A DNA stretch of 41,560 bases from Holosporaceae bacterium. Lineage in GTDB: Bacteria; Pseudomonadota; Alphaproteobacteria; UBA3830. The stretch is taken from contig JAITBT010000068.1 in assembly GCA_031283445.1 (NCBI GenBank), positions 1-41,560 on the forward strand. The letters are read 5' to 3'. Under the pieces are notes generated by a model, which searched no databases, was not told the origin of the DNA, and saw only the letters and a program-made list of their open reading frames with translations. The stretch's first letter is position 1, and every line of letters starts with the position of its first letter. The position numbers were made by a program, and so were the translations under genes. Positions 1-41,560 of this stretch are shown piece after piece.

Positions 1-326
1 GATTCAATCTAATCGCTGCAATTTGTAACAAGAAAAATTCTTTATGCTAGTTTCGAAAGAGGTCTAATATAGTAAAATGTGTATATCATAATATTCGAGA
101 AATGTAAAATTTTCGTTAATTTGTATGCTATCCCATGAATTTTGTTTTTTTAAAAAAAACAGATGTTTTCATTGTTTGGGTACATCTGACAATGCACAAC
201 ACCTCTTCTATCAGGTATCAAATTATAGAGAAATATGAAACTTCCTCTATTTCCATATAATTGGGAATCACCATCTAGTTACTCATTGATATTTTTGCAC
301 TAAGTTATGTTTTTGCAGATTCGTTA
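1..326. other. Non-coding left edge
   Basis: No credible coding region was seen on either strand; the short ATG-initiated frames I checked on the plus strand stop within a few codons. The stretch is very AT-rich. The only structure I can support is the hairpin plus T-run listed separately at 152-188, which would end the minus-strand recR transcript. A T-run followed by an A-run at 144-159 forms a weak palindrome next to it. Confidence 0.5.
152..188 (-). terminator. Rho-independent terminator after recR
   Basis: Read on the minus strand, CAGATGT (188-182) pairs perfectly with ACATCTG (166-160) across a 15-nt loop, and eight T residues follow at once (A-run 152-159 on plus). This 7-bp stem with a U-tract is the classic intrinsic terminator form. 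It lies about 140 nt beyond the recR stop codon and would close the holB-recR transcript. The stem is only moderately G+C-rich, so strength is uncertain. Confidence 0.55.
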
Positions 327-914
327 TTATCCTCTAGCTGAGAATGCTGCGAATAAAGTTCCATCATCCATGTAGTCTAATTCTCCACCAACTGGAATTC
401 CACGGGCCAATGATGTGATCTTGATATCTTTATTTTTAAAAAAGCTCTTAATATAATGCTCTGTAGTTTGTCCCTCTACGGTCGCACTCAGAGCAATTAT
501 GATTTCGGTAACGGAGTTCTCATGGCATCGCTTCTGAAGCTCTTCCAACATTAGAAATTCTGGCCCTTGTCCTTCGAGAGAAGATAGTAAACCTTTCAGA
601 ACATGATATTGACCGCCGAAGCACGATGTTCTCTCGATGGCCCAAAGGTCGGCGACATTTTCTACTATACAAATTACATCCTGCCGACGTTTTTTATCCG
701 AACAAATGGAACAAACGTCAGAAAAAGTATCAATGTTAAAACAAGCCGGACAGACCTGGACGTTTTTAAAAACGTGGTCCATATTTTGCAGTAAAGGTTC
801 TAGGCTTTGTTCGCGGTTTCTTATGAGATGGATAACTATTCGCCGAGCGGATCTCGGTCCAAGTCCCGGTAATCTTGAAATTTTTTGTATCAGTGTTTCT
901 ATGTCCGGACTCAT
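327..914 (-). CDS. recR: Recombination mediator protein RecR
   Basis: RecR works with RecO (and RecF) to load RecA on gapped DNA during recombinational repair. The 195-aa product has the family layout: a helix-hairpin-helix segment near residues 15-30 (LPGLGPRSARR), a four-cysteine zinc finger at C55, C58, C68 and C71, then a Toprim domain from about residue 79 (VENVADL, with the conserved acidic residue). Length matches the usual ~200 aa. The ATG start is preceded by AGGT in TAGGTAAAGAATGTA. The gene begins 8 nt after the holB stop; DNA polymerase III subunit genes commonly lie next to recR. An intrinsic terminator follows at 152-188. Confidence 0.96.
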   Translation of the reverse strand: MSPDIETLIQKISRLPGLGPRSARRIVIHLIRNREQSLEPLLQNMDHVFKNVQVCPACFNIDTFSDVCSICSDKKRRQDVICIVENVADLWAIERTSCFGGQYHVLKGLLSSLEGQGPEFLMLEELQKRCHENSVTEIIIALSATVEGQTTEHYIKSFFKNKDIKITSLARGIPVGGELDYMDDGTLFAAFSARG

Positions 915-922
915 TACATTCT

Positions 923-1903
923 TTACCTAAAAAATCTTTCAAATACATTTAGTATGACAGCGTTCGGAGCCAATATCAGAGCTTTACTCATGTTTATTAG
1001 GAGAACGATCTCTTGAATTTTTTTAATTTCATTATCTATGTGATCTTTTTTCGCCACCGTTGGTTTAAGGATTTCAATTTCTTCTTTAAATTTTTCATTT
1101 CCAATGCCGCCTAGCATCTCAACGTATATTTTTAATATCCTTAATATGCTTGCTTTTATTAGTTCGAAATTGTCGCACAGGTTATTGTCAATAATCCATT
1201 TGAGTGTTTGTTGATATAGAGTTCCTTCATGAAAAAAAGCCTTTAGAATATTATCATAAATCTCAATCCCGTTATTCTCATGCAACAGCAATGCGTGCCC
1301 CACTGACCCCTCCGACAGTTGGGCTAATCTTTCTGCATTTTTTACTTGCATATCATCCAAAATTCTCTTGACTATAGATTCTTCTAGAGGATGAAAATAT
1401 ATTTTTGCAGAACGTGATAATAATGTCAGCGGTATTATATTCAAGTTATCACAAATCATGATAATTGCTGTGTCCTTTGGAGGTTCTTCCAATATTTTTA
1501 GCAATGAATTGTAAGTATTTTTATTTAAATTGGATGTATCCTCCAATATCACAACTCTCCACTTCGACATGGCAGGAGATTTCTTAATACGGAGAAATAA
1601 TTTCCGAGTATCCGCTATAGAAAGAGACTCGTCTATTTGTTCCAGCACAAAAAAATCCGGATGCATTCGAGAGTCCACAAGTTTATGTATGGGATCTGTT
1701 TGATCCAAATCCAAGGTGTTTTCGTAAGTAATAGTATTTGAAAGGAGGCGTTTGGCAAATTTAACCGCCATACGGGCTTTCCCAATTCCGCTTCTACCGT
1801 GGAAAATCCAGGTCGGAAATACTTTATTATGAAGCAACGTTTTCGCCAACACTGCTTCTTCCTTTTCATGTCCACGTACCTGATATGTCTTCTCTCCGGC
1901 CAT
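923..1903 (-). CDS. holB: DNA polymerase III subunit delta' (clamp loader)
   Basis: This clamp-loader subunit helps place the sliding clamp on primed DNA. The 326-aa protein has an AAA+ core: a Walker A-like loop GRSGIGKA at residues 36-43, a sensor-type segment around VVILEDTSNLN followed by NSLLKILEEPP, the hallmark of DnaX/HolB ATPase cores. The C-terminal third is helical and poorly conserved, as usual for delta'. The four-cysteine zinc module seen in many HolB and DnaX proteins is not evident. tmk, which often precedes holB, is absent; the upstream neighbour is the small UPF0434 gene. The gene lies 8 nt from recR and probably shares its transcript. Confidence 0.9.
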   Translation of the reverse strand: MAGEKTYQVRGHEKEEAVLAKTLLHNKVFPTWIFHGRSGIGKARMAVKFAKRLLSNTITYENTLDLDQTDPIHKLVDSRMHPDFFVLEQIDESLSIADTRKLFLRIKKSPAMSKWRVVILEDTSNLNKNTYNSLLKILEEPPKDTAIIMICDNLNIIPLTLLSRSAKIYFHPLEESIVKRILDDMQVKNAERLAQLSEGSVGHALLLHENNGIEIYDNILKAFFHEGTLYQQTLKWIIDNNLCDNFELIKASILRILKIYVEMLGGIGNEKFKEEIEILKPTVAKKDHIDNEIKKIQEIVLLINMSKALILAPNAVILNVFERFFR

Positions 1904-1918
1904 TTTTATAAAGCAGTA

Positions 1919-2083
1919 TTAGGGAGATTCATCTAACACGAAAGGAATTCCATCCTGAATTGCATAGTAAGTAGATGATTCCTTGCATACCAATCTGTCG
2001 GATTCTAACTTCAATGACCCTCCACTTTTGGGACACACTAATATTTTCAATAAATCTTCACTTATTAGTGGAGTCTCCTTCAT
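1919..2083 (-). CDS. UPF0434/Trm112-like small protein (YcaR family), 54 aa
   Basis: A hand-found 54-aa frame, ATG at 2083-2081 and TAA at 1921-1919. The sequence carries the family pattern LLKILVCPKSGGSL, then LVCKES, then YAIQDGIPFVL, typical of YcaR/UPF0434, a Trm112-like mini-protein. The second cysteine of the usual first CxxC is Ser and the second pair keeps one Cys, so zinc binding is doubtful; from memory many alphaproteobacterial members have a similar CPxTKG variant. Molecular role is unclear: Trm112 proteins activate methyltransferases, but that is only inference here. The start lies one base after the rho stop codon, so translation is probably coupled. Confidence 0.88.
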   Translation of the reverse strand: MKETPLISEDLLKILVCPKSGGSLKLESDRLVCKESSTYYAIQDGIPFVLDESP

Positions 2084-2084
2084 A

Positions 2085-3344
2085 TTATTGGTTCATGTTA
2101 TTGAAAAAGTCCATATTATTTTTGGTTACCTTTAATTTGTCTATCAAAAATTCCATTCCATCAGACGCTCCCATGGGCATCAAAACTCTTCTCAGGACCC
2201 ACATCTTAGACAAAGTGGCCCGATCCACAAGTAATTCTTCCTTTCTTGTTCCTGATTTTGTTATGTCAATTGCCGGGAACGTTCTTTTATCTGATAATTT
2301 CCTATCCAACACAATTTCGGCATTTCCTGTTCCTTTAAATTCTTCAAATATTACATCATCCATTCGGGATCCAGTTTCCACCAAAGCTGTTCCTATGATG
2401 GTTAAGGAGCCCCCTTCTTCAATATTACGCGCTGCTCCGAAAATTCTTTTCGGTCGTTGTAGTGCATTCGCGTCCACTCCTCCCGTAAGAACTTTACCAG
2501 AGGATGGGCAGACGGTATTGTAAGCTCTGGCTAGGCGTGTAATGGAGTCCAACAAAATAATCACATCCTTTTTGTGTTCTACGAGCCTCTTAGCTTTTTC
2601 AATAACCATCTCTGCTACTTGCACATGACGCGTCGGCACCTCATCGAATGTAGAGCTAACAACTTCGCCTTTAACAGATCTCCTCATGTCTGTCACTTCC
2701 TCCGGTCGCTCGTCGATAAGTAAAACGATTAGGTGCGCTTCCGCCGAATTGGTCGTGATAGCACGAGCTATATTTTGCAGCATCACCGTCTTGCCTGTTC
2801 TCGGCGGTGCTACTATCAACGCCCTCTGGCCCCTCCCCAGTGGACATACAATTTCAATGATGCGAGTGGTCATGTCTTTTTCCTGCGGATTATCGATGAA
2901 CTCTAATGTCAACTTCGAATTAGGGTACAGCGGCGTTAGGTCGTCGAAGTTAATACGATGCTTAACTACATCCAGAGTGTCATTGTTCACAGAATTTAAT
3001 TTCGAAATAGCAAAATATCTTTCTCCTTCCTTTGGAGAGCGTATCAGGCCCTCTAGGGTATCACCTGTTTTCAGACTATATTTTCTAATTTGAGATGGAG
3101 ATACATAAATATCGTCCGACCCTGCCATATAATTTGCTTCCGGCGAACGCAAAAACCCAAATCCATCCTGCAGTACTTCCAGCACTCCTTCTCCAAGTAT
3201 TTCAATCTCATTTTCGGAAAGCTTTTTTAGAATCGCAAACATAAGATCCTGGCGCTTAAGCGCAGCCGCATTTTCTAGTTCCAAGCTTTCTGCAAAACTC
3301 AGCAACTCCGCAGGCGTTTTAGCCTTTATATCTTTTAGTCTCAT
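2085..3344 (-). CDS. rho: Transcription termination factor Rho
   Basis: Hexameric RNA-dependent ATPase that ends transcription at unstructured RNA. The 419-aa product is full length. It shows an N-terminal helical Rho_N domain (residues 1-45), an RNA-binding cold-shock-like fold around 50-120 ([13 protein letters not shown]), then the RecA-like motor with Walker A APPRTGKT, Walker [17 protein letters not shown], the Q-loop segment [14 protein letters not shown] and the R-loop region GTGNAEI. The ATG is preceded by AAAGAGAAAAT, a weak ribosome site. tRNA-Phe lies 103 nt upstream on the same strand and the UPF0434 gene starts one base after its stop. Confidence 0.98.
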
Positions 3345-3447
3345 ATTTTCTCTTTAATTTTTAATGATCTTCCACAAATAACTAACGCAACAATATCCGC
3401 CGAAACAAATCATCATGACCTTTCCTGCCAAATACTATGCCACTGGA

Positions 3448-3523
3448 TGGTGCCTAGGGCCGGAATTGAACCAACGACACGAGGATTTTCAGTCCTCTGC
3501 TCTACCTACTGAGCTACCTAGGC
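3448..3523 (-). tRNA. tRNA-Phe (GAA)
   Basis: The minus strand folds as a 76-nt cloverleaf: acceptor GCCTAGG pairs with CCTAGGC, the D arm holds AGCTCAGT, the anticodon loop reads CTGAAAA (anticodon GAA), the T loop has GGTTCAATTCC, and the discriminator A is followed by an encoded CCA (3450-3448). It lies between rnpA and rho with its own good promoter at 3535-3563. Confidence 0.97.
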
Positions 3524-3534
3524 CTCTTCTAACT

Positions 3535-3563
3535 CATATAGATTAAATTCCATTCATTGTCCA
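3535..3563 (-). promoter_or_regulatory. Sigma70-type promoter for tRNA-Phe
   Basis: On the minus strand, TGGACA (3563-3558) is separated by exactly 17 nt from TATATG (3540-3535). This is five of six matches to the -35 consensus and four of six to the -10. The -10 ends 11 nt before the mature tRNA 5' end, as expected for a stable RNA promoter. Confidence 0.6.
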
Positions 3564-3642
3564 GAGCCCAGACCTAAATTTTTTCTGCAGGGCGAAATTC
3601 TCTCCATCTGACTCTTTTCTTCCTCCATCCATTGCTCATATC

Positions 3643-4044
3643 TCAACACCTAGCCTTGCTTGCGCTACTACTGCGAATCCTTTCTTGATCCATCACTTTA
3701 TATTTCAAAATTCTACTGTTCAAAAAACGCACAGCAGAAATAGCTTCGCAAAGGAGGTCACTCCATTCCATATGGAACACATGCCTTCTTGCTATTAACA
3801 CATAATCCACTCCGTCGAGACTGTCCTTTTTGAAGATCTCTTCCGCTGCTGCCCTCATTCTCCGCTTGCATCGATTCCGGATGACTGCATTTCCCACTTT
3901 TTTTGTGACCGTGAACCCGACTCTAAACTTTCTCTCATTATTAAAATCACCCTGGATTACTAACGCATCTGTTTTTGCATAAAATCCAGATCGCGACACT
4001 CTTACGAAATCCGCTCTTTTTCTGATTCTAAAATCCTTTTTCAA
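3643..4044 (-). CDS. rnpA: Ribonuclease P protein component
   Basis: Protein subunit of RNase P, which trims tRNA 5' leaders together with the catalytic RNA. The 133-aa basic protein has the N-terminal pattern FRIRKRADFVRVSRSG and the signature RNRCKRRMRAAAEE near residues 57-70, the RNA-contacting RNR motif. No ATG lies in frame near the N-terminus; the start chosen is TTG at 4044-4042, with AGGA about 10 nt upstream. It follows rpmH by 44 nt, the nearly universal rpmH-rnpA arrangement. yidD and yidC, the usual next genes, are absent here. Confidence 0.94.
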   Translation of the reverse strand: MKKDFRIRKRADFVRVSRSGFYAKTDALVIQGDFNNERKFRVGFTVTKKVGNAVIRNRCKRRMRAAAEEIFKKDSLDGVDYVLIARRHVFHMEWSDLLCEAISAVRFLNSRILKYKVMDQERIRSSSASKARC

Positions 4045-4088
4045 AAAGACATGTCCTAATTTACGTACCTCACCTCTCGCTACAAAAG

Positions 4089-4220
4089 TCAGGCCGACAA
4101 TCTCTCTCTGCCTTTCGCTCTCCGCGCCTTCAGAATATGCTTTCCAGACTCTGTTCTCGTCCGAAACCCATGCCGCCGTTTTCGTATTAATCTACTCGGG
4201 TTATAAGTCGGCTTCGCCAT
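4089..4220 (-). CDS. rpmH: 50S ribosomal protein L34
   Basis: A hand-found 43-aa frame below usual length cut-offs. It carries the L34 pattern: [20 protein letters not shown], then a short linker and [13 protein letters not shown], very rich in Arg and Lys. The ATG (4220-4218) is preceded by a strong ribosome site GGAGGAGAA and the frame ends in TGA. The rpmH-rnpA pair confirms the call. The usual second residue Lys is Ala here (MAKPTY rather than MKRTY). Confidence 0.96.
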
Positions 4221-4317
4221 TTCTCCTCCATATCATGCACTCCATTGCAGCAGCTCCTGGTAAAAAAATCAAGAAACCACTCAATCTTTTGATCAACCTT
4301 TACTTTTAGATACGCCA

Positions 4318-5019
4318 CTATATATACTTCCGGGCCACAATCATTATTGTTGTTCTATTTGGCTTTGCTTTCAACTTCCAGGTTGCGACTCTTTTCTCCT
4401 CCCCGGATGTGATGGCCCTCCTTGCCTCCAATGCAAGACTCCATGTGCTGTTCAATCTTCGTTCGAAGCCTATCCCGACCGACGGGAAAAATGATCCAAA
4501 CGATCCCCTAACTCCGCCAGGACCGGTCAGCGCTTCTCCGCAGACTCTCTCAAACCCAACCGTCAAATACGACAGCCGGCCTTGCACAGCGTCGGCGCAT
4601 CCAAAGAGCAAGCGCGCATTTAGACCGACCGACGAATTATGCTCTAGGCCTAATTCCCTGCTCTCGGAATATGTTGCATCTCCCTCCAGCCTTTTAAAAA
4701 GATCCATTGCGATCCCGGTATAATATTCCTTATGAATCAGGGTACCAAAACCAGCGAGCAGTGCGAACTCAGCCAAGTTATCCGTTCTTTCATGAGTCAC
4801 TCGTCTACCATCATTCCGGTCCGCCGTAGCTTCCAGAGTATGTCTAGATAGGCCCATGCCGAGCCCCACCCACGCGCCTCCCATGTCTCTTTCAGGCTCA
4901 CCTAGCTGAGCGAATTCTTCTTCTGGCGGTCTCGCTTCATCCGGTTCCACTTCGCGCGCTGCCAACAAAACATCCACGACAGAAAATGCCAGATACACCA
5001 TTATCATCATTTTTTTCAT
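4318..5019 (-). CDS. Putative secreted beta-barrel-like protein, unknown function
   Basis: I do not recognise a named family. The chosen ATG (5019-5017) has GGAGA seven bases upstream and yields a protein of about 233 aa with an N-terminal signal peptide (MKKMMIMVYLAFSVVDVLLAA). A frame extending 21 residues further upstream exists but has no ribosome site. After an acidic linker the chain alternates polar and hydrophobic residues with glycines (WVGLGMGLSRH, FALLAGFGTLIHKEYYTGIAMDLF, FFPSVGIGFERRL, WSLALEARRAI), as in small outer-membrane barrels. The C-terminal residues do not give the usual terminal Phe. Base composition is clearly richer in G+C (one 60-base row near 62%) than flanking genes, which may mean transfer or strong selection. 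Location in the outer membrane is inference. Confidence 0.6.
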   Translation of the reverse strand: MKKMMIMVYLAFSVVDVLLAAREVEPDEARPPEEEFAQLGEPERDMGGAWVGLGMGLSRHTLEATADRNDGRRVTHERTDNLAEFALLAGFGTLIHKEYYTGIAMDLFKRLEGDATYSESRELGLEHNSSVGLNARLLFGCADAVQGRLSYLTVGFERVCGEALTGPGGVRGSFGSFFPSVGIGFERRLNSTWSLALEARRAITSGEEKRVATWKLKAKPNRTTIMIVARKYI

Positions 5020-5102
5020 GACACATCTCCGTCTAGAACATTTCACGTTTCTGCGAACTAAAACTAATGCCACAAAGAACAATCACGATTCATTGCTTCT
5101 TA

Positions 5103-5375
5103 CTAGTTTACCGCATCTTTCAAATTTTTACCAGGTCTAAAACGGACTGATCTCCGAGGAGGAATATCAATCGCAGCACCTGTTTTGAAGTTCCGCCCAC
5201 TCCTGCCGGCAGTTTTTTTCACAGAAAAACTCCCGAACCCTACCAGCACCACATCCTCGTCTTTCCCGAGAGTTCCTTCCATGATGGTAATGAGGGAATT
5301 AATAGCTTTTTCTGAATCTGACTTTATTAATCCACTGTTTTTTGATATTGCATCAATTAGTTCTGATTTATTCAT
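5103..5375 (-). CDS. HU-family DNA-binding protein
   Basis: Histone-like dimeric DNA-bending protein of the nucleoid. The 90-aa product has the full HU/IHF fold: N-terminal helices MNKSELIDAISKNSG, the GFGSFSVKKTAGRSGRN strand-turn, and the beta-arm tip IDIPPRRSVRFRPGKNLK containing the DNA-intercalating proline (IPP). Length is typical of HU rather than the longer IHF subunits. GGGAG lies about 7 nt before the ATG. It stands alone upstream of the barrel-like gene, in a 97-nt gap after trpS. Confidence 0.95.
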   Translation of the reverse strand: MNKSELIDAISKNSGLIKSDSEKAINSLITIMEGTLGKDEDVVLVGFGSFSVKKTAGRSGRNFKTGAAIDIPPRRSVRFRPGKNLKDAVN

Positions 5376-5472
5376 GGCATGCTCCCATACTTCCTACAGT
5401 GTCTGAGTCTGAATTGTTTCTATTGAAAAAGCAATAGTATTTCCTTTTTCAAAATCCTAACTAATTGAGTTT

Positions 5473-6480
5473 CTAGAATTTTTCATCGAAAAAAAACACA
5501 CCCATTGCTTCTTTTACTTCCGCAAGTGTCGCCTGCGCAACACTTTTTGCCTTTTTTGTTCCCTCGGAACATATTTCAAGTAAAACTTTTTTGGACAAAG
5601 ATTCTCTTTTCTCTCGTATTGGTTTTATTTCCTGCTGCAAAATTTCATTTAAAAGGGATTTTAAAACCATATCACCCAGTCCTCCTTTAGCATATCGGAC
5701 TTTGAGGGAAGCAACCTCTTCCTTATTTGTGTAAAATGCGTCAAGGTATGTGAATACAACGTTACCTTCGATTTTTCCCGGATCCGATGCACTTATGTGA
5801 TTCGGATCAGTGAACATAGAATTGACTTTCTCCTTTATGGTTGTTGGAGAATCCTTCAGGAAAATAGCGTTGTTCAAAGATTTGCTAGCTTTGGCTTTTC
5901 CATCGATTCCTACCAAACGGCCAACTTTACTGAGGTACGCCTGGGATTCTTTAAGGCAACTTGTATTGTAAAGCCTATTAAATTTACGAACAATTTCGTT
6001 GGATAGTTCTATCATAGGTAGCTGATCTTCTCCAACGGGCACCAATTCTGCCTTAAAGGCAGTTATGTCTGCAGCCTGACTAACGGGATAGCACAAAAAG
6101 CCAACTGCAACAGATTTTCCAAGATCTTTTTGAGCTATTTCTGCTTTAACTGTGGGATTCCGTTCTAACCTAGAGATTGACACCAAATTCATATAATATA
6201 CTGTCAATTCTGTCAATGCTGGAATTTGTGATTGGATAAATATTGTCGTCATTTCTGGATCTATGCCTGCCGCAATATAATCGGCTGTAACTTCCAGGAT
6301 GCTATCCATTATTTTTTGAGTATTTTCAAAATAATCCGTAAAAGCTTGAACATCAGCAATCATTATATATTGATTATGAGAAGACTGTAGCTCGACTCTG
6401 CTTTTCAGCGATCCGACCAAATGCCCCAGGTGCAAACTACCGGTTGGCCTATCCCCTGTGAGTACTACTTTCCCAGCCAT
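5473..6480 (-). CDS. trpS: Tryptophan--tRNA ligase
   Basis: Class I synthetase charging tRNA-Trp. The 335-aa protein matches the bacterial TrpRS length. It shows GDRPTGSLHLGHLVGSLK at residues 9-26, with the HIGH-type motif HLGH at 16-19; the tryptophan-pocket segment GEDQLPMIELSNEI; and the KMSKS-type loop KASKS near residue 197 followed by the typical NNAIFLKDS. tRNA-Leu lies 20 nt upstream on the same strand, so trpS may be read from the tRNA-Leu promoter. Confidence 0.97.
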   Translation of the reverse strand: MAGKVVLTGDRPTGSLHLGHLVGSLKSRVELQSSHNQYIMIADVQAFTDYFENTQKIMDSILEVTADYIAAGIDPEMTTIFIQSQIPALTELTVYYMNLVSISRLERNPTVKAEIAQKDLGKSVAVGFLCYPVSQAADITAFKAELVPVGEDQLPMIELSNEIVRKFNRLYNTSCLKESQAYLSKVGRLVGIDGKAKASKSLNNAIFLKDSPTTIKEKVNSMFTDPNHISASDPGKIEGNVVFTYLDAFYTNKEEVASLKVRYAKGGLGDMVLKSLLNEILQQEIKPIREKRESLSKKVLLEICSEGTKKAKSVAQATLAEVKEAMGVFFFDEKF

Positions 6481-6500
6481 GATCTTCCTTCTATCTACGC

Positions 6501-6587
6501 TGGTACCCTTGGAGGGATTTGAACCCCCACGTCCTTACGAACAACAGATTTTGAGTCTATCGCGTCTACCAATTCCGCCACAAGGGC
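6501..6587 (-). tRNA. tRNA-Leu (CAA)
   Basis: An 87-nt class II tRNA on the minus strand: acceptor GCCCTTG pairs with CAAGGGT (first pair G-U), anticodon stem ATAGA/TCTGT closes loop CTCAAAA (anticodon CAA, reads UUG), a long variable arm follows, the T arm contains GGTTCAAATCC, and CCA is encoded (6503-6501). Confidence 0.96.
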
Positions 6588-6599
6588 AACACGATCCAT

Positions 6600-6628
6600 C
6601 GTATACATTAGTTTTACTAAACAATCAA
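6600..6628 (-). promoter_or_regulatory. Probable promoter of tRNA-Leu/trpS
   Basis: On the minus strand TTGATT (6628-6623) and TATACG (6605-6600) are 17 nt apart, and the -10 lies 12 nt before the mature tRNA-Leu 5' end. Four of six matches at each hexamer. No other promoter is apparent before trpS. Confidence 0.5.
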
Positions 6629-6703
6629 GATGTTTCTTTTGAGGAATATGCCATCTACAGATTGTACAATGCGACAACCTCTGTTCGTTCGATCATTTAT
6701 ATG

Positions 6704-7543
6704 CTATAGTAAATGCGCTTTTATAACTCGGTCTATGGCATTTAAATCTTTTCTTATTTCATCTACTTGGAGGCCATTATTAAGCAAAATCTGCGTAACT
6801 TCTTCCGCTTGGCCATAACCAATCTCGAGAAATATTGCTCCATCTGGTTTAAGCCACCTTGCGATGAGTGGAGCTATAATTGCATAAGCATCCAGTCCTG
6901 TTGGCCCTCCATCTAACGCTATCCGAGGATCATAATTTCGGACGTTCTCCTTTAATTGGGAAATATCATTGGTTTTTACATAGGGTGGATTAGTAACAAC
7001 AATGTCGAATTTTTGCTTACTTTTGAAACTGCTCCAATCCATCGCAAAAAAGGATGCATTTGTGATGCCTAATTTTTTTTGATTGTATTGGGCGACTGAA
7101 ATTGCATTTGCGCTAACATCGATACCGACACCATATGATTTTTTGTACTCCCATAGTAAACTCAGCAGAATACAACCACTGCCTGTTCCTATATCCAAAA
7201 AATTTAAGGGAGACTCTACATCAAATTGTGATAAAATCGTTTCGATGATCAATTCCGTTTCCGGTCGTGGATCAAGGACTTGAGAATTAACAAAAAAATT
7301 ATGACTCCAAAATGATTTATTATTAAATATCTTCGACAGAGGTTCATTTTTTTTATAGCGATCCAGCATGTTCAGAAGCAACTGCATCTCCATAGGATCC
7401 AGATATACATCTTCTGCCTTAAAGATGATCTTCTCTATCAGGAGACTTTTTATATGTGCAATAATTAATCGTAAATCTTTTACGCTGATATTATCAGGAC
7501 AATATTTTGCGATTATATCTGGAACCGAAGGCAAATTAATCAT
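6704..7543 (-). CDS. prmC: Release factor glutamine N5-methyltransferase PrmC
   Basis: PrmC methylates the glutamine of the GGQ motif in release factors, using S-adenosylmethionine. The 279-aa product has a helical N-terminal domain, then a Rossmann methyltransferase domain: [10 protein letters not shown], the SAM loop [13 protein letters not shown], and the catalytic VVTNPPYV motif that binds the target Gln. Length is typical. It overlaps the 3' end of prfA by 8 bases, so enzyme and substrate are co-expressed, the classic prfA-prmC arrangement. Confidence 0.97.
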
Positions 7544-8618
7544 CTCTTTGAAAATTTGCTATCTGTTCTTCCTGATCGAATTCGATAAGAGCTCGGATAA
7601 TTTCATCTAGTCCTACGCCCTCCATTATCTGGGGTAGTTTATACAGCGTCAAGCCAATTCTATGATCAGATACTCGTCCCTGTGGATAATTATAAGTGCG
7701 AATGCGTTCTGATCTATCTCCGGTACCAACTTGGGAACGGCGATTATCGGCACGAGCCGCATGCAGTTTTTGTCTTTCTAAATCGTATAGTCGGGATCGT
7801 AATATTTTCATGGCTTTCAGTCGATTCATATGCTGCGAGCGCTCATCCTGCTGCACTACTACTATTCCGCTGGGTATGTGTGTGATTCTTACAGCGCTCT
7901 CAGTTTTATTGACGTGCTGGCCACCGGCTCCGGAAGCTCTCATAACATCGATTTTTAAATCTGCCTCGTCGATTCGGACGTCGACTTCCTCTGCCTCCGG
8001 GAGGACAGCCACTGTTGCTGTCGATGTATGTACGCGGCCACTTGCTTCTGTTACCGGTATTCGCTGGACCCGGTGAACACCGGACTCAAATTTTAAATAG
8101 GAAAAAACACCCTTTCCCGAAATGCATGCGGACGCTTCCTTAATGCTTCCGATGCCAGATTCTGATGAGCATATAACTTCAAACTTCCATCCTCTATATT
8201 CCGAATATTTGTGATACATCCTAAAAAGGTCTGCCGCAAATAAACCAGCTTCGTCTCCGCCGGTTCCAGCTCTGATCTCCAGGATTGCATTTTTTTCATC
8301 ACCTATATCTTTAGGGATTAGCATTATTTTTATTTCTTTTTCTATTTGAATGATTGCCGCTTTCACATTTTTTATTTCATTAGTTGCCAGCTCTTTAAAA
8401 TCATGCTCGAGGGAAGGGTCGCTGATCATTTCTTCCAATTCGGTTAATTCCTTATTGTTTTTTTTATGCTTATCTGTAAGCAAAATAAAATCTTCAAGAT
8501 TGGAAAATTCTTTTGATAATTTTATAAAGTTTTCAGAATCTTTAGCACATTCCAACATTTGTTCTTTTAGCGATTCGTAACGTTTGAGTATTTTTTCGAT
8601 GGTGGTTTCGAGAGACAT
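7536..8618 (-). CDS. prfA: Peptide chain release factor 1
   Basis: RF1 ends translation at UAA and UAG. The 360-aa protein has the stop-codon-recognising PxT tripeptide as PVT in [16 protein letters not shown], which separates it from RF2 (SPF), and the GGQ catalytic loop in [16 protein letters not shown]. An N-terminal coiled-coil domain (residues 1-100) and the domain [14 protein letters not shown] are also present. It starts 10 nt after plsC and overlaps prmC. Confidence 0.98.
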
Positions 8619-8628
8619 AATTTGCCCT

Positions 8629-9345
8629 TTATGAGGTTTCCATTTTTTTTATTTCTGTGCTAAATATACAATTTAATTTATTCATAAATTCATCGTTTGT
8701 CAGTCCTGGCATAATTGGATCGAGAAATTTAACAACAATTGTTCCAGATCTTTTAATAAATCTCCGCCGTGGCCAAAATCTTCCGGAATTGTGTATTACT
8801 GGCACTACAGGACATCCTGTTTTCCTATAGATCAGCGCAATCCCTCTTTTTAAATTGCTAAATTCTCCAAAAGCCATACGCGTTCCTTCTGGGAAAATAA
8901 TCACCGGATGCCTTTGACTTATTGACACTTTTACCTGCTCAACGATTTCTTTTAGACTTTTCACTCCATTATTTCGATCAATAGCTATGGCTCCTGCTTT
9001 TTTAGCCAATGCTCCAAATATTGGAATTCTCAGCAATTCCTCCTTTAATAGGAAAATTGGTTCTTTAAATCTATTGATTAGAATCAATGTTTCCCATACA
9101 GATTCATGTCGAATTGCATATATTGCCGGCTCTTGTAAAATATTTTTTTCATTTTCAACAATATCATTTATGCCGCCAATTTTCGCGATAATAAATTTCA
9201 GAATTATAGATAAATAGTGCCAAAAAGCAAAGATATATTTTGGATTATTAAAAAAAACAAGCGGGTATCCTAAAATCACAATGACTGTTATGGTTGAAAA
9301 AAATATAATATTAAAAAGCGCTGATCTTATTATCTGCATATGCAA
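8629..9345 (-). CDS. plsC: 1-acyl-sn-glycerol-3-phosphate acyltransferase
   Basis: Makes phosphatidic acid by acylating lysophosphatidate at the inner membrane. The 238-aa protein has an N-terminal hydrophobic segment (residues 8-32), the acyltransferase block I as RHESVWET (HX4E instead of the canonical HX4D, a variant I recall in alphaproteobacteria), and block III FPEGTR near residues 151-156. The start is either TTG (9345-9343), seven bases after GGG, or ATG two codons later; the TTG fits the ribosome site better. It lies 11 nt after the DUF218 gene and 10 nt before prfA. Confidence 0.93.
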
Positions 9346-9356
9346 AATTTGACCCT

Positions 9357-9887
9357 TTAAAAGAAATTCCTGATATAAACATACATTATTTTATGCAATT
9401 CTTTAATACATCGCCAAACAAAACCTAGACAGAAACGGGATTTGACACCACAGGAATGTATTTGCAAAGAACTATTAATCGCCTTTAGCTCCATTATGCT
9501 TCTGGGAATGTGATAGTCCGATGTGATTAAGAGAATTTCCAATATATTATTATGGATCACCCATTCGTTAATTTCCAATGCGTTTTCTCGCGTATTTCTA
9601 GCTTGTTTCCCTAAAAAAAAATTTACGCCTTCCTTACTTCCCTCGGGCAAAATATCACGTAATATAGTTTTTTCGTAAACACCAGATATGAAAATATTTT
9701 TAGGTTCGTGGGATTTTAGCAATTGAATAGCACGAGCTATGCGGTTAGGTCCTCCTGTCAGTACAACTATATTCTCTATTGATGATTCATATTTATGCTC
9801 GTATAAAATTATATACAATATAAAAACAAACACAGCCCCTACCCAGCAGGCTATTGCTACGCTCAAAAATTTTCTCACGAATTTCAT
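9357..9887 (-). CDS. YdcF/ElyC-like DUF218 membrane protein
   Basis: The 176-aa protein has one N-terminal membrane helix (about residues 8-29) followed by a DUF218 domain: NIVVLTGGPNRIARAIQLL, KNIFISGV, ARNTRENALE, and LLITSDYHIPRSIMEL, the conserved blocks of the SanA/YdcF/ElyC family. Members are linked to envelope integrity and undecaprenyl-phosphate metabolism in enterobacteria; the reaction is not established, so the role here is inferred. Its ATG overlaps the ftsX stop (TAATG), giving translational coupling. This ftsE-ftsX-DUF218-plsC order is, to my knowledge, common in alphaproteobacteria. Confidence 0.85.
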   Translation of the reverse strand: MKFVRKFLSVAIACWVGAVFVFILYIILYEHKYESSIENIVVLTGGPNRIARAIQLLKSHEPKNIFISGVYEKTILRDILPEGSKEGVNFFLGKQARNTRENALEINEWVIHNNILEILLITSDYHIPRSIMELKAINSSLQIHSCGVKSRFCLGFVWRCIKELHKIMYVYIRNFF

Positions 9888-10783
9888 TAATTAGTCCATT
9901 TATCATTTTTTAGGAAAAACAAGACTGCTTTCTTCGAGGTAATTATTATTAACATTGTAGCTGTGAGTGGAACTATAATAACGGATAACGCATATCTAAA
10001 AATATCCGGATGAAGTATTCTATCTGCATATATAAAAAATATTCCCACGATTGTAATAATACTACCTAAAACCGAAATTAAAGATGACTTGCAACCAACT
10101 ATAAAATAATACCATCTAAATTGGGATGCTATATAGAAATTATTTGCTCCGACTAGTTGTAAAATTTTTACAGTATTTCTGTGAATGCTCAACGCTTTTT
10201 TGGTGATAAAAATCATTGTTGCGCAAACTGTGATAAAAATCAGTAGAGATAAAACAATAGCAAAACTAAATAACCCATTGCTGATTTTTACCAGAGTAGC
10301 ATACCAATTAGCGTGATCATGTATTTTCACACTTTTGGAAACTTTCGATAACTTTTCCAACAATACCGGAATGTCTACTTTAGTATTTTTTTCCGTTTCA
10401 ACGTCAAAAATCGAAGGGAAAGGAAAGTCATCCGGGATTGCTGTGCTACTCAACCACGGCTCAAGTATTTCTAAAATGTCCGTTTCCTGGAGTTTTTTTA
10501 CGAACTTTATTCCCTCCGTTGATTTTATAATTTCCATGATTTTTTCATTTTGTCCTTCTGTAAGAATTTCATCAACTCCATTAATATTGGATTGAAATTC
10601 AATTGTAATATGACCATTCAGTGCATTTTTCCAACCAGAGGTTAGGTTATAGATAAAAATGCTACTCATTATTGAGATGGTTGCCGTGTACATCAAGAAT
10701 CCTACGATGATGGGCACAAACCTATTCGATTTATCGCTAAAAAAATCAAAATCATAATCTCGATTAAAATTAAAAAAACTCAT
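9887..10783 (-). CDS. ftsX: Cell division protein FtsX (ABC permease)
   Basis: Membrane partner of FtsE; the complex controls septal peptidoglycan hydrolysis through a periplasmic activator such as EnvC. The product of about 298 aa has a membrane segment near the N-terminus (FVPIIVGFLMYTATISIMSS), an extracytoplasmic domain of roughly 110 residues, then three C-terminal helices, the four-helix FtsX plan. I chose the ATG at 10783-10781 (MSFFNFN), which overlaps ftsE by 14 nt and has GGGA upstream; an ATG seven codons earlier (10804) is possible but lacks a ribosome site. envC is present at 18921. Confidence 0.92.
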   Translation of the reverse strand: MSFFNFNRDYDFDFFSDKSNRFVPIIVGFLMYTATISIMSSIFIYNLTSGWKNALNGHITIEFQSNINGVDEILTEGQNEKIMEIIKSTEGIKFVKKLQETDILEILEPWLSSTAIPDDFPFPSIFDVETEKNTKVDIPVLLEKLSKVSKSVKIHDHANWYATLVKISNGLFSFAIVLSLLIFITVCATMIFITKKALSIHRNTVKILQLVGANNFYIASQFRWYYFIVGCKSSLISVLGSIITIVGIFFIYADRILHPDIFRYALSVIIVPLTATMLIIITSKKAVLFFLKNDKWTN

Positions 10784-11480
10784 TATTTTGTATCCCATTT
10801 TCATAATTTCTGTCGATTATGTGACCATTACTAATATGGAGTTCATTATAATGAAATTTATCCACAAACTGTCTGTAATGGGTGGCTACAATTACACAGG
10901 TACCAGTCTTATGCATACCATAAAATAGCCTCATCAATTTATGGGCAATTTTCTCATCAACATTTCCTGTTGGCTCGTCTGCTAACAGAATATCTGGCTG
11001 CGCGATGACAGCTCTTGCGATAGCTATTCTTTGCTTTTGTCCACCCGATAGGATATGCGGCTGCACATTAACGCAATTTCCTAAACCAACCCATTCCAGA
11101 ATTTCCTTCGCCTGGTGCTCTCGACGCTTTTTTTCTTCTCCCATGATCTTGAGCGGTAATGCGACATTTTCCAGTACCGTAAGATGGTTCAAAAGATTAA
11201 AGTCCTGGAATACTACTCCCATCCGTCGCCTTAATTTGCATTGATCCTCCGGCGATATATTGGAAATATCTCTACCAAAAATCTTTATATTTCCGGAGAA
11301 ATGTTTGATACCCATGTAGAGCAAACGCATCAGTGTCGTTTTTCCGGCACCGCTCGCCCCCGTTAGGAAATGGAACGATTTTCTATATAAAGACAACGAA
11401 ATATCCCGAAGAACCGGCGCTCCGTCCTCATAGGTAAGCATAACCTTCTCCAGCGAAATAATTGGCTCTTCCTTAGACAT
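10770..11480 (-). CDS. ftsE: Cell division ATP-binding protein FtsE
   Basis: ABC ATPase of the FtsEX complex at the septum. The 236-aa protein has Walker A GASGAGKTTLMRLL, the Q-loop VVFQDFNLL, the signature LSGGQKQRIAIARA, and Walker B ILLADEPTGNVD, with ATHYRQFVDKF giving the switch His. Length is usual for FtsE (~225 aa). GGAGAG sits just before the ATG. It follows the response-regulator gene by 45 nt on the same strand and overlaps ftsX. Confidence 0.96.
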   Translation of the reverse strand: MSKEEPIISLEKVMLTYEDGAPVLRDISLSLYRKSFHFLTGASGAGKTTLMRLLYMGIKHFSGNIKIFGRDISNISPEDQCKLRRRMGVVFQDFNLLNHLTVLENVALPLKIMGEEKKRREHQAKEILEWVGLGNCVNVQPHILSGGQKQRIAIARAVIAQPDILLADEPTGNVDEKIAHKLMRLFYGMHKTGTCVIVATHYRQFVDKFHYNELHISNGHIIDRNYENGIQNNEFF

Positions 11481-11525
11481 GTTCTCTCCACAACACTATA
11501 TTCTCTGCAGGAGACGCCTAGTGTA

Positions 11526-12527
11526 TCAATACAGATTGCCGGATGGATGTTTCCGAAACTTATCAAAACTCTTAATACTATCGAAGTCCAGATCCAGAGA
11601 TTCGGCTCCGGCAAACGTAAAATAATAGATCTGATAGCCTTCCAGTTTGCTGGCTGGTCTAATATAATACTCCCATTCATTTATGGGTGGTAGCTGACCT
11701 GAACAATTATGTGAGACTAGCATATATTCTCTTGATTCCAATCCCTTTAAAGCTTCAGTGGAAATCTCCCCGGATTCTTTTCCTATTTCTATGATTCTAC
11801 TCATCTCATATTCTGTCAAAACACTTAGAAGACTAGGCTCACCGCTGGAGCTCAGAAATAAATACCCCCCAAAAACATCAAGCATGTAATACTCGATATA
11901 ATCTTTCTTCGAACAGATACCGGAAAAAAAATTCGAGAAAACTGGATCCTGCAGATGGGTCTTATCATAAACAGAAAGATGCTTGAATATGTCATTCGCA
12001 TGATTTTTAAAAAACTGATATATAGACTTAATTATGCCTTCCTTTATCCCCTCTACAAAAGTATTCCTTCCTTTTCTAATATAGCGATTAATCTCACCAT
12101 TGTTGAAAGCGTCTATGGCTACTTTATCTTCGGCATTACCGGTCAGTAATATTTTTTGAATATTGGAATCGCTGATGCTGGCGCAAATCTCGACGCCATT
12201 TGTTCCGGGCATGGCATGATCCACAACCACCGTCGATATTATAGAGAATCTGTCTCCATTATAGATTTCCTGATGCAGATAATTAATATTCAGCGCTATA
12301 CATTTCCAATCCGATGTACTCTCTTCACTACCTTTGGTTAGATCAGCATAATTCAAGCGATTCCATGCTGCTGACTCATTTACGTACTTCAATGCTTCGA
12401 GCTGATTTGAAAACTTTATGATAGTAATTCCCGGAATCAAACTCATCATACTTTCTTCCAGGCTATTCAAAAAACCAACATTGTCATCTATCAAAACAAC
12501 CGTAGTGGGGAAAAAACAGCTCAGCAC
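11526..12527 (-). CDS. Atypical response regulator with unrecognised C-terminal domain
   Basis: The 333-aa protein starts with GTG (12527-12525), preceded by GAGG five bases upstream. Residues 9-150 form a receiver domain: acidic pair D14-D15 (VVLIDDN), phospho-acceptor D103 (VVVDHAMPGTNGVEIC), conserved Thr in ILLTGNAED, and Lys in NRYIRKG. The distance from the acidic pair to D103 is about 88 residues instead of about 40, so there is an insertion of roughly 45 residues (about 50-95). After the receiver, a linker helix leads to about 160 residues I do not recognise, with a conserved-looking YYMLDVFGGYLFLSSSGEP strand pair. No helix-turn-helix, GGDEF, EAL or kinase motif was seen. No histidine kinase gene is nearby. 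Its position 45 nt before ftsE suggests co-transcription with cell-division genes; function is unknown. Confidence 0.75.
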   Translation of the reverse strand: MLSCFFPTTVVLIDDNVGFLNSLEESMMSLIPGITIIKFSNQLEALKYVNESAAWNRLNYADLTKGSEESTSDWKCIALNINYLHQEIYNGDRFSIISTVVVDHAMPGTNGVEICASISDSNIQKILLTGNAEDKVAIDAFNNGEINRYIRKGRNTFVEGIKEGIIKSIYQFFKNHANDIFKHLSVYDKTHLQDPVFSNFFSGICSKKDYIEYYMLDVFGGYLFLSSSGEPSLLSVLTEYEMSRIIEIGKESGEISTEALKGLESREYMLVSHNCSGQLPPINEWEYYIRPASKLEGYQIYYFTFAGAESLDLDFDSIKSFDKFRKHPSGNLY

Positions 12528-12724
12528 AGTGGCCTCATTAACATCATAAATAACGCCTACAGTTTATTCCATACATTTTTAAAAATCAACCTTCAGCGAG
12601 ATGTTTCCAAGATGCATGAAGCTTTTGCTAAAAGCCTATTGTAGACATATCCGAGGCTATGAAAAATAATAATGCGAATTCGTACTCTTTATTGTATTAT
12701 TTATTTGGTAACCAGGAATGATTT
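12528..12724. promoter_or_regulatory. Divergent promoter region between RR-ftsE and tal-miaB groups
   Basis: This 197-nt AT-rich gap separates divergent genes and must hold both promoters. A small perfect hairpin, GCTTTT with AAAAGC around a 3-nt loop, lies in its middle. I could not settle on convincing -35/-10 pairs with 16-18 nt spacing. AGGA lies 8 nt before the tal ATG. Confidence 0.35.
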
Positions 12725-13363
12725 ATGGAAATATTTTTAGATACTGCTGATGTGGATTATGTCGCTTTTTATAAAAGTTTTATAGATGGAGTTACGATGA
12801 ATCCTAGCCTAGTCGCCAAAAGTGGGCGCGATGATTATGAGGGACTGATTAAAGAAATTTGCCAACAGATCTCTGGTCACGTAAGCATAGAAGTTATATC
12901 TAATGGATATGATGATATGTTGGTGGAGGCCAAGCAGCTTGCAAAAATTTACAATAACGTCTGTATAAAATTGCCATGCACGTTCGATGGATTGCGTGCT
13001 TGCCGAAAGCTATCGTCAGATGGTATTCCAACTAACTTGACTCTCTGTTTTTCTTCTACTCAGGCACTCCTCGCGGCCAAATGCGGTGCGACCTATGTTT
13101 CCCCGTTTGTTGGTCGCTTAGATGATATCGGCCATGACGGAGTTGCTCTTTTGGAAGAGATCGTTAATATTTTTGCTACTCATGAATATGAAACAAGGGT
13201 TCTAGCTGCTTCCATAAGAAATCTGCAGCATTTGATTCAGGCTGCATTGATAGGAGTTAATGCAGTAACACTATCTCCGCAGATCCTCCAGCAGTGCTTT
13301 GATCATCCTTTGACCATCAAAGGATTGGAGATTTTTAAAAAAGACTGGGAAAATAAACAATAG
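12725..13363 (+). CDS. tal: Transaldolase / fructose-6-phosphate aldolase family protein
   Basis: Class I aldolase of the short transaldolase (TalC/Fsa) type, moving dihydroxyacetone units between sugar phosphates in the non-oxidative pentose phosphate pathway. The 212-aa product matches the short subfamily. It shows MEIFLDTADV, GVTMNPSLVAKSG, the Schiff-base lysine K82 in VCIKLPCTFDGL, NLTLCFSSTQALLAAKCGATYVSPFVGRLDD and VLAASIRN. Whether it is a transaldolase or an F6P aldolase cannot be decided by eye. AGGA precedes the ATG, and miaB follows 22 nt after the stop codon. Confidence 0.92.
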   Translation: MEIFLDTADVDYVAFYKSFIDGVTMNPSLVAKSGRDDYEGLIKEICQQISGHVSIEVISNGYDDMLVEAKQLAKIYNNVCIKLPCTFDGLRACRKLSSDGIPTNLTLCFSSTQALLAAKCGATYVSPFVGRLDDIGHDGVALLEEIVNIFATHEYETRVLAASIRNLQHLIQAALIGVNAVTLSPQILQQCFDHPLTIKGLEIFKKDWENKQ

Positions 13364-13385
13364 GGTTCCTTCTTTCGAGACATCA

Positions 13386-14711
13386 ATGCGTTTTTTTATA
13401 AAAAATTACGGCTGTCAGATGAATTCTTACGATTCTCGGCGCATGGCGGATATTCTTATCAGTGCCGGACATGCGCATGCCTGCTCTCTACTACAAGCGA
13501 ATCTTATTATATTAAATACATGTAGTATAAGGGAAAAAGTCGATGGGAAGATATTTTCTGACATAGGGCGCTTAAAACTCCTAAAGGAAAAAGCTTCTGG
13601 CAATTTTTTTATTGTAGTTGTTGGATGTATGGCCCAGTCTCGATTTTCGGATATCGTTAGACGCACGCCTTATGTTGATATAATTCTCGGACCACAGAAT
13701 ATACATCTTATAGCTGAAATAGTTGATGATATAATAAAAAACAAGGTGTTGGATGCGACCATATCAACTTCTGAAGATGCGGAAAGCAAATTCCGACAAT
13801 TGCCGAATAAGTTTTCGGATCGCGGAGTATCTGAGTTTCTAACAATTCAAGAAGGTTGTAACAATTTTTGTAGTTATTGTGTAGTTCCATTTACAAGGGG
13901 GCGCGAGTTTTCTCGCGGTGTTTTGGATATTGTTCAGGAAGTAAAGAATCTTATCTCTTTAGGAGTTAAAGAGATTACTTTATTAGGACAAAACGTAAAT
14001 TCCTATAACGGAGAGGGTAGGGGGAGGCGAAATTATAGCTTCCCAGATCTTCTTTTCGAGTTGGCCCATATGGATGGCCTTAAAAGGCTTCGCTACACAA
14101 CTTCCAATCCCAGAGATGTGGATGAAAACCTCGCTCGGGCACATAAAGAAATTGAAATTTTAATGCCGTCATTACATCTTCCTGTTCAATCCGGGGCTGA
14201 TGCTATTCTTAAGAAAATGAATCGTAAATATACTCGCAATGAATATGTTCGATGCGTTGAAATGCTGCGCGAATATCGTCCAGATCTAGCTTTTTCTTCG
14301 GATTTTATAGTTGGATTTCCCGGAGAAACCGATGCTGATTTTCAGCAGACACTGGAATTAGCAGAGAGCATCGGCTATGCACAAGCCTATTCTTTCAAGT
14401 ATAGTCCTCGGTCCGGAACTCCTGCTGCCCAAATGCCCAATCCAGTTCCGGAAGATATTAAATCTGAAAGATTGCAGATTCTTCAAAATTTGTTGGATGA
14501 TCAGCAGTTGAAATTTAATCAAAATTTTATCGGACAGTACCTGAATGTACTATTTGTAAAAGAGGGGAGGCATGAAAAGCAATTGGTGGGACGCAGCGAA
14601 TATTCTCAGTCGGTTTCGAGCACTGCTGCGGCAGCTTCCGTGGGTGATATCGTAAACGTGCGGATCACAGAAGTTGCTTCTCATAGTTTAATTGGTGTAA
14701 TTGATCAATGA
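13386..14711 (+). CDS. miaB: tRNA-2-methylthio-N6-dimethylallyladenosine synthase MiaB
   Basis: Radical-SAM enzyme adding the methylthio group at A37 of tRNAs that read UNN codons. The 441-aa protein has the UPF0004 cluster cysteines C10 (NYGCQMN), C46 (NTCSIRE) and C81 (VVGCMAQ), the radical-SAM CX3CX2C at C158, C162 and C165 (GCNNFCSYCVVPFTRGRE), and a C-terminal TRAM domain (about 370-440). Length is standard. The stop overlaps the ybeY start (ATGA). phoH/ybeZ, which often sits between miaB and ybeY, is absent. Confidence 0.97.
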   Translation: MRFFIKNYGCQMNSYDSRRMADILISAGHAHACSLLQANLIILNTCSIREKVDGKIFSDIGRLKLLKEKASGNFFIVVVGCMAQSRFSDIVRRTPYVDIILGPQNIHLIAEIVDDIIKNKVLDATISTSEDAESKFRQLPNKFSDRGVSEFLTIQEGCNNFCSYCVVPFTRGREFSRGVLDIVQEVKNLISLGVKEITLLGQNVNSYNGEGRGRRNYSFPDLLFELAHMDGLKRLRYTTSNPRDVDENLARAHKEIEILMPSLHLPVQSGADAILKKMNRKYTRNEYVRCVEMLREYRPDLAFSSDFIVGFPGETDADFQQTLELAESIGYAQAYSFKYSPRSGTPAAQMPNPVPEDIKSERLQILQNLLDDQQLKFNQNFIGQYLNVLFVKEGRHEKQLVGRSEYSQSVSSTAAAASVGDIVNVRITEVASHSLIGVIDQ

Positions 14712-15190
14712 ATTTGAAAATTTCTGTTGAGTATGGCTCTTGGAATGAAAAAGAAGTAAGGTTTATTGTAGCTGAATGTACTGAAGCTGTGTTCTCAGCG
14801 ATCGAATTACGTAGGAATAACTTGGAGATATGCTTTTTATTCACTAACGACGAAGAGGTCCGTATCCTAAACAAAACTTATAGAAAAATAAATGAACCAA
14901 CTAATGTACTTTCTTTTCCTGCAGAAATATTACCAAAAAATGACAGTTACTGCATTCTCGGAAGTATCGCTTTGGCATTTGAAACTATAGAACGAGAGTC
15001 TCTGCAGCAGAAAAAATCAATTCAGAATCATCTGAAACATTTGATAATACATGGCCTATTGCATCTATTGAGATATGATCATATTGAAGAGTCCGAAGCA
15101 GAGCAAATGGAAGCATTGGAAATAGCCATTCTTAAAAAATTAAATATTAAAAATCCATATGAGGAAAATTATTATGATAACGAAAATTAA
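14708..15190 (+). CDS. ybeY: Endoribonuclease YbeY (rRNA maturation factor)
   Basis: Zinc-dependent endoribonuclease involved in 16S rRNA 3' maturation and ribosome quality control. The 160-aa product carries the diagnostic HGLLHLLRYDH motif with zinc ligands H115, H119 and H125, plus the upstream block NEPTNVLSFPAE and ILGSIALA. It overlaps miaB by 4 nt and the corC start by 17 nt, so the three genes are translationally coupled. Confidence 0.96.
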   Translation: MNLKISVEYGSWNEKEVRFIVAECTEAVFSAIELRRNNLEICFLFTNDEEVRILNKTYRKINEPTNVLSFPAEILPKNDSYCILGSIALAFETIERESLQQKKSIQNHLKHLIIHGLLHLLRYDHIEESEAEQMEALEIAILKKLNIKNPYEENYYDNEN

Positions 15191-16037
15191 AAATTATTTC
15201 TCAAAATTATTGAGAAAGAATAATGAATTGCCGCTTATAGATAGGCTTGAAGATCTAATTGAATCTGATTCTGAAACAAACAATGTAATAAATGCTGATG
15301 ATAGTAATGAACTAACATTGGTATCCAATGTTTTAGGTCTAAAAGATCTCACCGCGGAAGATATTATGGTTCCGCGAGCAGATATCATTGCTGCAAAAAT
15401 GAACACAACGTTAGATGGATTTATAAAGATTTTTTCTCAAAATAGTTTTTCACAAATTCCTATATACAAAGATACATTGGACAATATTGTTGGAATAGTT
15501 CGAGTTCGGGATTTTCTTCCTTACGTCAATAATCCAGAATCCTTCAATATAGAATCTCTTCTAAAAGAAGTAATATATGTCGTTCCAAGTATTAAATTGC
15601 TTGAATTATTAGTTGAAATCCGGGCATCTGTTAATCATATGGCGCTGGTTGTAGATGAGTTTGGAGGTATAGACGGACTCGTGACTTTGCATGATGTCGT
15701 GTCCGAAATAGTCGGAGAAATTCAGCAGAATCAAAGCATTTTTCCACAAATAATTACCAAACCTGATGGTACTATAATTGCCGATGCAAAGATGCCCATC
15801 GATAAATGTGAAGATTTATTGAATATAGAGCTATTAAAACCACTATTAAAAGAAAACAACGAAGATCCTTGCGTTGAAACGCTAGGTGGGCTTACGATGC
15901 TTCTTGCCGAAAGAATGCCTACCCGGGGTGAATCATTAATGCATCCTTCTGGTATTGAATTCGATATACTTGAAGCTGATCCTCGTCGCGTAAAAAGAAT
16001 TCTTATCCGAAAATTGCAAGAATCTTCACGAGACTAA
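15174..16037 (+). CDS. CBS-domain protein, CorC/HlyC (TlyC) family
   Basis: The preferred ATG (15174) has GAGGA eight bases upstream; an ATG five codons earlier (15159) lacks a site. The product of about 287 aa has a basic amphipathic start, the motif LTAEDIMVPRADIIAA introducing two CBS domains (about 55-190, with NHMALVVDEFGGIDGLVTLHDV), and a C-terminal CorC_HlyC domain. There is no membrane domain, as in E. coli CorC (YbeX). The gene usually follows ybeY and is tied to ribosome or magnesium homeostasis; the exact role is uncertain. lnt, often next, is absent. A 20-nt gap then separates it from convergent rppH. Confidence 0.92.
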   Translation: MITKIKNYFSKLLRKNNELPLIDRLEDLIESDSETNNVINADDSNELTLVSNVLGLKDLTAEDIMVPRADIIAAKMNTTLDGFIKIFSQNSFSQIPIYKDTLDNIVGIVRVRDFLPYVNNPESFNIESLLKEVIYVVPSIKLLELLVEIRASVNHMALVVDEFGGIDGLVTLHDVVSEIVGEIQQNQSIFPQIITKPDGTIIADAKMPIDKCEDLLNIELLKPLLKENNEDPCVETLGGLTMLLAERMPTRGESLMHPSGIEFDILEADPRRVKRILIRKLQESSRD

Positions 16038-16057
16038 ATGTTGCATTTTATAAAATA

Positions 16058-16525
16058 CTATCCCAAATAATTATTTTTTATAAACTCTTCTAGTGCCAAT
16101 CCGTACGCTTTCTTTTTAAAACTCACAATCTGATGGAGCAATTTTTGAGGAGATTCCCATTTCCATTCCATGAATTCCTGTGGAGTTTTTTCAATATTTA
16201 TTTCTTTTTCATCACCGAGAAATTTGAAGGCAATAAATGTAATTTCCTGCCCTTTATATTTTAATCTGCCTCGTTTGCGGATAATTATTTGCTGTATATG
16301 AAGTGGAAAATCATAATAATATGATGCTGACATTCCCAAAAATTCTGTGGATGATACGTTCGTTTCTTCGAAAAGTTCTCTCTTGGCAGCGTCCAAAAGA
16401 CTTTCTCCTTCTTCCACCCCTCCCTGCGGCAATTGCCATGCACTTCTAATATCAACTCTACTGCCTGCAAAAACTTTAGAATCTTTTATCAAAAAGATAG
16501 CTACGCATTTCCTATAAGGTTGCAT
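16058..16525 (-). CDS. rppH: RNA pyrophosphohydrolase (Nudix)
   Basis: Removes pyrophosphate from triphosphorylated 5' ends and so starts mRNA decay. The 155-aa product has a complete Nudix box at about residues 35-57 (GGVEEGESLLDAAKRELFEE) and the RppH-type opening YRKCVAIFLIKDSKVFAGSR with WQLPQGGVEEGE. AGGAGG lies just before the ATG. It overlaps the YibQ-like gene by 14 nt and is the last gene of the long run that starts at rpsP. No clear terminator was seen in the short convergent gap. Confidence 0.94.
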   Translation of the reverse strand: MQPYRKCVAIFLIKDSKVFAGSRVDIRSAWQLPQGGVEEGESLLDAAKRELFEETNVSSTEFLGMSASYYYDFPLHIQQIIIRKRGRLKYKGQEITFIAFKFLGDEKEINIEKTPQEFMEWKWESPQKLLHQIVSFKKKAYGLALEEFIKNNYLG

Positions 16526-17456
16526 GCGTTCCTCCTACTGATGAACTCACTGGTGCCAACGTCCAATCCCTTGGCAGTTTTTTCATTAAATCCTCTAAAT
16601 GTTCTAACCTAATCATTAAAACATCTCCATCTTTTAGTTGTGAAATATCAAAATCACGCGCTTCATATATATGGGTTGGATTTATATAAATTAAACTACG
16701 TATGCGAGCAATATTTTTTATTAGATCATTAGATTTTTCTGCATCAAAAAAAGCCGCTCCCCTCTCGGTTAGTACGTCTATCACAGCGGTCATGTCTCGG
16801 TTAGATTTTGTGAACAATGTTGGAGTTATATTGGCAATTCCTAGGGCATATTTCGTTACAGCGAGCAAATAGAATAATTTCTCACGAGTGTTCTCTAGAT
16901 TATCATTTGCCAAAAACGGCGAAATCCCTCCTTCCTTATTTTCTCGGGTCGATGTTTGTGTCGGAATCTGAATGAAAAATTCATGACCTTTCTCCCGAAT
17001 CATTTTCACTAGGTCGTCCAATTGGTTAATATGGTGTGGGATAATGAAAGTCATTATTTGGTTATTCAATTTCATGCTTATTTGGGTCTTATTGCTTTCG
17101 TCGACCAAAACAGCAACTCTTAGTATTTTTTGAGTATTAATTCCGATGCGAGCAGCAAATCTATCAAATACGCTTTTGCCGTTTGGAGTAATTATCGGTA
17201 AATAACCGTATTTCGTTTGCTCGTAAAATCCAGCATCTGAATCAGTTTCACTTGTGTGAATGCTTTCCTGATTTTTATCCTCATTTTCTACAACCAAATC
17301 TTTATCTATCAAGATCCTATAGTGGTATCCAAATGCGTGCTTCTCGCGAAAATTATGATATACACCGGTTATAATGACGAATAAAAAAATCGTCACTAGA
17401 AATGCGATCCATGCAAAAAATAATTTTCTATTTTTCTCCATTTGCTTTTTTTTCAT
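16512..17456 (-). CDS. Divergent polysaccharide deacetylase family protein (YibQ/DUF610)
   Basis: The 314-aa protein has a basic N-terminus and a single membrane helix (about 13-33), so the bulk is periplasmic. The rest fits the YibQ-like divergent polysaccharide deacetylase fold: RVAVLVDES, TFIIPHHINQLDDLVKMIREKGHEFFIQIPTQ, then PFLANDNLENTREKLFYLLA and DVLTERGAAFFDA. The first aspartates and the zinc histidines of active NodB enzymes are not all visible, so catalysis is doubtful. It overlaps ctpA by 29 nt and rppH by 14 nt; envC-ctpA-yibQ is a conserved neighbourhood, which suggests a role in septal peptidoglycan turnover (inference). An internal ATG five codons later is an alternative start. 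Confidence 0.85.
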   Translation of the reverse strand: MKKKQMEKNRKLFFAWIAFLVTIFLFVIITGVYHNFREKHAFGYHYRILIDKDLVVENEDKNQESIHTSETDSDAGFYEQTKYGYLPIITPNGKSVFDRFAARIGINTQKILRVAVLVDESNKTQISMKLNNQIMTFIIPHHINQLDDLVKMIREKGHEFFIQIPTQTSTRENKEGGISPFLANDNLENTREKLFYLLAVTKYALGIANITPTLFTKSNRDMTAVIDVLTERGAAFFDAEKSNDLIKNIARIRSLIYINPTHIYEARDFDISQLKDGDVLMIRLEHLEDLMKKLPRDWTLAPVSSSVGGTHATL

Positions 17457-18918
17457 TCATTTTGCTAAACCTTTCAATCGCTTTGATTGTATCAAATGCT
17501 TTGCTCAATTGATAATCCTTATCTCGTCTTTCCTTTATAGATAATTTGCGATAGATCAATTCTTGATCCTCTTTCACTTCACTTTTCTTTTCCTTTTTCT
17601 TTCCTAGATCTTCGATAGCTTTTTTATTTTTGGCGTCCGAAATTTTTTTATTCCGAGCTTTTTTATCCGCATCCAGTGCATTGCTGAGCGATTCTTCCCG
17701 AATAATAAATAAATTGTCTGGTTTGTCTATTAAAGCATCCTCCGCCAGGATATCCGGTTCAATGCCGTTGGCTTGGATGCATTCGCCGCTGGGTGTATAG
17801 TATTTTGCTACCGTAAATCTTATAGCAGATTTCTCTGATAACGAGACCACTTTTTGTACTGATCCTTTCCCGAAAGATCTTGTACCTACAATTATCGCTC
17901 TTCCATTATCCCTTAATGCTCCGGCTACAATTTCTGGAGCTGAGGCTGTTCCACTGTTTATTAATATAACTAGCGGTAAGCCTTTTGTTAAATCTCCAGC
18001 GCTCGCAAAAAATTCTTTAGTGTTTTCCGGAGTTCGACCTTTTGTTGAAACGATCTTTCCACCATTCAGAAAAATATTCGAAACGGTTACAGCTTCCTCT
18101 AGTAATCCGCCGGGATTATTTCTTAGATCCAAGATAATTCCACTCATATTACGACTTTCGCGGAGGAATTTTTTTATGTCTTTTGTAGTATTTTTATCAA
18201 AAGTAGAGACTCTGATATAACCAATGTTATCCAAAACTTCTGCCTTAACAGATTGTACTTTTATAAGATCCCGTTCAATTTCAAGATCAAATGGGACTTT
18301 ATCATCGCGCTTTATCTTTAATTTTACCTTCGTTTTAGGTTTTCCCCTCAGTTTTTCTAGAACCTCTTCTACAGTTATTCCATTTATGCATTCGTCATCT
18401 ATGTATATTATAAGATCCCCGCTTTTAATTCCGGCCTTGTAGGCTGGAGTATCATCAACGGGGGAAATAATTCGGATAAAACCGTCATCTATCGCTATTT
18501 CAATTCCCAGGCCTCCGAACTCGCCATCCGTTTGGTTTTTTAACGCGGCAAATGCTTTTTCATTTAGGTAAGAAGTGTGTGGATCCAGGGCCGCCAGCAT
18601 GCCGGCTATGGCTTTTTCTGTTATTTCACATTCCGATAAATTGTTGACGTATTCTGTGCGTATTAGGTTGAATATCATTTGTATATAAACAGCATGCTGC
18701 ATTTCTGGTAGAACATTTTTCTTAATCTCTTCCGGTATAACGATGGAACATTTCTCTCCATTTTCATAATTCTTTTTTTTCAGATCCTTTTCTGATTTTC
18801 CTAAGTCTTTGACAGCTGTATTTTCATCAACAATTTCTTGCTTTGAGCTTTTGCTTTCACAAATTCTAGAGGAACAAATTTCCAACAATATTATGCTATA
18901 AAATGCAAAAACTCTCAT
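17428..18918 (-). CDS. ctpA: Carboxyl-terminal processing protease (S41)
   Basis: Periplasmic serine protease with a Ser-Lys dyad. I chose the ATG at 18918-18916: GAGAAG lies 7 nt upstream, and the next residues form a signal peptide (MRVFAFYSIILLEICSSRIC). The frame is open 14 codons further, but that part overlaps envC. The ~496-aa product shows the N-terminal S41 region (AIAGMLAALDPHTSYLN), a PDZ domain (GGLGIEIAIDDGFIRIISP), and the catalytic segments NSGTASAPEIVAGAL and SFGKGSVQKVV. The lysine-rich tail is longer than usual. It starts 2 nt after the envC stop. Confidence 0.96.
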   Translation of the reverse strand: MRVFAFYSIILLEICSSRICESKSSKQEIVDENTAVKDLGKSEKDLKKKNYENGEKCSIVIPEEIKKNVLPEMQHAVYIQMIFNLIRTEYVNNLSECEITEKAIAGMLAALDPHTSYLNEKAFAALKNQTDGEFGGLGIEIAIDDGFIRIISPVDDTPAYKAGIKSGDLIIYIDDECINGITVEEVLEKLRGKPKTKVKLKIKRDDKVPFDLEIERDLIKVQSVKAEVLDNIGYIRVSTFDKNTTKDIKKFLRESRNMSGIILDLRNNPGGLLEEAVTVSNIFLNGGKIVSTKGRTPENTKEFFASAGDLTKGLPLVILINSGTASAPEIVAGALRDNGRAIIVGTRSFGKGSVQKVVSLSEKSAIRFTVAKYYTPSGECIQANGIEPDILAEDALIDKPDNLFIIREESLSNALDADKKARNKKISDAKNKKAIEDLGKKKEKKSEVKEDQELIYRKLSIKERRDKDYQLSKAFDTIKAIERFSKMNEKKANGEK

Positions 18919-18920
18919 TG

Positions 18921-19949
18921 CTAATCTTCTCCTTTTTTTTCTTTTGTTTCTGGCAACCATCGATGTGGATCAAGAGATTCACCAAGCTTTTTTACTTCAA
19001 TTTTTATTATTGGACAATTTTCTTCATTCATTTTTCCAACATAATCTCCAATTTCTACTATGTCTCCGATCTTGGAAAAAAGAGTATCCACTCCGTATAA
19101 GTATACTCTATATTCACCACTGCTGATGATTAGTATATTTCCGTGATTTAAAAATTTTCCAGAGAATACAACTAAACCTTTGGCCGGAGAAGTTACTAGA
19201 GCTTTGGGATGCGTTTCAATAGCGATATAGCATGTTATGTCTCCATTTGCATCTTTATCTCCAAATTCTTTTACAACCTTCCCAACGACCGGGTAGGTAA
19301 GAGCTAAATCCGTAGCTTTTTGGGTGTTTTTTAGTACTCCGACCACATTCTCCGCTTCCAGCTCTGCGTCCAATTCCTCTAAAGATTCTGATCTTGTTGC
19401 CAAATGTTGAGCAACATCATTTTGAATTATATTCTCTTCCCGTGTGCGAGATAGTTCCAGTGCCTTATTTTCTATTTCTTTCGACAACTTTTCATGTTCT
19501 GCTATTATTGTTACGAGTTCATGGACCTTTTTTTGTTTTTTCTTTTTTAGTTTTGCTATTTCTGCTTTATTCTTTTTCAATTGAGTACTAATGTATCTGA
19601 AATACAAAGCGAAGTTTTTAATAACAACTGAGCATTTTATGAAATCATTTCTATTATCCACCTGGTTCAAAACCAATAAATCCGAAAAACGCTGTATATC
19701 TAATAAGACAGTAAAACATCTTGTAATGATTTCATAGATATTTCGAATAATGGGAGAAGAAATCTTCTCTCCCCGACTAATGCAATCTATCTCTGATTGT
19801 AACTCTTCAATTTTTTTTTCAAGCTCTTGTCCTTTCTGGCAGAGCTCTCGCATTTCCTGTGGCACAGATTCCGGTCTTTTAGAGCCAGCTGCGATACTAT
19901 ATGAAACAATAGAAAAAAATAATATCGAAGCTAATGAGCATTTATTCAT
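18921..19949 (-). CDS. envC: Murein hydrolase activator EnvC-like protein
   Basis: The 342-aa product has a signal peptide (MNKCSLASILFFSIVSYSIAA), a long coiled coil (about 35-215, rich in Glu and Lys), and a C-terminal LytM/M23-like domain (about 230-335: VTSPAKGLVVFSGKFLNHGNILII, EYRVYLYGVDTLF, GESLDPHRWLP). The zinc ligands of active M23 enzymes are missing: no HxxxD, and the late HxH is replaced by IIKIEVK. This matches EnvC, which activates amidases and does not cut itself. FtsEX, its known partner, is encoded at 9887-11480. The start overlaps the ugd stop (ATGA), and ctpA follows 2 nt later. Confidence 0.9.
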   Translation of the reverse strand: MNKCSLASILFFSIVSYSIAAGSKRPESVPQEMRELCQKGQELEKKIEELQSEIDCISRGEKISSPIIRNIYEIITRCFTVLLDIQRFSDLLVLNQVDNRNDFIKCSVVIKNFALYFRYISTQLKKNKAEIAKLKKKKQKKVHELVTIIAEHEKLSKEIENKALELSRTREENIIQNDVAQHLATRSESLEELDAELEAENVVGVLKNTQKATDLALTYPVVGKVVKEFGDKDANGDITCYIAIETHPKALVTSPAKGLVVFSGKFLNHGNILIISSGEYRVYLYGVDTLFSKIGDIVEIGDYVGKMNEENCPIIKIEVKKLGESLDPHRWLPETKEKKGED

Positions 19950-21280
19950 TGGGTTGTAATTTCTTCGATAGATTTTAGCTTTTTAAAACACCGTCCGACG
20001 GAGTAATAATTAAATCCAGAAGCACTCGCCTCTGGTAGGGTATAAATATTGCGAAGATCAATTAACAATGGATTTTTTACTCTACGGTTTAATTCTTGCA
20101 GATTTAGAGCTCTAAATTCGCTCCAATCCGTTAGGATAATTATTACATCTGCTTCATTGCAATTATCATAGGCATTATCATTGAATTTCAGACTCGAAAA
20201 TATTTGTTTGGCCTGATCGGAAAAAGATGGGTCGTAGATTTGAATATTTGCTCCGCGTTCTAGCAATGCATTAATTATTCCTATACTAGGACTGTCTCGC
20301 ATATCATCCGTATCGGCTTTAAAAGTAACACCTAATATGGAAATATTCTTTCCTTTTACATTATTATCACAGGCTAAAAGAATTTTTTCTACCATTCGGA
20401 TTAATCTATTATTGTTGGATTTTATGGTTTCCTTCACTAGTGATAAATTCACTCCCCTTTTTTGGGCAAAATTTTGCAATGCAGATGTATCTTTCGGGAA
20501 ACAGGAGCCACCGTAGCCAGGCCCCGCTTGTAAGAATTTATCTCCAATCCTTTTATCCAGCCCCATCGCTAGTGCCACATCGTTAACATCAGCGCCGCAG
20601 GATTCGCATAAATCCGCTATTTCATTTATAAATGTAACTTTCATGGCCAGGAATGCGTTGGATGCATACTTAGATAGCTCAGCTGTTTCCGGACTTGTGA
20701 ATACAATGGGAATGTTAAACACGTAGAGAGGGCGATATACCTGCGATAGTATTTTTTTAGCTTTTTTGCTCTGAACGCCGAGGATTACTCGATCCGGGTG
20801 CATAAAATCCGCAATGGCCGCTCCTTCTTTTAGAAATTCCGGATTGAAGGCAACATCGATATCAGTTCCTTTGTCAGACAGAAATTTTTTTATTGCAGTT
20901 GTAGTTCCTACTGGAACTGTGGATTTAATTACCAAAACGGCATTTTTGTTTATGCACGAGGATATTTCATCTACTGCCGTGTACACACAAGATAAATCTG
21001 CGCTGCCATCCAATTTACTTGGAGTTCCGACGGCAATAAAAACAATGTCTGCATCTGCAACACTGCTTTTCATGTCTACTGAAAATATAAGACGCTTCGC
21101 CTGGGAATTTTTTTGTATTAATTTATCCAAACCCGGCTCGTATATAGGAACTTTCCCGCTGCGAAGTTCTTTTATTTTGGAAACATCATTATCGACGCAT
21201 ATTACATTAAATCCAAATTCAGAAAAACAAACTCCGGACACTAATCCAACATATCCTGTTCCGATAACAGCAATTTTCAT
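19946..21280 (-). CDS. ugd: UDP-glucose 6-dehydrogenase
   Basis: Oxidises UDP-glucose to UDP-glucuronate with NAD+, for surface polysaccharide. The 444-aa product has the NAD loop GTGYVGLVSG at its N-terminus, the catalytic cysteine in GPGYGGSCFPKDTSAL, the middle helix block, and the C-terminal UDP-binding domain (SILGVTFKADTDDMRDSPS). Full length for the family. It overlaps galU by 4 nt, and galU makes its substrate, so the pair forms a two-step path from glucose-1-phosphate. Confidence 0.97.
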   Translation of the reverse strand: MKIAVIGTGYVGLVSGVCFSEFGFNVICVDNDVSKIKELRSGKVPIYEPGLDKLIQKNSQAKRLIFSVDMKSSVADADIVFIAVGTPSKLDGSADLSCVYTAVDEISSCINKNAVLVIKSTVPVGTTTAIKKFLSDKGTDIDVAFNPEFLKEGAAIADFMHPDRVILGVQSKKAKKILSQVYRPLYVFNIPIVFTSPETAELSKYASNAFLAMKVTFINEIADLCESCGADVNDVALAMGLDKRIGDKFLQAGPGYGGSCFPKDTSALQNFAQKRGVNLSLVKETIKSNNNRLIRMVEKILLACDNNVKGKNISILGVTFKADTDDMRDSPSIGIINALLERGANIQIYDPSFSDQAKQIFSSLKFNDNAYDNCNEADVIIILTDWSEFRALNLQELNRRVKNPLLIDLRNIYTLPEASASGFNYYSVGRCFKKLKSIEEITTQ

Positions 21281-22089
21281 CTTTGTTCCTCATAAAAATT
21301 CTTTATTATATGATGAAGAGTTTTATCTTGATTAGCGACATTCAAAATTGCCGAAAGCAACCCTTCCTTTGAGCCGCAGTCAAACCTTTTCCCCTCGAAC
21401 TTAAATCCTACCAATCCATGGGATGGAATCATCCGCAGAAGAGCGTCTGTCAACTGTATCTCGCCACCGGTACCAGGTTTCAAATTTTCTAGGATGCAAA
21501 AAATTTCATGAGATAGCAGATATCGTCCAACTATTGCATAGGTAGATTTCGCATCTTTTATAGATGGCTTTTCATCTACAGACTTTGCAACTAGTAGCTT
21601 GTTCATTTCGCGATCCACATCCAGTATTCCATATTTATCCACATCCTGGGGAGCTACGCTTACGGTAGCTACCATATTGGATCCGTCGTAGCATTTAATC
21701 ATTTCGCTCAGGCAAGATTTACTATGGAGAATGAAATCATCTGCCGACATAACGGCGAATGGTTCATTCCCTATTAAATTTTTTGCGCACAAGACAGCAT
21801 GGCCCAATCCAAGAGGCTCGTTTTGGCGCACGTAACAGACGCTTCCGATTTTTATATCAAAGTATTCCGAATGGGCAAACATATAATCGAAATAGTCTTC
21901 TATGGAGTCTTTTCCATGCCGCGTTACGAAAATAAATTTTTCTATTCCTGCCGCCATAGCTTCTTCAAAAGCATAATGAATTAATGGCTTATCCATTATC
22001 CCTAGCATTTCTTTTGGTATAGCCCTCGTTATGGGAAAAAATCTTTTTCCCAGGCCTCCGACCGGAAATACCACCTTACTAATTTTCAT
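21277..22089 (-). CDS. galU: UTP--glucose-1-phosphate uridylyltransferase
   Basis: Makes UDP-glucose from UTP and glucose-1-phosphate. The chosen ATG (22089-22087) has AGGA nine bases upstream and gives 270 aa; the frame is open 19 codons further but that extension is not family-like. Motifs: KVVFPVGGLGKRFFPITRAI (nucleotide loop; a slight variant of the usual AGLGTR), PKEMLGIMDKPLIHYAFEEA, GLGHAVLCAK, AVMSADDFI and GTGGEIQLTDAL. It overlaps ugd (ATGA). Pgi at 30354 is in the same window, but a phosphoglucomutase was not seen. Confidence 0.96.
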   Translation of the reverse strand: MKISKVVFPVGGLGKRFFPITRAIPKEMLGIMDKPLIHYAFEEAMAAGIEKFIFVTRHGKDSIEDYFDYMFAHSEYFDIKIGSVCYVRQNEPLGLGHAVLCAKNLIGNEPFAVMSADDFILHSKSCLSEMIKCYDGSNMVATVSVAPQDVDKYGILDVDREMNKLLVAKSVDEKPSIKDAKSTYAIVGRYLLSHEIFCILENLKPGTGGEIQLTDALLRMIPSHGLVGFKFEGKRFDCGSKEGLLSAILNVANQDKTLHHIIKNFYEEQR

Positions 22090-22160
22090 AAGTATTTTTC
22101 CTAAAACAATTGTACATATAATATATTGATATGTCTGAGCAATCAATAAGTGCGAAGCTA

Positions 22161-23375
22161 TTATTGGTTATACAATTGGCCACAGATTTGTTGTTTCGCA
22201 ACAAAAAATCTCATGTGGTCACGGACGTTATGTACGCGCAGATAATCTATTTTTTTCATGGCAGCAAAATCCGAGATGGCGATGGTCTCGATGTCTCTAT
22301 TTTCTGTTAAAGTATTGGAAAAACTCGAAATAAATGTTTTTCTAGAGTGAGCAAATAATATTTCATGGCCCATATCTTTAATTTGAGAAATATTCTTGAT
22401 TATCTCGATATTTTCTCTTTTGCTTTTGGCAAATCCAATGCCTGGATCGAGTAGTATATTTTCTTTTTTTATACCGAGATTTTGCAAGTAGCCTGTTTGA
22501 TTTTTTAGCCAGGAAATATTCATGCCATGAAGCATTACCACCAGCTTTGCATTATTGTCTGCAATCATTTTAATTGTATCAATATTTAGCTGAGATTTTA
22601 CGTCATTTATCCATTTTATATCATATTTTTTTATTAAGTATTTTATTACATCATCAAAATAAGTATCTACGCCTATCATGTCCATATTTTCGATTCGCTC
22701 CAAAATTTTATCAAGGCGAGCAATTTCTTCAGAGGGAGGAATTTCCACATATCCGGGACGCGTCGATTGCGCTCCCAACTCTATCACGCTTGCTCCTTCA
22801 TCATATAGCTCTTTTATTCGGCCGATGGCATTGGTGGAATCAAAATATTTTCCGCCGTCCGAGAAGGAGTCCGGAGTTACGTTTACAATTCCCACAAATT
22901 TTGGATTCAATGTGAAATAATTTAAAGCATTATAATTAATTGTATCCAGTTTTTGATCTGGTGAAATTTTGTATTCGACGCTTTCCAAAAGATATTGCAG
23001 AAAATCTCTATTTCTTATTTCTCGGTGTGGAATAGAAAGTTTTTCCGTATCAATTCTTTTACTATCATAGTCGATAATGTCGATGTCGATGATTCGGGGA
23101 GACCATGGTGGTGCATTAACGTCTCGCCCCATTTGCTTTTCTAGATTTTTTATGTGTTTCAGAAGGGAAAAAGGATCTAGTTGGGAATTTCCAGTAATTA
23201 TCATATTTAAGTATGGACGATCCCAATTGTCCGGAGCGCTTGGCGGTAAAATAGCGGCAGTTTCCAAAACTAGAGAGGTCATTCTACTATTAAAAAACTC
23301 TGTCAACCGAGATATTGCAGTTCTTAAATTGAGGAATCTGTTCCCGAGATTTGTGCCTAGAGCCAAATAAATCAT
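22161..23375 (-). CDS. Bifunctional HPPK-dihydropteroate synthase (FolK-FolP fusion)
   Basis: Two successive steps of folate synthesis in one 404-aa chain. Residues 1-150 form HPPK (FolK): YLALGTNLGNRFLNLRTAI, RPYLNMIITG, and SPRIIDIDIIDYD with HREIRNRDFLQYLLES. Residues 160-404 form dihydropteroate synthase: VGIVNVTPDSFSDGGKYFD, GAQSTRPGY, DTYFDDVIKY, WINDVKSQL, VVMLHGMN, LLDPGIGFAKSKREN and FAHSRKTFI. Both active-site sets look intact. folB lies 4 nt upstream, so three folate steps are adjacent. galU follows after 71 nt. Confidence 0.95.
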   Translation of the reverse strand: MIYLALGTNLGNRFLNLRTAISRLTEFFNSRMTSLVLETAAILPPSAPDNWDRPYLNMIITGNSQLDPFSLLKHIKNLEKQMGRDVNAPPWSPRIIDIDIIDYDSKRIDTEKLSIPHREIRNRDFLQYLLESVEYKISPDQKLDTINYNALNYFTLNPKFVGIVNVTPDSFSDGGKYFDSTNAIGRIKELYDEGASVIELGAQSTRPGYVEIPPSEEIARLDKILERIENMDMIGVDTYFDDVIKYLIKKYDIKWINDVKSQLNIDTIKMIADNNAKLVVMLHGMNISWLKNQTGYLQNLGIKKENILLDPGIGFAKSKRENIEIIKNISQIKDMGHEILFAHSRKTFISSFSNTLTENRDIETIAISDFAAMKKIDYLRVHNVRDHMRFFVAKQQICGQLYNQ

Positions 23376-23379
23376 TTCT

Positions 23380-23748
23380 TTACCAATCCGAACAAATAAA
23401 TGATGCGCTCCCTAAATTGTCAATCGGTGGTGCTGTTTTTATTACCTCAATGCGTTTCAGTATCGATGAGTCGCCTAAATATGAGGATATTTCATCATAT
23501 AAAAATTGAGTCATTCTTTCTAATAAATTGAATTTTGCATTCCGCAGTCTAGTGTCTAGAAAATTTATCAACTTTGCGTAACAAATAGTTTCATCGATGT
23601 CATCCGCACAACAAGCCTTGTTTTTTTTCGAAAAACGCAGGCAAATATTTATGATAACTTTGCGTTTTTTATGTTTTTCAGAATCGTCATTTCCCAAGAT
23701 GACGTACATTTCATAATTGGTAATGTTTAATTGCTTTATCATGCTCAA
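23380..23748 (-). CDS. folB: Dihydroneopterin aldolase
   Basis: Converts dihydroneopterin to hydroxymethyl-dihydropterin, the substrate of FolK next door. The 122-aa product has the FolB size and layout: MYVILGNDDSEKHKKRKV, where the Glu fits the conserved active-site position, IINICLRFS, DDIDETICYAKL, and the C-terminal catalytic Lys in RIEVIKTAPPIDNLGSASF. The start is TTG (23748) with AGG nine bases upstream, or the ATG two codons on. It lies between trmD and folKP, a few nt from each. Confidence 0.9.
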   Translation of the reverse strand: MSMIKQLNITNYEMYVILGNDDSEKHKKRKVIINICLRFSKKNKACCADDIDETICYAKLINFLDTRLRNAKFNLLERMTQFLYDEISSYLGDSSILKRIEVIKTAPPIDNLGSASFICSDW

Positions 23749-23758
23749 AATCTAACAC

Positions 23759-24460
23759 CTAGGATTTTATCTTTTTTTCGACATACTTCGCCCACAAATC
23801 CGCACGCTTTTTTATAGTAATTTCTTTTGATTGGCGCAATCTATATTCGAAAATTTTCCGATGGTCGCCGGATAGTAAAATTTCAGGAACAGATCGGCCG
23901 TTAAAAATAGTAGGCCTAGTATATTGATTGTACTCTAGCAAATTATTTTGAAAAGAATCGTTTTCTGTTGAGTTATTATTTCCCACAACATCCGGTAAAA
24001 GACGAACGCATCCTTCGATAATCATCATGGCGACGATTTCTCCTCCTAGCAGCACGAAATCCCCTGCTGAGATTTCTTCCATTTCATAAAAATCTATAAT
24101 TCTTTGGTCTACGCCTTCATACCTACCGCACAGCATCGTTACGCCCGGCAATTCGCTAATTTCCTGCAGATCCGACTGTCTAATACGTTTTCCTCGGGGG
24201 GAAAAATAAATTCTTCTCCACTTTTTTTCACTGTCCGAAAGAGTTTCAAAAGCTTTTTCAAAGATAAAAGAAGATAGAATCATACCAGCACCGCCGCCGT
24301 AGGGAGCCGAATCGATGCGGTCTGATTTTATTGGAAATTTTCTCAAGTCTATTAGGTTTAAGTTCCATTTTTTTTGATCGTAAGCTCTTTTTAAGATAGA
24401 AACTCCGAGATTTCCGGGAAAAGCATCGGGGAAAGCTGTAAAAACATTTGCTTGCCACAT
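23759..24460 (-). CDS. trmD: tRNA (guanine-37-N1)-methyltransferase TrmD
   Basis: SPOUT-fold methylase modifying G37 of tRNAs for Leu, Pro and Arg, which prevents frameshifts. The 233-aa product has VFTAFPDAFPG, GGGAGMILSSFIFEKA, the trefoil-knot segment LLCGRYEGVDQRIIDFYEMEEISAGDFVLLGGE and the C-terminal TRPTIFNGRSVPEILLSGDH. Full length. Its ATG overlaps the rimM stop (TGATG). The rpsP-rimM-trmD order is widespread; the usual following gene rplS is not here and folB takes its place. Confidence 0.97.
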   Translation of the reverse strand: MWQANVFTAFPDAFPGNLGVSILKRAYDQKKWNLNLIDLRKFPIKSDRIDSAPYGGGAGMILSSFIFEKAFETLSDSEKKWRRIYFSPRGKRIRQSDLQEISELPGVTMLCGRYEGVDQRIIDFYEMEEISAGDFVLLGGEIVAMMIIEGCVRLLPDVVGNNNSTENDSFQNNLLEYNQYTRPTIFNGRSVPEILLSGDHRKIFEYRLRQSKEITIKKRADLWAKYVEKKIKS

Positions 24461-24939
24461 CAGTTTTTAAATCCATTAAATGCGTCTAATGTCAAGAAAA
24501 TTTCATCTCCGGATGCTGGAAAATTTTCTTCCGTAAAGGGAATTAAGAATTTATCGTTTTTATGAAGAACTTCGATTAAATTGCCTGCACCGAAATTCTT
24601 TACATCGGTTATTCGGCATGTGGCATTTGAGCAGATAACATGCACTTTTCGATCAATTAAATCATGGGGATAAAACTCATTTTTCCCCGTTTGGGGTAGA
24701 TCAATCTTCTTCACATAAAAGAACTCGCCCCTCAGAGTTTCTGCCGAATCTCGAGTATTTATGTTTTCTATTATAATTACGCTCTTACCTTTATTGAGAA
24801 ACTTTAAGACTCGAAAAGAAAACTCCTCTTTATCTTTATTATATATTTTTTTATATATACTCAAATTCCTAGAAAACGAGAAAACACGCACCGCTCCGCC
24901 TACCCCGAAAGCTCCGGCGACACGCAATATTTCTATCAT
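24460..24939 (-). CDS. rimM: Ribosome maturation factor RimM
   Basis: Helps assemble the head of the 30S subunit and binds S19. The 159-aa product has the N-terminal pattern RVAGAFGVGGAVRVFSFS, a middle DSAETLRGEFFYVKKIDLP and a C-terminal PRC-like barrel (YPHDLIDRKVHV, FGAGNLIEVLHKNDKFLIPFT). Length is at the short end of the family. It sits 6 nt after rpsP and overlaps trmD. Confidence 0.95.
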   Translation of the reverse strand: MIEILRVAGAFGVGGAVRVFSFSRNLSIYKKIYNKDKEEFSFRVLKFLNKGKSVIIIENINTRDSAETLRGEFFYVKKIDLPQTGKNEFYPHDLIDRKVHVICSNATCRITDVKNFGAGNLIEVLHKNDKFLIPFTEENFPASGDEIFLTLDAFNGFKN

Positions 24940-24945
24940 TTTCCG

Positions 24946-25305
24946 CTATCCAGCAGAAGGCGTAGGTGCTGCATGCTGTTGCTTCGCCTCCAATCTCTCT
25001 AGTGCTTTCTTCTTTGGTGCTGATTTTTTAGGAGTCTCCCGCACCGATTCCCTTTCGCACAACCCCAATTTATTTAATAATATCGAGACTCTATCGGATA
25101 GCTTGGCACCCACTGAAACCCAATATTTTATTCTATCTGATTTCGCTGAGACACGATCCGGATGTTCTTCGGACAAAAAAGGATTATAGAAACCCACTTT
25201 TTCCAAAAACGCTCCATCCCTAGGATTTCTAGAATCTGTCACTACCATTCTGTAAAATGGCCGTTTTTTCGCTCCTCCTCGAGCCAATCGAATCTTCAAA
25301 GCCAC
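24946..25305 (-). CDS. rpsP: 30S ribosomal protein S16
   Basis: Small-subunit protein needed for 30S assembly. The start is GTG at 25305-25303: GGAG lies 6 nt upstream, and the product then begins [11 protein letters not shown] as in other S16 proteins; an in-frame ATG four codons earlier overlaps that ribosome site. The ~119-aa product has [19 protein letters not shown] and [19 protein letters not shown], then a Lys/Ala-rich tail ([13 protein letters not shown]) seen in alphaproteobacterial S16. ffh, often upstream, is absent. It is the first gene of a long co-directional run. Confidence 0.97.
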
Positions 25306-25334
25306 AAAAATCTCCACTCTTAATAAAACGGCTT

Positions 25335-25363
25335 ATTCTACCAAGACTAGAAATCAAAGTCCA
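25335..25363 (-). promoter_or_regulatory. Promoter of the rpsP run
   Basis: On the minus strand TGGACT (25363-25358) and TAGAAT (25340-25335) are 17 nt apart; four of six and five of six consensus matches. The -10 is about 30 nt before the rpsP GTG. Its -35 resembles that of tRNA-Phe. This should drive rpsP through at least folKP and possibly as far as rppH. Nothing else was seen in the rest of this gap. Confidence 0.5.
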
Positions 25364-25459
25364 GCAGTGAATCTTATAAGAATTATCTAGAGCCTGTAGT
25401 CGTGAAATTTCCCCCTAAAGCATAATGCAGCAAAAAACCGTTAATCAGCTGCTCATATT

Positions 25460-26341
25460 TTATAGTTTTGATTGCTTTATAAAAGTTCTAAAGGTTCCCA
25501 ACAAAATTAAACCTAGCCCGGCGATTATATACATATCCGGAATTTTATCATACAAAAAAAAATCAAATATCGTATTGGGTATTAGCATTACATATCCCGC
25601 AGAAGCCAATTCTGAGCTGGTGGATAATTTAAAGGAATGGACTATAAAATATTGAGCAAATGCTCCAAACAATCCACCAGCGAACAAAACCATTGTATGA
25701 CCTATAGTCATAGAGATTAAAGTAGACCATCCCGCAAAAAAAGATAGTATTATTAAAAACAAATGGTGATAAAAAATTATAGTCAGCTCGCTTTCGGTGG
25801 AGGTTAATTTTTTTACGATCACTTGATTTAGTGCAGCAATAATTGCTCCTGCAACCGCAAACATAATACCCAATTGAAATATTCCTTTTCCGGGACGCAG
25901 AGCCAAACAAATTCCCCCGAATCCCCAAAATACAGCAATAGCATTCTGCATATAAAATTTTTCTTTTAGTATCCAAACGCTCAGCGGGATTACGAAAATA
26001 GCCGTCGTTAATCCAACAACTAAGACATCTATCATCGGTGAATAATTATAGGCGCACATGAAAGAGTAAGTTCCACAGGAAGCTAGAGCAGACCGAAAGA
26101 CATTTTCTTTAATACGTTTTGTTCTCAAAGGGTTAATTCCTCTAAAGAGTGCTAGCAATAAAAATGGAATAAATCTAAAAATTGTGCGAAAAAAAGTAAC
26201 CTGATGCACTCCATAAAGTGGCATAAAGTATTTCATTATTGCATCGGAAAAAGAATAAAGACAAACCCCCGTAATAAAAAAAAGATATCCACGCTTTTTA
26301 CTGTTCATAAACATTTTTATACCGTTCTGAATGTACAGCAT
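25460..26341 (-). CDS. EamA/DMT-family transporter
   Basis: Inner-membrane permease of the drug/metabolite transporter superfamily, with about ten hydrophobic helices in two EamA halves (GYLFFITGVCLYSFSDAIMKYF, VVGLTTAIFVIPLSVWILKEKF, MFAVAGAIIAALNQVIVKKL, ASAGYVMLIPNTIFDFFLYD). The WILKEKF and TSSELASAGYV blocks are typical repeat ends. The substrate cannot be told. The start is uncertain: I chose the ATG at 26341, 19 nt after the gpsA stop with GGAG about 13 nt upstream; a start at 26404 would overlap gpsA by 44 nt, and 26308 is also possible. Confidence 0.85.
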   Translation of the reverse strand: MLYIQNGIKMFMNSKKRGYLFFITGVCLYSFSDAIMKYFMPLYGVHQVTFFRTIFRFIPFLLLALFRGINPLRTKRIKENVFRSALASCGTYSFMCAYNYSPMIDVLVVGLTTAIFVIPLSVWILKEKFYMQNAIAVFWGFGGICLALRPGKGIFQLGIMFAVAGAIIAALNQVIVKKLTSTESELTIIFYHHLFLIILSFFAGWSTLISMTIGHTMVLFAGGLFGAFAQYFIVHSFKLSTSSELASAGYVMLIPNTIFDFFLYDKIPDMYIIAGLGLILLGTFRTFIKQSKL

Positions 26342-26360
26342 AGCATCTTTGTTTCTCCGA

Positions 26361-27320
26361 TCAGATGGTTTTCGAAATCGTTTCGGATAAATTTCTCCTT
26401 TCATAAATCATTCTATAGATTTCAGGAAATATTTTCAGAGAAAGATTATATTTCTGCATGAATAATGGAATAGCTTTCGCCGTAAACACACCCTCTGCAA
26501 GCGCGCCAGTCCAATTGTCCGGATGTCCGCCGGACGCCAAGTGCTCGCCGAAGAGGACATTGCGCGATTGCCGGCTATTGCAAGTTAGGATAGTATCTCC
26601 AATGCCTCCAAGCTCGAAAAATGTTTCCTTTTTTCCTCCCATAGCAACGGCGAAGTCTGCCATTTCATGCAATCCATCTACTATCAACTTAGTGATGGCG
26701 CTGCCACCGAGCTTCAAACCGGAAAAAACACCACATCCTATGGCTAACACATTTTTTAACGCTCCGGCCACCTGCAATCCTATGTAATCGTCTACTACCT
26801 CGATTTTAAACGTAGCAGATGATAAAGATTCCGAAATATGCCGAGATAATTCTGCATTTTTGCTCGCTATATTTACACCTGCTGAAAGCCATCGCGCAAT
26901 TTCATGAGCAAAGGATGGACCAGAAAGTATGGCATAGCTGTTATCCAAAATTTCCTCCACGAGATCGCTCTGCAATTGGCAGTTTTCGACATCAAATCCT
27001 TTAGAACACAAGATTAGCGGTGCCTTAATCTCATATTCTTTTATTTGTTTGCAAACAGCCAATACTGCGGCCACAGGAAGAGCGAAAAAAATAACATTAC
27101 AGTCCTGAATTCGAAAGAAAACGTCGGAGCATATGATATTAGGGGCCAGAGTAATTTCCGGAAAGGCCTGGGGATTCATGTGCAATTCATTGATGGCTGA
27201 CGCAACTGTCTTGGACCTGCTAATTAATAGGATTTCCTTTGCTCTTCGACTGAAACATTGGGCGATGGCGGTTCCGTAACAACCAGCTCCGATGATTCCT
27301 ATTTTCTCCAATAAAAACAC
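26361..27320 (-). CDS. gpsA: Glycerol-3-phosphate dehydrogenase [NAD(P)+]
   Basis: Makes glycerol-3-phosphate from dihydroxyacetone phosphate for phospholipids; PlsC in this window acts later in the same route. The 319-aa protein has the NAD loop IGIIGAGCYGTAIA, LILCSKGFDVEN, SGPSFAHEIARWLSAG, KNVLAIGCGVFSGLKLG and GGIGDTILTCNSRQSRN. The start is GTG (27320-27318), seven bases after AGGAG. The divergent unknown membrane gene begins 61 nt away. Confidence 0.96.
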   Translation of the reverse strand: MFLLEKIGIIGAGCYGTAIAQCFSRRAKEILLISRSKTVASAINELHMNPQAFPEITLAPNIICSDVFFRIQDCNVIFFALPVAAVLAVCKQIKEYEIKAPLILCSKGFDVENCQLQSDLVEEILDNSYAILSGPSFAHEIARWLSAGVNIASKNAELSRHISESLSSATFKIEVVDDYIGLQVAGALKNVLAIGCGVFSGLKLGGSAITKLIVDGLHEMADFAVAMGGKKETFFELGGIGDTILTCNSRQSRNVLFGEHLASGGHPDNWTGALAEGVFTAKAIPLFMQKYNLSLKIFPEIYRMIYERRNLSETISKTI

Positions 27321-27381
27321 AACAAAACTCCTTCAATAAAAGCATAGGCCTTTTACAAAATTTAATTTATACTCATCACTG

Positions 27382-28062
27382 ATGTTTACAAATAGCAAGA
27401 ATACGTTAAATTTTTTGTTAAAAAAAGTAATCGAGACCGCAGAAAAAATCAAAGGAATCGGCGGCGAATGCTATTCAAAATTAGTAAAGAAAATCAGTTT
27501 TATTCCAGTAAGTTATTATGTCACCCATATCAAAAGCATTGTTGTTCTGATTCTGATCTACGGATTGGCGTCTTTCTTGGTTTATCCGAAGTTTGATTTT
27601 TATACTTTCCTGAAGGAAATTTTTTCTTTACTGTGCGCCTATGGAGCAATACTCCTTTGGTTTGTGGATAAATTAGATGATGAGGATCAATTTAAAATAG
27701 CAATGGGGACAACGGCTTGTATCGCTCCCATTTTATTTATAAATAATCCATGGACCATAGCTTTAAGCAGTCTACTTCTGATGATTTTCGGTGAATTTAT
27801 TTTCTTTAGAACCGAGACTAGCGCCATCCTCCTAACCGAAGGAATCGATATTCTAAAAAAAGCCTTCTATTCATGGAGTGTAAATTTGAATCTTTCCCAA
27901 TGGAATAAAAAATTCTCAGCCTTCGTTATTGTTGTCCAAATCTGGTGGCGAGACTTTTCCCGCAGGCACAATATTAGTAGACATAGTATAAAAAAGTTCG
28001 TGAAATTGCTCCAGAAAAACATTGTAGAACAGATAAAACAGCGACTTAAGAAAAAGACTTAG
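27382..28062 (+). CDS. Hypothetical four-helix membrane protein
   Basis: I do not recognise a family. The 226-aa product has a basic amphipathic N-terminus (about 40 residues), then hydrophobic segments near residues 50-70 (SIVVLILIYGLASFLVY), 78-94 (IFSLLCAYGAILLWFV), 105-118 (TTACIAPILFI) and 122-140 (WTIALSSLLLMIFGEFIFF), and a long basic soluble tail (RRHNISRHSIKKFVKLL, ending KQRLKKKT). No signal cleavage site. Composition resembles the neighbours. It has no ribosome site; TATACT ends about 8 nt before the ATG, which might mean leaderless translation. It is convergent with rlmN (32-nt gap). A real gene is likely because the frame is long, plus-strand and free of overlap. Confidence 0.65.
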   Translation: MFTNSKNTLNFLLKKVIETAEKIKGIGGECYSKLVKKISFIPVSYYVTHIKSIVVLILIYGLASFLVYPKFDFYTFLKEIFSLLCAYGAILLWFVDKLDDEDQFKIAMGTTACIAPILFINNPWTIALSSLLLMIFGEFIFFRTETSAILLTEGIDILKKAFYSWSVNLNLSQWNKKFSAFVIVVQIWWRDFSRRHNISRHSIKKFVKLLQKNIVEQIKQRLKKKT

Positions 28063-28094
28063 TAATAAAAAAGGACGCGTAGGAAGTAGTTGTT

Positions 28095-29114
28095 TCAGGT
28101 TGATTTTCCTTTTAGTTGTCCACAGGCAGCTAAGATGTCAATTCCTTTAGATTTCCGCAGAAGAGTACGAATATTATGTGACAACAATGTGCGAGAAAAT
28201 TCGTTTGCTCTATTTTCATCACTGCCGAAAAATGGAGCTCCTGGCCAATTATTGTACATTATTAAATTTACTTTACAATTGCAGGATTTTAGCAGGCGAG
28301 CCAATTCCAGAGCGTCAATTTCGGTATCATTGAAGTCACGCAGCAACAAATATTCGAAAGTAACGCAACTAGTGTTACTGCTTTTTCGATACTCTTCGGC
28401 AGCTGCTAGCAACATTTTTATAGGATATCTATTGTTTATGGGCATGAGGAAAGAGCGCTTTTCGTCAGAAGAAGCATGGAGAGAAATCGCTAATTTTACA
28501 CCGAATTTCGCTAAATTTGTAATGGCTTTTTCGATTATGCCAGACGTCGATATGGTAATTTTATGCCGAGAAAAATTATGGGCCTTTTTATTCAAGAGTA
28601 ATGATAAAACATTTGATAAATTTTCAAAATTTAAAAGAGGTTCTCCCATACCCATAAATACAATATTCGTTATGGATTTTTCGGCTTTCCAAAAAAAAAT
28701 CTGGGAAATAATTTCCGAAGAAGAAAGATTGCGAATGAATCTCTGCGTTCCGGAATGGCAAAATTTGCATCCTACGGCGCACCCTATTTGAGTCGATATG
28801 CAGACAGTAGTTCGGCGAGCATCTGGAATGAAAACAGATTCCACGCTATTTCCATCCTCCATCTCTAAAAGAGCTTTTTGAGTACCATCAGAGGATTTTT
28901 GTAAAACAGAACATTTGGGTCTGGCGAGAGTATAGTTATTTTTCAAAATTTTCCTAACCGCCAATGGGACATCGGACATTATATCGAATGAGAAGGCCAA
29001 CTTTGTATGAATCCACGGGAAAACCCGCTTTGCGTCCAAAGCGCACAGCCCGTGTTCGAGAAATTTGAGTTTCAATTGCTCCAGTGTCAAACCGAGTAGA
29101 TTTATCTTTTGCAT
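28095..29114 (-). CDS. rlmN: Dual-specificity 23S rRNA/tRNA adenine-C2 methyltransferase RlmN
   Basis: Radical-SAM enzyme methylating A2503 of 23S rRNA and A37 of some tRNAs. The 339-aa protein has CISTQIGCAVGCKFCHSGTQ with the CX3CX2C cluster ligands, NIVFMGMGEPLLNFENL, ITISTSGII, LAISLHASSDEKRSFLMPIN, EYLLLRDFND, and the C-terminal catalytic cysteine in AACGQLKG. Length is slightly short of typical (~350-380). It overlaps rnhA by 13 nt and ends a long minus-strand run. Confidence 0.97.
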   Translation of the reverse strand: MQKINLLGLTLEQLKLKFLEHGLCALDAKRVFPWIHTKLAFSFDIMSDVPLAVRKILKNNYTLARPKCSVLQKSSDGTQKALLEMEDGNSVESVFIPDARRTTVCISTQIGCAVGCKFCHSGTQRFIRNLSSSEIISQIFFWKAEKSITNIVFMGMGEPLLNFENLSNVLSLLLNKKAHNFSRHKITISTSGIIEKAITNLAKFGVKLAISLHASSDEKRSFLMPINNRYPIKMLLAAAEEYRKSSNTSCVTFEYLLLRDFNDTEIDALELARLLKSCNCKVNLIMYNNWPGAPFFGSDENRANEFSRTLLSHNIRTLLRKSKGIDILAACGQLKGKST

Positions 29115-29530
29115 TGCGATTTTGCGAGCTTATCTACGCGTTCGTTGTATTCATTCCCCGAGTGTCCGGCAACCCAATTCCAGGAAATTTTATGATGCCG
29201 AGTTAATTCCTGTAATCGGATCCACAGTTCTTTATTTTTCACAGCCTTTTTATCTGAGGTTAGCCAGTTGTTTTTTTCCCAACCACCTATCCATTTGGTT
29301 ATGCCATTTATTAGATATTGACTATCTGTATATAACATTATGGCATGCTTTTCTTTCAATTCCTCCAATGCTTTTATAGCAGATATCATCTCCATGCGGT
29401 TGTTGGTAGTATTTTGCTCTCCGCCTAGAAGCTCTTTTTCAAAAGAATCTTGGATAAGTATTGCTGCCCAACCTCCGGGTCCGGGATTTCTACTGCAGGC
29501 ACCATCCGTATAAATTACAACTTGTTTCAT
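29102..29530 (-). CDS. rnhA: Ribonuclease HI
   Basis: Cuts the RNA strand of RNA-DNA hybrids. The 142-aa product has the four acidic residues in their usual setting: first Asp in IYTDGACSRNPGPGGWAAIL, Glu in NTTNNRMEMISAIKAL, Asp in LYTDSQYLINGITKWI, and the last Asp in ERVDKLAK, with the basic-protrusion segment GGWEKNNW and the His in VAGHSGNEYNE. It overlaps dapF (4 nt) and rlmN (13 nt). Confidence 0.97.
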   Translation of the reverse strand: MKQVVIYTDGACSRNPGPGGWAAILIQDSFEKELLGGEQNTTNNRMEMISAIKALEELKEKHAIMLYTDSQYLINGITKWIGGWEKNNWLTSDKKAVKNKELWIRLQELTRHHKISWNWVAGHSGNEYNERVDKLAKSQCKR

Positions 29531-30360
29531 ATTTCCATTTCCCCGGAAAAAACATAAAAAGCTGGGCCCGATTGAAAAATATTTCCTTCTTTATCTTGAT
29601 GAATCATTAATGAGCCTCCCATCTGCCTTACCAAAACGTTTTGCGAAGAGATAATATTTTGGGCACGAGCAACGGAAACAGTAGCACAAGCGCCGCTGCC
29701 ACAAGCCTGCGTTAATCCAACTCCCCGCTCAAAAACAGATAATATAATTTCATCATCGGATATGATCTGTGCAAATGAAACATTTATTCTGTTTTCAAAT
29801 AATGTATGATTTTCCAGCTGAGCTCCAACGGAAATTATTTTTTTCTCTTCTGGAATATTTTTGCAGAAAAGAATCAGATGTGGATTACCAATCGAAACAC
29901 AGGAAGCATAATAAATGGATAGATCCAGCGGTAAATTTAATTCGCTGTGCAGCTGCGAAACATCTGGGGAGAGCTTCGATAATCCAACATCCCGTGGATC
30001 AAAACTTGGTTGCCCCATTCCTACACGAATTTTACCATCCACTTGAATCGGATAGCTTCTTTTATCAACTCTTAAAAAACATTTGGACACATCGTTGCAT
30101 TTTTTCATGAGGAATCCTAAACACCTAGCGGCATTTCCGCAAATTTCTGCTTTACTTCCATCTGAATTAAAAAATTCAGCAAAAATATCGCTATTTTGAA
30201 ATTTGTATAGAACCGTCAGATCGCAGCCGACACCATAATTTCTATTGCTAATACTGAGGAAAAAAGATTTATCTAAACATGGTTTTTCAGGAAATTGCAT
30301 CAGGTCAATCATTACAAAATCGTTACCTAGTGATTGCATTTTGTCGAATTTAATCAACAT
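29527..30360 (-). CDS. dapF: Diaminopimelate epimerase
   Basis: Interconverts LL- and meso-diaminopimelate for lysine and peptidoglycan. The 277-aa protein has the two catalytic cysteines in FNSDGSKAEICGNAARCLG and in GLTQACGSGACATV, and the N-terminal LIKFDKMQSLGNDFVMID. Both halves of the pseudo-symmetric fold are present. It overlaps pgi by 7 nt and rnhA by 4 nt. Confidence 0.96.
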   Translation of the reverse strand: MLIKFDKMQSLGNDFVMIDLMQFPEKPCLDKSFFLSISNRNYGVGCDLTVLYKFQNSDIFAEFFNSDGSKAEICGNAARCLGFLMKKCNDVSKCFLRVDKRSYPIQVDGKIRVGMGQPSFDPRDVGLSKLSPDVSQLHSELNLPLDLSIYYASCVSIGNPHLILFCKNIPEEKKIISVGAQLENHTLFENRINVSFAQIISDDEIILSVFERGVGLTQACGSGACATVSVARAQNIISSQNVLVRQMGGSLMIHQDKEGNIFQSGPAFYVFSGEMEI

Positions 30361-31526
30361 AGACTTTCGCTTAGCATTTTTTTTGCGAGAATTTTTCCGT
30401 ATTCTACAGCAGGTTGGCTAAAAGGATCAACTTCCATAAATTTACAAACGCAAACCACCTCCAGCATAAAATGCATAAACAAAGCTCCCATAACCTCTGG
30501 AGAAATTTCCGGAACTTCTATTTTCCGGACGCTACATTTTTTTTCCAGAAGAGATGTCATAGTAGCAGTATACTGAGCTTTAAAAATGCTTCCTGTTGTT
30601 TTATTCTCTAGATAAGAAAGCTCCGGTAGTAGATATTTGTTCTGGGCTATACACGATTTCGATTCCTGATTTTCGAAAAAAAATGTGAAATATTTATCTT
30701 CATTTCCATCCAGATACAGCTGTAGCTGACTATGCTGATCCTGCGTGCCAATGGCCGTCAGCGGTGTGATGCCGAGACCATTCTTTCCGGTACTTTCGGC
30801 ATACAACTGGGCAAGCCATGCACCAAATTTTATCAGTTTATCCGTATAGATAAATGCTACGTGCTGTGACCTTTTTTTTTGAAAATTTTCAATCATAAAA
30901 AAGGAGCCTTCTTCGATTTTTTCCAAATGATTTTCTAGAATTTGTTTCCCACCAGATCTAATCTTTGTAGGATCAACTCCACAAATCAACGCCGGCAGCA
31001 TTCCTACAATTGAAAATACGGAAAATCTACCACCAATGGTCTTGGGATGATCTATGCATAGTGAATTGAGTTCGTTTGCTATTTTTCTTAATGGAGATAA
31101 TTTGTTTTCGGTGATAAATACAAATTTATCTTCTTTTTCCTTTATAAAATCTAATGCCAACAAAATTTGGCAAATGGTTTCCAGAGTTTCTCCGGATTTG
31201 GAAATACATAAAAACCCTGTTTCATCTGGATTAATATCCGAAAACATTTTTTGTAATGTCGTAGGATCCAAACTTTCGGCAAATCTTACGTTATTGCTTC
31301 GGGTTATTTCATGAATACATTGCCCTCCCAAACTAGATCCGCCGATGCCAAAAATCACAAAATTTTTGTGGCGCAACCATTTTTTAAGGCGCGGATTTCC
31401 AAGAATTTCCAAATCTTTCGTACATTTCGAAATTGAGAAACAATCCTGCATCAGCCAATCTGTATTCCCAAAACAATTTTTCCATTGAAATTCGCTAGGA
31501 GAAAGGATTGACTGTTTAATCAGCAT
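30354..31526 (-). CDS. pgi: Glucose-6-phosphate isomerase, short form
   Basis: Interconverts glucose-6-phosphate and fructose-6-phosphate. The 390-aa protein is much shorter than E. coli Pgi (549 aa) and belongs to the compact bacterial form. Motifs: FGIGGSSLGGQCIHEI, CISKSGETLETI, KTIGGRFSVFS, LYAESTGKNGLGITPL, GTQDQHSQLQLYLDG with the catalytic Gln/His region, and the lysine of VDPFSQPAVEYGK. It overlaps the M16 gene by 11 nt and dapF by 7 nt, so transcription is shared. Confidence 0.93.
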   Translation of the reverse strand: MLIKQSILSPSEFQWKNCFGNTDWLMQDCFSISKCTKDLEILGNPRLKKWLRHKNFVIFGIGGSSLGGQCIHEITRSNNVRFAESLDPTTLQKMFSDINPDETGFLCISKSGETLETICQILLALDFIKEKEDKFVFITENKLSPLRKIANELNSLCIDHPKTIGGRFSVFSIVGMLPALICGVDPTKIRSGGKQILENHLEKIEEGSFFMIENFQKKRSQHVAFIYTDKLIKFGAWLAQLYAESTGKNGLGITPLTAIGTQDQHSQLQLYLDGNEDKYFTFFFENQESKSCIAQNKYLLPELSYLENKTTGSIFKAQYTATMTSLLEKKCSVRKIEVPEISPEVMGALFMHFMLEVVCVCKFMEVDPFSQPAVEYGKILAKKMLSESLC

Positions 31527-32805
31527 TTTTTTGCTTTAGCGGTATCAGAGCAAAAATAGTGCACGGATCTCTTTTAAAGATCGCCTTTCCTTGAGCCGCC
31601 GCTGCGTTCAGATCAACTTTATCTACAGCTTCTGGATAAGTTTTTAAAAAATCAAAACTATAACCAGCTCCTATTTTGTGAGCGAACCAGGTGCAGAACT
31701 CTGAAATGTCCCGATCATGACGGAGCACATCAGAAGATTCCCGCACCTTTCGTCTAGCGCACGCAAACTCCTCCGTAAAAATATCCTCGTCAGCGATGTT
31801 TTTAACTTCCGTAAGAATAGCAATAATGCCTTCTTTCACCTTTATTCGGGGGGAAAGAGTGACCGTCAAACAAAAATCACCTGACTCGTAGTTCCAAAAG
31901 GAAGAGCTACCGGATACTGCTGTCGCGAGCCTCATTTCGACCAATTGACGTTGGAGTGCCGCTACTAGATAGCTAGCAAAAATTTCCAACGCTAGAGTTT
32001 CGTCTTTCTGCTTCCGATAATTATGCGTCCTCCAATACATTTCAATAATCGGAGCACTGGTCTGGGTGCTATACCTTGTAATCATGGTGGTTGATCCATG
32101 ATGAGGGGGCTCCGCCAATCTTTTTATTTCAGACTTTCTGTTTTCTTTGAAGTGTTTCGAAACAAGCTGTAGCGCTTGTTCTTTATCGACATTTCCTACG
32201 ATAACGACCGTAGCGCGATTATTTGTATGATTATTATTCGCGAAAGCTTTAATATCCTCTTCGCATATGTTTTGTACATTATCTGGATCTCCGCAAATCC
32301 CTTGTCCGTAACCGGAATGCCAATACATGGATTCGCGAGCGCAGCAGGGACATTTTTGTTCCTCTTCGAAGATCTGTTGTTTTGCGACTCTCTTACCAGC
32401 ATCTAAATCATCTACTCTACATGAAAAATCAGAAAAAGTTTCACCGAGATTTTTAATAAACGCATTTAAATTCTTGGTTTTCCCGTAAAAATAATAGATG
32501 CTTTGATCATGTCCAATGGATGATCGAATTTCGGACCCACTCTGGATGAAATCCGCAGAAATGTTTTCTCTTAGTTTTTCGGTAAACACATAATTCAGCA
32601 AATTCGCGACACCGTGCTTATCTCCGTCATCATTACTTCCAGCAGAAACACATAACAGAAGCAATAAATTATCCGATTCATCTGCATCGACGAAAACAAC
32701 TGTCACACCATTTTCTAATGTTTGAACGGAAGATTCTCTATACTGCGCTGCATGGGAACTAAAAAAAAATAAAAGCGTAAGAAATGCGACCGACTTCTTA
32801 ATCAT
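31516..32805 (-). CDS. M16-family peptidase-like protein lacking the zinc site
   Basis: I chose the ATG at 32805-32803 (MIKKSVAF) because GAGG lies 6 nt upstream; a longer frame adds four codons. The ~429-aa product has a signal peptide (AFLTLLFFFSSHAA) and two M16 halves: TLENGVTVVFVDADESDN, GDKHGVANLLNYVFTEKL, TVVIVGNVDKEQALQLVSKHF, then the second half from about residue 230. Where active M16 enzymes have HxxEH this protein has NxxNY, so it cannot bind zinc in the usual way. It carries a CPCC motif at the site of the first helix pair. Inactive M16 subunits normally pair with an active partner; none is in the window. It probably sits in the periplasm. Confidence 0.85.
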   Translation of the reverse strand: MIKKSVAFLTLLFFFSSHAAQYRESSVQTLENGVTVVFVDADESDNLLLLLCVSAGSNDDGDKHGVANLLNYVFTEKLRENISADFIQSGSEIRSSIGHDQSIYYFYGKTKNLNAFIKNLGETFSDFSCRVDDLDAGKRVAKQQIFEEEQKCPCCARESMYWHSGYGQGICGDPDNVQNICEEDIKAFANNNHTNNRATVVIVGNVDKEQALQLVSKHFKENRKSEIKRLAEPPHHGSTTMITRYSTQTSAPIIEMYWRTHNYRKQKDETLALEIFASYLVAALQRQLVEMRLATAVSGSSSFWNYESGDFCLTVTLSPRIKVKEGIIAILTEVKNIADEDIFTEEFACARRKVRESSDVLRHDRDISEFCTWFAHKIGAGYSFDFLKTYPEAVDKVDLNAAAAQGKAIFKRDPCTIFALIPLKQKNAD

Positions 32806-32813
32806 CTCACACC

Positions 32814-32945
32814 TCATTCTTTACACGGGGGAACGAGCAAAGGATTATTCTCTTTCGCCTTGTCTAGCTCTATTTTACTATTCTCATAGCCTCCGCATCC
32901 CAGGAGAGATACAAATAACATCAATAGAAATAAAGTTTTTCTCAT
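32814..32945 (-). CDS. Mini lipoprotein (possible DUF3035/BamF-like)
   Basis: A hand-found 43-aa frame between lspA and the M16 gene. It begins MRKTLFLLMLFVSLLGCGG, a lipoprotein signal with lipobox LLGC (C17), leaving a mature chain of only 27 residues that ends in NPLLVPPCKE. The ATG overlaps the lspA stop (TAATG) and the stop is 8 nt before the M16 start. In alphaproteobacteria, a small DUF3035 lipoprotein (BamF in Caulobacter) often occupies this place and has a proline-rich PP ending; this could be a minimal version, but that is inference from position. LspA would process its signal. Confidence 0.7.
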   Translation of the reverse strand: MRKTLFLLMLFVSLLGCGGYENSKIELDKAKENNPLLVPPCKE

Positions 32946-33412
32946 TATCCATTTTTCCTATACAAAATAAAAAACAAAACAGCCCCGCCTATTACAATTG
33001 CACTATCTGCAATATTAAACGCCGGCCAATGATAGTTTATCAAATGAAAATCTAAAAAATCAATAACAGCTCCATAGATTATTCTGTCTACTAAATTTCC
33101 TATCGCTCCCCCCATTACCAAACTAGCTGGAAATTGGCAGGAGGGATCTTTCATTATCCACGAACACAGAAGTATCATTACTAACAGAGAAACAAATATT
33201 AGAAGTAGTGGAGATAAAGCGCCATTCAGTAGCCCAAATGTAATGCCTTTATTCTCCACTCTTACTACGTTAAAGAATGACCATACATATATACTTTCTC
33301 CTCTATTCAAAGACTTTACAACCATAAACTTCAATATCTGATCGCTTAACAGAACGAAAAGAACGACCAACACATTTATGCACGAGCTAAAACCCTTTGA
33401 CACCGTTCGCAT
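32945..33412 (-). CDS. lspA: Lipoprotein signal peptidase
   Basis: Aspartic membrane peptidase that cuts lipoprotein signals. The chosen ATG (33412-33410) has AGGAG upstream; a longer frame of 16 extra residues overlaps the 3' end of ileS. The ~155-aa protein has four helices and the two catalytic aspartates in GGAIGNLVDRIIYGAVIDFL and FNIADSAIVIGG. ileS-lspA is a common order. BamB and the mini lipoprotein in this window are plausible substrates. Confidence 0.95.
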   Translation of the reverse strand: MRTVSKGFSSCINVLVVLFVLLSDQILKFMVVKSLNRGESIYVWSFFNVVRVENKGITFGLLNGALSPLLLIFVSLLVMILLCSWIMKDPSCQFPASLVMGGAIGNLVDRIIYGAVIDFLDFHLINYHWPAFNIADSAIVIGGAVLFFILYRKNG

Positions 33413-36123
33413 ATTTTCTCCTCGTTTAGAGTTGTCGATGCTTTCCAGCATCTTTCGCATTTTGTGCCTTCCGCAACCGTAATAATTACACCTATATTTT
33501 TCAATTCTTCATCAATAAATGCTCCATCTGGAATAGGAGTATTTTCAATTTTAAGCACAGATGTAATCGTCACTTCTTCCCAAAAGGACTCGTCCTTTGT
33601 TGGTAGTATATTATCCGGATCGAATATTACCACCCGCGCCTGCAAACTTGATCCAATAATTTTACTTTTGCGGGAAATTTCTAGGGCAGTAGTTATGGAT
33701 TTTCTAATTTCCTTTATTTTGTTAATTTTTTCGCATAACTTTCGATTGCTCCATTCTTTACTTGGTGTCAAAAAATTCTCCAGATGAACGCTGGAGCTCT
33801 GGTAAAAGCTAAGCCAAGCCTCTTCTGCCGTGAAAACAATAATTGGAGCGAGCCATCTAATAATATGCTGAAACAACACGTTCAGAACGTAGCGGTATGC
33901 TTTGCGCGTTGGATTATCTTTGTGCTCACAGTAGAGGCAGTCTTTTCGAATATCGAAAAGAAACGAAGATAAATCTCCAGAACAGAATATGTACAACGTA
34001 GAAAAATACTTATTAATATCATACAAATCTATGCAAGACATTAATTCTTCATGTATTTCGGTCAATCGATGCAGTGCCCATTTTTCCAGATCCGGAAGTT
34101 CGTCATAGGAGACGAATTCTACGGAAACGTCATATCCAGCTAGAGCGCCTAGCATATATTTTAAAGTATTGCGTAATTTTTTGTATACATCTTCCAGCTG
34201 CTTCAAAATATTCGTGCCAAGCTTTAAGTCCTGAGTAAAGTCACTACAGGAAACCCACATTCTAAAAATATCCGCTCCTAAATTTTTTACTATATCATCT
34301 AGCGTAACAACGTTTCCCAATGATTTGGACATCTTCCGGCCTTTTTCATCCACAATAAATCCGTGAGTCATTACCGCCTTAAATGGAGAATTTCCCGAAG
34401 CTCCGCAGGAATTTAACAGCGAATGTTGAAACCACCCGCGATGCTGATCCGATCCCTCCACATACATATCCGCCTGAAAATTTACGTCTTCTTTTCTTAA
34501 AACATAAGCATGAGTGGAAGCACTTTCAAACCAGACATCCAGCGTATCCTGCACTTGCTCATAGTCCTCAATTTTATACTTATCTCCCAAAAAAAAATGT
34601 GGATCGCGAGAAAACCATGCATTAGACCCTTCCCGTGCAAATATATCTGCAATTCGATTGATTACTTCAGCATCTCGAAGTGGTTCTCCGGTTAGTTTTT
34701 CGATGAACAGAGGAATCGGAACTCCCCAAACCCGCTGACGCGAAACACACCAATCGCCTCTATTTTCTACAAACGCTTTAATGCGATTATATCCTTGCTT
34801 TGGAATCCACCTGATTTTTTCAATTTCTTCCAGAGCTTTTTGCCGTAATCCAGTATTATCCATTCCGATAAACCACTGGGGAGTCGTTCTAAAAATTAAT
34901 GGCGCTTTTGATCTCCAGGAATGAGGATAGCTGTGCTTTAAAGTTGATTTAAATAACAAAGAATCAACACAATCTAAAGCCTGCAGCATTATTTCATCGA
35001 TTTTGAAGATATGCTTTCCCGCAAATAAAGGAATATCATCATAATAAATACCGGCTTCATTTACAGTCGCTGGCACTTTAATGCCAAATTTTTTACAAAC
35101 ACTGAAATCTTCAATCCCGTGGCCGGGAGCTGTATGAACTAAGCCGGTACCGGCACTGGTCTCCACATGCTCTCCGTGAATCAGAGGAACATCAAAATCA
35201 TACCCAGATTTATAAAATGGATGACGACAAATTGCTTTTTCCAACAATTCTCCCGAGAATTCACGCAGAATTTCACAGGAAATACTCGTAGTCCGTGAAA
35301 AATTTTCCACGAGATTCTTGGCAATAATGATTTTTTTTTCTTTTTCCTTTAAAAGGCAATAGATTATGTTAGCGGAATAAGAGATGGCGCGATTTCCTGG
35401 AATCGTCCAGGGTGTTGTCGTCCAAATAATACAATAAGAATCTTTTAGGAATTCGATCGGAGAGGATTTTACCTCGAAAGCTACATAGATACTGGAAGAA
35501 CTCTTTTCCATGTACTCAATTTCAGCATCTGCAAGTGCGGTTTGCTCAACTACTGACCAAAAAACCGGCCTTTCCCCCCGATAGAGAGTACCATTTAAAA
35601 CGAATTTGCTGATTTGTCGAATGACCTGAGCCTCTGCTTCGTTATTCATAGTGAGATAGGGATTTTCCCAATCGCCGTTGACACCCAAGCGTTTAAAACC
35701 TTCCCGTTGAACATCTATCCAACGTTCAGCGAAATCTTTACATAAATCTCGAAACTTCGATACCGGAATATCTTCTTTCCGCTGACCATTTTCTCTGAGT
35801 TGCTCCTCGATCTTCCATTCGATGGGAAGGCCATGGCAATCCCAGCCGGGAACGAACGGAGTATCGAATCCCTGCATATGTTTCAGGCGAATCACAATAT
35901 CTTTTATTACCTTATTCATAGCCGTTCCAGCATGCGGTGCTCCATTAGCGAATGGTGGACCATCATGAAGAACAAATTGTCGGCACCCTTTCCGTAAACT
36001 TCTAGATTTTTTGTAAATGCCAATTTTGTTCCAGTATTCCATAATTTCAGGCTCTTTCTGTGAAAGATTGCCTCTCATTTGAAAATCCGTTTTCGGTAGA
36101 AATATCGTATTTTTAAGGTTCAT
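33376..36123 (-). CDS. ileS: Isoleucine--tRNA ligase
   Basis: Class I synthetase with editing domain. The ~915-aa protein (start ATG 36123-36121; other in-frame starts lie up to 12 nt earlier, none with a clear ribosome site) has FLPKTDFQMRGNL, LHDGPPFANGAPHAGTAMNK (the HIGH-type loop reads HAGT), GWDCHGLPIEWKIEE, the editing segment WTTTPWTIPGNRAI, KMSKS in GRKMSKSLGN, and a C-terminal zinc finger CERCWKA / CERCQRV. It is the bacterial (IleS1) type with the C-terminal zinc module. It overlaps the extended lspA frame and is the first gene of the run. Confidence 0.97.
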   Translation of the reverse strand: MNLKNTIFLPKTDFQMRGNLSQKEPEIMEYWNKIGIYKKSRSLRKGCRQFVLHDGPPFANGAPHAGTAMNKVIKDIVIRLKHMQGFDTPFVPGWDCHGLPIEWKIEEQLRENGQRKEDIPVSKFRDLCKDFAERWIDVQREGFKRLGVNGDWENPYLTMNNEAEAQVIRQISKFVLNGTLYRGERPVFWSVVEQTALADAEIEYMEKSSSSIYVAFEVKSSPIEFLKDSYCIIWTTTPWTIPGNRAISYSANIIYCLLKEKEKKIIIAKNLVENFSRTTSISCEILREFSGELLEKAICRHPFYKSGYDFDVPLIHGEHVETSAGTGLVHTAPGHGIEDFSVCKKFGIKVPATVNEAGIYYDDIPLFAGKHIFKIDEIMLQALDCVDSLLFKSTLKHSYPHSWRSKAPLIFRTTPQWFIGMDNTGLRQKALEEIEKIRWIPKQGYNRIKAFVENRGDWCVSRQRVWGVPIPLFIEKLTGEPLRDAEVINRIADIFAREGSNAWFSRDPHFFLGDKYKIEDYEQVQDTLDVWFESASTHAYVLRKEDVNFQADMYVEGSDQHRGWFQHSLLNSCGASGNSPFKAVMTHGFIVDEKGRKMSKSLGNVVTLDDIVKNLGADIFRMWVSCSDFTQDLKLGTNILKQLEDVYKKLRNTLKYMLGALAGYDVSVEFVSYDELPDLEKWALHRLTEIHEELMSCIDLYDINKYFSTLYIFCSGDLSSFLFDIRKDCLYCEHKDNPTRKAYRYVLNVLFQHIIRWLAPIIVFTAEEAWLSFYQSSSVHLENFLTPSKEWSNRKLCEKINKIKEIRKSITTALEISRKSKIIGSSLQARVVIFDPDNILPTKDESFWEEVTITSVLKIENTPIPDGAFIDEELKNIGVIITVAEGTKCERCWKASTTLNEEKICERCQRVLARA

Positions 36124-36150
36124 AATTATCATCAAGTTACATTTTTGTTG

Positions 36151-36179
36151 AGATTAAAAAACCTCTTTACCAAAGTCAA
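36151..36179 (-). promoter_or_regulatory. Probable promoter of the ileS-lspA-M16-pgi run
   Basis: On the minus strand TTGACT (36179-36174, five of six) is 17 nt from TAATCT (36156-36151, weak). A TTTAAT alternative has only 15-nt spacing. The site lies in the 63-nt gap between the thiN stop and the ileS start, so the run ahead could be served by it. Confidence 0.4.
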
Positions 36180-36186
36180 TGAAATC

Positions 36187-36825
36187 TTATAGTGCCCCGG
36201 CATCATGTATAACTTTTGTGTAAATGAAAACCATCGCTCGACCATATAAAATCTCTAGCTCAACCGTTGGATATATTGCTCTATTACTCTGAGAACTTTC
36301 TCCAGGAAAAGACAAAAGTTCGCCATCCAGCTCCCATTTAAGACCTTTAGATTTTACAGAGCACCGTGGCATTCCAAAAATTGAAATTTTTGTATTCATC
36401 GGAACATCAAAATTCTGGCTTTTATCCAGGGACATAAAAATCATATCATTGGAAATCGCAACGTACTCGGTTCTAGAAAATATACTAATATTTCCTAATA
36501 TATGATCTACGTATCCTCCGTCTATTCCCATCACAATGGTTGGAGTCAAAGATTTCGTCCTGATAAAGTCCAGTGCTTTTTCAAAATCTGTGCTTTCTTG
36601 GTTTTCTATTTTTAAGTGAGCTCTCTCGGTTAATAAGCTATCATCTACGCTATCCAAATCTCCTATTATTAGGGAAGGTTCAATGCTATTTTTGATCAAA
36701 GTATTGGCTGCACCGTCAGCAGCTATAATTGGAAAATCGATTTTTTTTATAAAATCGCAGGGTAAATCCCCATCAAGGCATAATATCGATTTATACTTCG
36801 ATAGGCTTTTTAGAATGCTTATCAT
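36187..36825 (-). CDS. thiN: Thiamine pyrophosphokinase
   Basis: Transfers pyrophosphate from ATP to thiamine, giving thiamine diphosphate by salvage. The 212-aa product has PIIAADGAANTLIKN, IIGDLDSVDD, ENQESTDFEKALDFI and GIDGGYVDHILGNISIF, the conserved binding blocks of the TPK family. It needs imported thiamine, since it acts on free thiamine. Its 5' end overlaps the SemiSWEET gene by 35 nt, and no ribosome site is visible, so it is probably translated by coupling. Confidence 0.93.
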   Translation of the reverse strand: MISILKSLSKYKSILCLDGDLPCDFIKKIDFPIIAADGAANTLIKNSIEPSLIIGDLDSVDDSLLTERAHLKIENQESTDFEKALDFIRTKSLTPTIVMGIDGGYVDHILGNISIFSRTEYVAISNDMIFMSLDKSQNFDVPMNTKISIFGMPRCSVKSKGLKWELDGELLSFPGESSQSNRAIYPTVELEILYGRAMVFIYTKVIHDAGAL

Positions 36826-37087
36826 AGATAATCTTTTGAACTATCGATCCACTGGACAAAATTACGCCAACGATATTACCATATATAACGAATGGGGAAT
36901 TCGTGTATACTCCGTGAATTATCCAAGCTACAGAGCAGATAAGATAATTAATCAACATACTCATAGAAATATCAGCCGTCGATTTCGTTCGATATGACTT
37001 ATAAACTTGCGGAAACAACCCTATGATGGAAGTAACTATCGCAACTCCGCCGGATAAGTTTTCCAGTGTGCAAAAACTCAATGCCAT
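36791..37087 (-). CDS. SemiSWEET/PQ-loop small transporter
   Basis: The 98-aa protein has three helices (residues 8-30, 43-62, 67-87) and the PQ motif in GLFPQVYKSYRTKSTADISM, then YLICSVAWIIHGV and PFVIYGNIVGVILS, the standard bacterial SemiSWEET pattern of a dimeric half-transporter. Known members move sugars. Here the neighbour thiN overlaps it by 35 nt, which raises the thought of another small substrate (see findings). GAGGAAGAAGAA precedes the ATG. der is 14 nt upstream. Confidence 0.92.
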   Translation of the reverse strand: MALSFCTLENLSGGVAIVTSIIGLFPQVYKSYRTKSTADISMSMLINYLICSVAWIIHGVYTNSPFVIYGNIVGVILSSGSIVQKIIYDKHSKKPIEV

Positions 37088-37101
37088 TTCTTCTTCCTCG
37101 A

Positions 37102-38433
37102 TTATTTGCTATATGGATTCTCCTGCTGTCTAAGGAAAATTCTCAGCGGCACTCTGCCGAAGTTAAATGATTTTCTTAAGCAATTCAATAGATATCTTTC
37201 ATAACTCTTCGGAAGATGCTCCAAACGATTGGCGAAGAGTGCAAAAGTCGGTGGCTTACAATTCGTTTGGGAAATATATTTTAATTTTATAGGCATTCCG
37301 TTTACCAGAGGTGGAGGATTTTGATATATCGCTGCTTGAAACCATTTATTAAGGACACTAGTGGAAATTCTCCGAGACCAATCATCGTATAATTTCATGG
37401 AAGTATTAAAAATTCTGATTAATCCTTTTTTTTCTTTTGCCGAAACAAGTAGACATGGGACCTGTGGTAATTGAGCGAATTCTTTCTCAACTCTTTTCTG
37501 TACGGACTTCAAGATTTCATCCGGATCGTCCACTAAATCGCTTTTATTTAGGGCGAATATAACTACCTTTCCCTCATCAAAAACTTTTCTTGCGATAGTT
37601 ATGTCTTGTTTTTCTAAAGGATTCCGTATATCCACCAGAATAACAACAATACTGGCTTGACGGATGTGCTTCCAAGCATCAGCAGTAGCAATTGCTTCGA
37701 TTTTTTCTTCAATTTTGGATTTTCTTCTTTGGCCCGCAGTATCTATCAAAAATATACTGCGGTTTTTGAATTTCCAATGTAACGATATTGAATCCCGAGT
37801 GACTCCAGGAGTATCTCCCGTAAGTAATCTTTTCTCTCCTAAAATCGCGTTTATTAGTGTCGATTTTCCAACATTTGGTCGACCAACTATAGCAATTTTT
37901 ATGGGAGTATCATTATTTATCTTAAAGTCTTCATCATCTTTGAAATCATGTTTTGATAACTCTGCATAGACTTCATCTATTCCTAGGCCATGTTCTGCGG
38001 ACACTGCTACTCCTTCCCCAAAGCCTAAAATTTCAGCATTATATATCGAAGCCTTTCCTTCAGATTTATTTTTAATAAGAATAATTGGACGATGCCCCAC
38101 TTTTTTAAAAATGCTTCTTACCCAAGCGGCAATAGCTTTATCTGTTTCTATAATTCCTTCGATAGCATCGACGAGCCAGAGTATTAAATCAGATTTTTCG
38201 ATCGCGATCCGAGATTGTTCATTCATAGAAAGCGCAAGTGCATCTTTAGAAAAAAGATCTATCCCAGGAGTATCCAGCAGCACGAATTTCAAGCCGCACA
38301 ACTCAACCCTCGCCGATTTGCGATCCCGCGTTATACCTGGAGTATCTCCGACGATTGCGGATCTAGCTCCAATGAACCTGTTAAACAGCGTCGATTTTCC
38401 AACATTCGGCCTTCCAATTATGGCGACTTTCAT
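37102..38433 (-). CDS. der: Ribosome assembly GTPase Der (EngA)
   Basis: Double GTPase needed for 50S maturation. The 443-aa protein has two G domains, each with GRPNVGKSTL (residues 7-16 and about 182-191), switch II DTPGI and DTAGQ, and base-recognition motifs NKSE and NKSD, then a C-terminal KH-like domain (PLVNGMPIKLKYISQTNCKPP, FALFANRLEHLPKSYERYL). NKSE in the first domain is, from memory, normal for alphaproteobacteria. The start overlaps the bamB stop (ATGA). Confidence 0.97.
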   Translation of the reverse strand: MKVAIIGRPNVGKSTLFNRFIGARSAIVGDTPGITRDRKSARVELCGLKFVLLDTPGIDLFSKDALALSMNEQSRIAIEKSDLILWLVDAIEGIIETDKAIAAWVRSIFKKVGHRPIILIKNKSEGKASIYNAEILGFGEGVAVSAEHGLGIDEVYAELSKHDFKDDEDFKINNDTPIKIAIVGRPNVGKSTLINAILGEKRLLTGDTPGVTRDSISLHWKFKNRSIFLIDTAGQRRKSKIEEKIEAIATADAWKHIRQASIVVILVDIRNPLEKQDITIARKVFDEGKVVIFALNKSDLVDDPDEILKSVQKRVEKEFAQLPQVPCLLVSAKEKKGLIRIFNTSMKLYDDWSRRISTSVLNKWFQAAIYQNPPPLVNGMPIKLKYISQTNCKPPTFALFANRLEHLPKSYERYLLNCLRKSFNFGRVPLRIFLRQQENPYSK

Positions 38434-39734
38434 TTATAAGCCACAATTCTTCCACAATCCATTAGAATATATAGAACACCATTAGCTACAACTGGATTAA
38501 CAGAAACCCTATCCCAACCATCATTCATATCAATAGTTTTTTTAATTTTTCCATCACCTAGAGACAGGCAGATCATGCGCCGACGTGGAGCCACCATCAG
38601 TAAATGATCTTTTACTAAGATCATACCATACCAATCGGCGATTTCTTTTGTATCCTCGGTAAGCTTAGCGGACCAGCGCTTGTTCCCAGTTTCTTTATTT
38701 AAACATACCACCTCGGATTTTGAATTCAATATGAAGATGCTATTGCCGCTTACTATTGGAGTTTGAACTCCTCCAAAATCATTCCTCCACAATAATTTTC
38801 CATTTTTCACATCAAATGCCGACGTTTGGGCATTCGCAGACACAAAATACACCACACCATCCTTTACTACGGGACAAGCTCGCGGATGGGAGAACGCGCT
38901 TGCCGTGTTAGTTATGGAAAACTTCGACAACATCGCATCCCAGAGGGCAGCCCCCGTCTCTTCCAAAAGAGCGTAAACTTCTCCCGAAGGGTAAGCAAAA
39001 TACACGACACCATCATCTACTGCAGCTGCAGTGCATCCGAGAAATGTGGAATCCGCTGTCATGCCTGCGTGAGACCACAAGATTTTTCCGCTATTTATAT
39101 CGATGCAGTGCAAACTACTATTGCTACACATTACGAAGGCTTTTCCATTATGGATGGTTATGCCATCCCCTTTACACGGAGCGGGTAACTTGATCCGCCA
39201 GAGGATCTTCCCATCCTTAGCATCTAGGCTGAATCCTTCGGCAAAGCTAGATGTTACGACAAGGCGACCTCCTTCATAAGCGATAGCTCCTCCGATTTGC
39301 CCATCTTTGCCAGCGATGGTAATACTTTTTCTCCATAACCTTTTTCCATTCTGCTGATCAAACGCGTACACAATACCACCCGCATCGATGCAGAATACTT
39401 TCCCTTCGGCCACGATTGGCGAAGCTGCCATTCTCAGAGCAGGCGTTGTTTCAAAATCAAGTTTACTTCTCCAGTATTCCGCGACAGAACTTGTAACAGA
39501 AAATTGCAAAGGAGGATAGCAATGAGAAGCGTTAAAATGAGGCTGCAGGAACTGGGAATTACTTTCCACCCGCTGATCCTCAACAACTGGAGTGGAGTCT
39601 TTCTTCTTTATTATCTCTTCGTCTATTTCAGAAGCTATCACATCTTCGCGAACGCCTTTTAGAACATCTTTAGATGAACACCCGTTTAATATCAATCCTA
39701 GAGTGCTCAATAATACAATACTCTTTTTTTTCAT
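38430..39734 (-). CDS. bamB: Outer-membrane assembly lipoprotein BamB-like (PQQ-type propeller)
   Basis: BamB is a beta-propeller scaffold of the BAM complex that inserts outer-membrane proteins. The 434-aa protein has a lipoprotein signal with lipobox ending at C19 (LILNGC) and a string of propeller blades with the DxxxGxxLW-type signature (AFDQQNGKRLWRKS, SLDAKDGKILWRIK, CIDINSGKILWSHA, AFDVKNGKLLWRND, CLNKETGNKRWSAK). Size fits BamB (~390-450). The YfgM-like gene lies 2 nt upstream and der overlaps downstream, the conserved order. Confidence 0.93.
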   Translation of the reverse strand: MKKKSIVLLSTLGLILNGCSSKDVLKGVREDVIASEIDEEIIKKKDSTPVVEDQRVESNSQFLQPHFNASHCYPPLQFSVTSSVAEYWRSKLDFETTPALRMAASPIVAEGKVFCIDAGGIVYAFDQQNGKRLWRKSITIAGKDGQIGGAIAYEGGRLVVTSSFAEGFSLDAKDGKILWRIKLPAPCKGDGITIHNGKAFVMCSNSSLHCIDINSGKILWSHAGMTADSTFLGCTAAAVDDGVVYFAYPSGEVYALLEETGAALWDAMLSKFSITNTASAFSHPRACPVVKDGVVYFVSANAQTSAFDVKNGKLLWRNDFGGVQTPIVSGNSIFILNSKSEVVCLNKETGNKRWSAKLTEDTKEIADWYGMILVKDHLLMVAPRRRMICLSLGDGKIKKTIDMNDGWDRVSVNPVVANGVLYILMDCGRIVAYK

Positions 39735-39736
39735 AA

Positions 39737-40393
39737 TTACTTTTTCTCCAAACTGTTTTTCATATGGCTTAACAAAAGGCCCACCCTTTTTTTCATGGTA
39801 TTTGGGGCTTCGTTGTCTTTTATAATTTTTTTCAAATTCTCCTGAGCTTTATCGTAATCTCCTTGAGTCTTATAATTCATAGCCAAAAGCTCCAAAGCCG
39901 TAAAGCGGAAAGGCCTGTTTTTTTCCGCTAGAGGCTCTAGCAACTTTATCAATTCGTCCGCTGACTTTAGACGATACGATACATAAATAATCACCGCAAG
40001 ATCTTTCCACATCTGATCCACGCCGTGCTTTTTGGGTAGAGACAGAAGAGCATCTGCATTTTTCAACATATCTTTAAAATCTGATAATTGTTTCCCGGAT
40101 TTTATGATGAGAAGAAAAGGCTTCAACTCGGCAGGAGCATTTTCAATCAAACCATCTATTATACTAGAATCTTTACGAGTAGAAAATTGCAATTCATTCA
40201 AGAGAGCATTGGTGATTTCTTCTTTTTGCTCCATTTTTCGGATATACCATGAAGAATAGGCTAATATTCCGATCACTGAGATACTAATTGTCACAAGAAC
40301 AATATTTTTATGCTTTTTCAAGAAAGCCAACAGTTGATCATTTTTTAATTCCTCATTTATCTCTTCAATAATTGAGCTGACTTCATTCGCCAT
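39737..40393 (-). CDS. YfgM-like tetratricopeptide membrane protein
   Basis: The 218-aa protein has a cytosolic acidic start, one membrane helix (about 27-50: KHKNIVLVTISISVIGILAYSS) and a periplasmic helical region with TPR-like repeats (FRFTALELLAMNYKTQGDYDKAQENLKKII). This is the plan of YfgM, an ancillary subunit near the SecYEG translocon, and the gene is the usual partner of bamB. AGGA is just before the ATG. Its promoter is presumably in 40394-40539, where no clear hexamer pair was found on the minus strand. Confidence 0.87.
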   Translation of the reverse strand: MANEVSSIIEEINEELKNDQLLAFLKKHKNIVLVTISISVIGILAYSSWYIRKMEQKEEITNALLNELQFSTRKDSSIIDGLIENAPAELKPFLLIIKSGKQLSDFKDMLKNADALLSLPKKHGVDQMWKDLAVIIYVSYRLKSADELIKLLEPLAEKNRPFRFTALELLAMNYKTQGDYDKAQENLKKIIKDNEAPNTMKKRVGLLLSHMKNSLEKK

Positions 40394-40500
40394 GAAGAAT
40401 CCTTTCCATCAAATCGTGTGATTCTAAATCATGTTTTGATTCCTTACCAGGTCATTCGGAATAGATCTTCCGTTTTTCTTCATTAAAAACATTTCTTTAA

Positions 40501-40529
40501 TTTTTATTGAAGAAACTTTATTGTATAAG
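40501..40529 (+). promoter_or_regulatory. Possible tRNA-Ser promoter
   Basis: TATAAG (40524-40529), 10 nt before the first tRNA-Ser, is a good -10 box at the right place. Seventeen bases upstream lies TTTTTA, a poor -35, so the site is tentative. It would drive both tRNA-Ser genes. Confidence 0.35.
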
Positions 40530-40539
40530 CATCTGCTAC

Positions 40540-40628
40540 GGAAGGGTGACAGAGAGGTCGAATGTGACGGTCTCGAAAACCGTTGTGCGTTCTACGTACC
40601 GTGGGTTCGAATCCCACCCCTTCCGCCA
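40540..40628 (+). tRNA. tRNA-Ser (CGA)
   Basis: An 89-nt class II tRNA: acceptor GGAAGGG with CCCTTCC, anticodon stem ACGGT/ACCGT closing loop CTCGAAA (anticodon CGA, reads UCG), a long variable arm, T arm GTGGGTTCGAATCCCAC, discriminator G and encoded CCA. A second tRNA-Ser follows 16 nt downstream. Confidence 0.96.
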
Positions 40629-40644
40629 GTATTGATGTCGATCG

Positions 40645-40734
40645 GGAGAGATGGCCGAGTGGTTTAAGGCGCACCCCTGGAAAGGGTGTACATGGGGAAC
40701 TGTGTCGCGAGTTCGAATCTCGCTCTCTCCGCCA
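40645..40734 (+). tRNA. tRNA-Ser (GGA)
   Basis: A 90-nt class II tRNA: acceptor GGAGAGA with TCTCTCC, D arm TGGCCGAGTGGTTTAAGGC, anticodon stem CACCC/GGGTG closing loop CTGGAAA (anticodon GGA, reads UCC/UCU), long variable arm, T arm GCGAGTTCGAATCTCGC, discriminator G and encoded CCA. It shares the orientation of the previous tRNA and lies 16 nt after it. Confidence 0.96.
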
Positions 40735-40943
40735 AAGCTAGCTTAGATTAAATATCTGAGGCAAAAATCAAAAGAAGAATAAAGGGAGAAACCTCTCTGC
40801 GTGGGTTAGAGCATTATCTGATTTTATGATAATCTTTGCAAAAAAGTCTCCGTGAGCCACATCTATACGCGAGTTATGGATTAAAGGAGTTGCAATAAGA
40901 GGCAGAAGGGCAAAAATCCGAATGGAACTTAGGGAGATTAGCC
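40735..40943. other. Unassigned gap between tRNA-Ser and the IS remnant
   Basis: No gene is visible. It may contain the left end of the IS982 element that follows, but I could not see a terminal inverted repeat because the right end lies outside the window. GGGAG sits 8 nt before the ATG at 40944. Confidence 0.3.
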
Positions 40944-41560
40944 ATGAAAAAAGATATCACAGCTTTGTTTTGTAGATGATTTTTATAAATCTTTGAAGCA
41001 GGAAATCGAAAAACATCAAATTTCAAACCAATGGAAAATCAGGAAACCAATTAGAATTCCAGGACTTACCGAAAGCAAGATCACGACGATAACACTTATG
41101 TTTCAAGAGTCTCCATGCAGAAATTTCAAGTACCTTTATAATTCCTACCTGCGGTTGTATAAATCGGAGTTTTCCCAATTGCCCTGCCATGAAAGATTTG
41201 TAACTCTGATATCTAGCGTATTGTGTTTGCTTGTTATTTTGTTTTGTGGCATGGTCAGAAAAGATGGCAAGCTTTATCAATTCAACTTTCTGGAATGCTC
41301 TCCGCAGCGAATAAAAAGCAACAATGTTTTCAAAGAGTTAGCAAGAATCGGCAAATCTACGAAAGTGTGATTCTTCGGGTTCAAATTACACTCGATGAAA
41401 AAGGAAATTTAATAAATGCAAAATTAACAAAAGGGAATCAGGATGACCGCTCCGTAGTGCCTCAAATGACAGCAGATATGACAGGTTTTCTCTTCGCTGA
41501 TAAAGGATACATCAGCAGAGAGCTTTTTCTTCGATTACTCGCCCGTGGGTTGAAATTAAT
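40944..41560 (+). pseudogene. Decayed IS982-family transposase, cut by window edge
   Basis: Read in pieces, the sequence follows an IS982 transposase: MKKDITAL from the ATG at 40944; after a frame change near 40953-40968, FVDDFYKSLKQEIEKH; then NFKYLYNSYLRLYKSEF, LPCHERFVTLIS, FKELARIGKSTK; a TGA at 41368-41370 where the family has Trp before FFGFKLH; another frame change near 41385-41395; then DEKGNLINAKLTKGNQDDRS and FLFADKGYISRELFLRL to the edge. At least two frameshifts and one stop make it non-functional as one chain. TGA is a working stop in nearby genes (rpmH, trmD/rimM overlaps), so readthrough by recoding is unlikely. Confidence 0.82.

Follow-up and report, generated by a model that had tools for sequence, protein, structure and literature searches.

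The window, by which we mean the whole stretch of 41,560 nucleotides that was analysed, comes from a Holosporaceae genome available as a 94% complete draft (78 contigs, 932 kb; G000 in the following). On its minus strand, positions 11526 to 12527 hold an uninterrupted open reading frame of 333 codons, which begins with GTG and carries GAGG 5 nt upstream of this start. Related genes were found in 34 other Holosporaceae genomes (35 of the 41 genomes of the family in total), and homologues with 46–66% identity are spread across the family. This rules out chance and leaves no doubt that the reading frame is a gene; close relatives in GTDB are metagenome-assembled Holosporaceae. The features of the locus are as follows:

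11526..12527, minus strand: gene for the 333-aa response regulator of the LqsR family, beginning with GTG (phmmer aligns it over its full length with LqsR, 6sy9; LqsR is the top match of Foldseek and VIA-align)
11976..12527, minus strand: receiver domain, residues 1–184, with D14/D15, D103, T129, Y149 and K152 (conservation; CheY-fold matches in the PDB)
12228..12395, minus strand: LqsR-type receiver extension between alpha2 and beta3, residues 45–100 (length as in LqsR and similar in relatives; pLDDT)
11529..11975, minus strand: LqsR-type output domain, residues 185–333 (domain modelled alone: LqsR at Z 11.6, next match at Z 4.6)
11481..11525, minus strand: 45-nt intergenic gap between the regulator gene and ftsE, without a terminator-like site on this strand
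10770..11480, minus strand: ftsE (top NCBIfam match TIGR02673 with 253.1 bits, slightly under the cut-off of 264.85)
9887..10804, minus strand: ftsX-like permease gene overlapping ftsE, named from its position and the conserved gene order (no Pfam or NCBIfam match to FtsX)

Receiver and output domain

The initial annotation had reported a complete set of receiver residues and an unusually long distance between the acidic pair and the phospho-acceptor, and both observations hold. D14/D15, D103, T129 and K152 are all present and conserved in the family alignments: D15, D103, T129 and K152 are invariant among 29 family sequences, with D14 nearly so, and the same four residues do not vary in a broader set of 18 sequences including LqsR, where position 149 is either Tyr or Phe. 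With these residues in place the phospho-acceptor site looks able to accept phosphate. The spacing from D15 to D103 amounts to 87 residues, exactly as in LqsR, and the distance between acid pair and acceptor ranges from 73 to 86 residues in 16 other members that we compared. The long spacing is a feature of the LqsR family itself. The extension carries a conserved LHxEIYxxxRFS segment and is partly disordered in the AlphaFold model (pLDDT below 50 for residues 65–78). Of the receiver, Pfam recognises only the second half.

We compared the protein to known structures at the level of both sequence and fold. Among PDB sequences, phmmer identified LqsR of Legionella pneumophila (6sy9) with an E-value of 1.3e-45 and a collinear alignment over residues 3–325 of 333; the matches that followed were to receiver domains alone. 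A model of the whole protein was built from 29 sequences (pLDDT 83, pTM 0.80). LqsR was the first match in Foldseek (E 2.4e-26, TM 0.79/0.86) and in VIA-align (Z 30.5, 298 residues, rmsd 2.8 Å); about 31% of the residues are identical when the structures are aligned. As the other leading matches cover the receiver part, which resembles CheY-fold structures, the output domain was also modelled alone from residue 180 (pLDDT 80). Here LqsR was again recovered (E 1.7e-8; Z 11.6, 149 residues aligned, rmsd 3.5) and no other structure exceeded Z 4.6. Kinase N-lobe-like matches at Z 4.6 or less belong to the common noise of the tool and were not used. The output domain had been described as unrecognised and as part of an undescribed module. 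This claim is refuted by the very comparison on which it was staked: both the C-terminal domain and the long spacing in the receiver match LqsR, which belongs to a known family. There is thus next to no chance that the protein represents a new class of response regulator, even though neither Pfam nor NCBIfam matches its output domain.

The gene is a Holosporaceae orthologue in the LqsR/PhcX response regulator family. The kind of protein is known; its setting beside ftsEX is new. For this family a structure has been solved and genetics are available (PMC3376566, PMC10653808). LqsR binds two kinases, LqsS and LqsT, and phosphorylation of its D108 leads to dimerisation (PMC5289986). Its output domain is putatively nucleotide-binding (PMC11237717) and was reported to contain a five-stranded sheet like that of PleD, a GGDEF response regulator, with a degenerate GGDEF pattern; diguanylate cyclase activity was undetected in vitro (PMC10653808). 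Unlike PleD, the regulator has neither a GG[DE][DE]F motif (its sole GG lies in FGGYLFL, consensus FGSYLFL) nor a Pfam GGDEF match, and its genome encodes a separate PleD (C15). A likeness to PleD or GGDEF domains is absent among the fold-search matches listed, which does not in itself exclude one.

Linkage to ftsEX

In the window the regulator gene lies 45 nt upstream of ftsE and is co-directional with it, as initially described. An FtsE orthologue was found in 36 of the 41 family genomes at E < 1e-60, and we then compared the positions of both genes over 36 regulator loci in 35 genomes. One genome (G007) has two regulator copies (C131 and C33), only one of which is beside ftsE while the other has a stop codon near its end; with a listed contamination of 7% for this bin, the two copies may come from two strains. 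The genes are adjacent in 19 of the 36 loci and in five of six genera, and hence the association is better supported than a single sequence could indicate. At 14 loci (genera g1, g3, g4 and g6) ftsE is directly downstream on the same strand, and the gaps measured at six co-directional loci range from 23 to 51 nt. The remaining five adjacent loci all belong to genus g5 and show the two genes in divergent orientation, which makes a shared transcript impossible there. For the other 17 loci adjacency was not seen: in 14 cases ftsE is on another contig, which is not always proof of separation since some contigs end close to the regulator, and in 3 cases no ftsE was found. A scan for consensus promoters carried no usable signal (9 found, 5.3 expected) and was set aside.

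The co-directional order also occurs in the genome that branches first in the Holosporaceae clade (G016). The linkage is therefore probably ancestral, and the regulator and ftsE were probably already adjacent in the ancestor of the family. The order downstream is kept as well: ftsE and ftsX are followed usually by ydcF, then by plsC and prfA and in most cases by prmC, so that the regulator is recurrently the first gene of this run. The upstream flank differs among G000, G016, g3, G019 and G025, with transaldolase-like and miaB-like genes on the opposite strand in the window, a SurA-like gene in G016 and a ClpA-like AAA+ gene in g3. The names ydcF, plsC, prfA, prmC, miaB and transaldolase were given by sequence reading and not by profile search. 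In g5 a protein of 662–674 aa is encoded directly downstream of the regulator (L112:5537-7561 and L113:10571-12559), and the L112 copy is without a Pfam match. About 8 kb from ftsX, the minus strand of the window (18921–19949) encodes an EnvC-like protein with a coiled coil and an M23 domain; beside it lies a CtpA-like protease gene, recognised by reading only.

There are two alternative ways to explain this arrangement. The adjacency could be inherited gene order without functional coupling, with the regulator acting as a stand-alone global regulator. We regard this as a serious possibility, though one we would bet against. The downstream run includes the housekeeping genes plsC, prfA and prmC, and given their presence the neighbourhood of ftsE may carry no functional meaning; several genera also have members without visible linkage. 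However, the junction with ftsE stays in place while the upstream flank changes among the five groups named above, and the adjacency survived the inversion in g5.

In the other explanation, which we consider unlikely, the regulator would be a dedicated regulatory partner of FtsEX, whose phosphorylation state directly tunes the FtsE ATPase or the FtsEX-driven activation of a hydrolase. An LqsR-type regulator captured from quorum sensing would then have become a phosphorylation-dependent FtsEX controller that passes a two-component signal directly on to septal cell-wall splitting. Adjacency in five of six genera, kept after the g5 inversion, is in line with this, as is the M23-domain EnvC-like protein encoded in the window. 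Yet roughly half of the loci lack the linkage or do not show it, and both LqsR and PhcX are global regulators described in lqs or phc neighbourhoods (PMC5289986, PMC10653808).

Apparent loss of the quorum-sensing partners

We searched about 400 genomes across the phylum and found relatives of the regulator in 22, most of them outside the class or partial receiver matches. The Holosporaceae proteins form one clade (support 100/98) and group with other alphaproteobacterial members (98/94). In G385 and G233, both from outside the class, the regulator has two notable neighbours, a member of one histidine-kinase cluster and an alpha-hydroxyketone synthase gene scoring over the NF005526 cut-off; these gene clusters recur in G221, arranged likewise. 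A published survey counted 310 representative proteobacterial genomes with orthologues of PhcX, the LqsR-family regulator of Ralstonia, including 16 from Alphaproteobacteria; the orthologues are mostly clustered with lqsA and lqsS (PMC10653808).

The 94% complete draft G000 differs in this respect. Neither the NF005526 profile nor an outgroup LqsA matched it, and queries for the LqsS-type sensor domain from both the outgroup and the family also gave no match there. In 14 other family genomes the outgroup LqsA produced weak matches (20–28%), which may be BioF-type enzymes. An LqsS-like sensor domain is present in 15 of the 41 family genomes; in both cases that we read, it showed no linkage to the regulator. 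In one genome (G015, L128:4291-8341) such a kinase, unlinked to the regulator, is encoded beside two genes that appear to be sodium:solute symporter-like by reading only. In another alphaproteobacterium (G400, L121:5140-8864) a fusion of a sodium:solute symporter and a histidine kinase overlaps the start of an LqsR-family gene by 4 nt, which suggests a transporter-type sensor as partner.

The regulator might still belong to an alpha-hydroxyketone circuit and sense the signals of neighbours through an unlinked LqsS-like kinase. The 15 genomes with the sensor domain and its unlinked position would fit such a circuit, but lqsA was not found in G000, and apart from G004 and G007 the regulator-bearing genomes of its genus are without the sensor, as is G000 itself. 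We thus find this quite improbable. The two settings are also different: LqsR is part of a lqsA-lqsR-hdeD-lqsS cluster and answers LAI-1 via LqsS and LqsT, whereas the regulator neighbours ftsEX. A parallel is PhcX of Ralstonia solanacearum, which was retained although lqsA was lost and came to lie next to unrelated genes, and Ralstonia has been argued to have decoupled its regulator from Lqs (PMC10653808). PhcX adjoins the phc quorum-sensing genes, however, and the regulator adjoins ftsEX, in Alphaproteobacteria.

Proposed role and candidate kinases

Our preferred reading is that the gene encodes a phosphorylation-controlled dimer of the LqsR type that is expressed together with ftsEX and no longer coupled to alpha-hydroxyketone quorum sensing (probability roughly 0.75). 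A histidine kinase encoded elsewhere in the genome would phosphorylate D103. By analogy with LqsR this would cause dimerisation and a change in the output domain, which may act through a bound partner or nucleotide rather than by binding DNA directly. Transcription running on into ftsEX would tie the level of the regulator to that of the division machinery, and its most likely role would be that of a switch for growth phase or the timing of division during a life cycle in association with a host. In Legionella and Ralstonia, growth-phase and virulence switches are under the control of LqsR-family regulators. A large clade keeps the regulator in genomes of about 1 Mb, largely without quorum-sensing genes and often beside ftsEX. 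This pattern suggests that the output function has a use even where alpha-hydroxyketone signalling is lacking, and points to cell division as a place to seek this function.

Several kinases could serve as the partner of the regulator. G000 keeps CckA, CtrA, NtrY and a PleD with a GGDEF domain, and further kinases are found in C77 (two), C59, C56 and C44; any of its kinases could be the partner. One candidate was the conserved PAS-HisKA kinase of C77, whose orthologue is only a few genes away from the regulator in G015, G020 and G019. In other genomes it is on other contigs; it occurs in 37 of 41 genomes, several of them without the regulator, and was left unassigned. An apparent fusion of kinase and regulator in L089/L090 was dropped as Pfam identified no kinase domain. 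The reduced genome G000 thereby retains a Caulobacter-type cell-cycle set (C10, C45, C32 and C15; L036, L047, L038 and L053), made up of CckA, CtrA, the PleD, NtrY and, next to PleD, a DivK-like single receiver assigned by reading only.
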